From NCBI GenBank assembly GCA_944381455.1, contig CALWLF010000123.1, positions 1 through 53,248 of the forward strand: a stretch of 53,248 bases of DNA, written 5' to 3'. The notes under the pieces were generated by a model. The model was given only the letters and a program-made list of their open reading frames with translations. It had not been told where the DNA came from and did no database searches. The position numbers were made by a program, and so were the translations under genes. This document shows, piece after piece, positions 1 through 53,248 of this stretch. The stretch's first letter is position 1. Each line of letters starts with the position of its first letter. The DNA comes from an uncultured Clostridia bacterium (GTDB lineage Bacteria > Bacillota > Clostridia > Lachnospirales > Anaerotignaceae).

Positions 1-630
1 CTGAACACTTCGCTGAATACGCTGCGCCCCGCCCTCACACAGTACAATCAGCTGGCAAAGGACATCCGGGATAAGACGAAGGAGCGCCGCAGCCTGCTTT
101 CCGAGAAAAAGGCGCTCTCTGCGGTTCATGTATTCCGGCACCGGGAACTGGCGGCTAAGATTGCGGCACTGACAGAGGATTTGCAGGAACTGTGTTCGGA
201 GAAAAATATGCTTCTGGCATCGCTGGCATATACCGAGGAAGATGCTGCCGATAAATTTCCCAAGGACATTGCAGCCATGGAACAGAGTCTGAAACGATTG
301 GAAGAACAGGAACAGAAATATTCCGCCGAGTTGGACGCTGCCTTGACCGAGTATGCAGGGCTTCGGGAGCAGGCACAGGGCTTTGATCCGGTGCAGCTGT
401 ATAAAGCAAGACAGGCCATCCGCCCCGGCAAGGAACAGGAAGCGGAGAACCGGGCGCAGGAGGTTTACGGCGAGAAGTACAGCCCGCTTTTGATGTTTGA
501 CAGTAAAAAGGCGGTTTCCCGGATGCTGCATGAGGATATTGAGCGGCAGGCAGTACGGAGAATGGTGCGCCAGGCTCAGAAAGAAGAGAAAATCTCTTGC
601 AAGAAAAAGTGCAAAGAGCAGGAACGATAA
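1..630 (+). CDS. Mobilization relaxase, C-terminal part (MobA/MobL or Rlx type)
   Basis: The reading frame is open from the first base of the window and ends with TAA at 628-630, so only the last 209 residues are present and the catalytic N-terminus lies outside. What is visible is a charged, strongly helical coiled-coil region (long Glu/Lys/Arg/Gln runs such as AAMEQSLKRLEEQEQKYSAE) followed by a basic tail. This pattern resembles the C-terminal extension of relaxases that nick the transfer origin of mobilizable elements in gut Firmicutes. No catalytic Tyr or His triad can be checked here, so the name rests on overall resemblance of the tail. Its location next to regulators, cargo genes and a recombinase fits an integrated mobilizable element. 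Confidence 0.6.
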   Translation: MNTSLNTLRPALTQYNQLAKDIRDKTKERRSLLSEKKALSAVHVFRHRELAAKIAALTEDLQELCSEKNMLLASLAYTEEDAADKFPKDIAAMEQSLKRLEEQEQKYSAELDAALTEYAGLREQAQGFDPVQLYKARQAIRPGKEQEAENRAQEVYGEKYSPLLMFDSKKAVSRMLHEDIERQAVRRMVRQAQKEEKISCKKKCKEQER

Positions 631-633
631 TTG

Positions 634-681
634 AAAGAGTGCCGAAGACCATCTACAATGAATGGTTCTGCGGCACTCTTT
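634..681. terminator. Bidirectional hairpin terminator
   Basis: Arms AAAGAGTGCCG (634-644) and CGGCACTCTTT (671-681) pair perfectly over 11 bp. The hairpin lies between the relaxase stop and the convergent HxlR gene, so it can end both transcripts. Confidence 0.8.
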
Positions 682-683
682 CA

Positions 684-1013
684 TTAACTGTTTTGCGCCT
701 TGTAGTTCTCGCCCCAATTCCACATGGCGTCCAGAATCGGCTTCAAGCTGTATCCTAAATCCGTCAGCGTGTATTCCACCCTCGGAGGAACCTCCGCATA
801 GACAGTACGGGTAAGAAGGCCGCTGCTCTCCATCTCCCGCAGTTGGGCGGTCAAAACTTTTTGAGAAACATGGCCGATGGATTTTTTCAATTCACCGAAG
901 CGTTTCGTGCCGGGGAGCAAGTCCCGCAAGATCAAAACTTTCCATTTATCGCTGATTAATGTCAGCGTGGTTTCCACCGGACACGCCGGCAATTCTTTTG
1001 CGGCAGTTCCCAT
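684..1013 (-). CDS. HxlR-family transcriptional regulator
   Basis: A 109-residue winged-helix protein with the family signature: an N-terminal Cys in ACPVETTL, then ISDKWKVLILRDL, the helix-turn-helix around SIGHVSQKVLTAQLREME, and the wing PRVEYTLTDLG. HxlR proteins are small dimeric repressors or activators that often answer to electrophiles, aldehydes or redox stress through a conserved Cys; that role is inferred. The start ATG at 1013-1011 has an AGGAGG about 8 bases upstream. The usual divergent target gene is not present; the next gene upstream (lysR) points the same way. Confidence 0.9.
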   Translation of the reverse strand: MGTAAKELPACPVETTLTLISDKWKVLILRDLLPGTKRFGELKKSIGHVSQKVLTAQLREMESSGLLTRTVYAEVPPRVEYTLTDLGYSLKPILDAMWNWGENYKAQNS

Positions 1014-1061
1014 ACGGATGCCTCCTATTCCATTGGTTTCTGTTTTATCCCTATGTCTATA

Positions 1062-1090
1062 TATTATGCTTGGTTTCCAAATCGCGTCAA
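1062..1090 (-). promoter_or_regulatory. Promoter of the HxlR regulator
   Basis: On the minus strand TTGACG (1090-1085) is followed after 17 bases by ATAATA (1067-1062), about 50 bases before the hxlR-type start. Confidence 0.55.
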
Positions 1091-1115
1091 GAATTTTTTA
1101 GTGAATTGGAAAAGC

Positions 1116-1198
1116 TCCAAAGCTTTGGATTCATCAAAAAGTCACCTTTTGGTAACTGACTAATTGTTACCGCAAGGTGCCTATCCCACAATATTGTG
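1116..1198. promoter_or_regulatory. Cluster of palindromes upstream of the HxlR gene, possible operators
   Basis: Three palindromes lie in the 212-base gap between the HxlR and LysR genes. TCCAAAGCTTTGGA at 1116-1129 and CACAATATTGTG at 1187-1198 are perfect. CACCTTTTGGTAAC at 1143-1156 pairs with 1166-1179 at 12 of 14 positions and contains GGTAAC-N9-GTTACC, a dyad of the size that HxlR dimers bind. They may be operators for a target gene that is no longer here; this is inference. Confidence 0.4.
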
Positions 1199-1225
1199 CG
1201 TACTTTTCAACCTGCTTTTCCTGCG

Positions 1226-2113
1226 CTACGTCCCACAATCCACTGCTGTTCTAAATTCTTCCAGAAATGCTTTCACCGCCGGAGAAAATGTTTGATATTT
1301 CTTTGTAACGATATAAAGGTCAACGGAGAGTTCCGGCACGATGGGGCGGAAGGTCAGATTCCGCCCTTTTGTATTAACCAACCGATCCAAGCAAAGGGCA
1401 TAGCCGATCCCATGTTCCACAAGAAATGTGGCGTTGTAGATCAGGTTATAGGTGGCCACCACATTGAGGACGGAATAATCCGCGCCAAACCATTCCAAAT
1501 CCTGATGCCCGAAAAATGTCTGCTCCGCCATAATCATGGGCAGGGATTTCAACTGGTCGATGTTCACCACCTCCTGGCGGGCCAGTTCGCAATCCATCGG
1601 CATTAGAAGTCCGTAAATATCTTTTGTGTGAATGTTCAGATAATCATATTTTTCTTGCCGCATCGGTCCCAAAAGCAGCCCCATATCCACAAGACCTTTG
1701 TCAAGACGTTCCAGAATCATATCCGCATCGCCGCTGTGGGTATGCAGCTGCACATCGGGATGTCGGCTGTGAAACCCGGCCAGAATTTCCGCAATCTTGT
1801 CCATGGCGATAGTTTCGCCGCAGCCGATGATGATGTGCCCCCGGAGTGTTTGCTCCTCTGTATGGAACGCAGCCTCCGTATTGTTCAGCAGCTCCAAAAT
1901 CTCCCTGGCTCGGTCTCGCAGATACTCTCCTTCCTCGGTCAACGTCAGTTTCCGTTTCCTCCGGATGAATAACTGCTTTCCTAACTGCTGTTCCAGCTCC
2001 ATCATCTGTTTGGATAGGGTGGGCTGGGTAATATACAGCATTTCTGCTGCTTTTGTAATATTCAGCTCTTGTGCAACGGTCAAAAAGTATTGCAATAATC
2101 TTGTTTCAATCAT
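1226..2113 (-). CDS. LysR-family transcriptional regulator
   Basis: A 295-residue LysR regulator: N-terminal winged helix-turn-helix (MIETRLLQYFLTVAQELN, ITQPTLSKQMMELEQQLG), linker helix, and a C-terminal periplasmic-binding-like effector domain from about residue 90. I start it at the ATG at 2113-2111 because GGGAGGG lies 8 to 9 bases upstream and because the TTTACA/TATAAT promoter puts the transcript start near 2135, below the more upstream in-frame ATGs. It is divergent from the DUF3737/hydrolase/aldo-keto reductase operon starting at 2271, the classic layout for a LysR activator of that operon. The effector is unknown. Confidence 0.93.
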   Translation of the reverse strand: MIETRLLQYFLTVAQELNITKAAEMLYITQPTLSKQMMELEQQLGKQLFIRRKRKLTLTEEGEYLRDRAREILELLNNTEAAFHTEEQTLRGHIIIGCGETIAMDKIAEILAGFHSRHPDVQLHTHSGDADMILERLDKGLVDMGLLLGPMRQEKYDYLNIHTKDIYGLLMPMDCELARQEVVNIDQLKSLPMIMAEQTFFGHQDLEWFGADYSVLNVVATYNLIYNATFLVEHGIGYALCLDRLVNTKGRNLTFRPIVPELSVDLYIVTKKYQTFSPAVKAFLEEFRTAVDCGT

Positions 2114-2141
2114 CGTCTGCATCCCTCCCTTTGGCGCTTCC

Positions 2142-2170
2142 ATTATAACACCCATAACCATTCCTGTAAA
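2142..2170 (-). promoter_or_regulatory. Promoter of the LysR gene
   Basis: Minus-strand TTTACA (2170-2165) and a perfect TATAAT (2147-2142) are separated by 17 bases, giving a start near 2135 and a short leader to the ATG at 2113. Confidence 0.7.
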
Positions 2171-2226
2171 CTATGATAACTCATTCATAATAACTGTTTG
2201 CGATATTTCGGACGGCGGCCTATACT
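2150..2226 (+). promoter_or_regulatory. Promoter of the redox operon with probable LysR-binding repeats
   Basis: TTGCGA (2198-2203) and TATACT (2221-2226) with a 17-base spacer form a good promoter for the operon at 2271. Between this and the divergent lysR promoter the motif ATAAC recurs (ATAACCATTC, ATAACTCATTC, ATAACTG), a plausible binding array for the LysR activator. Confidence 0.55.
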
Positions 2227-2270
2227 GTAGATGTAAGAAAAACCACCGAAACAGAAGGGAGAGAACAAGT

Positions 2271-3131
2271 GTGACCAATCTTTCCAACCAGACCTTTGAT
2301 GAGGAGCGGGCGCTGTATGGCAGCTGTGATCTGCTCATATCGGACTGCATTTTCAGCGGCCCGGCCGATGGGGAGAGCGCTCTGAAGGAAAGCGACAATA
2401 TTGAGGTACGAAACAGCTTCTTCAACCTGCGGTATCCGTTCTGGCACGACCACGATCTGAAGATCACCGGCTGCGAGCTGACGGAGCTGTGCCGGGCCGC
2501 ACTGTGGTATTCCGAGGACATCTCGATCAGCGGCTCAAAGCTCCATGGAATCAAGGCGCTGCGGGAGTGCAGCAATGTGAGAATCAGCGGCTGCGATATT
2601 CAATCGCCGGAGTTCGGCTGGTCTACCCGGAAAATCTTCATGGAGGATACCAAGGCAGTCAGCGAGTACTTTATGATGCGATCCGAGGACCTGACCTTCC
2701 GCAATGTTACATTTCAGGGCAAATACTCGTTCCAGTATATCAAAAACGCCGTGTTTGAAAACTGTACCTTTGAGACAAAGGACGCCTTCTGGCACGGAGA
2801 AAACATCACGGTGCGAAACAGTGTTATCAAAGGCGAATATCTGGCCTGGTATTCCAATGGTCTGACCCTGGAACATTGCAGGATCATCGGGACACAGCCG
2901 TTTTGCTATTGTACCAATCTGAAGTTGATCGACTGTGAGATGATCGACTGTGACCTTGCCTTTGAAAAATCTGAGGTAGCGGCTACCATCACCACGCCGG
3001 TCATCAGCATTAAAAATCCAAAGAGCGGAACCATTCGTGTCCCCGCTGTGGATGAAATCATCCGTGATGATCCCAACTCCCAAGGACAGATCTTTGTAGA
3101 TAGCCATGATTCGTGCAAAGAAAGTGCGTAA
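2271..3131 (+). CDS. DUF3737 family right-handed beta-helix protein
   Basis: A 286-residue protein from the GTG at 2271, which has AGAAGGGAGAG a few bases upstream; the frame is open further up but that part lies across the promoter and lysR. The sequence is a chain of short strands of the form xITGCELxx, VRISGCDI, LTFRNVTF, AVFENCTF, ITVRNSVI, typical of a parallel beta-helix, and the opening SNQTFDEERALYGS is characteristic of the DUF3737 family. No signal peptide is visible, so it is likely cytoplasmic. Its biochemical role is unknown. It leads the putative LysR-controlled operon. Confidence 0.85.
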   Translation: MTNLSNQTFDEERALYGSCDLLISDCIFSGPADGESALKESDNIEVRNSFFNLRYPFWHDHDLKITGCELTELCRAALWYSEDISISGSKLHGIKALRECSNVRISGCDIQSPEFGWSTRKIFMEDTKAVSEYFMMRSEDLTFRNVTFQGKYSFQYIKNAVFENCTFETKDAFWHGENITVRNSVIKGEYLAWYSNGLTLEHCRIIGTQPFCYCTNLKLIDCEMIDCDLAFEKSEVAATITTPVISIKNPKSGTIRVPAVDEIIRDDPNSQGQIFVDSHDSCKESA

Positions 3132-3162
3132 AAAATTTAATTTTTCATAGGAGGAACATACC

Positions 3163-4104
3163 ATGAGCAACTATATTTGCAAACTTGACGAAACCGTAGA
3201 GAGAACCCATGTCCGCTATTCCAACCGGTACGGCATGGTACTGGCAGGAGATCTTTACACCAGAAAAGGCATGGACGAAACAGGGAAATATGCAGCCATC
3301 GTGGTGGGCGCGCCTTACGGCGGCGTGAAGGAGCAGGGGCCCGCCGTTTATGCCAACGAGCTGGCAAAGCGGGGCTTTGTGGTGTTGACCTTTGACCCCT
3401 GCTACATGGGTGAAAGCGCCGGAGAACCCCGCCATGTGTCCTCCCCGGATCTGTTCAGCGAGAACATCAGCGCCGGGGTGGACTACCTGGGCCTACTGCC
3501 CTATGTGAACCGGGAAAAGATCGCAGCCCTGGGCATCTGCGGCAGCGGCGGCTTTTCTCTCTCTGCGGCGGCTGTGGACACCCGCATCAAGGCAGTCATC
3601 ACGGCCAGTATGTTTGATATGAGCGTGGCCGCCCGCATGGGACAGACGCCAGAGCAGATTCGGCAGCGTAAAGAACAGCTTTCCCTCCAGCGCTGGAAGG
3701 ACGCGGAAAATGGTCAGCCGGAGTATCTTCCCACCTTCCCGGAAGAAGCGGTAGAGGAAATTCCGGACGAGGTGCAGGGGCTCAACCGTGAGTTTTTCGA
3801 CTTCTATGCCACCAAGCGGGGGCATCATCCTTATGCCCTCGGCGGCTTTACAACTACTTCTGACCTCAGCTTTCTGAACTACGCCCTCAATGACCACATT
3901 GCAGAGATCTCTCCCCGCCCGATCCTGTTCCTGGTGGGGGAGCAGGCGGAGAGCCGCTTCTTTAGTGATATTGCCTTTGAACAGGCAGCGGAGCCCAAGC
4001 GGATGATCATTGTACCGAACTGCAATCATGTGGACCTGTACGATGACACATCGAAAATTCCCTTTGACGCCATTGAGAGCTTCCTGCAGGAAGCTCTGGA
4101 ATGA
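3163..4104 (+). CDS. Alpha/beta hydrolase (dienelactone hydrolase-like)
   Basis: A 313-residue cytosolic alpha/beta hydrolase. The nucleophile elbow GICGSGG places Ser128, and NCNHVD near the end gives the likely catalytic His289; a Gly-rich oxyanion stretch VVGAPYGG lies near residue 47. A preceding TAGGAGG supports the ATG at 3163. Proteins of this kind cleave esters or small carbon-carbon bonds, but the substrate cannot be read from the sequence. It sits second in the operon, 31 bases after the DUF3737 gene. Confidence 0.88.
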   Translation: MSNYICKLDETVERTHVRYSNRYGMVLAGDLYTRKGMDETGKYAAIVVGAPYGGVKEQGPAVYANELAKRGFVVLTFDPCYMGESAGEPRHVSSPDLFSENISAGVDYLGLLPYVNREKIAALGICGSGGFSLSAAAVDTRIKAVITASMFDMSVAARMGQTPEQIRQRKEQLSLQRWKDAENGQPEYLPTFPEEAVEEIPDEVQGLNREFFDFYATKRGHHPYALGGFTTTSDLSFLNYALNDHIAEISPRPILFLVGEQAESRFFSDIAFEQAAEPKRMIIVPNCNHVDLYDDTSKIPFDAIESFLQEALE

Positions 4105-4113
4105 GGAACGGCC

Positions 4114-4641
4114 ATGAAAAGAATCATCAGTCTTGCCTGCATATTCCTTCTGCTGTTGACCGTCTCGGCTTGCGGGGCAACCTCGGAGCCGAACAGCACC
4201 GTCCAACGGAAAAGCACCGCAGAAACGGGAACAGAGCCGCAAGGCATGACAGAATCGCCGGCAGAGGAAGCGGGCGCAGCGGAACAGGAGGAAATAGCTA
4301 TGAAAATTTCTGTGCAATCAGAGCAACATGAGATCATTTATGAATTGAACGACAGCACGGCGGCCCGGGAGCTGTACGCCCAGTTGCCTCTCACAATCGA
4401 GGTAGAACCGTTCAGCAACAATGAGATGACCTTTTACCCGGAAAAGCTGGATGTCACCGACACGCCGCTTTCTGACGGAGAACCCGGCTCTCTGTCCTAT
4501 TACCAGCCCTGGGGCGATGTGGTGATGTTCTATGCGCCTTGCACTCCCAACAGCAGTCTGTATGAGCTGGGCAAAGCGGTCTCCGGTACGGAGCATATTG
4601 AAAACTTAAGCGGAACGATCACCGTATCCGCTGTGGAGTAA
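4114..4641 (+). CDS. Lipoprotein with cyclophilin-like fold domain
   Basis: A 175-residue protein beginning with a lipoprotein signal peptide (MKRIIS, Leu-rich core, LTVSAC with the lipidated Cys20), followed by a low-complexity linker rich in Ser, Thr, Glu and Gly to about residue 65. The C-terminal ~110 residues (MKISVQSEQHEIIYELNDS to ENLSGTITVSAVE) match the small cyclophilin-like domain family often found beside aldo/keto reductases and flavodoxins. It should be anchored outside the membrane. A second, unanchored copy of the domain is encoded at 5555-5935. Function is unknown; the family name is structural and does not imply prolyl isomerase activity. Confidence 0.8.
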   Translation: MKRIISLACIFLLLLTVSACGATSEPNSTVQRKSTAETGTEPQGMTESPAEEAGAAEQEEIAMKISVQSEQHEIIYELNDSTAARELYAQLPLTIEVEPFSNNEMTFYPEKLDVTDTPLSDGEPGSLSYYQPWGDVVMFYAPCTPNSSLYELGKAVSGTEHIENLSGTITVSAVE

Positions 4642-4656
4642 AGGAGGGCAGACTGT

Positions 4657-5532
4657 ATGGATAGAATCCAGTTGCACAATGGTGTGGAGATGCCCCAGGA
4701 GGGCTTCGGGGTGTTCCAGGTTCCGGAGTCTGTGTGCAAGGAAGTGGTGCTGAACGCCATTCGCGCCGGCTACCGCCTCATTGACACCGCCAGCTCCTAT
4801 AAAAATGAAGAAGCGGTAGGCTCGGCCATCCGAGAGGCTGTGTTGGAGGGCACAGTGACCCGGGAGGAGCTGTTCATCACCACCAAAGCGTATATTCAGG
4901 AAATGGGCTATGACAATCTGAAAGAAGCCTTTGCCCGTTCTCTCAGCAAACTGGGACTTGACTATCTCGATCTGTATCTGGTTCATATGCCGCTGGGTGA
5001 CTACTACGGCGCGTGGCGAGCCATGGAGGAACTCTATAAAGAGGGAAAAATCAGGGCTATCGGCGTTTGCAATTTCGACGCCGCCCGACTGATGGATCTC
5101 TGCTACAATGTGGACATTCGGCCCATGGTCAATCAGATCGAGCGTCATCCCCACTACCAACGGCACGAGGAACTTTCTGTCATGCACAAGCTGGGTGTGC
5201 AGCCCGAAGGCTGGGCACCCTTCGCTGAGGGAATGAAAGGGATGTTCACAGAGCCCGTACTGCGGGAGATCGCCGCAAAGCATGAAAAAACCGTACCGCA
5301 GGTCATTTTGCGCTGGAATATCCAGCAGGGTGTAGTGATCATTCCCAAATCCGTCCATCAAGAGCGTATGGAGGAAAACCTGGCCATCTGGGATTTTGTT
5401 CTGGACAGCGATGACATGGACAGAATCGCGGCCCTGGACAAGAACTGTCCTTCCATGCTGGATTGCTCCAGACCCAGCGAGATTGACCGGCTTTATGACT
5501 ATCTGAACAACCCGGTGCTAACAACCCTTTGA
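4657..5532 (+). CDS. Aldo/keto reductase
   Basis: A 291-residue NAD(P)H-dependent reductase with a TIM-barrel layout. The full catalytic tetrad is visible: Asp43 and Tyr48 (LIDTASSYKNEE), Lys77 (FITTKAY) and His110 (YLVHMPLG). The cofactor region VIIPKSVHQERMEEN is also present. It should reduce aldehydes or ketones to alcohols. GGAGGGCAG precedes the ATG at 4657, 15 bases after the lipoprotein gene, so it belongs to the same operon. Confidence 0.95.
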   Translation: MDRIQLHNGVEMPQEGFGVFQVPESVCKEVVLNAIRAGYRLIDTASSYKNEEAVGSAIREAVLEGTVTREELFITTKAYIQEMGYDNLKEAFARSLSKLGLDYLDLYLVHMPLGDYYGAWRAMEELYKEGKIRAIGVCNFDAARLMDLCYNVDIRPMVNQIERHPHYQRHEELSVMHKLGVQPEGWAPFAEGMKGMFTEPVLREIAAKHEKTVPQVILRWNIQQGVVIIPKSVHQERMEENLAIWDFVLDSDDMDRIAALDKNCPSMLDCSRPSEIDRLYDYLNNPVLTTL

Positions 5533-5554
5533 TTTAAGAACAGGAGGACCCACG

Positions 5555-5935
5555 ATGATACTGAGTATCGAGGTCAATCACACAGATATTCAGGTGGAAC
5601 TGCTCCCCAGCAGTTCCTCAAAGGCGCTGGAGGAATTGCTGAAAAGCGGTCCCCTGGTTATTCCCATGAAGGACTATGCCCACATGGAGAAATTCGGAGA
5701 TTTGGGTGTCCGGCTTCCCCGCAATGACCAGCACATCACTACGAAGGCCGGAGATGTGATTCTCTCCGAAGGCAATCTGCTGGTCATCTATTACGCCCCC
5801 AACACCTGGAACTTCACCCGGCTGGGCCGGGTGGTCAATTTGACTGAGAAGGAACTGAAAAAAGTGCTGGGCAAGGGGAATATTACGGCAACACTCACTC
5901 TTCAGAATCCGGACAAGAAAGGAGTACAGGCATGA
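5555..5935 (+). CDS. Cyclophilin-like fold protein
   Basis: A 126-residue protein made only of the small cyclophilin-like domain (MILSIEVNHTDIQVELLPSS, then LGVRLPRNDQHITTKAGD and NLLVIYYAPNTWNFTRLGRV). It has no signal peptide. It is paralogous to the C-terminal domain of the lipoprotein at 4114-4641, so the operon encodes one exported and one cytosolic version. The stop codon overlaps the next start (ATGA at 5932-5935), indicating translational coupling to the flavoprotein. Confidence 0.82.
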   Translation: MILSIEVNHTDIQVELLPSSSSKALEELLKSGPLVIPMKDYAHMEKFGDLGVRLPRNDQHITTKAGDVILSEGNLLVIYYAPNTWNFTRLGRVVNLTEKELKKVLGKGNITATLTLQNPDKKGVQA

Positions 5936-6465
5936 AAATCACAATTTTACAGGGAAGCCCCCATAAAAACGGCTCCTCCAATCTGCTGGCAAATGAATTT
6001 ATCAGAGGTGCGAAGGAGGCGGGGCATACTGTCACGGTTTTGGACGCGGCGCATATGGATCTGCACCCATGTATCGGCTGTGGGCACTGCGGCATGAACG
6101 GTGCGTGTGTCCATCAGGATGACAATACGGTGATCCGAGATACACTACTGGACAGCGATATGGTCGTTTTCGTCACCCCTATTTACTATTTCGGGATGAG
6201 CGCGCAGCTGAAAATGGTCATTGACCGTTTTTACAGCTATACCATGAAACTTTCCGGCAAGCACATGAAGGCCGCGCTGATTGCCGCCGCATGGGATGAC
6301 AACGATGATGTCATGCCCTACCTCAGCAGCCATTACCAAAAACTGTGCCGCTACATGAACTTTACCGACTGTGGCATGGTGCTGGGCACCGGCTGCGGTA
6401 CGCCGGAGATGACCCGGCGCAACTCCCGTATGCAGGAGGCGTACCGCTTGGGGAAATCGTTATAA
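5932..6465 (+). CDS. NADPH-dependent FMN reductase / iron-sulfur flavoprotein-type flavodoxin
   Basis: A 177-residue flavodoxin-fold protein. The phosphate loop GSPHKNGSSN is at residues 8-17, and a Cys cluster follows (HPCIGCGHCGMNGAC). The second flavin-contact region VFVTPIYYFGMSAQLKMVID is the usual quinone-reductase/ISF-type sequence. It is expected to bind FMN and move electrons from NAD(P)H; the Cys cluster could hold an iron-sulfur cluster, although spacing alone does not prove it. It is coupled by a 4-base overlap to the upstream gene. Confidence 0.9.
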   Translation: MKITILQGSPHKNGSSNLLANEFIRGAKEAGHTVTVLDAAHMDLHPCIGCGHCGMNGACVHQDDNTVIRDTLLDSDMVVFVTPIYYFGMSAQLKMVIDRFYSYTMKLSGKHMKAALIAAAWDDNDDVMPYLSSHYQKLCRYMNFTDCGMVLGTGCGTPEMTRRNSRMQEAYRLGKSL

Positions 6466-6481
6466 GTGGGAGGATGTGAAT

Positions 6482-7186
6482 ATGATAAGCATGAGAATAT
6501 GGGTGTCCCTTCTCCTCGCCCTGACCACGGGACTGACGCTGACGGCCTGCGGCGGACAGAATCTGGACAGCGAGGGACAAGAGACGACCGCTCCCACCGA
6601 GAGTACTGCTTCCCAAAGCGAACCGGCAGCTGCTTCCGATGCGTCTGACGCGCCGGAGCAATCTCAGGAGAGCCAAGGCGAAGACCCCACGGGAGAAAAC
6701 GAAAAGATTCTGGTAGCCTATTTCTCTGCCACCGGCAACACGGAGGCGGTGGCGCAGATCCTCGCCGACCAGCTGGAGGCAGACCTGTTCGAGATCGTTC
6801 CGGCCCAGCCTTACACAGACGCTGACCTGAATTACAGTGATGATACCTGCCGGGCAAACCAGGAGCAGAACGACCCGGACGCCAGACCGGAAATTGCCGC
6901 AGCGGTGGACAGCATGGAGGACTATGATGTGGTGCTGCTGGGCTTCCCCATCTGGTGGGGACAGGAACCCCGGATTTTAGACACCTTTGTGGAAAGCTAT
7001 GATTGGTCCGGCAAGACGGTAGCTGCCTTCTGCACCTCCGGGGGCAGTGGCATTGGAACCGCAGAGTCAAACTTGCAGGAACTATGCGGCGCTCAGGCAA
7101 ATTGGGCCGGAAGCCAGCGTTTTTCACAAGGGGCTGATGGATCTACGGTTGCGGATTGGCTTTCCGGGCTTGTCTTGCGGAAATGA
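6482..7186 (+). CDS. Flavodoxin-domain lipoprotein
   Basis: A 234-residue protein from the ATG at 6482, chosen because GGGAGG lies 8 bases upstream; a GTG at 6476 is the alternative. A lipoprotein signal ends at LTAC (Cys23), followed by a Ser/Thr/Glu/Gln-rich linker to about residue 75. The rest is a flavodoxin: ILVAYFSATGNTEAVAQ is the FMN phosphate loop, LLGFPIWWGQEPRILDTF and AFCTSGGSGIG are the other two loops. An exported flavodoxin tethered to the membrane suggests an extracytoplasmic redox role. It is the last gene of the LysR-linked operon. Confidence 0.92.
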   Translation: MISMRIWVSLLLALTTGLTLTACGGQNLDSEGQETTAPTESTASQSEPAAASDASDAPEQSQESQGEDPTGENEKILVAYFSATGNTEAVAQILADQLEADLFEIVPAQPYTDADLNYSDDTCRANQEQNDPDARPEIAAAVDSMEDYDVVLLGFPIWWGQEPRILDTFVESYDWSGKTVAAFCTSGGSGIGTAESNLQELCGAQANWAGSQRFSQGADGSTVADWLSGLVLRK

Positions 7187-7283
7187 TACATCGTTATGAT
7201 GTAAAGATTTACCTCATGTTCTGATCTGCTAAATAAAACCAGACATTTAATGCGGAGGATATTTAACAGGAGAGCGCAAAATA

Positions 7284-7450
7284 AAACAACAATTAAAATC
7301 ACTCAGGATACACTGCCCAATCTGCGGCGGTAAAACAAGAACAAAGGTGTAAGAGGATAAACAGAGATATTGGCACCGCTTTGAATGAGCTGTACCTGCA
7401 AATGTAAAAGCGCAAATCCAGCCCAGATATCAGAGCCGTTAGAAATGCCC
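7284..7450 (+). pseudogene. Decayed cysteine-rich KTR-type protein remnant
   Basis: One frame reads IHCPICGGKTRTKV (7308-7349) and then stops. CPxCGxKTR is the signature of the small cysteine-rich KTR proteins often carried on conjugative elements of Firmicutes. A further piece ending in QSR can be read in the same frame near 7400-7440 past the stop, as expected for a mutated copy. The rest of the 421-base gap between genes shows only the terminator below. Confidence 0.4.
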
Positions 7451-7463
7451 TCCAAATAAATCG

Positions 7464-7514
7464 AAAGCAATATTTCCCTCGTGTGTGAAAACTGAAGGGA
7501 AATATTGCTTTTTT
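7464..7514 (+). terminator. Rho-independent terminator
   Basis: AAGCAATATTTCCC (7465-7478) pairs perfectly over 14 bp with GGGAAATATTGCTT (7497-7510), followed by a T run. It would end the redox operon or the remnant gene, and it isolates the recombinase that follows. Confidence 0.85.
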
Positions 7515-7607
7515 ATCGTAATAAAGAATACCATAAGAGTACGGAGTATCTATTTCGTTTGTATATGGAGAAATCCCCCTTGACAAATCTCTTTCCAGAA
7601 AGCACTG

Positions 7608-9116
7608 TTGAAACAGTACTGTGCAGAAAACAGAATCCCCATTGCAGGCGTTTATTGTGATGATGGATGGAGTGGAACAAACTTCGAAAGACCCCAGTTC
7701 AAACAGATGATGGCGGACATTGAAGCTGGAAAAATCAATGTGGTCATCGTCAAAGACCTCTCCAGATTCGGCAGAGAGTATGCCCAGATGGGGCTTTATA
7801 TCGAACATTACTTCGAGGAGAAGGGCGTCCGCTTCATCTCCATCGCGGAAAATTATGACTCAAAAAATGGTGCGGATAACTTAGTCCTTCCATTCACGAA
7901 TGTTATCAATTCCTATTACACCAGACAGGTGTCAGCCAAAACAAAAGCTGCCCATAGAGCCAGAGCAAAGGAAGGGATGTACCTTGGTGCCCATGCACCA
8001 TTCGGTTACGAGAAAGATCCACAGAATAGACATAAACTCATTGTCGATCCGCCGGCGGCGGAAGTGGTGCAAATGATATTCAGACTTTTCGCCGATGGCA
8101 TCGGATATGGGAAGATGACCAAGATATTGCGAGAGCGAAAAATCTTGAATCCTCAGGCATATTTCAATCGGAACCATCCCGATTATTATGAAAGCGATTA
8201 CTGGAGGCAGGATTTTGACTGGCACGCATCAACTATACGCTCCATTCTGAACAATCCGGTCTATCTGGGGAAGGCAGTGTTTGGCAGGACAAGAACAAAG
8301 GGATTTTTCGATAAAAGGAGAGAGGAAACGCCGGAAAAAGATTGGATCGTATATAATAATGCGCATCAGGCTATCATTTTCGAAGAACTTTGGGACACGG
8401 TGCATCAGATGATGAAAGCTAAGAGAAGACCAAACTCCAAAGGAGAATTGCAGCCCTTCGCAGGATTGGTGAAGTGTGCTGACTGCGGTTCTTCTCTGAA
8501 TGTCAGCTATGATGCCAAACGAGGTACCTATACAGGTTTTAGCTGCTGGGTTTATAGAAACTATGGTAAGGATCGATGTACCTCACATTACATCAGCTGG
8601 AAAGCGTTGTATCAAATCGTGTTGGAGGATATCCGCCGCCATGCAAGTAGGGCACAAAATGCGGAAGAACAGTATCTGGAAATGCTGGTGAAGATGAAAA
8701 CAGACCAGCAGAAACAGGATGGGACGAAAATCAAAGTGGAATTGCAGCGAGTTGAAAGAAGATTATCAGAAATCACAGCAGTCATCAAACGATTATATGA
8801 AGACCTTGCCTTGGGCAGAATCAGCGATGAACGATATGAGGATATGTATCGGGGGCTCGATCAAGAGGAAAGAGAACTGAAAAGCAAGCAGGAAACACTG
8901 AAAGAGCAGTGGGAGAAAACCCAGGAAGCATTTCAAAATGTGGAGAAGTTCATTCCTCTCATCAAGAAGTATACGGATATACAGGAGCTGAATGCTTACA
9001 TACTCAATGAGCTCATCGAAAGGATTGTCGTCCATGAAAAGGTCATAGACGAGGATGGAAATAAGACTCAGAAAGTGGAGATTTACTATAAGTTCGTGGG
9101 GACTGCAGTGGAGTAA
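7608..9116 (+). CDS. Large serine recombinase, N-terminally truncated
   Basis: A 502-residue open frame (TTG start) from a large serine recombinase. Visible parts are the C-terminal portion of the resolvase domain (DDGWSGTNFERPQFKQMM, VIVKDLSRFGRE), the recombinase domain (RSILNNPVYLGKAVFGR), a zinc-ribbon CADCG with partner Cys downstream, a long coiled coil and a C-terminal DUF4368-like end (VVHEKV). The N-terminal strand with the nucleophilic serine (YxRxS) is missing: homology can be followed back only to about 7584, where an in-frame TGA lies at 7581-7583. The protein therefore cannot catalyse DNA cleavage. Such enzymes normally sit at one end of Tn4451-like or conjugative elements. Confidence 0.88.
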   Translation: MKQYCAENRIPIAGVYCDDGWSGTNFERPQFKQMMADIEAGKINVVIVKDLSRFGREYAQMGLYIEHYFEEKGVRFISIAENYDSKNGADNLVLPFTNVINSYYTRQVSAKTKAAHRARAKEGMYLGAHAPFGYEKDPQNRHKLIVDPPAAEVVQMIFRLFADGIGYGKMTKILRERKILNPQAYFNRNHPDYYESDYWRQDFDWHASTIRSILNNPVYLGKAVFGRTRTKGFFDKRREETPEKDWIVYNNAHQAIIFEELWDTVHQMMKAKRRPNSKGELQPFAGLVKCADCGSSLNVSYDAKRGTYTGFSCWVYRNYGKDRCTSHYISWKALYQIVLEDIRRHASRAQNAEEQYLEMLVKMKTDQQKQDGTKIKVELQRVERRLSEITAVIKRLYEDLALGRISDERYEDMYRGLDQEERELKSKQETLKEQWEKTQEAFQNVEKFIPLIKKYTDIQELNAYILNELIERIVVHEKVIDEDGNKTQKVEIYYKFVGTAVE

Positions 9117-9435
9117 AAACGAAATGGGAATCAGCTGATTGGTGAATTGAAAAAGAACAGAAATATATGTGAATTTTCAAACATTCTTATGTTTGCTTTG
9201 TGATAAGCATTGTCTATGCATTTTAGTCACCTATATGTATGGTTTCTTTGAGTTCGGTTTTCGGAATTAGAAAATAATATAGAAAGTTGAGCGGGTAATA
9301 TCTAAGATATGTTTTGTAATATTATATGAGAATAGATAATATATGTGCATTACACTATTTAAAAAGAAATTAATAGTAAAAAATAGATTGATAAGAATAA
9401 AAATATCATGTGTAAGTCAATTACATAAAAAAAAC
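9117..9435. other. AT-rich intergenic stretch without a gene
   Basis: I see no convincing coding frame, terminator or repeat here. The composition changes abruptly from the recombinase to AT-rich DNA, marking the junction to the restriction-modification block. Confidence 0.5.
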
Positions 9436-9464
9436 TTGACAATACAAATAAAAAATGATATACT
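9436..9464 (+). promoter_or_regulatory. Strong sigma-A promoter of the leader RNA and DUF3892 gene
   Basis: A perfect TTGACA (9436-9441), 17-base spacer and TATACT (9459-9464) place the transcript start near 9471, exactly where the folded leader begins. Confidence 0.85.
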
Positions 9465-9470
9465 CTAAGT

Positions 9471-9575
9471 AACAAATGAAAAGCCCTATATCTGAACGCT
9501 GGGTAAAGATATAGGGCTGGGCATCTTGCGACGCTCTTTCGCAAAAATAGTGTACCGCAAAATGTCTCATTTGTC
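9471..9575 (+). ncRNA. Structured leader RNA upstream of the DUF3892 gene
   Basis: The transcript can fold into a closed multi-branch structure. P1 closes it: 9472-9479 (ACAAATGA) with 9567-9574 (TCATTTGT), 8 bp. P2: 9482-9493 with 9507-9518 (AGCCCTATATCT / AGATATAGGGCT), 12 bp perfect, 13-base loop. P3: 9526-9531 with 9539-9544 (TTGCGA / TCGCAA), 6 bp. Loop bases GGTA (9502-9505) could pair with TACC (9553-9556) as a pseudoknot. It ends 13 bases before the AGGAGG of the DUF3892 gene. I do not recognise it as a known riboswitch class. It could be a cis-regulatory element or an independent small RNA. Confidence 0.6.
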
Positions 9576-9601
9576 AATAATATATGTAGGAGGATTTAAC
9601 T

Positions 9602-9889
9602 ATGGTTTACATTGATGCAGTACATTATGAAAAAGATTCATACGGTTATGAAGTTATTTCGCATTTGAAGTGGACAAACACTTTATCAGAACAAGCCACT
9701 CAAATTTGCACTAAACGTCAAATGATTGATTTTATTAACAAAAATCCGGGTTGTACAAAAACTAAATATTATAATTTGTGGAATGGTTGGACTGTAGGAG
9801 AAGATGTCAGAGTTGTGGAAAATTCTTACTTAAGAACAGATGCAAATGGCATCAAAGCTGACAATCTAGGCTCTCTTCCTCGATTCTGA
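9602..9889 (+). CDS. DUF3892 family small protein
   Basis: A 95-residue protein; AGGAGG lies 8 bases before the ATG. The C-terminal pattern VGEDVRVVENSYLRTDANG...DNLGSLPRF is that of DUF3892, a small family of unknown function, and the N-terminal half has the expected DAVHYEKDSYGYEVISHLKW. No catalytic residues are evident. It has its own promoter, structured leader and terminator, so it is a separate transcription unit in front of the restriction-modification genes. Confidence 0.75.
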   Translation: MVYIDAVHYEKDSYGYEVISHLKWTNTLSEQATQICTKRQMIDFINKNPGCTKTKYYNLWNGWTVGEDVRVVENSYLRTDANGIKADNLGSLPRF

Positions 9890-9894
9890 ATATT

Positions 9895-9930
9895 AGGTCA
9901 ACAAAGCCCAGCATTTGTTGACCTTTTTTA
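9895..9930 (+). terminator. Rho-independent terminator after the DUF3892 gene
   Basis: AGGTCAACAAA (9895-9905) and TTTGTTGACCT (9914-9924) form a perfect 11-bp stem with loop GCCCAGCA, followed by six T residues. Confidence 0.9.
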
Positions 9931-9943
9931 TAAGGGTGATTTT

Positions 9944-10489
9944 ATGATAAGAAAATTGAAAGAGATAGCAGAAATTCGATTTTGCTTAGCTCAAAGGGTA
10001 ATCTCTAATCAAAAGTATAAAGTGCTTACTCCCATTAAATTGCTAGAAAACAATGTAATAGATGGTTTTGTTTACGATGATAGAATTCGAGCAAATGATG
10101 ATACAAAAGTTTGTAATGGAGATATTATTGTAAAAAGAATAAGTCCGGCATTCGTGAATTATATTGACAAAATCGAAAACAATATTTATGCTTCTGGAAA
10201 TTTAATAATAATCTCAGCAATTTCTGTTGAACCGAAATATCTTGCTTATATTCTTAACAACGAGATCCCAAAGATTACGCAGTCATTGTCTGGTGCAAAA
10301 ATCCCTGCTATTGGAAGAAGTGATTTAGAGGAAATACAAATACCGATTCTTCCGATAGAAAAGCAAAGGGCAATTGGTGATTTATGGCAAAAAAGTATTG
10401 AAGTTTATAAATTAAAAAGAAGATTGGATGAATTAGAACTTGTTAAAACAAAAAATCTGTTGAGCAAAGCTATAAACGGAGGGAAATAA
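9944..10489 (+). CDS. Half-size type I restriction specificity subunit
   Basis: A 181-residue protein with a single target-recognition domain and one C-terminal helix. The HsdS hallmarks are the start KLKEIAEIRF, SGAKIPAIGRSDLEEIQIPILPIEKQRAIGDL, and the closing helix KRRLDELELVKTKNLLSKAI. Full HsdS proteins have two such units; half-size versions can dimerise or pair with the modification subunit. It is immediately upstream of hsdM (one base gap), with the full-length hsdS two genes further on. It may supply an alternative specificity or be a regulator of the complex. Confidence 0.8.
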   Translation: MIRKLKEIAEIRFCLAQRVISNQKYKVLTPIKLLENNVIDGFVYDDRIRANDDTKVCNGDIIVKRISPAFVNYIDKIENNIYASGNLIIISAISVEPKYLAYILNNEIPKITQSLSGAKIPAIGRSDLEEIQIPILPIEKQRAIGDLWQKSIEVYKLKRRLDELELVKTKNLLSKAINGGK

Positions 10490-10490
10490 A

Positions 10491-12110
10491 ATGTCAACTA
10501 AAAAAACAACTTTTGAAGATATCAAAAATGCTTTGTGGGCTGGAGCAAATACATTTAGAGATAATATTGATGCTGCAAATTATAAAGATTATGTCCTGTC
10601 TATGCTATTTGTAAAATATTTAAGTGATACATTTGAGGAGAGTGTAGAAAATCTTAAGAAAGATTATGAAGGAATTCGTCTTGAAAGGCAAATATCTAAT
10701 CTTCCTTTTGTTCTGAAAGAAGAGTATACCTTCAATTACTTGCTAAAGAACAAATATGCTGTAGACATAGGAACTAAAATCAGTGAGGCTTTGACTGGAA
10801 TCGAGAGTTCAAACTCAATTTTGTCTGGGATTTTTAGAGGCATTGATTTTAACAGTGAGGCTAATTTAGGAAAGAAAGAGCAAAAAAATCCTCTTCTGAG
10901 AACATTACTTGAAGATTTTGCTGACTTGGATTTAAGACCTAGCCATATTGAGACAAAAGATAATGAAGTTCCGGCAGATGTTGTGGGCGATGCCTATGAA
11001 TATATGATTGGTGAATTTGCAACTCTGGCAGGAAAGAAGGCAGGAAGTTTCTTTACACCGCAGCAAGTTTCAGAGGTTATGGCACAAATTGTTGCTCCAC
11101 AGGAAAAAGACCGTGTGTATGATCCTACATGTGGATCTGGTTCTCTGCTTATTAGAGCGGCTAAAAAAGGTGGTCTTGATAAAGTTTCAATATATGGTCA
11201 GGAAGTAAATAATTCTGCTATTTCTATGGCAAGAATGAACATGTTTATTCATGATATAAAAGATGCTCATATTGCTTGGGGAGATACCCTCGCAAATCCT
11301 CAGCATCTTGATAGTGAAGGTAATCTCATGAAATTTGATTGTATCGTTGCCAATATGCCTTTTAGTAAAGATAAATGGGCAGAGGGTTTTAACCCTGGTG
11401 GAGAGGTTTCTGTTGATGAAGATGAGTCTAATAACAAATCAACTAAGAAGGGTAAGAAAAAAGAGTTTAAGATGGAACCGTCCCTTGACAGATATCATCG
11501 ATTTGACTTAGGTGTACCGCCAGCAAGTAAAGGTGATTGGGCGTTTTTGCTCCATATGATTGCAAGTATGAGCGGAAACGGAAGAGTTGCAGCAGTTGCT
11601 CCTCACGGAGTTCTGTTCAGAGGTGCATCTGAAGGACGAATTCGTCAGGCGGTAATTGAGAAAAATCTGATTGATGCTGTTATTGGGTTGCCAGAAAATC
11701 TGTTTTACGGTACTTCTATTCCTGCCTGCATTGTTGTATTTAAAAAAGGACGTACCACAACAGATATTCTTTTTGTCGATGCCTCTAAAGATTTTAAAAA
11801 AGAAAAAGCAAAAAATAAATTGCGTGACGGTTCAAATGGAGAACCAAACGATATCAAAAAAATAGTTGATACTTATAAAGCATTTGTAAACGGAGAAGAA
11901 GCAGAGCAAGAAAAATACAGTCATGTTGCAACCCTCAGAGAAATTCAGGAAAACGAGTATAATCTCAACATTCCTCGCTATGTTGATACTTTTGAGGAAG
12001 AGGAACTTATAGATTTGGAGAGTGTAAACAAGGAGATTGCAGACATCAAAACTCAGATTGCTTCCCTTGAAGAAGAAATGGCGAAATGTATGAAGGAGCT
12101 GGGTTTATGA
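10491..12110 (+). CDS. hsdM: Type I restriction-modification DNA methyltransferase subunit M
   Basis: A 539-residue adenine-N6 methyltransferase. The N-terminal helical HsdM domain (KNALWAGANTFRDNIDAANYKDYVLSMLF) is followed by the SAM-binding motif DPTCGSGSLL near residue 213 and the catalytic motif IV as NMPF near residue 287, a variant of NPPF also seen in other HsdM proteins. The C-terminal helices (NKEIADIKTQIASLEEEMAK) should contact HsdS. Its TGA overlaps the ATG of the next gene (ATGA, 12107-12110). Confidence 0.96.
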   Translation: MSTKKTTFEDIKNALWAGANTFRDNIDAANYKDYVLSMLFVKYLSDTFEESVENLKKDYEGIRLERQISNLPFVLKEEYTFNYLLKNKYAVDIGTKISEALTGIESSNSILSGIFRGIDFNSEANLGKKEQKNPLLRTLLEDFADLDLRPSHIETKDNEVPADVVGDAYEYMIGEFATLAGKKAGSFFTPQQVSEVMAQIVAPQEKDRVYDPTCGSGSLLIRAAKKGGLDKVSIYGQEVNNSAISMARMNMFIHDIKDAHIAWGDTLANPQHLDSEGNLMKFDCIVANMPFSKDKWAEGFNPGGEVSVDEDESNNKSTKKGKKKEFKMEPSLDRYHRFDLGVPPASKGDWAFLLHMIASMSGNGRVAAVAPHGVLFRGASEGRIRQAVIEKNLIDAVIGLPENLFYGTSIPACIVVFKKGRTTTDILFVDASKDFKKEKAKNKLRDGSNGEPNDIKKIVDTYKAFVNGEEAEQEKYSHVATLREIQENEYNLNIPRYVDTFEEEELIDLESVNKEIADIKTQIASLEEEMAKCMKELGL

Positions 12111-12937
12111 GTGATCTTGTAAAGTATAGTGAAAAAACTTTCGAAAATATTAAGCATATCAACGAGTATGGGGAAGAATTTTGGTATGCAAGAGAACTGC
12201 AGTTTACGTTGGAATATTCTGAATGGCGTAATTTTAGCAATGTCATTGAGAAAGCACAAACTGCGTGTGAAACGAGTGGATTTGATGTACAGGACCATTT
12301 TGTTGGCGTCAACAAAATGGTTGAAATTGGCTCTGGCGCTGAGAGAAAAATCGATGATATCATGCTTTCCCGTTATGCGTGTTATCTGATAGTAATGAAC
12401 GGAGATCCCAAAAAGGAAGTCATTGCCGTAGGTCAAACCTATTTTGCTGTTAAAACAAGACAGCAGGAAATGATTGATGATTTTGACATACTGACAGAAG
12501 AACAGCGTCGTTTAGCAATCCGAAATGAAATGATTAAACATAATAAATTGTTGGCAGATGCTGCGAATAAAGCAGGGGTTGTTGAGCCATTGGATTATGC
12601 AATTTTTCAAAACTATGGCTATAAAGGTCTTTACGGCGGAATGGATATGAAGGCAATTCATAAACATAAAGGATTGAGAAAGAGTCAGAAGATTTTAGAC
12701 CATATGGGCAGTACGGAGCTTGCGGCTAATCTGTTCCGTGCCACGCAGACCGAAGAAAAACTCCGTCGTGAAAATATTAAAGGCAAAGAAAATGCAAATA
12801 AAACACACTACGAAGTAGGTGCAAAAGTTCGCAAAACTATTAAAGAGCTTGGCGGCACAATGCCAGAAGATTTGCCAACCCCTGATAAAAGCATAAAGCA
12901 GATTGAGCGTGAGATGGAAAAGAAAAAATTGAAGTAG
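12107..12937 (+). CDS. DinD-like (DNA damage-inducible protein D family) protein
   Basis: A 276-residue protein that starts at the ATG overlapping the hsdM stop. KTFENIKHINEYGEEFWYARELQ and the KMVEIGSGAERKIDDIMLSRYACYLI block identify the DinD/BRO-N related family, followed by a helical region and the charged C-terminus. E. coli DinD is SOS-induced and inhibits RecA filaments, but this family is also found repeatedly inside type I restriction-modification operons, where its job is unknown. The overlap with hsdM and the 8-base gap to hsdS show that it is translated as part of the restriction system operon. Confidence 0.88.
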   Translation: MSDLVKYSEKTFENIKHINEYGEEFWYARELQFTLEYSEWRNFSNVIEKAQTACETSGFDVQDHFVGVNKMVEIGSGAERKIDDIMLSRYACYLIVMNGDPKKEVIAVGQTYFAVKTRQQEMIDDFDILTEEQRRLAIRNEMIKHNKLLADAANKAGVVEPLDYAIFQNYGYKGLYGGMDMKAIHKHKGLRKSQKILDHMGSTELAANLFRATQTEEKLRRENIKGKENANKTHYEVGAKVRKTIKELGGTMPEDLPTPDKSIKQIEREMEKKKLK

Positions 12938-12945
12938 GTGGAAGT

Positions 12946-14160
12946 ATGACCGAAGAAATAAAACAAAGAATAGAAACTATAAAAGCCGGAAAAGTTCCTG
13001 ACGGCTATAAAAGGACTGTTGTAGGCATTGTCCCAAATGAATGGGAAAATAAAAGACTGTCTGAATTGTTAAAGTTTCAGAATGGAGTTAATGCTGATAA
13101 AGAAAAGTACAATAGCGGAATCAAAATGATTAGTGTTATGGATATTTTGTCTAACAGACCTATATTTTATGATAATATCAGAGGACATGTGGATATAGAC
13201 GAAAAGACTTTGAACAACTATAGTGTTACCTATGGTGATATTCTCTTTCAGAGAAGTTCTGAAACTGTTGAGGATGCAGGAAAATCGAATGTTTATATGG
13301 ATGAAGAAAATATAGCTACTTACAGTGGATTTGTAATCAGAGGCAAAAAAGTCTCTGATTATAATCCATTTTATCTAAATGAGCTTCTGAAATCATCTAA
13401 AGTTCGACAACAGATTATAAAGTATTCAGCAGGATCACAGCATATTAATGTAAGCCAAGATTCACTTTCAAAGGTGAATGTATGTTTTACAAACAAATAT
13501 GAGCAAAATCGTATTGCAGAAATCCTGTCTAAATGGGACAAAGTAATTGAGTTGCAGGAAAAACTGATTGAAAAGTTAGAATTGCAGAAAAAAGCTTTGA
13601 TGCAGAGGTTGCTTACACCAAAGGAAGGCTGGAAGAAAGTTAAATTGGAAAGCGTTATACGCAAGCAGAAAGCTGTATTGGTTAATACGAATGAAAATGG
13701 AAAGAATCCAATAATTGACATGGATTATTTAATAAACAGTAGTTTCTGTAATTACACAAATGACGAGGGGATTCGTGCCGATTTAAATGATGTTCTTTTA
13801 TTATGGGATGGCTCTGGAGCAGGAACTCCCATACACAAAGTTGAGGGTGTTGTAGGTTCAACTTTTGCTAAATTGACACCAAACCACGAAATATTTCCGA
13901 GTTTTTTATACTATTATCTTTTAAAAATTCAAGAGAGAAACAAATTATTGCGTGAAGGCTCTGGAGTTCCGCATATTCCAAAAGATTTCTTGAGAATGCA
14001 AACCATAAGTTTCCCGACAAAAACAAGTCAGAAAAATATTCTTAATATTTTGGAAAACTTTGATTTGCAAATAAATTATCACCATAAAAAACTAGAAGTA
14101 TTGAAACAGCAACAAAAAGCAATGCAACAGTTGCTGATAACCGGAATTGTAAGAGTATAA
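12946..14160 (+). CDS. hsdS: Type I restriction specificity subunit S
   Basis: A 404-residue specificity subunit with two target-recognition domains (about residues 20-185 and 230-370), each followed by a conserved helix (EQNRIAEILSKWDKVIELQEKL and SQKNILNILENFDLQINYHHKK). The first half ends in the typical LQKKALMQRLLTPKEGW, the second in QQKAMQQLLITG. It sets the DNA sequence recognised by the complex. The start ATG at 12946 has AGGTGGAAG upstream. Confidence 0.95.
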   Translation: MTEEIKQRIETIKAGKVPDGYKRTVVGIVPNEWENKRLSELLKFQNGVNADKEKYNSGIKMISVMDILSNRPIFYDNIRGHVDIDEKTLNNYSVTYGDILFQRSSETVEDAGKSNVYMDEENIATYSGFVIRGKKVSDYNPFYLNELLKSSKVRQQIIKYSAGSQHINVSQDSLSKVNVCFTNKYEQNRIAEILSKWDKVIELQEKLIEKLELQKKALMQRLLTPKEGWKKVKLESVIRKQKAVLVNTNENGKNPIIDMDYLINSSFCNYTNDEGIRADLNDVLLLWDGSGAGTPIHKVEGVVGSTFAKLTPNHEIFPSFLYYYLLKIQERNKLLREGSGVPHIPKDFLRMQTISFPTKTSQKNILNILENFDLQINYHHKKLEVLKQQQKAMQQLLITGIVRV

Positions 14161-14172
14161 GGAGGAAATAAA

Positions 14173-14349
14173 ATGGCTAAAAACAAACCTTATGGTGATA
14201 ATGCTCGTGTGGGAGCAGTAAAAAATAGGACACAGGTACACAACCCTAAAACTGGATTATGGGTAAAAAGAGACACTGAAACAGGAAGATTTATGGATGT
14301 AAAAACATCCTCCGATAAACCTTTTAAGGGCGTAACAAAAGAAAAATAA
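14173..14349 (+). CDS. 58-residue conserved-looking protein in the RM operon
   Basis: A short frame between hsdS and hsdR with a perfect GGAGG at 14161-14165, 7 bases before the ATG. The product starts MAKNKPYGDNARVGAVKNRT, continues through NPKTGLWVKRDTETGRFMD and ends in GVTKEK. It is very basic and Gly/Asn-rich, without membrane segment or signal. Similar small proteins are known to me beside type I restriction genes, without an assigned function. Its basic charge would suit nucleic-acid or DNA-mimic-opposed binding, but that is a guess. Confidence 0.7.
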   Translation: MAKNKPYGDNARVGAVKNRTQVHNPKTGLWVKRDTETGRFMDVKTSSDKPFKGVTKEK

Positions 14350-14359
14350 GTTCAGTAAA

Positions 14360-14381
14360 AGCCGGACTTTTCAGTCCGGCT
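14360..14381 (+). terminator. Hairpin between the 58-residue gene and hsdR
   Basis: AGCCGGAC (14360-14367) and GTCCGGCT (14374-14381) pair perfectly with a 6-base loop. No strong T run follows, so it may only attenuate transcription into hsdR or protect the upstream mRNA. Confidence 0.55.
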
Positions 14382-14410
14382 ATCACTGTTTATGTGGGAG
14401 GAATGGAGAT

Positions 14411-17400
14411 ATGCCAAATCATACAATATTTAACGAGCGTTCAGAATGTCAGGACAGACTTATACAATTTTTAATCAATATGGGCTATGAATATGTTTCA
14501 CGCAGTGAGTCGGAAAGCAAAAGAAGAAATTTGTCTTCCGTACTATTTGAAGATGAGTTGATTCGCTTTTTGCAAAAACAAACTTATACATATAGTGGAC
14601 ACGAATTGCTTTTCTCGGGAGAATCCATCACAAAAGCTGTGAAAGAATTAGATGCATCCCTTTTGCAAGGTCTTTCTATGGCAAGCAAAGAAATTTATAA
14701 TCTTATTACTTTGGGAATTAGTTTGGAGGAAAATATTGCAATAGATAGTGATATTCCAGTAAAACAATCATTTGACCTGCATTACATTGATTTTGAGCAT
14801 CCTGCAAACAATATTTGGCAGGTAACAGAAGAATTCAGTGTTCAGCGTCCAAACGGAAGTTATGCTCGTCCTGATGTTGTATTAATGGTCAACGGTATTC
14901 CTTTTGTTGTAATCGAATGCAAAAAGTCCAGCATCAATGTTATGGAGGGCGTTCATCAAAATGTCCGCAATATGATGCCTGATTATATCCCTCAGCTGTT
15001 TAAATTTTCCCAACTTGTAATTGCGATGAACCCACAGAAAGTTCTTTACGGTACAGGCGGGACAACCTCTGACTATTTTGTAGAGTGGAGAGAAGATGAA
15101 GCCGAATGGCAGGATGAAACCTGCAGAAAATGTTCACCGGATGGTTCTATTTTGGAACAGGATAAAATTACGGTATCTTTGCTTAGCAAAGCAAGACTTC
15201 TTGATTTGGTTCAGAATTTTATACTTTTTGATAATAATATTAAGAAGATTGCAAGACATCAGCAATACTTTGCTATTCATAAATCTATGGACAGAATTAA
15301 CGGCAAAGATGGAAGCTCTTCAAAAGGCGGCGTTATTTGGCATACCCAAGGCAGTGGAAAATCTCTGACAATGGTTATGCTAGTTAAAAAAATTCAGGCT
15401 GAAAAAGGATATGAAAATCCCAGATTTATTATTGTTACAGACCGTATAAATCTTGATAAACAAATCCGTGATAATTTTGCTAATTCTCAAATGGCACCTG
15501 TTCGTGCTGCAACTGGAAAAGGTCTTAATTCCTTGTTAAAAAATAAAGATAATATAGTTATTACAACGCTAATCAACAAATTTGAAACAGTGTACAAAAA
15601 TAAATATTTAGAGCCGGATAGTGATAAATTTTATGTATTGGTAGATGAGGCACATCGTTCGCAGTATAAGTCGATGTTTAACTATATGAAAGAAGTTTTG
15701 CCAAATGCAACGCTCATTGCATTTACTGGTACACCACTTATTGCAAAAGCAAAAAAGAATACATATAAAACTTTTGGTGATCCAATTCACAACTATACGA
15801 TGAAACGAGCTATAGAAGATGGTATTACAGTTCCACTTGTTTACGAAGGTCGTAAAGTAAAACAGGAAGAACCTGCATTGACAATCAACAACTATTTTGA
15901 AAGTTTGACTGAAGGTCTTCCACAAGAACTTAAGGATAAACTTTCTGACAAGTTCAGCAGATTTAAAGCGATTTCAGAAGCCAGAAGCCGTATCAACTTA
16001 ATAGGATTTGATATCGCAGATCATTTTAAAAGTTATTGTCTTCCTAAAGGATTAAAGGCAATGGTTGTATGTTCTTCACGAGCAGCGGCGGTTGAAATGT
16101 ATGAAGTGTTAAAAGGTATGTCTGGAATTAACCCTCGTGTAGTAATTACATTTGGAGACAAGAGAGAGGGGGATGATGATGAAGCCACGAATGAATCAAT
16201 CAAAAAAATAAAGGCATATCATCAGAAAATGGTAAAACCTTTATTTGGTGACAGCGATGAAAAATATGATGATCATGTTTGTGAAGATTTTAAAAATCCA
16301 GAAGGAGAAATCAATATGCTTATTGTCAAAGATAAGCTGTTGACCGGGTTCGATGCTCCTGTTGCTGGTGTTTTATATTTAGATAAGTCTATTCAACAAC
16401 ATTCCCTGTTACAGGCTATTGCAAGAGTTAATCGAGTTTATAAAGGAAAAGATTTCGGATTGATTGTAGATTATTGGGGTGTTTTTGGAAAGCTGAACAA
16501 AGCTATCGATATGTATGAAGACGCTGAGTCTGGAATGAATGGATTTGATAAATCCGATATTGAAGGAGCGATATTTGGTCCGATTGATGAGAAAAACAAA
16601 TTGGCATCAGCGTATGCAAATTTAATTTCTATGTTTGAATCAGTTAAAGATTCCCAGTCCTCAGATGTTTGGCAAAAAAGTCTTGCTGATGAAAAAACAA
16701 GAAAAGATTTTTACAACAGACTTAAAGAGTTTGCTAATTTATTGAATTTAGCATTATCTAATCGAGATATATTTGTAGAGGTAGGCTTTGATTTAATCGA
16801 AAAATATCGCAAAGAGTATTTATTCTATAGAAAATTAAAAGATAGTGTTATGATGCGATATGATGATGAGGTTGATTTGTCCAAATATGAACAAGGAATA
16901 AAAAACCTAATTGACACTTTTGTAAATGCAACGGATATCATAACTGTAGTTAAGCCGGTTTCTATTGGTGATGAAAAAGCAATGAAAAAGCTTCTTGAGA
17001 AGATGGATTCAAATGAATCTCGAGCAGATGCAATAAAAACCAGAATGGAATCTAAACTGAACCAGATTAGATACGATGATCCCCTTTTGTTTGAGGAATT
17101 TTCTTCTAAAATTAAAAAGACCATTGATTTATATAATGAAACACGTGATGCAGATGCGTATTTAGAAAGTATGAAGATAATGGCTGATGATTTTAGAAGC
17201 GGAATCACATCGCAAGAATATCCATCTCAGATTGCTAATGATAGTGATTTAAAAGCTTTTTATGGTGTTGTTATTACCCAGCTTAAAAATAATGAAGAAG
17301 TAAAAGTCACGACTGATACTGAGGAAATTATTGCTAAGTATTCATTTAGGATTAAAAAGGTCATCAGTGATAATGCAAAACGAGACTGGAAACATAATGA

Positions 17401-17548
17401 GGTTGTCCATAAAACGATGCACAGAAATTTAGATGATTGTTTGTTTGATATGTTTGAAGAAATCGGCGTTGTCATTGATAAATCCAACATTGATTTGCTT
17501 GATTTAATTATTGATGAAACTATGAAAGTTGCGGTGGCAAGGTATTAA
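14411..17548 (+). CDS. hsdR: Type I restriction endonuclease subunit R
   Basis: A 1045-residue motor-nuclease subunit. The N-terminal PD-(D/E)XK nuclease is visible as ARPDVV...VVIECKKSS around residues 150-175. The helicase domain has Walker A TQGSGKSLTM near residue 314, DEAHRS near 412 and AFTGTP about 25 residues later, with the second RecA-like domain ending in QAIARVNRVYKGKDFGLIVDY. The C-terminal helical part should bind the M2S methylase. It translocates DNA with ATP and cleaves at a distance from unmodified sites. GTGGGAGG precedes the ATG. Confidence 0.97.
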   Translation: MPNHTIFNERSECQDRLIQFLINMGYEYVSRSESESKRRNLSSVLFEDELIRFLQKQTYTYSGHELLFSGESITKAVKELDASLLQGLSMASKEIYNLITLGISLEENIAIDSDIPVKQSFDLHYIDFEHPANNIWQVTEEFSVQRPNGSYARPDVVLMVNGIPFVVIECKKSSINVMEGVHQNVRNMMPDYIPQLFKFSQLVIAMNPQKVLYGTGGTTSDYFVEWREDEAEWQDETCRKCSPDGSILEQDKITVSLLSKARLLDLVQNFILFDNNIKKIARHQQYFAIHKSMDRINGKDGSSSKGGVIWHTQGSGKSLTMVMLVKKIQAEKGYENPRFIIVTDRINLDKQIRDNFANSQMAPVRAATGKGLNSLLKNKDNIVITTLINKFETVYKNKYLEPDSDKFYVLVDEAHRSQYKSMFNYMKEVLPNATLIAFTGTPLIAKAKKNTYKTFGDPIHNYTMKRAIEDGITVPLVYEGRKVKQEEPALTINNYFESLTEGLPQELKDKLSDKFSRFKAISEARSRINLIGFDIADHFKSYCLPKGLKAMVVCSSRAAAVEMYEVLKGMSGINPRVVITFGDKREGDDDEATNESIKKIKAYHQKMVKPLFGDSDEKYDDHVCEDFKNPEGEINMLIVKDKLLTGFDAPVAGVLYLDKSIQQHSLLQAIARVNRVYKGKDFGLIVDYWGVFGKLNKAIDMYEDAESGMNGFDKSDIEGAIFGPIDEKNKLASAYANLISMFESVKDSQSSDVWQKSLADEKTRKDFYNRLKEFANLLNLALSNRDIFVEVGFDLIEKYRKEYLFYRKLKDSVMMRYDDEVDLSKYEQGIKNLIDTFVNATDIITVVKPVSIGDEKAMKKLLEKMDSNESRADAIKTRMESKLNQIRYDDPLLFEEFSSKIKKTIDLYNETRDADAYLESMKIMADDFRSGITSQEYPSQIANDSDLKAFYGVVITQLKNNEEVKVTTDTEEIIAKYSFRIKKVISDNAKRDWKHNEVVHKTMHRNLDDCLFDMFEEIGVVIDKSNIDLLDLIIDETMKVAVARY

Positions 17549-18270
17549 TGAAAACTTATGTGCTAGACTTAGTATCACCATTTGACAAGACAACCGTATA
17601 TATAGAACGTAAAAACATCAAAAACATTCATCTTAAAGTATTTAGAGATTTAAAAGTTGTTTTATCTGTACCAAACGAAGTAACGGACGAGTGGATTTCC
17701 TATTTCCTCAAGAAAAAATCAGGCTGGATTGAAAAACAATTACGAAAATACAAGCAATCAAGTGGCTATAATACCTTGATTGATATTAAAAGTGGAACGT
17801 CTACCCAATTATTAGGACAAGACCGAAGGATTATTAAAAAAATTTCTGATAGAAATTGTGTAATTGAAGAAGAAAAAAATATTATTGTTTATGCGAGTGA
17901 AAAGAGTAAAAAGCACCAACAAATTTTAGAAAGATGGTGGCGAGAAAAAGCATATGACATTTATATAAATGAAATGGAGGAGATTTTTAATAGGATTTTT
18001 AGAAAATATGGTGTAGAAAAACCTACTATATATATCAGAAAAATGAAAACTTTATGGGGAAGTTGTACACCATCAAAAAACAAAATCACATTAAATGAGT
18101 ATTTGCTAAAAGCTGATCTCCGTTGCATCCAATATGTTATTTTGCATGAATTGACGCATCTTCTTTATCCTTATCACAATAATGACTTTTATAATTTTTT
18201 GACTGTTCAAATGCCTGATTGGAAAGAAAGAAAAAAGCAATTGGATTTAGAAGTAGTTCAAGGACTATAA
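17548..18270 (+). CDS. YgjP/SprT-like metallohydrolase (DUF45 family)
   Basis: A 240-residue protein whose start overlaps the hsdR stop by one base (TAATG at 17546-17550). The zinc site HELTHLLYPYHN (HExxH plus a third His) near residue 200 and the preceding WGSCTPSKNKITLNEYLLKA are the signature of the YgjP family of M48-like metallopeptidases. This gene is found at the 3' end of many type I restriction operons. Its substrate is unknown; a role in turnover of the restriction complex is a reasonable inference. Confidence 0.92.
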   Translation: MKTYVLDLVSPFDKTTVYIERKNIKNIHLKVFRDLKVVLSVPNEVTDEWISYFLKKKSGWIEKQLRKYKQSSGYNTLIDIKSGTSTQLLGQDRRIIKKISDRNCVIEEEKNIIVYASEKSKKHQQILERWWREKAYDIYINEMEEIFNRIFRKYGVEKPTIYIRKMKTLWGSCTPSKNKITLNEYLLKADLRCIQYVILHELTHLLYPYHNNDFYNFLTVQMPDWKERKKQLDLEVVQGL

Positions 18271-18444
18271 TTTAAAAACTAATTTTACTTGAATTGTTTA
18301 TTTTGGAAAAACTTGAATAATAATTAGGATAACAACAGATATGCTGTGTATAGAATAGTATAAAAACAGTAGTAGCGATTTTACGTAATCTTAAAATAGA
18401 CATATATTAAATTAGATATTTATCAGTCCTTATCCCCAACCAGC
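18271..18444. other. AT-rich gap at the end of the island
   Basis: No gene is visible between the metallohydrolase stop and the tRNA fragment. The sequence is AT-rich like the restriction block and unlike the DNA to its right. Confidence 0.5.
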
Positions 18445-18473
18445 GGTCGCGTGTTCGAGTCACGTTTTCGGCT
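18445..18473 (+). other. tRNA 3' fragment, likely attachment site (probably tRNA-Thr)
   Basis: The bases from 18445 contain a complete T arm: stem GCGTG, loop TTCGAGT, stem CACGT (one G-T pair), then the 3' acceptor strand TTTCGGC and discriminator T. The implied 5' acceptor strand is GCCGAAA, and discriminator T fits tRNA-Thr. No anticodon arm or D arm precedes it, so only the 3' end exists. Integrases that use tRNA genes leave exactly such a duplicated 3' end at one boundary of the island. The intact tRNA would lie to the left of the window. Confidence 0.65.
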
Positions 18474-18479
18474 CTTTTG

Positions 18480-18516
18480 AAAAACGGTTGAAACCTATGG
18501 TTTCAGCCGTTTTTTT
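18480..18516 (+). terminator. Rho-independent terminator behind the tRNA fragment
   Basis: AAAACGGTTGAAACC (18481-18495) pairs with GGTTTCAGCCGTTTT (18499-18513) with one G-T pair, then T residues. It is probably the original terminator of the tRNA gene. Confidence 0.85.
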
Positions 18517-18749
18517 GTATCCCAATTTCAGTTTCAAAATGTTCTGCTGCATGACTTTTGCATGTGATTGATGGTGGAGAAAATACCGGCAGTTTTGCAT
18601 CATGATGGAAGGGAAAAGTTTTTTTGGATATGTAAAGCTGGCCAATGGAAATAAGAAAAAAGCCAGGATGCAGCAAAAACAGAGGAAGGCTGTCACAAAA
18701 AGGAAAACCATGGTATACTGGAGAAAACTGCGGCAGAGGAGGAGAACAT

Positions 18750-19985
18750 ATGGCGTATCAAGAGCTGGTGAAAAACTTTAACCGGATTCGCGATTATATG
18801 CGGGAGTTTTATATCTATGGATACAAAAGCCGCAAGGCGTTTACCAATAAAAGCAGCCGCTCGTATGACAATGAGCGGCGCAGGGTAGAAGGGTGGATGG
18901 GAGACTATATGCAGTCGCGCCGAAGCGCCAGCGGAAAACAGATTTTTTTAACCATTGACAGCAGAACCATCAGCCATAATCCCCTTTATCAAGCTTGGAA
19001 AGTAAAAAGTTTTACCGATGGCGATATGACACTGCATTTTTTATTGTTAGATATTTTGGCAGAAAAAGCGCTGTCGTTTCCGGAAATTTTGCAGCGACTG
19101 GACCAGGCCCTTTCTGTTTTTCCATCCCCCAAAACATTCGATGCCTCAACGGTGCGTAAAAAGCTGAAAGTATATGCAGAAGAAGGACTGGTCACGGCGA
19201 AAAAACAAGGAAACACCATCGTTTATTCCGCTGCCAAGCCGCCGGAGGGGTTAAACGAGGACGCCCTCAATTTCTTTTCAGAAGCGGCGCCCTGCGGTGT
19301 CATTGGTTCCTATTTGCTGGACCAAACGAAAAGTGCCCATGAGATTTTTGCATTGAAACACCATTATATTGCATCGGCCATGGACAGCCAGGTGCTCTAT
19401 GAACTTTTTTTGGCATTGCGGCAAAAGTGTTCTGTCACGCTGGAATTGGAGAATCGGAAAAAAGACGGCGTCCGTGTTTTGACGGTGACGCCGCTGAAAA
19501 TCAGAATCAGTGTGCAAAATGGCCGGCAATATTTGACGGCCTATGAACAACAGACCAAACGCATCAGCTCCTTTCGGCTGGACCATGTGCGCACCGTAAA
19601 ACTGGGGAAACAAGAACTACAGATGGAAGAATGGAAGGCTGCGCTAGAGCGGATGGAAGCGCATTTGTGGGGCGTCAGCAGCCAAAGCCATACAAAAGAA
19701 CGCATGGACTATGTGGAGTTTACCATCTGCTATCAGCCGCAGGAGCATTATATTCCAAAGCGTCTGCTGCGGGAGAAAAGATGCGGAACGGTGGTGCAGC
19801 TCAATGAAACGACCTGCAAATTTATGGCAGAAGTGTATGATGCCAGCGAGCTGATACCCTGGATTCGGACGTTTCTTTGCCGGATAACCCAGTTTCACTG
19901 CTCCAATCAAGCGTTGGAAGACAAGTTTTACAACGATCTGGAGGAGATGTATGCCATGTATCAGCTGGGAGGTGAAAAACCATGA
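18750..19985 (+). CDS. WYL domain-containing transcriptional regulator, first of a pair
   Basis: A 411-residue protein from the ATG at 18750, chosen because AGAGGAGGAG lies just upstream. The N-terminal ~200 residues form a helix-rich, winged-helix-like part (FDASTVRKKLKVYAEEGLVTAKKQG), and the middle holds a WYL domain (LTVTPLKIRISVQNGRQYLTAYE, RISSFRLDHVRTV), followed by a WCX-like C-terminal part. WYL domains sense nucleic-acid or nucleotide ligands in regulators of RNA repair and DNA damage responses. It overlaps the next WYL gene by 4 bases. A TATACT at 18714-18719 is a possible -10 box. Confidence 0.88.
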   Translation: MAYQELVKNFNRIRDYMREFYIYGYKSRKAFTNKSSRSYDNERRRVEGWMGDYMQSRRSASGKQIFLTIDSRTISHNPLYQAWKVKSFTDGDMTLHFLLLDILAEKALSFPEILQRLDQALSVFPSPKTFDASTVRKKLKVYAEEGLVTAKKQGNTIVYSAAKPPEGLNEDALNFFSEAAPCGVIGSYLLDQTKSAHEIFALKHHYIASAMDSQVLYELFLALRQKCSVTLELENRKKDGVRVLTVTPLKIRISVQNGRQYLTAYEQQTKRISSFRLDHVRTVKLGKQELQMEEWKAALERMEAHLWGVSSQSHTKERMDYVEFTICYQPQEHYIPKRLLREKRCGTVVQLNETTCKFMAEVYDASELIPWIRTFLCRITQFHCSNQALEDKFYNDLEEMYAMYQLGGEKP

Positions 19986-20908
19986 TTTTTTTCCACTGGT
20001 ATGGCGTATATTTTCAAGCGATGGCAAAGATTCTATCTGCCGCCTTGGATCATCCGCTGGATAAAAAAGAGATCAGACGGCTGGTGCAGGATACAGTCGT
20101 AGGGGAAACGGCCTTTTTTCTGCTGTCGGCGCTGGAAGAAGGGCGATGGCAGTTATTGACAAAAGAAGGCACAACGCCCATCAAAAATAAACCGGTGCTG
20201 CCCTTGACTACGTTGGAAAAACAATGGCTTAATGCCATTGCCCTGGATAAACGGATGCACCTTTTTTGTGAAGCGCCATATGAGGATCCCCAGGTGGAGC
20301 CGCTATTTTTGCCGGAGGACATTTGCGTGTTTGACCGGTATCAAGATGGAGATCCTTATGAGGATGAGACTTACCGCGCCCATTTTCGGCTGATTTTATC
20401 TGCCATCAAGGAAGGAAAGCAACTGGAAATCACCATGAAAAACAGGACAGGCTCCCTCATGCGGCGCAGGGTGCAGCCGCATCATTTGGAATATTCGCCC
20501 AAGGACGATAAATTTCGTCTTATCACAACGGGAAACCGGTTTGGCAACACCATCAATCTCAGCAGGATTTTGACTTGTCAATGGTCCAAAACGCCATTGG
20601 TTACGGCGGGTGAGCCGGAAGAAAAGCAAGATGCCAAAAGAAAGCTGGTCTGCTTGTTACACGACAAGCGGCGGGCTTTGGAGCGGGTGCTGCTGCATTT
20701 TTCCCATTTAGAAAAAGAAGTGGAACAGCTGGATGATGTTTCCTATCGTCTTACCCTTTGGTATGACCGGGAAGATGAAACAGAGCTGGTGATTCGGATT
20801 CTTTCCTTTGGGCCTTTGGTGCAGGTTGAGGAACCGGAGGACATGGTAGAAGAGATAAAAAGGCGGTTGTCACTGCAAAAGCGCTTGGGGCGGTCGCGCA
20901 GCGTTTAG
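19982..20908 (+). CDS. WYL domain-containing protein, second of a pair
   Basis: A 308-residue protein whose ATG overlaps the stop of the previous WYL gene (ATGA, 19982-19985), so the two are made together. RRRVQPHHLEYSPKDDKFRLITTG and NTINLSRILTCQW form the WYL domain near residues 160-205; the C-terminal part YRLTLWYDREDETELVIRILSFG resembles the WCX extension. The pair probably acts as a heteromeric regulator. The next gene is rtcB, which suggests control of RNA ligation. Confidence 0.85.
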   Translation: MIFFHWYGVYFQAMAKILSAALDHPLDKKEIRRLVQDTVVGETAFFLLSALEEGRWQLLTKEGTTPIKNKPVLPLTTLEKQWLNAIALDKRMHLFCEAPYEDPQVEPLFLPEDICVFDRYQDGDPYEDETYRAHFRLILSAIKEGKQLEITMKNRTGSLMRRRVQPHHLEYSPKDDKFRLITTGNRFGNTINLSRILTCQWSKTPLVTAGEPEEKQDAKRKLVCLLHDKRRALERVLLHFSHLEKEVEQLDDVSYRLTLWYDREDETELVIRILSFGPLVQVEEPEDMVEEIKRRLSLQKRLGRSRSV

Positions 20909-20983
20909 AGAAGGAAACAGCGCTGCATTTTCTTACCTTTAGAAAGTGGATTGATGGTACCGAGAAACTGCCGGATGGAAGAG

Positions 20984-21023
20984 AAAAAGGCCAAGTCCCG
21001 ATTCGGGCTTTTGGCCTTTTTTA
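20984..21023 (+). terminator. Rho-independent terminator after the WYL pair
   Basis: AAAAAGGCCAA...TTTTGGCCTTTTT with an inner CCCG/CGGG stem and a T run. It separates the WYL pair from rtcB. Confidence 0.85.
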
Positions 21024-21109
21024 TTTTCTTAGGAAGCGATCTGGATAGTGCGCAACTTTTTTTCCGTGAATCATGGCTAAAAAAGGAGTATCCTAAAGCC
21101 ATCAAACAA

Positions 21110-21137
21110 AACAGACGGTTTACCTGTCTGTTATAAT
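21110..21137 (+). promoter_or_regulatory. Possible rtcB promoter with overlapping palindrome
   Basis: A perfect TATAAT (21132-21137) lies 23 bases before the rtcB ATG without a good -35 box. A dyad, AACAGACGGT / ACC-T-GTCTGTT (21110-21132), ends on the -10 box. A poor -35 with an adjoining dyad fits activator-dependent control, possibly by the WYL pair. Confidence 0.45.
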
Positions 21138-21160
21138 CAGAAAAAGAAAGGAGCAGTCTT

Positions 21161-22417
21161 ATGGTGGAAATTAGAGGAACGGTCAATACGGCCCTTTGCT
21201 TTGCCAAGGAAGTGGAAGAAGGGGCCATGGCGCAAATCCAACGGCTTTGCAGCTATGACTTAAGTGCAGGCAGCAAAATTAGAATCATGCCCGATGTCCA
21301 TGAGGGAAAGGGATGCACCATTGGCACCACCATGACAGTCCACGACAAGGTCTGCCCCAATTTGGTGGGGGTGGATATTGGCTGTGGCATGTACACGGTG
21401 CAGTTAGCAGAAAAGAAAATAGACTTTGCAGCAGTGGATGATGCCTGCCACTGGATTCCCTCGGGGAAAGGTGTCTGGGAAGGGCGAATGGAGCGGTTTG
21501 ACCTGGGGCAGCTGCGCTGTTTTCGTTCCCTGCGGGATACCAAGCGGCTGGAACGGTCGCTGGGCACCCTGGGCGGAGGAAATCATTTCATCGAAATAGA
21601 CCAGGCAAAGGATGGCACCTATTATTTGATCATTCATTCTGGCAGCCGCAATTTGGGAAAACAAGTGGCGGAGCTTTATCAGCAGTTGGCCATTGATTTG
21701 CACAGCGGAAAGGAAACTTATTTTTTGCAGCGAGAGGTCTTGATTGCATCTTATAAAGCGGCAGGCCGGCGCAAAGAAATTGCAGCAGCTTTAAAAGCCT
21801 TGGCAGCACAGGCAGAAAGCCGTAAGCCAGATGTGCCAGAAGACCTTTGCTGGCTGTATGGCACCTATTTAGAAGATTATTTGCATGATGTGGCCATTTG
21901 CCAGCTGTTTGCCCGGCGCAACAGAGAGAAAATGGCAGAGCTTTTGTTGGAGCGCACCCATCTAACGGCGGTACAATCGTTCCATACGGTCCACAACTAC
22001 ATTGATGTGGAGGAAATGATTTTGCGCAAAGGCGCCATTGCTGCCAGAAAGGGCGAGCTGGTGCTGATTCCCATGAATATGCGAGACGGCTGCCTGCTGG
22101 CTGTGGGGAAAGGAAATGACCAGTGGAACCAGTCGGCGCCCCATGGGGCAGGACGGCGGATGTCCCGCACCCAGGCAAAAGAACGGCTGGATATGGACAC
22201 ATACCGGATGCAAATGGAAGGCATTTATACCACATCGGTGCAAGAAAGCACACTGGATGAGGCGCCCATGGCCTATAAACCCATGGAAGAGGTGATGGAG
22301 CAGATGGAAGCATGTGTGGAGGTGCTGGAAGTACTGCATCCAGTGTTCAACTTCAAAGCTTCGGAATGGGGCGGAGATGGAAAAAGGAGGGAGGCGCCAG
22401 GAGGAGAGAAATGTTGA
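21161..22417 (+). CDS. rtcB: RtcB-family RNA ligase
   Basis: A 418-residue RtcB. Metal and guanylate-site motifs are present: MPDVHEGKGCTIG, VGVDIGCGM (metal Cys), GTLGGGNHFIE, IIHSGSRNLG, HNYID and the GMP-attachment region PHGAGRRMSR. RtcB joins RNA 2',3'-cyclic phosphate or 3'-phosphate ends to 5'-OH ends using GTP and Mn2+. The length matches the shorter bacterial RtcB group. The start ATG has AAAGGAG upstream. Its position after two WYL regulators parallels other bacterial RNA-repair operons in which ligase expression is induced by RNA damage. Confidence 0.93.
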   Translation: MVEIRGTVNTALCFAKEVEEGAMAQIQRLCSYDLSAGSKIRIMPDVHEGKGCTIGTTMTVHDKVCPNLVGVDIGCGMYTVQLAEKKIDFAAVDDACHWIPSGKGVWEGRMERFDLGQLRCFRSLRDTKRLERSLGTLGGGNHFIEIDQAKDGTYYLIIHSGSRNLGKQVAELYQQLAIDLHSGKETYFLQREVLIASYKAAGRRKEIAAALKALAAQAESRKPDVPEDLCWLYGTYLEDYLHDVAICQLFARRNREKMAELLLERTHLTAVQSFHTVHNYIDVEEMILRKGAIAARKGELVLIPMNMRDGCLLAVGKGNDQWNQSAPHGAGRRMSRTQAKERLDMDTYRMQMEGIYTTSVQESTLDEAPMAYKPMEEVMEQMEACVEVLEVLHPVFNFKASEWGGDGKRREAPGGEKC

Positions 22418-22535
22418 ATCCTTGGAAGATTTGGTACAGATGTTTCAGCAAGAGGAAGAGGCCCTAGAAACTGGAGAAAGGAAATACTTCTCTTCAAAAG
22501 AAAAAATGAAATTAGATCTTTTTGGACATTGTTAA
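22377..22535 (+). CDS. Possible small acidic protein overlapping the rtcB end
   Basis: A 52-residue frame that starts inside the last codons of rtcB and continues for 118 bases beyond it. The part after rtcB (VESLEDLVQMFQQEEEALE, then KEKMKLDLFG) is acidic and helical and looks more like protein than noise. No strong ribosome binding site is seen for its ATG, so this is weak. Confidence 0.3.
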   Translation: MEKGGRRQEERNVESLEDLVQMFQQEEEALETGERKYFSSKEKMKLDLFGHC

Positions 22536-22585
22536 AAGCAAACAGAAAAAAGGAGTAGAACAACGGAAAAAAGCTGAAAAAACAG

Positions 22586-22616
22586 AAAAAGCCATCTTTT
22601 TTTGGATGGCTTTTTT
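22586..22616 (+). terminator. Rho-independent terminator after rtcB
   Basis: AAAAAGCCATC and GATGGCTTTTTT form a GC-anchored hairpin with a T run. The rest of the gap to the recombinase holds only the 30-base repeat at 22709. Confidence 0.85.
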
Positions 22617-22708
22617 GAAGGTATTTTCTTTGAATTCAAGCAGAAAAAGGCGCTGTTTTAAACATGCTTTTTGTTTTCCGCTTGCCTTTTGCTGCAGGCT
22701 TTTGTATG

Positions 22709-22738
22709 ATGAGAAAAACAAATGTTTTGTTGCCAGGT
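22709..22738 (+). repeat. 30-bp repeat copy 1, upstream of the recombinase
   Basis: Matches 23951-23980 at 25 of 30 positions (common core AAAAACAAA.GTTT.GTT.CC.GGT). It lies 53 bases before the recombinase start, so it may be a binding site for the recombinase or its regulator. Confidence 0.5.
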
Positions 22739-22790
22739 GAACCCAACCTTTGACGTGCCCTGTACAACAGCGAGAAAGGGAGTGGCAAAG

Positions 22791-23639
22791 ATGAAAGAAG
22801 TGACTTGGCGTATCACAAAGAGTAAAATTGAAGCCTATTTGCATTATTTATGGGAGATGGAAAAAAGCCCAAAAACAATCGAAAAATACCGGCGGGATTT
22901 ATATGGCTTGTTCCAGATGTTTTCCGGCCGGCCGGTACAAAAAACAGATTTACTGCAATGGAAGGCAGCTTTGGAAACACAATATCAACAGTCCAGCATC
23001 AATGGGAAACTGGTGGCGGTCAACGGTTTTTTGGCCTATTATGGCCTGCATCAATGGCGGATGAAATTGGGCAGGATTCAAAAAAAGATGTTTTGTGCAG
23101 AAGAAAAGGAATTGACCAAAGCCGAATATTTTCGTTTGGTGAAAGCAGCAGAGCAAAAAGGAAACGAACGTCTTTCGCTTGTGCTGCAAACCATTTGTGC
23201 AACAGGCATTCGGGTGTCGGAATTACAGTTTATCACAGGACAGGCGGTGGAAAAAGGCCGGGCTGAGGTGTGCTGCAAGGGAAAAAGGCGGGTGATTTTT
23301 CTGCCGGCAGCCTTACAAAAAAAGTTGAAGCAATATAAAAGAAAACGGCAGCATCAAAATGGGCCGCTGTTTTGCACTCGTTCCGGCTGTCCATTGAACC
23401 GGAGCAATATGTGGTCGGATATGAAAAAACTGTGCCAAAAGGCACAGGTGGCGGCAGAAAAAGTATTTCCTCATAATTTGAGGCATCTCTTTGCAAGAAT
23501 TTTTTATGGAATGGATCGAGATTTGGCCAAATTGGCAGATCTTTTGGGCCATAGCAGCATTGAAACAACGCGGATTTACATTATGGAAAGCGGCGTGGAA
23601 CATAAAAGAAAGCTAGAAAAGATGGGGTTGATTACATAA
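22791..23639 (+). CDS. Tyrosine recombinase next to an invertible segment
   Basis: A 282-residue XerC/D-like tyrosine recombinase. The N-terminal SAM-like core-binding domain (KIEAYLHYLWEMEKSPKTIEKYRRDL) precedes a catalytic domain with the expected residues: Arg in ATGIRVSEL, His-x-x-Arg in HNLRHLFAR, His in LLGHSS and the nucleophile Tyr in TTRIYIMES. I start at the ATG at 22791 because AAAGGGAG lies 9 bases upstream. Its stop overlaps the first of three copies of a 17-20 base repeat, two of which flank a promoter segment in inverted orientation. This placement points to a site-specific DNA invertase that controls the downstream surface protein gene. Confidence 0.92.
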   Translation: MKEVTWRITKSKIEAYLHYLWEMEKSPKTIEKYRRDLYGLFQMFSGRPVQKTDLLQWKAALETQYQQSSINGKLVAVNGFLAYYGLHQWRMKLGRIQKKMFCAEEKELTKAEYFRLVKAAEQKGNERLSLVLQTICATGIRVSELQFITGQAVEKGRAEVCCKGKRRVIFLPAALQKKLKQYKRKRQHQNGPLFCTRSGCPLNRSNMWSDMKKLCQKAQVAAEKVFPHNLRHLFARIFYGMDRDLAKLADLLGHSSIETTRIYIMESGVEHKRKLEKMGLIT

Positions 23640-23654
23640 TTTCAGTTTGGTAGT
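23638..23654 (+). repeat. Recombination-site repeat R1
   Basis: AATTTCAGTTTGGTAGT, identical over 17 bases to R2 and in the same orientation, 75 bases upstream of it. It begins in the last codon of the recombinase. Confidence 0.75.
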
Positions 23655-23711
23655 GATGGGGCAAATAGAAAAAAACGGAATCGGGATTTCTTATTTTGAA
23701 AAACCAGTTCC

Positions 23712-23731
23712 GAATTTCAGTTTGGTAGTAA
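23712..23731 (+). repeat. Inverted repeat R2, left edge of the switch
   Basis: GAATTTCAGTTTGGTAGTAA. The reverse complement of R3 matches it at 18 of 20 positions. Confidence 0.8.
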
Positions 23732-23769
23732 ACCATGCGAAAAAATGCTGATTCACTTTTACATTTTTC

Positions 23770-23798
23770 AATATACCACTATTTCCAATGTTTGGCAA
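23770..23798 (-). promoter_or_regulatory. Promoter inside the invertible segment, pointing left
   Basis: Minus-strand TTGCCA (23798-23793), 17-base spacer, TATATT (23775-23770). The transcript would start near 23763 and run out through R2 toward the recombinase 3' end. Confidence 0.65.
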
Positions 23799-23950
23799 TA
23801 GAATTTCGCGGAAAACGTCATGAAAAGAAAACCGAAAAAAAGGTGAAAAAGTTTTTGCCTTGTTCTCGGTTTATTTTTGTGTCATTTATCCATTTTGAGT
23901 TTCCAAAAACTGGCAATTAAAATTTTTTTCTGCTGGTTTTATTTTTTTTT

Positions 23951-23980
23951 ATGAAAAAAACAAACGTTTCGTTTCCTGGT
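23951..23980 (+). repeat. 30-bp repeat copy 2, inside the invertible segment
   Basis: 25 of 30 matches to 22709-22738, located 11 bases inside R3. One copy is upstream of the recombinase and the other next to a crossover site, which fits a recombinase accessory or autoregulatory site. Confidence 0.5.
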
Positions 23981-23991
23981 CTCTTTTTTCA

Positions 23992-24011
23992 TTACTACAA
24001 AACTGAAAATC
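23992..24011 (-). repeat. Inverted repeat R3, right edge of the switch
   Basis: TTACTACAAAACTGAAAATC; its reverse complement matches R2 at 18 of 20 positions. It lies 237 bases before the surface protein start. Confidence 0.8.
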
Positions 24012-24248
24012 TGTGATTTTCTGTAAGCAAAAGAAAAAAATCTGGCATTCCAGGCTAGTTTGTTTCCGGAAAAATAGCTTGTCTTCCTCTTTTGTTTGCA
24101 GGCTACAGTCAGCTGGTTTGCTGCTTTGTTTCTGGCAGGCAAGGCAAACAGATGCAAAAAATCGATTTTGCTTTTACATCCCTTGGACAGAGTGGACATT
24201 GACAAGGAAGAAAAGGGAAAATTGATTACAAAAGGAGGAAAAGGGAAA

Positions 24249-24653
24249 ATGAAAAGACGTGTTTTTCCAGTGCTGCTGGCAGCTTGCATGGCAGCTTCTG
24301 CAATTCCAGTGCCAGTGATGGCACAAGATGGAACAGCACAGGCTGTAGCACAGGAAAGTAAAGCAGAAGCAGACGGCGAAGGCGATGCAGTTGTAAGCGG
24401 CGAAGGCGAAGCAGGTTCTCTGAAAGTACAGGCTTTGAGCAGTTCTGCTCGCAGCTTAGACATGAGTGAGCTGGAAGTTTTGATCGCATATGCCAAACCA
24501 GGCGATACCATCGAATTAAAGGACAAAACTTATACACTGGACCGTTCTTTGGTGATCGATAAGCCACTGCACATTGTAGGGACCGAAGGCACGGTCATTG
24601 ACGGCAGCAATACCACTTATCCGGTCTATGGGGAGCAAGGAGCATCAGCATGA
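24249..24653 (+). CDS. Surface beta-helix/SLH protein, N-terminal part up to an in-frame TGA
   Basis: A signal peptide (MKRRVFPVLLAACMAASAI to VMA) is followed by an acidic linker and the first beta-helix strands (SELEVLIAYAKPGDTIELK, LHIVGTEGTVIDGSNTT). AAAGGAGG at 24231-24238 marks the start. The frame stops at TGA (24651-24653, codon 135), but the same frame continues at once (CFNYSILVYADDVTIEG) into the next 1.4 kb-residue part without a shift. The stop therefore looks like a single nonsense mutation or read error in one 4.7-kb gene. Alone this product would be a 134-residue secreted fragment with no anchor. Confidence 0.8.
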   Translation: MKRRVFPVLLAACMAASAIPVPVMAQDGTAQAVAQESKAEADGEGDAVVSGEGEAGSLKVQALSSSARSLDMSELEVLIAYAKPGDTIELKDKTYTLDRSLVIDKPLHIVGTEGTVIDGSNTTYPVYGEQGASA

Positions 24654-24671
24654 TGCTTTAATTACTCCATT

Positions 24672-27600
24672 TTGGTCTATGCAGATGATGTGACCATAGA
24701 AGGGGTAAAGATCATCGGGAAAACTTCTGCCATTGGCGTGGGCAATAATGATACCAGCAAAACTCCTTATTTTGCAGAAGACACAGACAAAACACCGTTG
24801 TATGAAAATTATCCAGAGGGCGGTTACAGTGGTTTTACGTTGAGAAATTGTGAAGTGACAACTGCTGCACCTAATGGAGACATTGGCAGCGCTTCTTTGA
24901 TCCAGCTGGATGGGCCGGATGCAACCATCGAAAATAACGTGATTTCCGATGTGGATTGTGATTTTGCAAAAATCAAAGTGGAAAAGACCAATACCACTGT
25001 GACGGGCAACACCTTCCTTAATGTCAGTGGGACAGGCGAATTGGTAGGCACAAACTGGGATTTCGATCCTCCAACCAATGTTATTGAAGACAACGACTCT
25101 TACCGTGCCATTGTATCCAATACAACTCAATTACAGGAGGCTTTGGATGCAGCCCAAGACGGGGATACGATTTTGCTGGAAGAAGGGACTTACTCTGTAG
25201 GTTCTCTGCGTATCAACCATGCCGTCAGCTTCCAAGGGGCCGGCGAAGAAACGGTTTTGGTTGGTTCCATCAACTATTATTGTGGCGGAGAATATGACGG
25301 TGAAATCAAAGTATCCGACCTGACGGTAAAAGCACCGGAAAACAACACCACAGATGAGCAGGCCATTTGGTGGAGTTACAATGCACAAGATCCATTGACG
25401 GGTGCAACTTTGGTGGTTGAAAACTGCAAAGTGGTGGATTATCTGTTTGGGATTGGTGTCAATTCCAGCACAACCGATTGTGATGTGGTGGTAGATAATC
25501 TCATGCTGGAAAACGTATGGTGCGGCGCCAATGTGAGTGAAAAAACCAACACCATCCAAAGCTATGACATTGCAGAAGGCAGCGATGTGGTTTATGAAGT
25601 GCAGGTATTTGGTGGAGGAAGTGCAGTAGAAGCAAACACCTATTACAAAACATGGGAAGACTGCCAGGAAGATACAGGCCGTGCAAATCCTGCTTTAGAC
25701 AGCAATGACAAAAAGCCTCTGATCAAAGAAGGCAACTGGCCAGCCGTGGCAGAGGCCGATGGCTATTACTACGGTTCTGTGCAAAAAGCAGTGGATCAGG
25801 CAGAAGAAGGTGCAACCATCCATCTGAAAGCCGGCACATATGAGATTGGCCGTTTGGATGTGAAAAAACTGGTGAATATGGAAGGTGCTGGGGCCGAGGA
25901 AACGGTGCTGAAAGGATGCTTGGTTTATTCTGTGGATGCAACGGAAGAAGCCATGTCCGTATCCAATTTGACGTTGCAGGCTGATGATAGCAATAATGAA
26001 AAAGCCATCATTTGGAGTATGCGCACCGATTCTCAGCATACGGGCACACTGACCGATTGCGATTTGACAGTAGACCATTGTATCATCAAAGACTTTAAGT
26101 ATGGTGTAGCACTGGATACCAACGCAAGCAGCTGCAATTTGGCAGTGACCAATACGGTCTTTGAAAATACCTGGTGCGGTGTCAGCACCAAAACCGAAAG
26201 CACTGGCGACTTGGTATTGGAGCAAACCACAACCGATGGGGAATACATCATCCAAGCATTTGGTGCGGCCGCTTCTGGGGAAGGAACGGAAAACAAATAT
26301 TATGAAACCGTAGAAGACTACGAAGCAGGCCAAGGCGTAGATGGCAGCGAAACAGGCACTTATGTTTCCAACAGTCAACAGCTGCAAGCTGCTTTGGCTT
26401 TGGCAAACCCTGGCGATACCATCAAGCTGGGCGCAGGTGTTTATGAGCTTGCTGCCAATCAGTGGGGTGGCACACCGGTTAACTTGGTTGGCGCAGGCGC
26501 AGGCAAAACCATCATTGCAGATGCCCTTTGGAGAGGCGGCGTAAATGGCGCTGTGGTAGAAGGTGTGGAAACGCTGTTGGTGGAAGGCATCACCTTCCAA
26601 AATGTGGATGGCATTGACAACTGGAGCAATACAGGTTTTGGCTTTACGCAGATCAACGGCTGCACCATTACGGTGAAAGATTGTGTCTTTGACGGATGGC
26701 AATATGGCGTGCATATGAACGGTGCTAATCCAGGAACTACCATCAATTTGGAAAATGTGGACTTTGTCAATACCTTTATTGGTATGTCCGCACAAATCAG
26801 TGAAGGCACTGGCCTTGGAACCATCACAAACGTAACCACCACCGATGGCGCAATGGCAGTGCAGGTGTTTGGTGAGAATGAAGACTATCATTACTATACC
26901 ATTGACGCCTTTGAAACAGCCAGAGGCGAAGCAGCAGCACCGGCCATCGCTGCCTTGGATCATAGTGCATTGACAGAAGGCGTGGATTTTGAAAACGTCG
27001 ATGGCAATTTGAAAGGTTATGTGGTAACCGAGGGAGAAAGCATTCAAGACGCCATTGACAAACTGGCTGACGCAAATGGCAAAAACATTCTTGTTGTGGC
27101 TCCGGGCACCTATGACGAAGAGATTACCATCAACAAATCCATCACTCTGCGCGGGGCCAACGTTGGCGTAAATCCAAACACCCAAGAGCGTGGAGAAGAA
27201 ACTGTCCTTGGTAAAGTGACAGTACAGGGAGAAAATCTGGATGTTGTGTTGGATGGCCTGAAATTTAGCGGCGACTATACCAAAGCTGCCATCGAATCCA
27301 GCTATAACAACTGTGCTGGTACCAATTTGACGGTACAAAACTGCGTGGCAGAAGATTTGAATGCTCCGTTTGTATTTACCTATTCCGACGATACGAAACG
27401 GTTGGATAAAGTAACGGTAAAAGACAATCAGGTGACAAACATCACGGGAGAAAACACGGCATTCAATTTGTGGGCAGCCAGCGAACATGAAATCACCGGC
27501 AATGTGGTAGAAAACATTGGCCTGGGCGCCTTCAATTTAGATTCCACTGTTGGGGATGTGCTGTTTGAAAACAACACCATCAACAACGTAGGAGGATGCG

Positions 27601-28991
27601 GTTTGCAGATTGCAAATCAAGCCACCGACGGAACCGTTGAAATTTTGGATAACAAAATTGATAAGGCACAAGACGCCGGTATCCGTGTCTATGGCAACCC
27701 CATCAGTTCTGCCTTTGTCATCGAAGATAACGAAATGAATGACTGCGGTCATGCCATTACCTTCTATAATGACGGCGATCCAGAAAACGATACTACCATC
27801 ATTACTGGTGCCATTACATCCAAAAACAATACCCATAATGGGGAAGGCGTTGCAATTGAATATGGTGAAGGCGCCACAACGCCAGAAGGCCAGTATAAAA
27901 TCACCGTGAAAAACGGCGACGAAGTGGTGGCAGAATATCTGGCAAGCGCCGATGCAGAAGGTAAGGCTACGGTGACGCTGCCTGCAGCCTTGACCAGAAG
28001 CGGCTATACCTTCCGCGGCTGGTCGGATGGTGATACGGTTTATAGTGCAGAAGAAGATGTGACGGTGGAAAAAGACACCACCTTCGAAGCCAGCTGGAAG
28101 AAGAAATCAGACAGCGGCAGTGGTTCTCCTGACATCAGCGGCGGCGGCGGAAGCGCTTCCAGCTCCACCAAATACGATGTGATTGTGGAAGACACCGAAA
28201 ACGGCAAAATCACACTGTCCGATGATGAAGCCAAAAAAGGCGACGAAGTGACCATCACCGTAACACCAGATGAAGGCTATGTGCTGGACAAACTGACGGT
28301 ATTGGATGAAGATGGCGACGAAGTGGATGTGGAAGAAAATGCCGATGGTACGTTCACCTTTACCATGCCAAGCGATGATGTGACCATTAGCGCCACCTTC
28401 CAGACCGAAGAAGAAGCCGAAGCAACAGAAGAAACGAAAGCAAGCCAGTTTGTGGACGTGCTTTCCACCGACTGGTTCTACACTGCCGTACAGTATGTGG
28501 CAGAAAACGGTCTGATGAGCGGTGTTGGCGACAATTATTTTGCACCTAACGGCACCACCACCAGAGAAATGCTGGCTATGGTGCTGTATAACCTGGCCGG
28601 TCAGCCGGAAGTGACGGCAGAAAATCCATTCAGCGACGTTGCAGCAGGCCAATGGTACACCGATGCCATTGTGTGGGCAGCAAAAACAGGCGTTGTGGCC
28701 GGTTATGAAGACGGCACCTTTGGCGTTGGCGACAACATCACCAGAGAACAGCTGGCCGCCATGTTGTATCGTTACGCATCCATGAACGGCGCCGACGTTT
28801 CGGTTGGAAGCAGCCTGGTTGGCTTTGCCGATGGCAATACCGTATCGGGCTATGCCGTAGAAGCAGTGCAATGGGCCGTTGGCACAGGCATCCTCAGCGG
28901 AGATGGCACCAATTTGATGCCGCAGTCTGATGCAACGAGAGCGCAGGTGGCTTCCATGTTAATGCGTTACTGCCAAAACGTGCTGAACTAA
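24672..28991 (+). CDS. Surface beta-helix protein with SLH anchor, main part
   Basis: 1439 residues in the same frame as the 24249 ORF. Most of it is right-handed beta-helix in repeated modules of about 200 residues, each opening with a phrase like LQEALDAAQDGDTILLEEGTY and containing a strand such as LVVENCKVVDYLFGIG; the later part (about 27040-27850) is a NosD-like helix. Then come an InlB B-repeat-like segment (YTFRGWSDGD...ASWKKK), a second repeat (EGYVLDKLTVLDEDGDEV) and three SLH domains (about 28440, 28620 and 28810 to the end) that bind secondary cell wall polymer. It is a cell-surface protein, perhaps carbohydrate-binding or adhesive. The TTG start has no clear ribosome site, so it is better read as the rest of the upstream gene. 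Confidence 0.88.
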   Translation: MVYADDVTIEGVKIIGKTSAIGVGNNDTSKTPYFAEDTDKTPLYENYPEGGYSGFTLRNCEVTTAAPNGDIGSASLIQLDGPDATIENNVISDVDCDFAKIKVEKTNTTVTGNTFLNVSGTGELVGTNWDFDPPTNVIEDNDSYRAIVSNTTQLQEALDAAQDGDTILLEEGTYSVGSLRINHAVSFQGAGEETVLVGSINYYCGGEYDGEIKVSDLTVKAPENNTTDEQAIWWSYNAQDPLTGATLVVENCKVVDYLFGIGVNSSTTDCDVVVDNLMLENVWCGANVSEKTNTIQSYDIAEGSDVVYEVQVFGGGSAVEANTYYKTWEDCQEDTGRANPALDSNDKKPLIKEGNWPAVAEADGYYYGSVQKAVDQAEEGATIHLKAGTYEIGRLDVKKLVNMEGAGAEETVLKGCLVYSVDATEEAMSVSNLTLQADDSNNEKAIIWSMRTDSQHTGTLTDCDLTVDHCIIKDFKYGVALDTNASSCNLAVTNTVFENTWCGVSTKTESTGDLVLEQTTTDGEYIIQAFGAAASGEGTENKYYETVEDYEAGQGVDGSETGTYVSNSQQLQAALALANPGDTIKLGAGVYELAANQWGGTPVNLVGAGAGKTIIADALWRGGVNGAVVEGVETLLVEGITFQNVDGIDNWSNTGFGFTQINGCTITVKDCVFDGWQYGVHMNGANPGTTINLENVDFVNTFIGMSAQISEGTGLGTITNVTTTDGAMAVQVFGENEDYHYYTIDAFETARGEAAAPAIAALDHSALTEGVDFENVDGNLKGYVVTEGESIQDAIDKLADANGKNILVVAPGTYDEEITINKSITLRGANVGVNPNTQERGEETVLGKVTVQGENLDVVLDGLKFSGDYTKAAIESSYNNCAGTNLTVQNCVAEDLNAPFVFTYSDDTKRLDKVTVKDNQVTNITGENTAFNLWAASEHEITGNVVENIGLGAFNLDSTVGDVLFENNTINNVGGCGLQIANQATDGTVEILDNKIDKAQDAGIRVYGNPISSAFVIEDNEMNDCGHAITFYNDGDPENDTTIITGAITSKNNTHNGEGVAIEYGEGATTPEGQYKITVKNGDEVVAEYLASADAEGKATVTLPAALTRSGYTFRGWSDGDTVYSAEEDVTVEKDTTFEASWKKKSDSGSGSPDISGGGGSASSSTKYDVIVEDTENGKITLSDDEAKKGDEVTITVTPDEGYVLDKLTVLDEDGDEVDVEENADGTFTFTMPSDDVTISATFQTEEEAEATEETKASQFVDVLSTDWFYTAVQYVAENGLMSGVGDNYFAPNGTTTREMLAMVLYNLAGQPEVTAENPFSDVAAGQWYTDAIVWAAKTGVVAGYEDGTFGVGDNITREQLAAMLYRYASMNGADVSVGSSLVGFADGNTVSGYAVEAVQWAVGTGILSGDGTNLMPQSDATRAQVASMLMRYCQNVLN

Positions 28992-29072
28992 TGATGGAGT
29001 AAGCATGAAATCAGATACATTCCCTAATTCCATAAAGCGGCCGAAAAAAAGGCCGGCGTGATAATCCCTAGC

Positions 29073-29114
29073 AAAGCAGTTTGCAGGCAAGATTTGCCTG
29101 CAGGCTGCTTTTTT
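29073..29114 (+). terminator. Rho-independent terminator after the surface protein gene
   Basis: AAAGCAG and TTGCAGGCA pair with TGCCTGCA and GGCTGCTTT around a short loop, then a run of T. Confidence 0.88.
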
Positions 29115-29236
29115 GATGAACCCAGATGCTATAAAAGGTATTTATGATGGAAAATTTGATATTGTTGCGCGGTCAAATGGATCAGCCTTTTTTGTTTTTT
29201 GCTGAACGGAATTGCAGTCTAAAGTCAAGTTTGAGA

Positions 29237-29294
29237 TTGTAAAGAAACCAGCTCTGTGATAAAATAAAAATGAATTTTTAAATTTATCTTTATT
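29237..29294 (+). promoter_or_regulatory. TetR gene promoter with operator O1
   Basis: TTGTAA (29237-29242), 17 bases, TAAAAT (29260-29265). A 32-bp dyad O1 (29263-29294) overlaps the -10 box: left arm AATAAAAATGAATTT, centre TT, right arm AAATTTATCTTTATT, 12 of 15 paired. The right arm is identical to that of O2 before the 30050 gene, which suggests TetR autoregulation. Confidence 0.65.
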
Positions 29295-29307
29295 GATGGA
29301 GGAAACC

Positions 29308-29925
29308 ATGCCAAAAGTTGCTTATTCAGAAGAAGAAAAAGCGCAAATCAGAGAAAACCTGATTGTCACTGGTTTGGCTTTGATGGCCAAGCAAGGCATC
29401 CAGCATACGACGGTGGAGCAGATCTACCGGAAAGTGGGCATTTCCCGCACCTTTTTCTATTCGTTTTTTTCCACAAAAGAAGATTTTGTGCTGGAGACGC
29501 TGTATTATCAGCAGCCAAAAATCCTTGCCTATGCGAAGAAGCTCATGGCCGATCCTGCCCTTTCTTGGCGGCAGGCGGTAGAGCAGTTTTTTCTTACTTG
29601 CTGCTATGGCGAACAAAACGGCATTGCTGTGATGTCCATCGAGGAACAATCCCAGTTATTTCGGCGGTTATCTAAAGAAAGTGAGCGGGTTTTCCGTCAG
29701 AAGCAAACCGATTTGTTTTGCCAGATTTTAAAAAGCTTTGGCGTTGATGTAGGCTTACAACAGGTTGGGGTTGTTGTCAATTTGTGTTTGACAGTTTTGG
29801 TTATCCGCAGGGCTATTCCTGATACCTTGCCGTTTTTTGTCTCAAATGCAGCCGATGAAACGGTGCAAGTACAAGTACGCTCTTTGGTGGATTATCTGGA
29901 ACAGCAAAAAAGAACAGAGCGGTGA
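29308..29925 (+). CDS. TetR-family transcriptional regulator
   Basis: A 205-residue TetR regulator starting at the ATG at 29308, 6 bases after GGAGG. The N-terminal helix-turn-helix is clear (LIVTGLALMAKQGIQHTTVEQIYRKVGISRTFFYSFFSTKEDFV, residues about 16-60). The C-terminal ligand domain has no recognisable specificity. It shares a palindromic operator with itself and with the two-gene unit that follows, so it most likely represses both. Confidence 0.92.
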   Translation: MPKVAYSEEEKAQIRENLIVTGLALMAKQGIQHTTVEQIYRKVGISRTFFYSFFSTKEDFVLETLYYQQPKILAYAKKLMADPALSWRQAVEQFFLTCCYGEQNGIAVMSIEEQSQLFRRLSKESERVFRQKQTDLFCQILKSFGVDVGLQQVGVVVNLCLTVLVIRRAIPDTLPFFVSNAADETVQVQVRSLVDYLEQQKRTER

Positions 29926-29962
29926 GCAAACAGAATTCGTCTAAATGTATGAACCCATGGAT

Positions 29963-30016
29963 TTGGACGATTTTTTTTCCACTCAATAAAGACAAATTTT
30001 TAAATTTATCTTTATT
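29963..30016 (+). promoter_or_regulatory. Operator O2 and promoter of the two-gene unit
   Basis: The 32-bp dyad 29985-30016 is AATAAAGACAAATTT, TT, AAATTTATCTTTATT: 14 of 15 positions pair. A weak promoter TTGGAC (29963-29968) with TAAAGA (29987-29992) runs into it. The right arm repeats O1 exactly. Confidence 0.65.
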
Positions 30017-30049
30017 AAAACAAAGAAACAAGAACAGGAGGAAAGAAAA

Positions 30050-30535
30050 ATGGGTTTTTTTGGAAAATTCTTTCAGGGACCAAAGGTAGACATGGAAAAA
30101 AGCAACGCCAATGCCAAAAGAATGCGGGAACTCTTTAACCACGTGGTGGAAGATGGGGATTCGTATCGATTGATTTTTGGGTACACAGAAGATGTATCCC
30201 GGTTTCATTATGGGTTTGTCCATGGCAGCAAGACGAAAATTGGAAATCTCATTGTGGGGTGGAAGGAAGCAGAACAAACTATCGTGGTGGTGCCCACGGT
30301 GCCCGACCTTTCTGGCTGCGGGGACCCAACGTATTACCGCCGCAATGAAATCTTAAAGGCCTACCGCAATAAATATCCCACCGATGCCTTTGTGATTTAC
30401 CCAGATAAGAAAGGGTACATCGCCATCAATGCCTATGACTGGCTGGAAGACGAGACATTATATGTATACGTTTCTCAAGAAGAGGAATTGGCTGCTTTTA
30501 CAACGTTTTTTATGAATCAGTTTGCCAAAAAATAA
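30050..30535 (+). CDS. Hypothetical protein in the TetR regulon
   Basis: A 161-residue soluble protein I do not recognise. After a short basic/aromatic start (MGFFGKFFQGPKVDMEKSN) it alternates predicted strands and helices: YRLIFGYTEDVSRFHYGFVHG, NLIVGWKEAEQTIVVVPTVP, DAFVIYPDKKGYIAINAYDW. No signal peptide, membrane segment or metal motif is visible. AGGAGG precedes the ATG. It is followed by a small membrane protein gene, and both lie behind operator O2. Confidence 0.75.
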   Translation: MGFFGKFFQGPKVDMEKSNANAKRMRELFNHVVEDGDSYRLIFGYTEDVSRFHYGFVHGSKTKIGNLIVGWKEAEQTIVVVPTVPDLSGCGDPTYYRRNEILKAYRNKYPTDAFVIYPDKKGYIAINAYDWLEDETLYVYVSQEEELAAFTTFFMNQFAKK

Positions 30536-30545
30536 GGAGAAAGCC

Positions 30546-30737
30546 ATGTTAGGGACTTTAGGTGCTGTTTTGGGGCTGATGGTTGTGGTCTTTTTGTTTG
30601 GCCGGTTTTGGTTTGCACTGGTGGAGGGGGTGCTTTCCTTTGTCAAAAAGCGGCTGTTTCGGCCGAAGGAGACAATGAGCTGGCATACCTGGGAGGACAT
30701 CCAGGAAAAGAGAGAAGATCAAAACAAAACGTTGTAA
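30546..30737 (+). CDS. Small single-pass membrane protein
   Basis: A 63-residue protein from the ATG at 30546, 6 bases after AAGGAG. The first ~25 residues (MLGTLGAVLGLMVVVFLFGRF) form one transmembrane helix, and the rest is a basic, Trp-containing cytosolic tail. It is 10 bases after the 30050 gene and so is co-expressed with it under the TetR operator. Confidence 0.7.
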   Translation: MLGTLGAVLGLMVVVFLFGRFWFALVEGVLSFVKKRLFRPKETMSWHTWEDIQEKREDQNKTL

Positions 30738-30808
30738 CAGATAGGCCGTAAAAAAAGAGGACATCAAACGGCCAGCTTAGGCAGCTGGATGGGAAAAACA
30801 ATTTTCAT

Positions 30809-30853
30809 AAAAAAGCTGGAATCCTTTTTCTGATCAGGATTCCAGCTTTTTTT
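30809..30853. terminator. Bidirectional terminator
   Basis: AAAAAGCTGGAATCCT and AGGATTCCAGCTTTTT form a 16-bp perfect stem with A and T runs on both sides, serving the two-gene unit (plus) and the MATE gene (minus). Confidence 0.9.
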
Positions 30854-30877
30854 ATCTTTGACAAAGAGACTGCCCTT

Positions 30878-32242
30878 TTATTTTTCTCTCATGGGCAGAA
30901 TTTCTTTTTTGTATACATGGCGCAAAAAGATGGTGCAGATGCAAAGAGAAACAATTTCTGCAATGGGGAAAGCAAACCATACGGTAGAAAGTCCGCCAAT
31001 TTTTGAAAACACAAAGGCCAATGGCAGCAAAACAGCCAGCTGACGCAGCACCGACACCCAAAGGCTCAGCATCCCATGGCCCAGGGACTGGAAAAAGGAA
31101 GAGCAGATGACGGAATAGCCGGCAAACAAAAAGCTGACGCTGATAATCCGCAGTGCCGGTACGCCGATGGAGAGCATATTGTCAGAAGCGTCAAAAATAC
31201 GCAGCAGAAGTACTGGAAATGCCTGCATAATCAAAAGGCCCAGCAGCATGATGCAAACGGCGTAACAAATGCTCAATTTTACCGTCTTTGTGATGCGCTC
31301 GCTTTTTCTGGCGCCAAAGTTATAAGCAATGATGGGCACCATGCCGTTATTGAGGCCAAAAACAGGCATGAAAACAAAGCTTTGCAGTTTGAAATAAACG
31401 CCAAAAACAGCTGCTGCTGTGGAAGAAAAGGCAATCAAAATTTTGTTCATACCAAAAGTCATCACGCTGCTGATGGAAGCCATAATAATGGAAGGAACGC
31501 CTACAGCGTAGATGCATTTGATGATATAGCCGTTGGGGCGAAACCTTTTCATTTTCAGTTGGATTTCTTTGTTTTTCTTTATGTTGATAAAAAGCGCCAG
31601 GAAAAAGGCCACAATCTGGCCAAACACCGTGGCCACAGCAGCGCCAGCCACGCCCATTTTTGGAAACCCAAAGAGACCAAAAATTAAAATGGGATCAAAG
31701 ATAATGTTTAAAATGGCACCCACCCCTTGGGTGATCATGGTATAGAAGGTTTTGCCGGTGGATTGAAGCAACCGTTCAAAGGTGATCTGACCAAAAATAC
31801 CAAAAGAAAAAAGAGTGCAAATTCTTAAATAATCGGCGCCGCCGTCAATGATTTCTGCAATATCAGTTTGAGAGCGGAAAAAGAAATCGGAAAAAAGAAG
31901 GCCCAGCACCGCAAAAACCAAAAAGCTTAAAAAAGCCAGGAAAATGGCATTTTGTGCTGTGTGATTGGCCCGGTCAAAGTTTTTTTCGCCCAAGCTTTTG
32001 GAAAGCAGGGCGTTGATGCCAACGCCGGTGCCGGTGGCAACAGCGATCATCAGGTTCTGTGCCGGAAAGGCCAGAGAAACGGCAGTCAGCGCATTTTCGC
32101 TGATGCGGGAAACAAACATACTGTCTACGACATTATAAAGTGCCTGTACCAACATGGAAATCATCATGGGAACAGACATGGAAATGAGCAGTTGATTGAC
32201 GGGCATGGTGCCCATTTTATTTTCTGGAACTGCTTCGGACAT
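30878..32242 (-). CDS. MATE-family multidrug efflux transporter
   Basis: A 454-residue membrane transporter with about 12 hydrophobic segments in two similar halves, typical of MatE proteins: NQLLISMSVPMMISMLVQALYN at the start and a related segment GVPSIIMASISSVMTFGMNK opening the second half. I start at ATG 32242, 7 bases after AAGGAGGG. MATE proteins export cationic drugs or metabolites with H+ or Na+. It is divergent from the MarR regulator, and a perfect palindrome lies in its leader. Confidence 0.92.
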   Translation of the reverse strand: MSEAVPENKMGTMPVNQLLISMSVPMMISMLVQALYNVVDSMFVSRISENALTAVSLAFPAQNLMIAVATGTGVGINALLSKSLGEKNFDRANHTAQNAIFLAFLSFLVFAVLGLLFSDFFFRSQTDIAEIIDGGADYLRICTLFSFGIFGQITFERLLQSTGKTFYTMITQGVGAILNIIFDPILIFGLFGFPKMGVAGAAVATVFGQIVAFFLALFINIKKNKEIQLKMKRFRPNGYIIKCIYAVGVPSIIMASISSVMTFGMNKILIAFSSTAAAVFGVYFKLQSFVFMPVFGLNNGMVPIIAYNFGARKSERITKTVKLSICYAVCIMLLGLLIMQAFPVLLLRIFDASDNMLSIGVPALRIISVSFLFAGYSVICSSFFQSLGHGMLSLWVSVLRQLAVLLPLAFVFSKIGGLSTVWFAFPIAEIVSLCICTIFLRHVYKKEILPMREK

Positions 32243-32267
32243 GAAAATACCCTCCTTTTGTTGTGAC

Positions 32268-32293
32268 AAAATAGTTTCCAAAGAAACTATTTT
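32268..32293. promoter_or_regulatory. Palindromic operator in the MATE leader (probable MarR site)
   Basis: AAAATAGTTTC, spacer CAAA, GAAACTATTTT: 11-bp perfect arms. It lies between the MATE transcript start (near 32316) and its ribosome binding site, so a bound protein would block elongation. Confidence 0.65.
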
Positions 32294-32322
32294 TAGAAAC
32301 ATAAAAAAATAGCCTAATGATT

Positions 32323-32351
32323 ATTATAAAATAGATATTTAACCTTGTCAA
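32323..32351 (-). promoter_or_regulatory. Promoter of the MATE gene
   Basis: Minus-strand consensus TTGACA (32351-32346), 17 bases, TATAAT (32328-32323). Confidence 0.85.
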
Positions 32352-32360
32352 TGCAGTTTC

Positions 32361-32389
32361 TTGACAAACCCTGATAAAGGCCATAAAAT
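32361..32389 (+). promoter_or_regulatory. Promoter of the MarR gene
   Basis: TTGACA (32361-32366), 17 bases, TAAAAT (32384-32389), 36 bases before the start codon. Confidence 0.75.
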
Positions 32390-32424
32390 GAAACAAAGAA
32401 TGAATATACGAAAGGGTTATTATT

Positions 32425-32871
32425 ATGGAACAGCAAACTTCTGAAGAGTTAAAATATGTTTCGATGCTCCATAGAAAGACACAAATCTTTCTCAACGAAC
32501 GCACCAAAGCATTAGGCGTTTCTGGAGCAGAAGTGCCTTTTATTTTTATTGCCTGCCGCATGGGACAGCTGCCGCAATATCAATTTTGCACGATGTTAGA
32601 TATCAGCAAAGGCACGGTGGCAAAGGTTTTGGCAGGATTGGAACAGGAGGGCTATATCACCCGCAGCATCAATGCAGAAGACGGACGGAGCATGGATGTT
32701 TTTCCCACCCAAAAAGCGCTGGATCTGTATCCAAAACTGCAAGAAATTGGCTGCCGCTGTATGGATAAAATGACAGAACCCATGACAGAACAGGAACGAG
32801 AGCAGTTTTTTTTGCTGCTGAAAAAATCTGCCCTGTCCATCAGCCGCTTTGTTGATGCGCTGCAAGAATAA
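32425..32871 (+). CDS. MarR-family transcriptional regulator
   Basis: A 148-residue winged-helix regulator: QYQFCTMLDISKGTVAKVLAGLEQEGYITR is the recognition helix region and SINAEDGRSMDVFPTQKALDL the wing with the family's DxRS motif. It is divergent from a MATE exporter whose leader holds a perfect dyad, so it is probably that exporter's repressor, released by an unknown ligand. Confidence 0.92.
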   Translation: MEQQTSEELKYVSMLHRKTQIFLNERTKALGVSGAEVPFIFIACRMGQLPQYQFCTMLDISKGTVAKVLAGLEQEGYITRSINAEDGRSMDVFPTQKALDLYPKLQEIGCRCMDKMTEPMTEQEREQFFLLLKKSALSISRFVDALQE

Positions 32872-32978
32872 TATTCACAAAAATTTCATGTTCTGTCAGA
32901 AAAAAAGCAGTATACTGAAAGCATAATGGACAATGTGCAAACCATACATTGACATCAGAACAGAAAGGGGAAATGGCT

Positions 32979-34157
32979 GTGCAAAGAAAAACATTTTTGA
33001 TGGGCATTGCCACCGGGATTGTGGCTTCGGCCGTTGCACTGGGCACCATGAACATGGCTTCGGTGGTCATCAACGCCAAAGATAAAACATTTACCGTAAC
33101 CGATAAAATGAATTATATCGGCAGTATTTTGGAGCAAAACTATGTGGACGATGTGGATGAAGGAGAAATGGTGGAAGGCGCCTTCCGCGGCATGGCGGCA
33201 AGCATCGGCGATCCTTACACCACTTATTTTACGGCAGATGAAATGGCTTCGTTTCTGGAGGACATCGAAGGCGAGTTTTGCGGCATTGGCGTGACGGTGA
33301 TTTTCGATGAAACGGCCAACTGTCTGCGGGTGGTTTCGGTGATGGATGGCAATCCGGCGCAGAAGGCAGGAATTTTGGCTGGAGATTACATCATTTCTGT
33401 AGATGGAGAAGACGTGCGTGGTGTCGACAGCGACACGGTGGTCAGCAAAATGAAAGGAGAAGCCGGCACTGAGGTAACCGTTGGCGTTTTGCGAGAAGAG
33501 ATGGAACTCTCCTTTACTATGAAACGGGACACCATTGAAGTGCAGTCGGTGACAGGAGAAATGCAAGAAAACGGCATTGCCTATCTAGCCATCAGCAGCT
33601 TCAACAGCAATACATACCAGCAGTTTCAAAAAGAATATGATGCCTTGATGGCGCAAAATCCCAAGGGTTTGATTTTGGACTTACGCGATAACACCGGCGG
33701 CGTGCTGGAAGTAGCCAACGAAATTGCAGACACCTTAGTGGGCGAGGGCACCATTGTGTATACCATCGATAAAGAAGGCAACCGGCAGGATTATACTTCC
33801 GATGCCAACAAAATCGACATTCCTCTTTGTGTTTTGGTCAATGGGCAAAGTGCCAGTGCATCGGAAGTGCTCTCCGGGGCAGTGCAGGGCAACGACTGCG
33901 GCACTCTGGTTGGCACCCAGACCTTTGGTAAGGGCTTGGTACAGCAGACTTTTGGCTTGCCGGATGGATCGGCTTTGAAAGTAACGGTGCAGAAATATTA
34001 TACGCCAGATGACGTTTGTATCCAGGGTGTTGGGCTGACGCCAGATGTGGTGGTGGAACTGCCGGACGGCCTCATCAGTCCGCAGCTGCTGACAGAAGGA
34101 CAGACAGATACCCAGCTGGAAAAGGCAATGGATGTGATTTTAGAACAGGCAAAATAA
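32979..34157 (+). CDS. C-terminal processing protease, S41 family
   Basis: A 392-residue protease if the GTG at 32979 is used; the ATG at 32973 is also possible but lies only 2 bases from AGGGG. An N-terminal signal anchor (FLMGIATGIVASAVALGT) is followed by the CtpA helical region, a PDZ domain (EFCGIGVTVIFDETANCLRV to VDSDTVVSKMKG) and the S41 core with Ser in NGQSASASEVLSG and Lys in TFGKGLVQQTF. It should work outside the membrane on C-termini of cell-envelope proteins. It is a single gene between two convergent or divergent units. Confidence 0.93.
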   Translation: MQRKTFLMGIATGIVASAVALGTMNMASVVINAKDKTFTVTDKMNYIGSILEQNYVDDVDEGEMVEGAFRGMAASIGDPYTTYFTADEMASFLEDIEGEFCGIGVTVIFDETANCLRVVSVMDGNPAQKAGILAGDYIISVDGEDVRGVDSDTVVSKMKGEAGTEVTVGVLREEMELSFTMKRDTIEVQSVTGEMQENGIAYLAISSFNSNTYQQFQKEYDALMAQNPKGLILDLRDNTGGVLEVANEIADTLVGEGTIVYTIDKEGNRQDYTSDANKIDIPLCVLVNGQSASASEVLSGAVQGNDCGTLVGTQTFGKGLVQQTFGLPDGSALKVTVQKYYTPDDVCIQGVGLTPDVVVELPDGLISPQLLTEGQTDTQLEKAMDVILEQAK

Positions 34158-34171
34158 AAGCGAAATGGTAA

Positions 34172-34378
34172 AAAAAGACTGGAATCCCAAACGCTTATTG
34201 GGCGCAGCTTCCGAAGAAAACGAAGATGGCTGCAATCCTTCGATACAAAGGATTGCAGCCATTTGATGTTTTTCAAGGTTGTTTTTTTTGCAGAGTGCTG
34301 TCGCAATTTCCAAGAAGAAAAAGAAGAAAGATAAACACAATGGGTTTTTTGGAAACTGCTTTGGGTTCCAGTCTTTTT
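34172..34378. repeat. Nested inverted repeats and terminator between ctpA-type and MATE genes
   Basis: An inner hairpin (ATGGCTGCAATCCTT 34226-34240 with AAGGATTGCAGCCAT) followed by T-rich DNA is a good terminator for the protease gene. It lies inside a larger inverted repeat: 34172-34191 (AAAAAGACTGGAATCCCAAA) pairs with 34360-34378 with a single bulge. The outer arms carry A and T runs at their ends like a terminator. The 207-bp unit could be a palindromic repeat element or two stacked terminators. Confidence 0.6.
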
Positions 34379-34457
34379 CTGTTTGGCAGAATGTTTTAAA
34401 AAAGCTTTTGCTGCCCGCGCCATGAAAGTGCGGCATCTTTTTTATACGCAGCTTTGT

Positions 34458-35804
34458 TTAAGCATTTTTGTTATGCTTTCTGCATTCTCTTGCATACAAA
34501 ATGAGGCAAAAGATGGATAGAATCAATTCCACCACCGGCTGCGCAGCAATGACACCTTGTAACCCTCCGATGTGGTTGAGCACGATGACGGCTGGGATAA
34601 ACAAAAGGGCGTTGCGCATCAATGTAATGCAAAGGGAGGGCAGGGCTTTGCCCAGGGCCTGAAAATAGCTGGTTACCATGTTGATGATGCTCAGCAGCCC
34701 GGCAGAAAGGCACAAAATGCGAAGGAAATAGCCGGCCTGGGCAATCAGTGTTTCTTCGTGCAAAAAAAAGGCCGTAAGCTGGTTGGAACAGAGCAAAAAC
34801 AGCACCGTAAAGAAAAGCCCCAACACCAATCCATAACAGATGGAAAGGAACATGGTTTTTGACAGACGCTCCTTTTCACCGGCGCCATAGCAAAAACCAA
34901 TGAGCGGCGTCACCCCTTGGGATAGTCCCACCAAAAGCATGATGGGCACCATGTCAATTTTATAAGCAATGCCGTAAGCAGCAACGGCATTGGCGCCGTA
35001 CCTGGAAATGTACTGGTTGAGCACGATGTTGGAAATGCTCATCAAAACAGTGATGAGGGCCCCGGGAATGCCGATGGAAACGACGCTTTTGGCCAGATAA
35101 AAGCTTGGGCGAAATTGTTTTGGCGAAAGGGAAAAGAGCGCCGTTTTGTTTTTGTGCTGTTTCCAAAGGCAGAAAAAATAATAGATGGTGGCAAAGAAAA
35201 AGCCCAAAGAAGTGGCCAAGGCAGCGCCGGCGGTGCCCATTTGTAACGGAAGAATCAGCACATAGTCTAAGACAACATTGATGGCATTACCCAGCACCAG
35301 CCCCACCGTGCTTTCTTTGATCAGCCCAATGGAGCGAAACAGATGGACAAATCCATTGGAGAACATGATAAAGGGCGCGCCAAGAAAAATAAATTGCAGA
35401 TAATCGCAGGTATAGGCCATGGTTTCTTCATCGGCGCCGGCAAGCAGGGCAATAGGCCGGGTAAAACAAAGCCCAATGGCCAGGGTGAGGATACCGGCAA
35501 AAAACATGGCATAGATACAAAATTGGACGGTTTTTCCGGCCAAATCCCTTTTGTTTTCGCCCAAAAGCCTTGCGGCAACACTGCTGCCGCCCATGCCAAA
35601 GATACAGGCAATGGACATGATGATCAGCAGGATGGGCGTGCATAAGGTGACGGCCGCAATCATGGCTGGTTCTTGTGTCATGGAGACGAAAAATGTGTCT
35701 GCTATGTTGTAAATTAATGTGGTCAGCTGTCCCAGCATAGCTGGGATGCCCATGGTCAAAATGGCCTTGGCGATATTTTTTTCTTCAAAAACAGGTTGCA
35801 TCAT
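34458..35804 (-). CDS. MATE-family efflux transporter
   Basis: A 448-residue MatE protein starting at ATG 35804, just after AAAGGAGG. Twelve hydrophobic segments; the first half opens NIAKAILTMGIPAMLGQLTTLIYN, the second YLAKSVVSIGIPGALITVLMS. GMGGSSVAARLLGE is a typical loop of the family. It is divergent from a Crp-family regulator, a common arrangement for regulated efflux. It is only distantly like the MATE at 30878. Confidence 0.92.
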   Translation of the reverse strand: MMQPVFEEKNIAKAILTMGIPAMLGQLTTLIYNIADTFFVSMTQEPAMIAAVTLCTPILLIIMSIACIFGMGGSSVAARLLGENKRDLAGKTVQFCIYAMFFAGILTLAIGLCFTRPIALLAGADEETMAYTCDYLQFIFLGAPFIMFSNGFVHLFRSIGLIKESTVGLVLGNAINVVLDYVLILPLQMGTAGAALATSLGFFFATIYYFFCLWKQHKNKTALFSLSPKQFRPSFYLAKSVVSIGIPGALITVLMSISNIVLNQYISRYGANAVAAYGIAYKIDMVPIMLLVGLSQGVTPLIGFCYGAGEKERLSKTMFLSICYGLVLGLFFTVLFLLCSNQLTAFFLHEETLIAQAGYFLRILCLSAGLLSIINMVTSYFQALGKALPSLCITLMRNALLFIPAVIVLNHIGGLQGVIAAQPVVELILSIFCLILYARECRKHNKNA

Positions 35805-35838
35805 CGGGACCTCCTTTATTCTAGAGGCCATTGTATGA

Positions 35839-35871
35839 TATAATGACTGTAAAAAAACAGGACATTTGTCC
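35839..35871 (+). promoter_or_regulatory. -10 box and small palindrome before the Crp-type gene
   Basis: TATAAT at 35839-35844 and the dyad GGACA-TT-TGTCC at 35860-35871, just before GGTGGAGG. The dyad may be an operator for the Crp-type protein itself. Confidence 0.4.
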
Positions 35872-35884
35872 GGGTGGAGGCAGT

Positions 35885-36511
35885 ATGAAAAAAATATATG
35901 ATCGAGAAACCATAGAAGCCTATTTACAAAGGATTCCGCATCAGCAGACACTGCGGCAGTTTCAGGACAAGCTATTTCTCATTGTGTATGAAAAAGGCGA
36001 ATTTGTGACGGCGCCTTTTTTGGAAACGTCGCTGTTTCAAATGGTGTTGGAGGGTTCGTGCAGCATTTATTTTGTGCGGGAGGACGGGGAGAAGTATGCC
36101 CTTTCCGATGGACGAGAAGGGTATTTTTTGGGCGATATGGAGATTTTTCATGCTTCTGCCAGCAGTATCTATACGGAGGCCACCGAAACGCTGTGCTGTC
36201 TTGCGCTGCCCATTGAACCAAACAGAAGTCAGCTGCTGCAAGATGCCGCCTTTTTGCGCTTGGCAGGCATAAGTTTGGCAGAAAAGATGGCTGCCATCAC
36301 GGCCTTTCACGCAGAACCCAGCTCCCTGCGGGAGCGGGTGCTTTCCTATCTGAACTATAACTGTCAGGACTGCACCATCCGGGGACTGGAAAAGGCTGCT
36401 TTCCATCTGCATTGCAGCGCCAGGCAGCTGCAGCGGATCATGACCAAGCTGGAACAGGAACAAAGGGTGGAAAAAATAGGGAAGGGGAGTTACCGGCTGC
36501 TTTTGAAATAA
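35885..36511 (+). CDS. Crp/Fnr-family transcriptional regulator
   Basis: A 208-residue protein with an N-terminal cupin-like cyclic-nucleotide-binding domain (KLFLIVYEKGEFVTAPFLE, SLFQMVLEGSCSIYFVRED, YFLGDMEIF) and a C-terminal helix-turn-helix (CTIRGLEKAAFHLHCSARQLQRI). The residues that hold cAMP in Crp are not evident, so the ligand is unknown; it resembles the YeiL-type branch. The ATG at 35885 is set by GGTGGAGG. It is divergent from the MATE gene and probably controls it. Confidence 0.88.
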   Translation: MKKIYDRETIEAYLQRIPHQQTLRQFQDKLFLIVYEKGEFVTAPFLETSLFQMVLEGSCSIYFVREDGEKYALSDGREGYFLGDMEIFHASASSIYTEATETLCCLALPIEPNRSQLLQDAAFLRLAGISLAEKMAAITAFHAEPSSLRERVLSYLNYNCQDCTIRGLEKAAFHLHCSARQLQRIMTKLEQEQRVEKIGKGSYRLLLK

Positions 36512-36529
36512 TCATGGTTTTTAAAAAAG

Positions 36530-36567
36530 AAAAGACAGCTCTTTTTTAGGAAAGAGTTGTCTTTTTG
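36530..36567. terminator. Terminator between the Crp-type gene and nrdG
   Basis: AAAGACAGCTCTTT and AAAGAGTTGTCTTT with T run; convergent genes share it. Confidence 0.8.
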
Positions 36568-36600
36568 TTTGATTTCATCAGATAAGAAAGCTCGTTCTGG

Positions 36601-37104
36601 TTAAACAGATTCTTCCAACAGAACAATCTGGCCTGTTTTTCTTGTTTCTTTCATATCGATGATGCGCTGGTTGCGGCTGCCCCGAAAGCGCAGCTCCAAA
36701 GATCGTTCTTCTAACAGGAAGGGGCCGTCGATGAGCACATCTGTTTCTTGCAGCAGGGATTGCACGCCTTCGTCGTGGTTTTCTTCCAGTTCTTCCAGCA
36801 AAAAGCCGGTATAGGTCCATACATTTAAGCCCAGGGCATGGGCATCTTTGGCAATTTGGGCGCAGGCTGCCGCCTGGTAAAAGGGATCGCCGCCGGTGAG
36901 GGTGACGCCGTCCAGCAAAGGGTTTTGTGCCATGGCTTTTTTGATTTCCTCGGTGTCCATCTCTTTGCCGCCGGCAAAGTCATGGGTTTGAGGGTTGTGG
37001 CAGCCAGGGCAGTTGTGACTGCATCCTTGGGTAAAGACGGCCAGGCGGATGCCCCGGCCGTCCACAATGGAATCGTTGACAAGAGAAGAAATTCTCAGTT
37101 TCAT
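36601..37104 (-). CDS. nrdG: Anaerobic ribonucleotide reductase activating protein
   Basis: A 167-residue radical SAM enzyme with the CxxxCxxC cluster motif GCSHNCPGC (Cys28, Cys32, Cys35), GGDPF for SAM binding and the NrdG-type end. It makes the glycyl radical on NrdD using SAM and a 4Fe-4S cluster. Its ATG overlaps the nrdD stop by 4 bases, so the two are translationally coupled. Confidence 0.96.
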   Translation of the reverse strand: MKLRISSLVNDSIVDGRGIRLAVFTQGCSHNCPGCHNPQTHDFAGGKEMDTEEIKKAMAQNPLLDGVTLTGGDPFYQAAACAQIAKDAHALGLNVWTYTGFLLEELEENHDEGVQSLLQETDVLIDGPFLLEERSLELRFRGSRNQRIIDMKETRKTGQIVLLEESV

Positions 37105-39446
37105 TCTGCTTCACCTTCAGTATCGCAGCAGTCTTCCATGCCGTGTTTCACCCGGTCATGTTCTTCGGCCCGTTTGGCGTTATTAAACCGTTCCAAATCG
37201 CCCACCAGATAGCCGGTGATGCGGCGGATGCGGTGGAAGCCCACATCGGCGTCGCCTTCGTGGCGGCCGCACTGGGGACAGGTGTCGCCAATGATGCCCG
37301 TATAGCCGCAGCAAGGATCCCGGTCTACAGGATGGTTGATGGAGCCGTAGCCGATGCCGCATTCTTTCATGAAGCGTACAATTTTTTCAAAGGCATCCAG
37401 GTTCTGGGTGGGATCGCCATCCAGTTCCACATAGGAAATGTGGCCGGCATTGGTGAGGGCATGGTAAGGCGCTTCCAGCTGGATTTTGCGGAAGGCGCTG
37501 ATGGGGTAGTAAACGGGAATATGGAAACTGTTGGTGTAGTATTCCCGGTCGGTGATGCCTTCGATGATCCCGAATTTTTTCTTATCCAAGCGGATGAAGC
37601 GGCCGGAAAGCCCTTCGGCTGGTGTGGCCAGCAAAGTAAAGTTCATGCCGTATTTTTTTGTGGTTTCATCCATTCGTTTTCTCATATGGCTGATGATGTC
37701 AAGGCCCAGGTTTTGTGCCGTTTCGCTTTCGCCATGATGGACGCCGATGAGGGCTTTTAAGCATTCGGCCAGGCCAATGAAGCCCACAGAGAGGGTGCCG
37801 TGTTTTAACACTTCTCGAATTTCGTCGTTATAGCCCAGTTTGTCGCTGTCAATCCATACGCCTTCGCCCATGAGGAAGGGGAAATTGCTGACTTTTTTCT
37901 TGGCCTGAATTTCAAACCGTTCCAACAGCTGGTCGATGACCAGGTCAATTTTCCGGTCCAGTTCATTATAGAACCATTCGATGTTATGGTTGGCCATGAT
38001 ACCGATGCGAGGTAGGTTGATGGAGGTGAAGCTCAAGTTGCCGCGGCCGTTACTGATTTCCTTTGTTTTGTCATATTCGTTGGCCATGACACGGGTGCGG
38101 CAGCCCATATAAGAAATTTCCGTTTCCGGAGTGCCTTTATAATATTTGATGTTAAAAGGCGCGTCCTGGAACGAGAAGTTGGGGAAAAGCCGTTTGGCGC
38201 TGACGCGGCAGGAGAGTTTAAAGAGGTCATAGTTTGGCTCCCCGGGATTAAAGTTGATGCCTTCTTTGACACGGAAGATCTGGATGGGGAAAATAGGCGT
38301 TTCGCCATTGCCCAAGCCTTTTTCTGTGACCAGCAGCATATTTTTTACCACCATACGGCCTTCGGAAGAAGTGTCCATGCCGTAGTTGATGGAAGAAAAG
38401 GGCGTTTGTGCCCCGGCACGGGAGTGCATGGTGTTGAGGTTATGGATCAAGGCTTCCATGGCCTGATAGGTGGCCCGGTCGGTGCCTTTTTCTGCTTTTT
38501 CTCTGGCAAAATGCTGGGCTTTGATAATATCTTCTGGTTCATAACCGGCTTCCAGCAGCACCTGCATTTGAGCTTCGTTATAGTCCTCGCTTTCATCAAG
38601 GGCGGGGATGAAGTTTTGTTTTTCCAGTTTTTCTTTCAAAAGTGCCGTCACCGCTTCCGGATCGGCACCGGCAATCAGTTCCAAAGCGTCGCCCATGGCG
38701 CGGAAATACCGTTTTTTGAAGGTCTTGCGCACGCCTGGAGCCAGGCCGTAGTCAAAGTTGACGATGGATTGGCCGCCGTGCTGGTCGTTTTGGTTGCTTT
38801 GGATGGCAATACAGGCCAGGGCAGCATAGCTGGTGATGTCGTTGGGCTCCCGCAGGGTGCCGTGTCCCGTGGAAAAACCGTTTTTAAAGAGTTTTAAAAT
38901 ATCAATCTGACAGCAGGTGGTAGTCAGGGTGTAAAAATCCAGGTCATGGATATGAATATCGCCGTTGGCATGGGCTTCGGAATGTTCTGGTTTGAGGACA
39001 AACATTTCGTAAAAATGTTTGGCCCCTTCGGAGCCGTATTTCAACATGGTGCCCATGGCGGTGTTGCCGTCGATGTTGGCGTTTTCCCGTTTGATGTCAC
39101 TGTCGCGAGAATCGCGGAAGGTGATGTCGTCATAGGTTTTCATCAGTCGGTTATTCATATCGCGGATGCGGGAACGCTCGGCACGATAGAGGATGTAGCT
39201 TTTGGCCGTACGGACATAGCCGTGGTCGATGAGCACTTTTTCCACCATATCCTGGATTTGTTCCACAGAAGGAGACTGGTTGCCGGCCAGTTCAAAATTT
39301 TGCTGCACTTCTTCGGCCAGATTGAGGCAAACAGATTCCTCTTTTGCGCCGGTGGTGGCGGCAAAGGCCTTGTTGATGGCGGAGGCAATTTTGGCCGCAT
39401 CAAAGGCCACCTGGCGTCCGTCTCGTTTGGTGATGGTTGTAATCAT
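37101..39446 (-). CDS. nrdD: Anaerobic ribonucleoside-triphosphate reductase (class III)
   Basis: A 781-residue enzyme from the ATG at 39446; the frame is open further upstream, but that part lies over the promoter and NrdR boxes. The N-terminal ATP cone (TKRDGRQVAFDAAKIASAINKAF) gives allosteric control. The C-terminal zinc site is CCGYTG...CPQC, and the glycyl radical Gly is in RRITGYL. It reduces NTPs to dNTPs without oxygen, and its presence marks an anaerobic lifestyle. Confidence 0.97.
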   Translation of the reverse strand: MITTITKRDGRQVAFDAAKIASAINKAFAATTGAKEESVCLNLAEEVQQNFELAGNQSPSVEQIQDMVEKVLIDHGYVRTAKSYILYRAERSRIRDMNNRLMKTYDDITFRDSRDSDIKRENANIDGNTAMGTMLKYGSEGAKHFYEMFVLKPEHSEAHANGDIHIHDLDFYTLTTTCCQIDILKLFKNGFSTGHGTLREPNDITSYAALACIAIQSNQNDQHGGQSIVNFDYGLAPGVRKTFKKRYFRAMGDALELIAGADPEAVTALLKEKLEKQNFIPALDESEDYNEAQMQVLLEAGYEPEDIIKAQHFAREKAEKGTDRATYQAMEALIHNLNTMHSRAGAQTPFSSINYGMDTSSEGRMVVKNMLLVTEKGLGNGETPIFPIQIFRVKEGINFNPGEPNYDLFKLSCRVSAKRLFPNFSFQDAPFNIKYYKGTPETEISYMGCRTRVMANEYDKTKEISNGRGNLSFTSINLPRIGIMANHNIEWFYNELDRKIDLVIDQLLERFEIQAKKKVSNFPFLMGEGVWIDSDKLGYNDEIREVLKHGTLSVGFIGLAECLKALIGVHHGESETAQNLGLDIISHMRKRMDETTKKYGMNFTLLATPAEGLSGRFIRLDKKKFGIIEGITDREYYTNSFHIPVYYPISAFRKIQLEAPYHALTNAGHISYVELDGDPTQNLDAFEKIVRFMKECGIGYGSINHPVDRDPCCGYTGIIGDTCPQCGRHEGDADVGFHRIRRITGYLVGDLERFNNAKRAEEHDRVKHGMEDCCDTEGEAE

Positions 39447-39474
39447 CGGTATATGTCCCCCTTTTTTTAACCAA

Positions 39475-39545
39475 ACACAATATCTTGTGGTTTTTTCTTG
39501 ATTCACAACTGTATCTATTGTATCTCTGAAGTTGCCTATCGTCAA
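39475..39545 (-). promoter_or_regulatory. nrdDG promoter with tandem NrdR boxes
   Basis: Box 2, ACACAATATCTTGTGG (39475-39490), and box 1, CAACTGTATCTATTGT (39506-39521), match the NrdR consensus and are 31 bases apart, three helical turns. The minus-strand promoter TTGACG (39545-39540), 17 bases, TACAAT (39522-39517) overlaps box 1. NrdR bound here would repress the operon. Confidence 0.8.
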
Positions 39546-39680
39546 GGCGTAACTTTGTCTAAAAAAGTACTTGCCCGTCATATCGTCAAGACACCACATT
39601 GCCGAAAAAAATGGATATTGGAAAAAAAACAGGCATATTGATAGTAGATGACAACATAAAGGCAGAGGAGCTGGGAAAAA

Positions 39681-39938
39681 ATGGAGACCTTTTACTGTTT
39701 CAAGAAAAAAGAAGTCATCAATGTTTGTGATGGACAGCGGCTTGGGTTTGTGCAGGATTTGGAGCTGGAGGTGTGCAGCGGCCGCATTTGCGCGCTGCTG
39801 GTGCCGGTGGGCACCACGCTCTTTGGACTTTTGCGTCCCCAGCGGTGGTATCGGATTCGCTGGGACTGCATCCGCCGCATAGGAGACGATGTGATATTAG
39901 TGGACATTGTGCCGGAAAAAAACATCATAGAGCTTTAA
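39681..39938 (+). CDS. YlmC/YmxH family PRC-barrel sporulation protein
   Basis: An 85-residue protein with the PRC-barrel pattern: KKKEVINVCDGQRLGFVQDLELEVCSGRI and YRIRWDCIRRIGDDVILVDI. YlmC/YmxH proteins are found in spore-forming Firmicutes; their exact role is not settled. AGAGGAGC precedes the ATG. It is monocistronic between the divergent nrdD and downstream nrdR. Confidence 0.85.
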   Translation: METFYCFKKKEVINVCDGQRLGFVQDLELEVCSGRICALLVPVGTTLFGLLRPQRWYRIRWDCIRRIGDDVILVDIVPEKNIIEL

Positions 39939-39976
39939 AAGTTTGTGCTTTTTTTTGGCAGGGCCTGGCAAAGCAG

Positions 39977-40005
39977 TTGACCAAACGACGTTTCTACCTT
40001 ATACT
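39977..40005 (+). promoter_or_regulatory. nrdR promoter
   Basis: TTGACC (39977-39982), 17 bases, TATACT (40000-40005), 32 bases before the ATG. Confidence 0.75.
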
Positions 40006-40037
40006 AAAGATAGGCAAACGAGAGAGGAGGCAACGCC

Positions 40038-40505
40038 ATGAAATGCCCATTTTGTAACCATGATGATACGAGAGTCATCGACTCCCGCAGTCAGGATGAA
40101 AACACCACCATCCGCCGCCGCCGCCAATGCGACCAGTGTGGAAAACGGTTTACCACCTATGAACGCATTGACACCATCCCTATGACGGTGATTAAAACAA
40201 ACGGTACGAGAGAAACCTTTGATAAATCAAAGCTGCTGGGCGGTATCATGAAAAGCTGCAACAAGCGGCCCATCAGTGTCAAACAGATGGAACAGATTGC
40301 CGATGAGGTGGAAAATGCCGTGATGAGCAGCATGGACAAAGAAATTTCCAGCAAGGATATTGGCACCATGGTCATGGAACGGCTCAAAGAGATTGACGAG
40401 GTGGCTTATGTGCGTTTTGCTTCCGTCTACCGCCAGTTCAAAGACATCCATACTTTTATGGAGGAATTGGCAAAGATGCTGGAAGAAAAAAACAGCAAAT
40501 CCTAA
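40038..40505 (+). CDS. nrdR: Transcriptional repressor NrdR
   Basis: A 155-residue repressor of ribonucleotide reductase genes. The N-terminal zinc ribbon has MKCPFC and [13 protein letters not shown], followed by an ATP cone ([20 protein letters not shown]) that reads ATP/dATP status. The matching boxes upstream of nrdD, 0.5 kb away, are its predicted target. Confidence 0.97.
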
Positions 40506-40516
40506 GGTCATATCAT

Positions 40517-40552
40517 CCGCCCTTCTCCAGTTGGAAGAAAGGGCGGTTTTTT
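40517..40552 (+). terminator. nrdR terminator
   Basis: CCGCCCTT pairs with AAAGGGCGG, then TTTTTT. The his promoter starts directly in its tail. Confidence 0.85.
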
Positions 40553-40553
40553 G

Positions 40554-40582
40554 TTGACAAGAGGATGAAAAAAGGGTATACT
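40554..40582 (+). promoter_or_regulatory. Promoter of the histidine operon
   Basis: Consensus TTGACA (40554-40559), 17 bases, TATACT (40577-40582). The transcript would begin near 40589, leaving a leader of about 40 bases, too short for a T-box. Confidence 0.85.
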
Positions 40583-40630
40583 ATGCTTTATCTTGGTAAA
40601 GTGATAATATAATAAAGCAGGAGGATGGTT

Positions 40631-41914
40631 ATGATCGATATTAAACTGCACACTCCCATTGGGGTGAAAGATTGCCTGCCGCCGGAGCAGAAAAGAAAAC
40701 AACAGGTACTGCGTGCCGTTTCGACACTCTTTGCCTCTTATGGATATGAAGAAGTGGAAAGCCCCATGTTTGAATACATGGAAGTATTTTCCGATGAAAA
40801 GCTGGGCAGCACCAATCCCAACGATATGTTCCGGTTTTTCGACCGGACAGGCAACGCCCTGGCACTGCGCAGCGACTTGACACCGCCCATTGCCCGGATT
40901 GCCGCTACAGCCTATGCCGACAAAAAAGGCCCCCTGCGGTTTTCTTATGTGGGAAACGCCTTTCGTTACAGTGAAAGCTATCAAGGAAAACTGTATGAAG
41001 TGTCCCAGGCTGGGGTGGAGCTGATGGGCGCTTCTTCCGTGGAAGCCGATGCAGAAGTCATCGCCCTGGCTGCCCGCAGTTTAGAAGCAGCCGGCGTGGA
41101 AGAGTTTCGCATTCACATTGGACAAGTGAAGTTTTTCCGCTCCCTGCTGGAAGAAACGGGCCTTTCGGAAGAAAAGAAGGAGCGGCTGAAGGATTTGGTG
41201 GCTCATCGCAACTATGTGGGCGTGGAAGAAATGGTGGAAGAAAACGAAATGCCTGTTTCCGTCCAAAAACTGTTTTTGCAGCTGCCTCGCCTGGTGGGCG
41301 GAGAAGAGGTGCTGAAAGCGGCGGCTGCTTTGGTGGAAAGCAAAGATGCCAAGGAAGCTTTGGCCGAAATGAAGGACCTTTGGGAAGCCATTGGCGCCCA
41401 TGGGGTACAGGAAAAAACAGTCTTTGACCTGGGCATGGTCAACAGCTTGAATTATTACACCGGCATCATTTTCCGCGGCTATACTTACGGCACCGGCTAT
41501 TCGGTGGTGGACGGCGGCCGCTACGACCATTTGGTGGAACAGTTTGGCAAGCAAAGTCCGGCCGTTGGCTTTGGCATGAAGGTGGATGCCGTGCTGGATG
41601 CGCTGGAATACGCCCATAAGGCGGAGGATGTGCCGGGCATTGATGCTTTGGTGGCTTATCGGCCCCAGGCGAAAGCAAAAGCCTTTGCCATTGCCGATGC
41701 CTATCGCAAAAAGGGAATGCGCATGGAACAGAGCCTCCTTGGCAGTGACTTTGATGAAAACCTACAATATATGAAAGAGCGGAACATCCCTTCCATGCTC
41801 TTTTTCCAGACAGATTCCCAGCTGATTTATGTGCGGGATGCCAAGGAGCTGGGGTTTGTGGCCAATGAAATGGCCGTTTCGGATTTGATGGGACTGGATG
41901 GGAAGGAGCGGTAA
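40631..41914 (+). CDS. hisZ: ATP phosphoribosyltransferase regulatory subunit
   Basis: A 427-residue class II aminoacyl-tRNA synthetase-like protein, started at ATG 40631 because AGGAGG lies 6 bases upstream. HisRS-type motifs are present (TPIGVKDCLPPE, FRFFDRTGNALALRSDLTPPIAR, YTYGTGYSVVDGGRYDHL), but the protein heads a his operon directly before a short HisG, which marks it as HisZ. HisZ joins HisG to form the active, histidine-sensitive first enzyme of the pathway. Confidence 0.93.
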   Translation: MIDIKLHTPIGVKDCLPPEQKRKQQVLRAVSTLFASYGYEEVESPMFEYMEVFSDEKLGSTNPNDMFRFFDRTGNALALRSDLTPPIARIAATAYADKKGPLRFSYVGNAFRYSESYQGKLYEVSQAGVELMGASSVEADAEVIALAARSLEAAGVEEFRIHIGQVKFFRSLLEETGLSEEKKERLKDLVAHRNYVGVEEMVEENEMPVSVQKLFLQLPRLVGGEEVLKAAAALVESKDAKEALAEMKDLWEAIGAHGVQEKTVFDLGMVNSLNYYTGIIFRGYTYGTGYSVVDGGRYDHLVEQFGKQSPAVGFGMKVDAVLDALEYAHKAEDVPGIDALVAYRPQAKAKAFAIADAYRKKGMRMEQSLLGSDFDENLQYMKERNIPSMLFFQTDSQLIYVRDAKELGFVANEMAVSDLMGLDGKER

Positions 41915-41917
41915 CCA

Positions 41918-42565
41918 ATGGGATATTTGACTTTTGCGCTGGCCAAGGGGCGGCTGGCAGAACAGACCATGGAGCTGTTGGAAAAAATTGGGATGCCCTG
42001 CGAAGAAATGAAGGAAAAAAGCCGGAAACTGATTTTTGTCAATGAGGAATTGAAGCTGAAGTTGTTTTTGGCCAAAACAAGCGATGTGCCCACCTATGTG
42101 GAATATGGCGCCGCCGACATCGGCGTGGTGGGCAAAGACACCATTTTGGAAGAAAACCGCAATATCTACGAAATGCTGGACTTGAAACTGGGGAAATGCA
42201 AAATGGCCGTGGCAGGACTGCCGGAAATGAAAGGCAAGCTGGACCAGATCCATAACTTGCGGGTGGCCACCAAATACCCCAACATTGCCACCGATTATTT
42301 TTATCACCAAAAACGGCAGACCGTTTCCATCATCAAGTTAAACGGCTCGGTGGAACTGGCGCCCATTGTGGGGCTTTCCGATGTCATTGTGGATATTGTA
42401 GAAAGCGGGGCAACGCTGAGAGAAAACGGGCTGACGGTGTTGGAAGATGTTTGTCCTTTAAGCGCCCGTGTCATTGTTAACCGGGTGTCCATGAAAATGG
42501 AGCATGAGCGGATTATGCAGGTGATTGATAAAATGAGAAAACTGATCAAGGAGGAATCCAAATGA
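41918..42565 (+). CDS. hisG: ATP phosphoribosyltransferase catalytic subunit, short form
   Basis: A 215-residue HisG of the short type, lacking the C-terminal regulatory domain. [20 protein letters not shown] is the N-terminus and [18 protein letters not shown] the PRPP-binding loop. It joins PRPP to ATP, the committed step of histidine synthesis, and needs HisZ. It overlaps hisD by 4 bases. Confidence 0.97.
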
Positions 42566-43851
42566 TTTCGGTAACCAATTATGGCACAGAAGAAGGCCGC
42601 CAGGCCGTGACGCGGATGCTGTCCCGTTCTCAGCTGGAAACGGGCAACGTCCAGGAAATTGTGGACGGTATTTTGGCCGATGTGAAGGCCAACGGAGATA
42701 AGGCTGTATTTCAGTATACAGAAAAATTTGACGGCGTTGCCTTGACGACAGAAACGCTGCAAGTGACACAGGCAGAAATTGATGCCGCTTATGCGGCCGT
42801 TTCGCCGGAACTGGTGGCCGTCATCCAAAAATCTGCCGCCCGGATTCGTGCCTTTCATGAAAAACAGAAACACAACAGCTGGTTTGAGCCAGAAGCCAAC
42901 GGCGAAATTTTGGGGCAGTTGATTCGTCCCTTGGAAAAAGTGGGCGTTTATGTGCCAGGGGGCAAGGCTGCCTATCCTTCCAGCGTGCTGATGAACGTGG
43001 TGCCAGCCCATGTGGCCGGGGTGAAACAAATTGTCATGACCACACCGGCCCAAAAAGACGGCACCGTATATCCCACCACCATTGTGGCAGCGGTGGAAGC
43101 CGGGGTGGACGCCATTTATAAAGTAGGCGGCGCCCAGGCCATTGCGGCGCTGGCCTTTGGAACAGAAAGCATTCCAAAGGTGGATAAAATCTGCGGCCCC
43201 GGCAATATCTTTGTGGCTTTGGCCAAACGGACCGTCTATGGTCATGTAAATATTGATTCGGTGGCAGGGCCCAGCGAGATTTTGATTTTGGCCGACAGCT
43301 CTGCCCGGGCCGATTATGTGGCTGCCGATTTATTAAGCCAGGCAGAGCACGATCCCATGGCTTCGGCCATTTTAGTCACCACCGATGGCGCACTGGCAGA
43401 AGAAGTGTGTAAAGAAGTGAAGGCCCAGACAGAAAAACTGGAACGAAAAGACATTATCACTGCATCCATCCGGGATTACGGCGCCGTGATTTTGGTGGAT
43501 TCCATGGAGGAGGCCTGCCGCTTGGCCAACGCCATTGCGCCAGAACATTTGGAACTTTGCACTGCTTCTCCCTTTGAATTGCTGCCCAAAATTCAAAATG
43601 CCGGCGCCATTTTCATGGGCCACTTTTCGCCGGAACCTCTGGGCGATTATATGGCAGGGCCAAACCATGTGCTGCCCACAGGCGGAACGGCGCGGTTTTT
43701 CTCGCCCTTATCCATTGACGATTTCGTGAAAAAAAGCAGCCTCATCTGCTTTAGCCAAGAGGCTTTGGCGGCGCTTAGCGATGACATCATCACCTTTGCC
43801 AATGCCGAAGGATTGACGGCCCACGCCAATTCCATTCGGATTAGAAAATAA
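42562..43851 (+). CDS. hisD: Histidinol dehydrogenase
   Basis: A 429-residue enzyme with the family motifs [42 protein letters not shown] and [12 protein letters not shown]. It uses zinc and two NAD+ to oxidise histidinol to histidine, the last step of the pathway. Confidence 0.97.
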
Positions 43852-43917
43852 GTTGATTTTTCGCCATTTCTTTTGTAAAATGGAAGAAACTTGTCTGCAA
43901 AAAAGGAGGTGGCGCAG

Positions 43918-44508
43918 GTGCGCCGGGCAGAGATCAAGCGAGACACGCTGGAAACGAAAATCAATTTGACGCTGGAGCTGGATGGCAAAGGCCAAAGCCA
44001 GATTGCCACCGGCATTGGGTTTTTTGACCATATGATGACGCATATTGCAAAACACGGCTTTTTTGACTTATGTGTGGAGGCAAAAGGCGATTTAGAAGTG
44101 GATTGCCACCATACGGTGGAGGATATCGGCATTGTGCTGGGCAAGGCCATTGCAAAAGCTTTGGGGGACAAAAAAGGCATCCGCCGCTATGGCAGTTTTC
44201 TGCTGCCCATGGATGAGGCGTTGATCCTTTGCTCCATGGACATCAGCGGCCGGCCTTACTTAGGGTTTGATGTGACCTTTACCTGCGACCGGCTGGGAGA
44301 GATGGATACGGAAATGGTGGAAGAATTTTTCCGGGCCGTCAGTGAAAACGCCGGCATTACGCTGCATATCCGCCAGCTGGCCGGCAAAAACAACCATCAT
44401 ATTGCAGAAGGCATTTTCAAAGCCTTCGCCAAGGCGCTGGATGTGGCCACCAGCATGGACGACCGCATCGAAGGCGTGCTTTCCACCAAAGGAATGTTGG
44501 AGGGATAA
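43918..44508 (+). CDS. hisB: Imidazoleglycerol-phosphate dehydratase
   Basis: A 196-residue monofunctional HisB. The GTG at 43918 is used because AAGGAGGT lies 7 bases upstream. The metal-binding pairs DCHHTVEDIGI and NNHHIAEGIFKAFAKAL are intact, and GFFDHMMTH is the usual N-terminal signature. It makes imidazole acetol phosphate. There is no fused phosphatase domain. Confidence 0.96.
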   Translation: MRRAEIKRDTLETKINLTLELDGKGQSQIATGIGFFDHMMTHIAKHGFFDLCVEAKGDLEVDCHHTVEDIGIVLGKAIAKALGDKKGIRRYGSFLLPMDEALILCSMDISGRPYLGFDVTFTCDRLGEMDTEMVEEFFRAVSENAGITLHIRQLAGKNNHHIAEGIFKAFAKALDVATSMDDRIEGVLSTKGMLEG

Positions 44509-44509
44509 C

Positions 44510-45106
44510 ATGATTGGAATCATCGATTATGGCATGGGCAATTTGCGCAGCGTGCAAAAAGCCTTTGAATATTTGGGGTTTGAGACGTTCATCAGCGACG
44601 ATCCCAAACAGATTGTGCAGGCGGATAAGGTGGTTTTGCCCGGCGTTGGCGCTTTTTGCGATGCCATCCAAACGCTGCGGGCAAGAAAGATGGACGAGGC
44701 CATTTTTCAGGTGGTCAAAGAAGAAAAACCGCTGCTTGGCATCTGCCTTGGGATGCAGCTGATGTTTGAAAAAAGTTACGAAAACGGCAGCTATACGGGC
44801 CTTGGGCTGCTGCCGGGGGAAATTGTGCTGCTGCCGGAGACGGAAAAAATTCCGCACATCGGCTGGAACAGCCTTCACATCAAACAGCGCAGTCCGCTGT
44901 TTGACGGCTTGGGCGAGGAGCCTTATGTGTATTTTGTCCATTCCTATTATTTGGAAACAAAAGCGCCGGTGGTCAGTGCCACTTGCTTTTACGGCAAGGA
45001 AATTGCCGTGGCGGCGCAGCAGAACAATATCTTTGCCTTGCAGTTTCACCCGGAAAAAAGCGGGGATGTGGGGCTTCATATATTAAACCAGTTTGGGAGG
45101 ATTTGA
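44510..45106 (+). CDS. hisH: Imidazole glycerol phosphate synthase, glutaminase subunit
   Basis: A 198-residue class I glutamine amidotransferase: MIGIIDYGMGNLRSV start, nucleophile Cys in GICLGMQLMFE, and His/Glu in LQFHPEKSG. It supplies ammonia to HisF. Its start follows the hisB stop by one base. Confidence 0.97.
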   Translation: MIGIIDYGMGNLRSVQKAFEYLGFETFISDDPKQIVQADKVVLPGVGAFCDAIQTLRARKMDEAIFQVVKEEKPLLGICLGMQLMFEKSYENGSYTGLGLLPGEIVLLPETEKIPHIGWNSLHIKQRSPLFDGLGEEPYVYFVHSYYLETKAPVVSATCFYGKEIAVAAQQNNIFALQFHPEKSGDVGLHILNQFGRI

Positions 45107-45110
45107 AGTT

Positions 45111-45827
45111 ATGTTGATTTTTCCGGCCATTGATATTAAAAACGGACAGTGTGTTCGGCTTAAACAAGGGAAATTTGAAGATGTCACCGTTTACAGCAAC
45201 GATCCGCTTTCCATGGCGGAGCGGTTTTTACAGGCCGGAGCCACCCATTTGCACGTGGTGGATTTGGACGGCGCCAGAATGGGCAACGGCTATAACAAAG
45301 AAGCCATCAAAGCCTTGGTGGAGCAGTATCCGCTGAAAGTGCAAACCGGCGGCGGCATCCGCACCATGCGGGATGTGGAAGAAAAGTTATCCATGGGCGT
45401 TGAACGGGTGATTTTAGGGACCGTGGCCGTCAGCAACCCGGAAATTGTCAAAGAAGCAGTGAAAATTTACGGAGAAAAGATTGCCGTGGGCATTGACGCC
45501 CTCAATGGCCGGGTGGCTGTGCAGGGCTGGGAAAAGGTGTCTGATGTGTCGGCGCTGGACCTTTGCTTTCAGATGAAAGAATTTGGTGTAAAAACCATTA
45601 TCTATACCGATATTTCCAAAGACGGCATGATGGTGGGGCCAAACATCGAGGCTACCAAAGAAATCATTGAAGCCACAGGGTTACAAGTGATTGCTTCCGG
45701 CGGCATTTCCTCCATGGTGGATTTGGAACGGGCCCAAAAGGCAGGGGCCTATGGCGCTATCATTGGCAAAGCCATCTACCAGGGCAGCTTGTCTTTGGCT
45801 GATGTGATCCGCCGGTTTGAAAAATAA
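45111..45827 (+). CDS. hisA: Phosphoribosylformimino-5-aminoimidazole carboxamide ribotide isomerase
   Basis: A 238-residue TIM barrel. Catalytic Asp in FPAIDIKNGQCVRL and the second Asp in YTDISKDGMM; phosphate loops QTGGGIR and ASGGISS. ATG 45111 follows GGAGGATT by a short gap. It carries out the Amadori isomerisation before HisHF. Confidence 0.97.
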   Translation: MLIFPAIDIKNGQCVRLKQGKFEDVTVYSNDPLSMAERFLQAGATHLHVVDLDGARMGNGYNKEAIKALVEQYPLKVQTGGGIRTMRDVEEKLSMGVERVILGTVAVSNPEIVKEAVKIYGEKIAVGIDALNGRVAVQGWEKVSDVSALDLCFQMKEFGVKTIIYTDISKDGMMVGPNIEATKEIIEATGLQVIASGGISSMVDLERAQKAGAYGAIIGKAIYQGSLSLADVIRRFEK

Positions 45828-45860
45828 CGGGTTTCAGACAAAAAAGGAGGTGCAGCGAGG

Positions 45861-46619
45861 ATGCATACCAAGCGGATTATCCCCTGCCTGGACGTCAACA
45901 ACGGCCGGGTGGTGAAGGGGGTAAACTTTGTCAATTTAAAAGATGCCGGCGATCCGGTGGAGATTGCCGCTTTCTATAACCAATCCATGGCCGATGAATT
46001 GGTGTTTTTGGATATTACGGCTTCGTCCGATGCCCGTTCCATCATGCTGGATGTGGTGCGGCGGACGGCAGAGCAGGTGTTTATTCCGCTGACGGTGGGC
46101 GGCGGCATCCGTTCTATCGAGGATTTTCGGATGATTTTAAGCGCCGGGGCCGACAAAATTTCTGTTAACTCGGCGGCGTTAAAGCGGCCGGAACTGATTC
46201 GGGAGGCAGCGCTGCGCTTTGGCAGCCAGTGTGTGGTGGTTGCCATTGATGCCAAACGGCGCCCAGACGGCGGTTTTGACGTCTATTTAAACGGCGGCCG
46301 GGTGAATACGGGAAAAGACGCCGTGGAATGGGCCAAAGAGGCAGAAGCCTTGGGCGCTGGCGAAATTTTATTGACCAGCATGGACTGTGACGGCGTAAAA
46401 AACGGCTATGACATTGCCCTCACCAAAGCCATCACCTCTGCCGTGCGGATTCCTGTCATTGCCTCCGGCGGGGCAGGAAAGATGGAGCATTTTAAGGAGG
46501 CCCTCACCGAAGGCGGCGCCGATGCGGCCTTGGCCGCCAGCTTGTTCCATTTTCGTGAAATGGAAATTATGGATTTGAAACAATATTTGAAGCAAGAAGG
46601 GGTGCCGGTGCGCCTGTAA
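45861..46619 (+). CDS. hisF: Imidazole glycerol phosphate synthase, cyclase subunit
   Basis: A 252-residue TIM barrel with [18 protein letters not shown] (catalytic Asp), LTVGGGIRS, and [14 protein letters not shown] (second Asp). AAAAAGGAGG precedes the ATG. It joins HisH to make imidazole glycerol phosphate and AICAR. Confidence 0.97.
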
Positions 46620-46636
46620 GGAAGGAGAGAAAGGGC

Positions 46637-46972
46637 ATGAGTTTGGCCGACGAGCTGAAATACGACGAAAAGGGGCTGATTCCCGTCATTGCCCAGGATT
46701 ACGAAAACAAGCAGGTGCTGATGCTGGCCTATGCCAACAAAGAGGCCGTGGAAAAAACACTGGCCGAAGGCACCGTCTACTATTATTCCCGCTCCAGACA
46801 GGAACTGTGGCATAAGGGAGACACTTCCGGCCATTTCCAGCTGGTCAAAGAAATTTATTATGACTGCGATATGGATGCGTTGCTGATTTTGGTGGACCAG
46901 GTGGGCGCTGCCTGCCACACGGGAAAACGCACCTGTTTTTATCGGGACAAAGACGGCAAGGAGGTTTGCTGA
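46637..46972 (+). CDS. hisI: Phosphoribosyl-AMP cyclohydrolase
   Basis: A 111-residue monofunctional enzyme with [30 protein letters not shown] and the metal Cys residues DCDMDALL and [13 protein letters not shown]. The pyrophosphohydrolase that is fused to it in many bacteria is the separate gene hisE one base downstream. Confidence 0.96.
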
Positions 46973-46973
46973 A

Positions 46974-47303
46974 ATGGAATATCGTGACGTGCTGTATGCA
47001 CTGTATGACGTGATTGAAGACAGAAGAAACCATCCCAAGGAAGGCTCTTATACCAATTATTTGATGGAGCAGGGATTGGATAAAATTTTGAAAAAAGTGG
47101 GCGAAGAAACGGCAGAAACCATCATCGCCGCCAAAAATAACGACAAATCGGAAACCATTTACGAGCTGTGCGATTTGATGTACCATCTTTCGGTGCTGAT
47201 GGAGACGATGCACATCACCTGGGATGAAGTGTTTGGGGAGTTAGCCAGACGGGAATTAAAGGAAGGCAATTTGAAACAGTTCCACACGAAAGGCGAAATT
47301 TAA
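46974..47303 (+). CDS. hisE: Phosphoribosyl-ATP pyrophosphatase
   Basis: A 109-residue MazG-like all-helical hydrolase with KKVGEETAETIIAAKN and ELCDLMYHLSVLM, the Glu/Asp set that holds Mg2+. It is the last recognised enzyme of the operon. hisC and a histidinol phosphatase are not in this cluster. Confidence 0.96.
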   Translation: MEYRDVLYALYDVIEDRRNHPKEGSYTNYLMEQGLDKILKKVGEETAETIIAAKNNDKSETIYELCDLMYHLSVLMETMHITWDEVFGELARRELKEGNLKQFHTKGEI

Positions 47304-47333
47304 AAGAGGCGGAAACTGGAAGGAGGCCTTGAA

Positions 47334-47456
47334 ATGGAATCAACGTCATTGATTGCTTCGGGCGGCATGATGATGCTTTATGGTGCGTGTGCCTTCCTTG
47401 GGATATTATTGATCGGTATTTTTATCATCAAGTGGAACGGTAGAAAAAAGAAATAG
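47334..47456 (+). CDS. 40-residue membrane peptide at the end of the his operon
   Basis: A short frame 30 bases after hisE with a very strong GGAAGGAGG upstream. The product has a short polar start (MESTSLIASGGMMMLYG), one transmembrane helix (ACAFLGILLIGIFIIKW) and a basic tail NGRKKK. A terminator follows. It is likely a real small membrane protein of unknown role. Confidence 0.65.
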   Translation: MESTSLIASGGMMMLYGACAFLGILLIGIFIIKWNGRKKK

Positions 47457-47461
47457 AAAAT

Positions 47462-47508
47462 AAAACACGGTCTTTTGTCGTTGATACGCCATGGCCGTGT
47501 TTCTTTTT
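47462..47508 (+). terminator. Terminator of the his operon
   Basis: AAACACGG pairs with CCGTGTTT around a larger loop, followed by TCTTTTT. Confidence 0.75.
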
Positions 47509-47653
47509 ACAAAAAGAACGGCGCCTGGCCAAAAGGGAACAGATTTGATGGCGAAGGCGCTGTTATTTTTGTGTAAAAAAGCAGACGAAAAACCGGCACG
47601 GAAAAGGGAAAAAATGTAAAATGAAAATCAGAATGAGAAAGGAGGACAGGCAG

Positions 47654-48259
47654 ATGCTGTTACCATTTATGGCAAAGAAAAAAGAAGCAATGTTAGAAGA
47701 GGTGATGGAAGAACAAAAGGAGGCGCTGCTGCTGCGGGCAAGCCAGCTGCCCAATTCGTTTTTCGCCTCGTTTTATCAGCTTTCCATTGATTTTTCCCTG
47801 TTGGATGCCTATGACTTTTTTGTGGAGCTGGACTGCCACAGCAATTTCTTCTATGAGCAGCTGCCAGCCATGGCAAAGGTGGATGGGCTGCGGTTTTATA
47901 AGATTTTGGCCATGTACCATACCATCGAGCTTTTGCGGCGCAAGCGCAAGCAGGTGAAGGCGGAAGAAATGGCCCAAGCACTGTTTGACACCTATGGTTT
48001 TTCGGAAGAAGAAAAGAAATTGTTTACTCTGCTTTTGGCCTGCGCCTTCCGGTTTCCCAGCCAGTTTCCGCCGCTCTTTGCCAAAAGCTTTGGGCGGTAT
48101 TTATTTGATTTTTCCGTGGAAAGTCCCTTTGCATTGGCTTTTTTGGAAAATTTCTGCTATAATTCCTATAGTAGTTTTCAGACTTATTTGTCAAAATATA
48201 TTTCCATCAACCGCCGGATTCGGCTGTCTCAGATGGAAAGGGAACCGATAGCCAGATAA
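47654..48259 (+). CDS. Hypothetical helical protein upstream of addA
   Basis: A 201-residue protein I do not recognise. The ATG at 47654 is used because AAGGAGG lies 8 bases upstream; an ATG at 47621 is possible. The composition is all-helical, rich in Phe, Leu and charged residues (EEVMEEQKEALLLRASQLP, YKILAMYHTIELLRRKRKQV), with no signal peptide or catalytic motif. It is 17 bases before addA. AddB would be expected here but this protein is far too short and shows no helicase or nuclease motif. Confidence 0.75.
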   Translation: MLLPFMAKKKEAMLEEVMEEQKEALLLRASQLPNSFFASFYQLSIDFSLLDAYDFFVELDCHSNFFYEQLPAMAKVDGLRFYKILAMYHTIELLRRKRKQVKAEEMAQALFDTYGFSEEEKKLFTLLLACAFRFPSQFPPLFAKSFGRYLFDFSVESPFALAFLENFCYNSYSSFQTYLSKYISINRRIRLSQMEREPIAR

Positions 48260-48276
48260 TTCGAGGTGGTTTTTTC

Positions 48277-51200
48277 ATGGGAGAAGTGACATGGACAACA
48301 AAACAGCTGCAAGCCATTACAACCCACGGCGCCGACATCCTTGTGTCGGCGGCGGCAGGCAGCGGCAAAACGGCGGTGCTGGTGGAGCGCATTATCCGCA
48401 TGATTTGCGATACGAAGCAGAACGTGGATATCGACCGGCTGCTGGTGCTGACGTTTACCAAAGCGGCAGCAGCCCAGATGAAAGAAAAGATTGCCCATGC
48501 CCTATCCCAAGCCTTATCCCTGCAGCCGCATAACAGCCATTTGCAGCGGCAGATGACGCTGCTGCAACGGGCCAATATCACCACCATCGACTCCTTCTGT
48601 CTGAAAATTGTGCGGGACCATTATATGCAGGTGGACCTGGATCCTTCCTTTCAGACGGCCGATGAAAAAACGGCGGCGCTGTTACAGACCAGTGTGCTGG
48701 ATGAGGTGATGGAGCGGTGGTATGATGCCAAGGAAGAAGGGTTTTTTCAGCTGGTGGAAAGCTTTGGCGAAGCCATGGGTGACCAGCAGGTGCGTAAACT
48801 GGTGCTGCAAGTGTATCAGTTTGTGCAAAGCAACCCCTTTCCCCGCCGCTGGCTAGAAGAGGCAGCGGCCCATTTTACGCAAGAGCCCCAGTTTTCTGCC
48901 TCCTATTGGGCAAGTCAGACGGTGGCATTGGTGGAAAAACGGCTGGAAGGGCTGTTGGAAAAAAGCCAGGCGGTATTGTCCTTTTGCCTGGAGGAAAACG
49001 GACCGGCTTCTTATGTGCCGGCGCTAGAAAGCGATTTACGATATATCCAGACGCTGCTGCAAGCGGCCAAGGAAGGATATGAAGCACTGGCCCAGGCCTT
49101 TGCCGGCGGCGCCTTTCAGACTTTGGGGCGGCGGAAAAAAGAGGAAGATGCCGCCGTAGCAGAGCAATGCAAAGCCATGCGCAACGCCGTCAAAGAAGGG
49201 GTGCAGACCATCCAAAAAACCTTCTTTTTCCAGCCGCCGGAAGAAATGGCCGAAAACCTGGCGGCCATGGCGCCGGTGGCCCAGACCATTGCCCGTTTGG
49301 TGCAGGATTTTTCCGATGCCTATGGCGCTGCCAAAAAAGAAAAACTGCTCATCGACTACAGCGATATGGAGCACTATGCCATCTCCATTTTGCTGGATGT
49401 GGATGAGGAAGGCCGCCTGATTGGTCCGTCCCAGACGGCGCTGCGGCTGCAAGAGGAATTTGTGGAGATTTTGACGGACGAATATCAAGACAGCAATCTG
49501 GTTCAGGAGCTTTTGCTGCAAGCCGTCAGCGGCCGGCTGGGCAAGGGAAAAAACAGGTTTTTGGTGGGCGATGTGAAGCAGAGCATCTATGGCTTTCGCC
49601 AGGCGGAGCCGTCGTTGTTTTTGGAAAAACTGCACCGCTACCAAGAAAGCGGAGAAGAAATCCGCATTGACTTGTCTCAAAACTTCCGCAGCCGCTCCCA
49701 TATTCTCCAGGGTGTCAATTTCTTTTTCCGACAGCTGATGGACCGATCCTTGGGCGGCATTGCCTATGATGAGCGGGCGGCCCTGGCCTATGGCGGCACA
49801 TATCCGCCCCTGCCAAAAGAAGAGGAGGCAAAGGGCATCGAGGTGTTTCTCATCAACCGCAAAGAAGAGGAACCACAGGAGGATGAGGAGCTGGATGCGG
49901 CACGGCTAGAAATGCAGTTTGTGGCACAAAAGATTTTGCAGCTGATGGAAAGCGGCTATCAGGTATATGAAGACGGCCAATACCGCCCTTTGGCGTTTCG
50001 AGATATTGTGCTGCTGTTTCGCTCGGCAAAGTCCTGGAGCCAGGCGGCAAGCCAAGCGTTGGAGGAGGCGGGGATTCCCGTCTATGCGCCTCAAGGGGCA
50101 AGATATTACGCCAGAACAGAAGTGTCTTTCATCCTCAGTTTGCTGCGCGTCATTGATAATGGGTACCAGGACATCCCCCTGTTGGCGGTGCTCCGCTCGC
50201 CGGTGTATGGTTTCACCAATTCCCAGCTGTTGGAAATCAAGCTGGGGGGAACGGGCGAAAGCTTTTATGAACGGATGCAGACCTATGCCGAAGCAGAGGA
50301 CAATGAAACGTCCCGGCAGATTCAAGCCTTTTTGGCCGACCTTCACCGCTGGAAGGAAGAAAGCCGGACCATGCCGGTGAGCCGTCTGTTATGGAACATT
50401 TATGACGATACAGGCTATTTTCAATATGTGGGGCAGCTGCCGCCGGGCGCTGTGCGCCAAGCCAATTTGCGCCTTTTGTCCCAAAAGGCAGAGGCAGTGG
50501 AACAGATGGGACAGACGGGGTTATTCTTCTTCATCCGCTATATCGAGCTTTCAGAACAGCAGCGGGAAGATGAGGAAAGCGCCGTTGTACTGGGGGAAAA
50601 AGATGATTTGGTGCGCATCAGCACCATCCATAAAAGCAAGGGGCTGGAATATCCGGTGGTGTTTTTGTGCGGTCTGGGCAAACGGCTCAACCGCCGGGAT
50701 TTGCAGCAGTCGCTGTTGCTGCACCAGCAGGGCGGCTTTGCCTTTTCTTATACGGACCTGCACCTGCGGGTGACCTATCCAACGCTGGCCAAGGCGCTGC
50801 TGCGGGAAAAAAAGGCAGAAGAAAACCAGGCGGAAGAGCTGCGTGTGTTGTATGTGGCGCTGACACGGGCAAAGGAAAAGCTGATTTTAACCGGCTCTGT
50901 GGCAGACTTGACGGCAGCGGCCAAAAAATGGTGCCTGACGGCCCAAACCGATGGGCCCGTTTTGCCGTACTTGGACCGGCTGAAGGCTGCCACCTATCTG
51001 GACTGGCTGATGCCTGCCCTCTGCCGTCATCCTGCCGGCCAAGAACTTTGGGAACGGGCAGAGATGGAGCGGCCTGTTTTCCAGGAGGAAGATGCATCGT
51101 TTTCGCTGCATTTATTGGAAAAAGAAGAAACGAAGCAGCCCTGTTTATCGGCTGCGCCGGCAGTAAACGCAGAGGCGCCGCCCATAGAAGAGGCCGTGCT

Positions 51201-51927
51201 GGAGCGGTTATACCAGCAATATCCCCATGGTTTGGCCGTGGGGCTGCCGGCCAATGTGTCCATTTCCGAGTTAAAACGGCACCATATGCCGCTGCCGGAA
51301 GGCACGCAGTTTTTTTATGAAGAAAATGCCAGCGCCTTTTCCTTTGCGGAGGCGGCTCAAAAGCCGCTTTCAGCCAGAAAGAAAGGCACGGCCATGCATA
51401 CGTTTTTGGAACACATGGATTTTTCCCAGTCTTATACCATAGAAGGATTACAATTTTTGGCCCATCAGCTGGTGGAAAAACGGCTGCTGGAACAAGAAGA
51501 AGCAGATTTACTGGATTTGGAGAAGCTGCTGCACTTTTCCCAATCGTCTTTGGCCAAGCGGATGCGCATCAGCGGCCGCTGGAACAAGGAGGAATCTTTT
51601 ACCATGGCCCTTACGCCTTATGAGGTGTACGGCCGGGAGGAGATGCGGCCGCTGCAAGAGCAGATTTTGCTGCACGGCATGATGGACTGCTATTTTGAGG
51701 AAGAAGACGGATTGGTGCTGGTGGATTATAAAACAAATTACACGACAGATCCTACGGGGCTGGCCTTGGCCAGAGCTTATCAGCTGCAGCTTTCGGTCTA
51801 TGCTAAGGCGTTGCAGCGGCTGACAAAGCAGAGGGTGAAGCAAATTTATCTCTATTCCTTCCATTTGCAGCAGGCCATCGACTGCACCGCCCTTTGTCTG
51901 CCGGAGGCGGCAAAAGAAGGGCAGTAG
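48277..51927 (+). CDS. addA: ATP-dependent helicase/nuclease subunit A
   Basis: A 1216-residue UvrD-type helicase with a C-terminal RecB-like nuclease. Helicase motifs: Walker A VSAAAGSGKTAVLV (near residue 28), VLTFTKAAAAQMKEKI, TIDSFC, TDEYQDSN, VGDVKQSIYGFRQAEP, ISTIHKSKGLEYPVVFL and YVALTRAKEKLIL. The nuclease ends with HGMMDCYFEEED and LVDYKTNY. With AddB it resects double-strand breaks for RecA. The start has GAGGTGG upstream. Confidence 0.97.
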   Translation: MGEVTWTTKQLQAITTHGADILVSAAAGSGKTAVLVERIIRMICDTKQNVDIDRLLVLTFTKAAAAQMKEKIAHALSQALSLQPHNSHLQRQMTLLQRANITTIDSFCLKIVRDHYMQVDLDPSFQTADEKTAALLQTSVLDEVMERWYDAKEEGFFQLVESFGEAMGDQQVRKLVLQVYQFVQSNPFPRRWLEEAAAHFTQEPQFSASYWASQTVALVEKRLEGLLEKSQAVLSFCLEENGPASYVPALESDLRYIQTLLQAAKEGYEALAQAFAGGAFQTLGRRKKEEDAAVAEQCKAMRNAVKEGVQTIQKTFFFQPPEEMAENLAAMAPVAQTIARLVQDFSDAYGAAKKEKLLIDYSDMEHYAISILLDVDEEGRLIGPSQTALRLQEEFVEILTDEYQDSNLVQELLLQAVSGRLGKGKNRFLVGDVKQSIYGFRQAEPSLFLEKLHRYQESGEEIRIDLSQNFRSRSHILQGVNFFFRQLMDRSLGGIAYDERAALAYGGTYPPLPKEEEAKGIEVFLINRKEEEPQEDEELDAARLEMQFVAQKILQLMESGYQVYEDGQYRPLAFRDIVLLFRSAKSWSQAASQALEEAGIPVYAPQGARYYARTEVSFILSLLRVIDNGYQDIPLLAVLRSPVYGFTNSQLLEIKLGGTGESFYERMQTYAEAEDNETSRQIQAFLADLHRWKEESRTMPVSRLLWNIYDDTGYFQYVGQLPPGAVRQANLRLLSQKAEAVEQMGQTGLFFFIRYIELSEQQREDEESAVVLGEKDDLVRISTIHKSKGLEYPVVFLCGLGKRLNRRDLQQSLLLHQQGGFAFSYTDLHLRVTYPTLAKALLREKKAEENQAEELRVLYVALTRAKEKLILTGSVADLTAAAKKWCLTAQTDGPVLPYLDRLKAATYLDWLMPALCRHPAGQELWERAEMERPVFQEEDASFSLHLLEKEETKQPCLSAAPAVNAEAPPIEEAVLERLYQQYPHGLAVGLPANVSISELKRHHMPLPEGTQFFYEENASAFSFAEAAQKPLSARKKGTAMHTFLEHMDFSQSYTIEGLQFLAHQLVEKRLLEQEEADLLDLEKLLHFSQSSLAKRMRISGRWNKEESFTMALTPYEVYGREEMRPLQEQILLHGMMDCYFEEEDGLVLVDYKTNYTTDPTGLALARAYQLQLSVYAKALQRLTKQRVKQIYLYSFHLQQAIDCTALCLPEAAKEGQ

Positions 51928-51971
51928 GCCAAGCCACGGAACAAGTAACAAATGCAAGAAAGGAGCAACCC

Positions 51972-53111
51972 ATGGAACCGTTTCACCTCTATCTCCATAT
52001 CCCCTTTTGCCGGCAAAAGTGTTTGTACTGCGATTTTCCTTCCTTTGCCGGCCAGGAGGTCTATATGGAGGCATATACCAGGGCGCTTTTGGCGGAGTTA
52101 AAGGAATGCCGCAGCGAGTTTTCCCATAAAACCATCACCAGCATCTTCTTTGGCGGCGGAACGCCTACGGTGCTGCCGGTGCCGTATTTTGGCCGTATTT
52201 TAGATGAAGTGCTGGAGCATTATTCTGTTTCGGACGATTGCGAAATCACCACCGAGGCAAACCCGCAAACGGTCGACCGCCACAGTCTGTCGGAATACCG
52301 CATCATGGGCGTAAACCGCCTTAGTTTTGGCCTGCAAGCCTGGCAGAACCGGCTGCTGCAAACCCTGGGGCGGATTCACCGGCGGGAGGCTTTTGTGGAA
52401 AATTTTTTGACGGCCAGAGAAGTGGGCTTTTCCAACATCAGCGTCGATTTGATGTTTGCCCTGCCCACCCAAACCATCGGTGACTGGGAGGAAACGCTGC
52501 GGGAAGTCTGCCGGCTGGATCCGGAACACCTTTCCACCTACAGCCTGATTGTGGAGCCGGGAACACCCTTTGAGCAGATGCGGCAGGAAGGCAGACTCAA
52601 AGAAGCAGACGAGCGGCTGGACCGAGAGATGTACCATGTATCTCAGTATCTGTTGGAACAGGCGGGGTACCGGCAGTATGAAATCAGCAATTTTGCAAAG
52701 CCGGGGTTAGAAAGCCGCCATAACTTGGCATACTGGGATGTGGAAGAATACGCCGGCTTTGGCTTGGCAGCCCATTCCTATGCGGAAGGAGTGCGGTATC
52801 ATAATACCGGCGATTTATCAGCCTATCTGACGGCCAAGGGGCGTGCATCGCTTTTGCGTCAGGACAAAGAAGTGCTGACGGAGGAAGAAAAAATAGAGGA
52901 ATTTTTGTTTTTGGGGCTCAGAAAAACGGACGGCATTTCCTTGACCACCTTTGAAGAGAAGTTTCATGCACCGCTTTCTCAGTTTTTTTCTCGAGAGCTT
53001 TCTTATTTGATGGAAGAAGGGCTGCTGGTGATGGAGCAGGACCGGCTGCGCTTGACACCCAAGGGCATGGATGTCAGCAATTTTGTGTTTGAAAAGTTCA
53101 TTTTCTCTTAA
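51972..53111 (+). CDS. hemW: Radical SAM heme chaperone HemW
   Basis: A 379-residue radical SAM protein from ATG 51972, 6 bases after AAAGGAG. The cluster motif is PFCRQKCLYCDF (Cys13, Cys17, Cys20), with FFGGGTPT for SAM and SRHNLAYW, the residues that distinguish HemW from true oxygen-independent coproporphyrinogen oxidase. Such proteins bind heme and deliver it to cytochromes. It precedes hrcA, the usual order in Firmicutes. Confidence 0.93.
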   Translation: MEPFHLYLHIPFCRQKCLYCDFPSFAGQEVYMEAYTRALLAELKECRSEFSHKTITSIFFGGGTPTVLPVPYFGRILDEVLEHYSVSDDCEITTEANPQTVDRHSLSEYRIMGVNRLSFGLQAWQNRLLQTLGRIHRREAFVENFLTAREVGFSNISVDLMFALPTQTIGDWEETLREVCRLDPEHLSTYSLIVEPGTPFEQMRQEGRLKEADERLDREMYHVSQYLLEQAGYRQYEISNFAKPGLESRHNLAYWDVEEYAGFGLAAHSYAEGVRYHNTGDLSAYLTAKGRASLLRQDKEVLTEEEKIEEFLFLGLRKTDGISLTTFEEKFHAPLSQFFSRELSYLMEEGLLVMEQDRLRLTPKGMDVSNFVFEKFIFS

Positions 53112-53120
53112 CAAAAAAAC

Positions 53121-53160
53121 GGAAATAGCACTTGACAGTTTTGTTGGTAAGTGCTATTTT
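53121..53160 (+). promoter_or_regulatory. Promoter of the hrcA heat-shock operon overlapping a hairpin
   Basis: TTGACA (53132-53137), 17 bases, TATTTT (53155-53160). The promoter is inside an 11-bp inverted repeat, AAATAGCACTT (53123-53133) with AAGTGCTATTT (53149-53159), which may act as the hemW terminator. Confidence 0.7.
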
Positions 53161-53172
53161 ATTATATAGAAA

Positions 53173-53199
53173 TTAGCACTCGATGTCGGTGAGTGCTAA
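53173..53199. promoter_or_regulatory. CIRCE operator
   Basis: TTAGCACTC, 9-base spacer, GAGTGCTAA: a perfect CIRCE, the binding site of the repressor HrcA, in the leader of its own gene. Confidence 0.97.
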
Positions 53200-53219
53200 C
53201 AAAGAAAGAAGGTGCGTTT

Positions 53220-53248
53220 GTGTCGCTGAGTGAACGAAAAATGAAAAT
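53220..53248 (+). CDS. hrcA: Heat-inducible repressor HrcA, first codons only
   Basis: GTG at 53220, after GAAGGTG, reads MSLSERKMK before the window ends. This is the usual HrcA N-terminus, and the CIRCE element just upstream makes the assignment firm. grpE, dnaK and dnaJ are expected downstream. Confidence 0.85.

Follow-up and report, generated by a model that had tools for sequence, protein, structure and literature searches.

The window, by which we mean the whole stretch of 53,248 nucleotides analysed here, comes from an uncultured Clostridia bacterium of the family Anaerotignaceae and contains a type I restriction-modification (RM) operon. A small gene of the DUF3892 family (PF13031) heads the operon and is preceded, as the original prediction held, by a structured leader RNA. 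The operon has the following genes:

9602-9889, forward strand: DUF3892 gene, 95 amino acids (PF13031, E 4.6e-8).
9944-10489, forward strand: half-length HsdS with one specificity domain; its ATG lies ~17 nt past the stem and T-run of a terminator.
10491-12110, forward strand: HsdM, a member of the operon.
12086-12937, forward strand: DinD-like BRO-N protein (NCBIfam equivalog, 433 bits).
12946-14160, forward strand: HsdS, a member of the operon.
14411-17548, forward strand: HsdR, a member of the operon.

A gene for a YgjP-like metallopeptidase is listed after HsdR. Within the hsdS coding region there is also a 14-bp terminator-like hairpin on the forward strand (13331-13364). The operon is part of an island (7596-18467) that is 98.8% identical in Anaerotignum lactatifermentans DSM 14214, a member of a different genus in the same family; near-identical copies in two genera of one family indicate that the RM island moves. 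At the right edge of the island, 18446-18475 has the appearance of a tRNA gene's 3' end and is similar to a tRNA-like sequence at 482-553 in the DSM 14214 contig. At the left edge, a serine recombinase gene (7596-9116) is truncated by ~33 N-terminal codons in the window and is full length in DSM 14214.

The leader and the terminator that follows the DUF3892 gene are identical in the window and in DSM 14214. The single diverged relative is locus L008 of Massilimicrobiota timonensis, whose DUF3892 protein is 82% identical and whose hsd operon has the gene order of the window but no intact dinD listed at the corresponding place. The half-length HsdS ahead of hsdM is also kept in the M. timonensis island, besides a full HsdS downstream. 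A covariance model of the leader (R1), run in 58, 295 and 186 genomes (~540 look-ups), returned only the known copies and a hairpin in locus L047 that sits between other genes and was rejected as a chance match. One close relative emerged from the DUF3892 protein search, which covered 391 + 315 genomes, IMG/VR, plasmids, phages and 84,980 GTDB species, the 84,980-species part being a search that detects close relatives only. Searching phages and plasmids for the leader DNA gave nothing, and two viral pattern scans gave chance matches or nothing.

DUF3892 itself is widespread, but elsewhere, at the DUF3892 loci examined, it occurs without this leader. A general DUF3892 leader was rejected: R1 matches just the window family and L008, with E at least 0.7 at other DUF3892 loci. 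The enterobacterial DUF3892 loci (L040 6995-7279; L178 3995-4279) were likewise rejected as leader homologues, their upstream hairpin region also existing without DUF3892. On a Klebsiella plasmid and in a prophage, these genes adjoin a CBASS-like operon that encodes CD-NTase, E1/E2-type and JAB proteins; relatives on haloarchaeal plasmids adjoin ArdC-like genes, and further relatives adjoin sugar-utilisation operons. No solved structure matched DUF3892, and its AlphaFold models are of low confidence (pLDDT 44 and 56).

The sense strand upstream of the DUF3892 gene has the following features:

9436-9464, forward strand: sense promoter TTGACA-17-TATACT with TG ahead of the -10; start predicted at ~9471.
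9471-9580, forward strand: leader RNA, a three-way junction of P1, P2 and P3; L008 forms the same junction.
9472-9479/9567-9574, forward strand: P1, 8 bp, from the fold.
9482-9493/9507-9518, forward strand: arms of the P2 hairpin, 12 bp, with the loop at 9494-9506; from the fold and the L008 comparison.
9520-9566, forward strand: P3, with its base at 9520-9527/9559-9566, conserved with L008.

The sense promoter had been called perfect; it scores 11/12 against the consensus, which with the extended -10 makes it strong by sequence match. The L008 promoter (TTGATT-17-GATAAT, also with TG) has an identical offset. The two promoters are otherwise unrelated in sequence, and blastn homology starts at 9473, 2 bases past the predicted +1. 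The claim that the RNA from ~9471 folds on itself is borne out: the predicted RNA 9471-9601 has a folding energy of -41.5 kcal/mol, whereas its shuffles average -24.6 (z -5.3) and 0 of 200 reach it. Rfam gave no match at the gathering score for the window and its relatives, and nothing plausible at a permissive threshold. The fold and the Rfam blank together indicate that the leader is real as a structure and, as first proposed, belongs to no named family.

P1 starts at +2/+3 in both the window and L008. Three helices of 8, 12 and 6 bp had been predicted, and P1 and P2 agree with this. The 6-bp P3 (TTGCGA/TCGCAA) is absent from the minimum-energy fold and is not conserved; the P3 that both loci keep is GGCAUCUU/AAAAUGUC in the window and AGCAUCUU/AAGAUGCU in L008. 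We found no support for the suggested 4-bp pseudoknot. The P2 loop displays GCUGGGU at 9498-9504, which includes a YUNR motif (CUGG), and its counterpart in L008 is GCUGAGU. The Shine-Dalgarno sequence (SD) lies outside the fold, in line with the earlier statement that the structure stops before the ribosome binding site. The leader has no expression platform: it contains no internal terminator and the SD is free. A leader peptide was also considered and rejected, since an indel that distinguishes the two loci breaks the short ORF from an ATG near 9476, which is thus not conserved.

Conservation between the window and L008 was judged against four-fold degenerate sites of the flanking genes, which are 61.7% identical when pooled (48% for DUF3892 alone). 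Leader columns 4-62, window 9473-9530, are 48/59 identical (P 0.001). The 36 columns beyond have drifted (17 identical), and identity returns in a block at 9567-9579 (12/13, P 0.017). P1, P2 and the P3 base are retained in both loci. All nine substitutions in paired columns are transitions, and three compensatory changes are two-sided: C-G to U-A and U-A to C-G in P2, and G-C to A-U in P3. The P3 base also changes from G-U to G-C and from C.A to C-G, read from window to L008. When the same number of transitions is placed at random, three two-sided changes have P 0.008, jointly with the pairs kept P 0.002, and the count of kept pairs alone has P 0.04. The compensatory changes proposed as a check were seen in P2 and P3 (n=3, from L008); the covariance model gave nothing convincing at other DUF3892 loci. 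Covariation is thin because just two distinct leader sequences exist among those that were searchable; on these two sequences, the case that the sense RNA of the leader is under selection is a good one.

Two conserved elements are not accounted for by the sense fold. TCAATA, after P1, is invariant and outside the modelled sense helices. UUGCGA is conserved though unpaired in L008. Both coincide with elements predicted on the opposite strand, which the original prediction had missed:

9577-9549, reverse strand: predicted antisense promoter, with the -35 TTGACA at 9577-9572, a 17-nt spacer and the -10 TACACT at 9554-9549 (10/12).
9473-9542, reverse strand: predicted antisense RNA of ~70 nt, with a 5' tail containing UCGCAAGAUGC, the P2 hairpin as terminator and the U-rich end UUUUCAUUUG.

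TCAATA overlaps the antisense -35, which lies in the conserved block at 9567-9579, and UUGCGA is located in the antisense 5' tail. The drifted columns are those between the antisense start and the antisense -35, and columns 4-62 are the overlap of sense and antisense RNA. L008 has TTGACA-17-TAAAAT (11/12) at the same aligned place, with TTGACA perfect in both loci. The -10 is less constant: 3/6 of its columns are identical, no more than neutral, and TACACT in the window is mediocre. Promoter-like matches are common in AT-rich DNA (49 in the window vs 40 expected). The sense and antisense promoters are the sole strong convergent pair in the window; shuffled windows give 0.3 convergent pairs, and zero with a hairpin of at least 11 bp. 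In a related genome, a leftward gene of 451 aa has an apparent promoter with 82.5% identity to a 40-nt segment of the window (9542-9581). A rightward relation to an mcr-like gene in L004 was rejected, the similarity being to a promoter that faces the opposite way.

The antisense RNA is itself predicted to be structured (z -4.5 in the window, -5.2 in L008). After the P2 hairpin the antisense strand ends in UUUU(U)CAUUUG in both loci, by sequence and folding, and the L008 end reads UUUUUCAUUUG. The U-run is short (4-5 U) and is retained across an indel in the A-run. The YUNR (U-turn) motif, described in PMC4485353, is common in antisense recognition loops. Its presence in the sense P2 loop (CUGG/CUGA) is a weak sign, with a chance of ~1/2 for a 13-nt loop. 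The predicted antisense RNA leaves the ribosome binding site uncovered, and a translational switch by antisense pairing was rejected, as computed SD accessibility hardly shifts when the leader is treated as paired. The conserved blocks are the antisense -35, partly outside the sense fold, and the overlap including UUGCGA; the conservation profile therefore fits a sense/antisense RNA pair better than a role in sensing for DUF3892 or as its RNA partner. We found no positive evidence for either of these roles, which the original prediction had proposed.

A further element that had been overlooked lies at the other end of the DUF3892 gene:

9895-9930, forward strand: intrinsic terminator/attenuator that separates DUF3892 from the hsd genes (fold z -5.8), with the loop GCCCAGC at 9906-9912 complementary to the P2 loop.

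The stem has diverged from that of L008, and the loop AAGCYCAGCAU is kept save one C/U change. This change is matched by the G/A difference in P2, so that GCYCAGC pairs over 7 bp with GCUGRGU in both loci. The loop-loop duplex has an energy of -14.6 kcal/mol in the window and -12.4 kcal/mol in L008, and cognate pairs are better than cross pairs. The terminator loop is the best partner of the P2 loop in the DUF3892 transcript of both species, the next-best reaching -9.4 and -9.0 kcal/mol. With shuffled loops, an energy as good as that observed arises in 0.24% and 0.45% of trials, and in 0.015% for both together, for a partner that was picked after the fact. Since it pairs with the P2 loop, the terminator loop resembles the recognition loop of the antisense RNA (UACYCAGC). 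The terminator appears to be laid out as an intrinsic attenuator, lying inside one operon: between 9602 and 9944 the window has no forward promoter match of at least 9/12. With the ATG of the half-length HsdS ~17 nt past the stem and T-run, this means that the hsd genes probably depend on readthrough. L008, with the same order of gene and terminator, has weak forward promoter-like matches inside DUF3892 at 6146 and 6194.

We propose, with moderate confidence and from sequence analysis, that sense and antisense RNA form a cis-encoded pair in which the leader is the target, and that this pair, coupled to an attenuator within the operon, controls the restriction genes as well as DUF3892. Comparison supports the sense fold and the complementarity of leader and terminator; the two promoters, the antisense RNA and the terminator are sequence predictions; and we infer the direction of regulation, the control of readthrough and any role of DUF3892. 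The facing promoters would give rise to the DUF3892-hsd mRNA and to the ~70-nt antisense RNA. The first ~110 nt of the mRNA would form the three-way junction and expose GCUGRGU in the P2 loop. The antisense RNA would consist of its 5' tail and the P2 hairpin, which serves as its own terminator, and the terminator loop GCYCAGC would mimic the antisense recognition loop. Because of this mimicry, the P2 loop could pair either with the antisense RNA or with the terminator of its own mRNA. The antisense RNA most likely lowers mRNA output, through pairing, RNase III cleavage and/or interference by convergent transcription. Contact between leader and terminator would adjust how often transcription continues into the restriction genes, and the antisense RNA would compete with the terminator for the P2 loop. 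The outcome would be that restriction is kept low or delayed, the direction of the effect on readthrough being a guess. In sum, the RNA pair probably helps to set the level of operon expression.

Other explanations account for parts of these observations. A leader that acts in the sense strand only, as a riboswitch or as a protein-binding or autoregulatory element that senses a ligand or binds DUF3892 and thereby controls the gene or the operon, is possible, if rather doubtful. It would suit the strong sense fold with its compensatory changes, and one protein could bind both leader and terminator, AAGCYC...AGCAU being common to the two. Such an element, however, leaves unexplained why TCAATA, which lies outside the sense fold, is invariant, why the facing promoter is conserved and why UUGCGA is conserved though unpaired in L008; an expression platform and an Rfam match are lacking, and the leader was not found at other DUF3892 loci. 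It is unlikely that the structures serve to stabilise the DUF3892 mRNA, with P1 at +1 protecting the 5' end and an ordinary terminator at the 3' end, possibly joined loop to loop. The position of P1 from +2/+3 in both loci and the strength of the terminator are compatible with this, but stability alone needs no sequence-level conservation of the loops or of a -35-like block, and the terminator precedes the hsd genes with no promoter match between.

Still less probable is a type I toxin-antitoxin system like SymE/SymR, in which the antisense RNA represses a DUF3892 toxin and the host is addicted to the RM island. Although the arrangement, in which a small gene on a mobile RM island has an antisense RNA over its 5' leader, resembles symE/symR (PMC1891008, PMC3874152), there is no sign of DUF3892 toxicity, and DUF3892 relatives beside CBASS, ArdC-like and sugar-utilisation genes occur without this RNA. 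One might finally ascribe the fold to chance in an AT-rich leader without function, given that the comparison involves two sequences only and that promoter-like matches are common in such DNA (49 vs 40 expected). We consider this very hard to credit in view of the z of -5.3, conservation well over that of four-fold sites, the compensatory changes and the co-varying loops.

If an antisense RNA does target the leader, the pair and the attenuator might operate together as a three-partner switch, in which the P2 loop is contested by the trans-acting antisense hairpin and by its look-alike in the terminator, so that the antisense level sets readthrough. We put this forward tentatively. Were it true, restriction could be delayed, for example, after transfer of the island into a new host. 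In terms of gene expression, it is poorly explained how mobile type I restriction systems establish themselves in a new, unmethylated host without killing it, and an antisense RNA together with an attenuator that copies its loop would be a compact, RNA-only means of keeping restriction low or delayed. The model names the exact bases for mutation.

Several known systems share parts of this arrangement. In plasmid pMV158, copy control involves RNAII and the repB leader. RNAII, like the RNA predicted here, has an unpaired 5' tail, a single terminator hairpin and a U-rich end, and the repB leader carries a hairpin that matches RNAII, as P2 does here (PMC4485353). Unlike the pMV158 pair, the present one precedes DUF3892 and an RM operon, leaves the ribosome binding site uncovered and carries a YUNR loop on its 12-bp hairpin, and the terminator of the mRNA itself mimics the antisense loop. 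SymR of the E. coli type I toxin-antitoxin pair SymR/SymE also overlaps the leader of a small gene, and genes of the SymE family are found next to RM operons on mobile islands (PMC1891008). DUF3892, however, is not SymE-like by Pfam and comes with no toxin evidence, and SymR covers the Shine-Dalgarno sequence (PMC3874152), which the predicted antisense RNA leaves free.

In EcoRI (Rna0, 88 nt) and Eco29kI, facing promoters and short antisense RNAs limit RM expression (PMC3874152). Those are type II systems with reverse promoters within the endonuclease gene; the present operon is type I and has an attenuator as well as a structured leader dedicated to it. The pneumococcal type I RM locus tvr has a terminator-like attenuator inside its operon, and mutation showed that it lowers downstream expression (PMC6265443). 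That attenuator divides tvrAT from the recombinase gene tvrR (PMC6265443), while the one described here divides DUF3892 from hsd and has a loop complementary to the leader. Our literature search found no type I operon that combines an antisense RNA with a terminator whose loop copies that of the antisense RNA. Antisense RNAs and attenuators in RM systems are already documented; what appears to be new here is their predicted combination in a type I operon.

Follow-up and report, generated by a model that had tools for sequence, protein, structure and literature searches.

A Probable Promoter-Inversion Switch in the OFF Orientation Ahead of an SLH Surface-Protein Gene and Its Relatives in Clostridia

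Organization of the locus

The region from position 22,791 to position 28,991 of the window (the whole 53,248-nucleotide stretch of DNA from an uncultured member of the Anaerotignaceae that was analyzed here) very probably represents a cis-encoded promoter inverton, i.e., a phase-variation switch, which has been captured in its OFF orientation. It combines a complete tyrosine recombinase gene with an adjacent set of inverted sites that have identical spacers and with a predicted outward promoter inside the segment delimited by these sites. Comparison with a large family of homologous loci, in some of which the segment is found in either orientation, provides the main support for this assignment.

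The recombinase gene (22791..23639, plus strand; ATG at 22791, stop codon at 23637-23639) codes for a 282-aa protein with an N-terminal SAM-like domain and the Pfam domain Phage_integrase (E value of 4.5e-24). All catalytic residues (R141, K165, H228, R231, H254, and Y263) are kept, and these six positions (R, K, H, R, H, and Y) are conserved across an alignment of 19 recombinase sequences. According to the curated models, the protein is neither a FimB/FimE nor a XerC/XerD. It scores 110 to 113 bits against the XerC/XerD equivalog models, below their cutoffs of 330 to 335, and 24.4 bits against the model of the FimB/FimE-type tyrosine-type DNA invertases (NF007370), where the cutoff is 221.

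Next to this gene are three 18-bp sites that share the identical spacer TTTCAG. R1 (23634..23651, plus strand; arms ACATAA and TTTGGT) runs across the recombinase stop codon, as is also seen in many relatives, and is probably the canonical site for recombination on the left. R2 (23709..23726, plus strand; TCCGAA-TTTCAG-TTTGGT) is a second, tandem copy of it with a weaker left arm, and R3 (23997..24014, minus strand; ACAGAT-TTTCAG-TTTTGT on that strand) is the inverted right site. An earlier sequence-only reading of the window had placed the boundaries of the switch at R2 and R3, described as inverted repeats that flank 260 bp and follow a tyrosine recombinase gene. The recombinase and the repeat were both found again, the latter with 18 of 20 positions of R2 (23712-23731) matching the reverse complement of R3 (23992-24011), 260 bp between them, and an ungapped core of 16 matches in 17. 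Taken alone, this repeat is modestly unlikely, as its score was reached by 5 of 300 dinucleotide shuffles of positions 23600-24249; the comparison with homologous loci is decisive for its being real.

R3 stands as the right boundary, while on the left the earlier reading had missed R1, which fits the family rule (see below) better than R2 does. The site arms in the window are imperfect, with an arm score of 13 of a possible 14 for R1 and of 11 for R2. This family measure favors R1 over R2 as the canonical site. The left site is more likely to be R1, or R1 together with R2, than R2 alone. The 17-bp site pattern is unique to this locus in the 2.05-Mb genome, even with up to 2 mismatches allowed, which favors a recombinase that acts locally. 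The probable invertible segment then extends over positions 23640..24008 (R1 with R3) or, in the version bounded by R2 and R3, over positions 23715-24008, in what we infer to be the OFF orientation.

The segment contains a predicted outward sigma-70 promoter on the minus strand (23770..23798; TTGCCA-17-TATATT with an extended -10 TG) that faces the recombinase gene. Following inversion between R1 and R3, its -10 element would come to lie at positions 23873-23878, and following inversion between R2 and R3, at positions 23948-23953, in both cases facing the surface-protein gene. The same segment includes a long hairpin (23819..23881) with T runs on both strands, which folds on either strand (z scores of -4.8 and -4.2). 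It is a plausible bidirectional terminator, which might shield the target gene from recombinase transcripts in either state. Between R3 and the surface-protein gene there is a 234-bp leader (24015..24248, plus strand) with no strong promoter and no known RNA family; its only promoter-like sequence is a 9/12 match at positions 24193-24222, which is at chance level. A leader riboswitch was considered and rejected, given zero Rfam matches in the window. Both the minus-strand promoter that points away from the surface gene and the absence of a promoter between R3 and this gene had been reported in the sequence-only reading and were upheld here.

These features suggest a simple mechanism. The recombinase would bind the 18-bp sites R1 (perhaps also R2) and R3 and flip the segment of approximately 0.3 kb between them. 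In the OFF state, the promoter would drive leftward transcription, antisense to the last part of the recombinase gene, while read-through into the surface-protein gene would be stopped by the terminator. In the ON state, the promoter would lie beside R3, downstream of the terminator, and its transcript would cross R3 and the leader into the SLH gene.

Distribution of the recombinase

Close relatives of the recombinase are encoded in 18 of the 58 genomes of the same family. The GTDB species genomes contain at least 575 relatives confirmed by tblastn; the names among those listed are mostly from Clostridia, including Anaerotignum, Fournierella, Eisenbergiella, Blautia, and Oscillibacter, along with many MAGs. 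There are 16 recombinase relatives in viral contigs. Searches of phage and plasmid collections returned nothing similar, and in viral contigs there were zero exact matches to 21- and 27-base probes from the window locus. A paralog of the recombinase is encoded on contig 89 of the same genome, where it is part of a second module (L007/L015) that is likewise in the OFF orientation, located beside tRNA genes and ahead of the gene for a secreted protein. Loci from Anaerotignum lactatifermentans and from two genomes of the family have the same segment or junction (L019 is the same as L044, and L022 is the same as L045). This points to a genus other than Anaerotignum, within the same family, as the probable source of the window.

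Recombination sites in homologous loci

Sufficient downstream sequence for testing was available for 108 loci, 96 of which were carried further. An inverted-repeat pair that begins near the recombinase stop codon was found in 97 of the 108. The family site is 18 bp long and consists of two arms of ~6 bp (consensus about ACATAA and TTATGT) on either side of a 6-bp spacer. When the sites were located from the arms alone, with the spacer ignored, the spacer turned out to be identical on both sides and inverted in 90 of 93 loci and in direct orientation in none. In 2,000 trials in which the right-hand sites were dealt among the loci, such identity was seen in a mean of 2.2 loci and a maximum of 8. 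As 90 of 93 loci stand against 2.2 in the dealt sets, the spacer identity, which strand exchange requires, is specific to each locus; 63 different spacers were found among the loci.

Extra tandem copies of the site on the left, on the right, or on both sides are present in about 11 of the 93 loci (weak matches with an arm score of 9 were set aside), which makes the R1/R2 doublet a recurrent feature. The loci with an extra tandem site of the same spacer are the window itself and L005, L025, L051, L054, L055, L057, L060, L083, L128, and L136. In L005, an 86-bp perfect inverted repeat has two nested sites per side, and the stretch between the nested sites duplicates the 3'-terminal part of the recombinase gene and contains a piece resembling a tRNA T arm.

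Promoters, hairpins, and downstream genes

The orientation of the promoters was called by a two-hexamer score evaluated against dinucleotide shuffles, with scores of at least 10 regarded as strong; a -10 element with a TATGTA motif proved too weak on its own for orientation calls in all loci and was dropped in favor of this score. By this measure, strong outward promoters point toward the recombinase (OFF) in 53 loci and toward the downstream gene (ON) in 9, with 2.5 expected per orientation from the shuffles. Promoters in both orientations with scores of at least 9.5 were found in only 2 of the 96 loci. A typical segment has one strong outward promoter, whose -10 element ends at a median distance of 37.5 bp from whichever site is closer. 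A long hairpin separates this promoter from the far site, with a mean best 60-nt minimum free energy (MFE) of -18.8 kcal/mol versus -11.9 kcal/mol in the shuffles. The TATGTA motif is found 3 to 18 nt past the -10 element in 25 of 78 family promoters versus 0.9 expected, and could possibly be an initiation or operator element; the window has AATGTA.

The window target, with its signal peptide, beta-helix, and three SLH domains, belongs to the commonest sort of downstream protein. Frequent products of the downstream genes are SLH or other secreted proteins, chemoreceptors, and cyclic di-GMP enzymes. SLH domains were detected in 6 of the 9 signal-peptide-type downstream proteins that were tested, and the other downstream proteins tested include methyl-accepting chemotaxis proteins, GGDEF or EAL proteins, a hybrid kinase, a sugar transferase, BTAD-type regulators, and an SPFH protein.

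Evidence of segment inversion

Segments in opposite orientations were found at homologous loci in relatives (L125/L137, L117/L092, and L074/L092). In the orthologous loci L125 and L137, which have syntenic downstream genes, the segments are identical in 130 of 182 positions only after one of them is reverse complemented; the alignment score is 90 for the inverted pair and 23 for the direct one, with shuffles reaching at most 22. The segments of L117 and L092 are identical in 153 of 210 positions after inversion (score of 105 versus 39 for direct alignment), and those of L074 and L092, which share a downstream SPFH gene, also align better when inverted (49 versus 29). The promoter calls match these alignments: L117 and L074 are ON, and L092 is OFF.

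Genome assemblies tell a similar story, with contigs ending 0 to 350 bp past the recombinase stop codon in 15 of 95 loci versus 1.36 expected (P value of about 1e-10). Such breaks would be expected wherever both orientations coexist. In L022 and L045 (Anaerotignum lactatifermentans DSM 14214), a scaffold gap (a run of N) begins immediately past the left site, on its inner side, as expected of an assembler that meets both orientations. Orthologous loci of relatives have therefore undergone inversion, and the window copy probably inverts in the same manner. The proposal, made in the sequence-only reading, of an OFF orientation and promoter inversion by the adjacent recombinase has accordingly gained support from the spacers, from the presence of one outward promoter per segment, from the inverted orthologous segments, and from the assembly breaks.

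The surface-protein gene and its in-frame TGA

The surface-protein frame (24249..28991, plus strand; 4.7 kb) encodes a signal peptide, a right-handed beta-helix, repeats that include InlB B-repeat-like and Listeria-Bacteroides ones, and three C-terminal SLH domains. Starting from the ATG at 24249, this frame hits a TGA stop at 24651..24653 (plus strand), after which the same frame resumes and continues to 28991. The TGA falls within the perfect palindrome GCATCAgcaTGATGC, which may be a short in-frame insertion or an assembly error. Homologs of the first 280 residues of the surface protein were sought in the 58 genomes of the family and not found. Selenocysteine decoding was considered and rejected because ARAGORN identified the best match to tRNA-Sec as a tRNA-Ser.

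Because of this TGA, the frame as read yields no full-length exported protein. The data at hand are compatible both with a true nonsense mutation and with an error in assembly or sequencing. The TGA would restrict the output of the switch in this genome, not the switch itself, and the ON state may perhaps produce no full-length protein. The window thus lacks an intact target gene beside the segment, which would be expected of a cis-encoded inverton although it is not strictly part of the definition. The sequence-only reading was right about the domains of this protein and overlooked the interruption of its frame. Its further suggestion, that inversion would start transcription near R3 and into the surface-protein gene, is supported by the family and has to be amended for R1, for the internal hairpin, and for the TGA.

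Alternative interpretations

The locus could have been built as described above and yet be a relic, or idle, in this genome, with a surface-protein gene inactivated by a nonsense mutation and R2 as a sign of decay. We consider this the less likely state of affairs; in its favor are the in-frame TGA at 24651, the imperfect arms with the weaker R2, and the lack of a detectable tRNA-Sec that would decode the TGA. However, the recombinase frame and catalytic residues are intact, the spacers are identical at all three sites, and past the TGA the frame stays open for 4.3 kb with the SLH domains intact; any loss of the surface-protein gene would therefore be recent, or else the TGA would be an assembly or sequencing error.

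Two other readings dispense with the switch. In one, the leftward promoter would exert fixed antisense control over the recombinase, and the repeats would be regulatory elements acting at the RNA or protein level, with no inversion. The promoter does face the recombinase, and the OFF orientation is the commoner one, being found in most loci and in all four of those examined first in the genus. This reading is nevertheless very improbable, as it leaves unexplained the loci in the ON orientation, the inverted orthologous segments, the assemblies that break within the segment, and the locus-specific identity of the spacers; besides, flipping of similar clostridial invertons has been published at the level of sequencing reads (PMC11892184). 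The other reading, in which the sites would serve insertion and excision and the attachment sites would be inverted by happenstance, draws on the similarity of the recombinase to XerC/XerD and integron integrases, the tandem direct copies of the site in some loci, and the tRNA genes that adjoin some of them. It seems the least credible of the three and is already disfavored by the spacers of the outer sites, which are inverted and not direct in 90 of the 93 loci, by the conserved segments that occur in both orientations between fixed flanks, and by the outward promoters that keep a fixed distance from one site. A promoter inverton thus remains the preferred interpretation of the window locus.

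Relation to known systems

The kind of switch proposed here, the fim-type promoter inverton, is already known. As in Escherichia coli fim (FimB/FimE and the 314-bp fimS), a tyrosine recombinase gene is located directly upstream of a promoter segment of ~300 bp, and short inverted repeats flank this segment, which faces the gene for a surface structure. In contrast to fim, the window has a single recombinase instead of two, from another subfamily, an internal bidirectional hairpin, and an SLH protein in place of fimbriae. In gut bacteria, surface components are also phase varied by the inversion of the Mpi capsule promoters of Bacteroides. Unlike the window, with its own recombinase at the locus, that system, from another phylum, relies on an invertase that serves many scattered promoters.

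In Clostridioides difficile, the flagellar, cwpV, and cmrRST switches are, like the window segment, short regulatory segments located before surface or signaling genes and inverted by a tyrosine recombinase (PMC5903667, PMC8844915). However, RecV is one master for several distant switches there, whereas each locus of the window family has a recombinase and a spacer of its own. For Anaerotignum propionicum, an inversion signature close to a chemoreceptor gene has been published (PMC5903667) and was considered as a possible further case; this link was dropped, as the recombinase relatives in six genomes of the family that might include this species are all weak.

A further counterpart comes from a study that used sequencing reads from a defined gut community; it described inverton group 139 and tied it to group 35 of the tyrosine recombinases (PMC11892184). 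According to that report, 32 of the 33 invertons in the group are from Clostridia, and a tyrosine recombinase adjoins nearly every one of them. Flipping was reported for Intestinimonas butyriciproducens (inner length of 227 bp) and for Clostridium sp. D5 (205 bp), and the two published examples have arms of 14 to 26 bp. The window agrees with this group in class, recombinase type, position, and segment length and probably belongs to inverton group 139 and invertase group 35, a likeness of description rather than of sequence. The main text of that report gives no description of the site structure, the terminator, extra sites, or a dead recombinase.

The family is large and little described across Clostridia; what is new here is the clean definition of the module, the extra sites, and the catalytically dead recombinase found in nine relatives (see below). 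Hundreds of tyrosine recombinases adjacent to such segments in gut Clostridia can now be tied to a switch that is readable from assemblies by going from the stop codon of the recombinase gene to the two sites and then to the direction of the promoter, which gives the ON or OFF state. Phase variation thereby becomes predictable for SLH proteins, chemoreceptors, cyclic di-GMP (c-di-GMP) enzymes, and sugar transferases, and the switch would explain assembly breaks at recombinase-adjacent segments.

Catalytically dead recombinase paralogs

In nine relatives of the window locus, the first gene past the right site encodes a recombinase paralog of 268 to 299 aa in which most or all catalytic residues have been replaced. 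These dead recombinases are under strong purifying selection, with dN values of 0.07 to 0.14 versus dS values of 0.46 to 1.7 in close pairs. Since ON would be the only state in which the gene for such a protein is transcribed, the obvious hypothesis, and a testable one, is that the protein holds or biases the switch. We tentatively envision a portable cassette, widespread in Clostridia and consisting of a recombinase, a spacer, a terminator, and a promoter, in which the dead recombinase, made only in the ON state, might bind the sites and lock or bias the switch as a form of memory, with extra tandem sites (such as R1/R2) perhaps tuning the bias. The window copy has the extra site and no dead recombinase. 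The dead recombinases are found in L005, L006, L018, L020, L021, L033, L036, L040, and L134, where they start between -3 and 39 bp after the right site.
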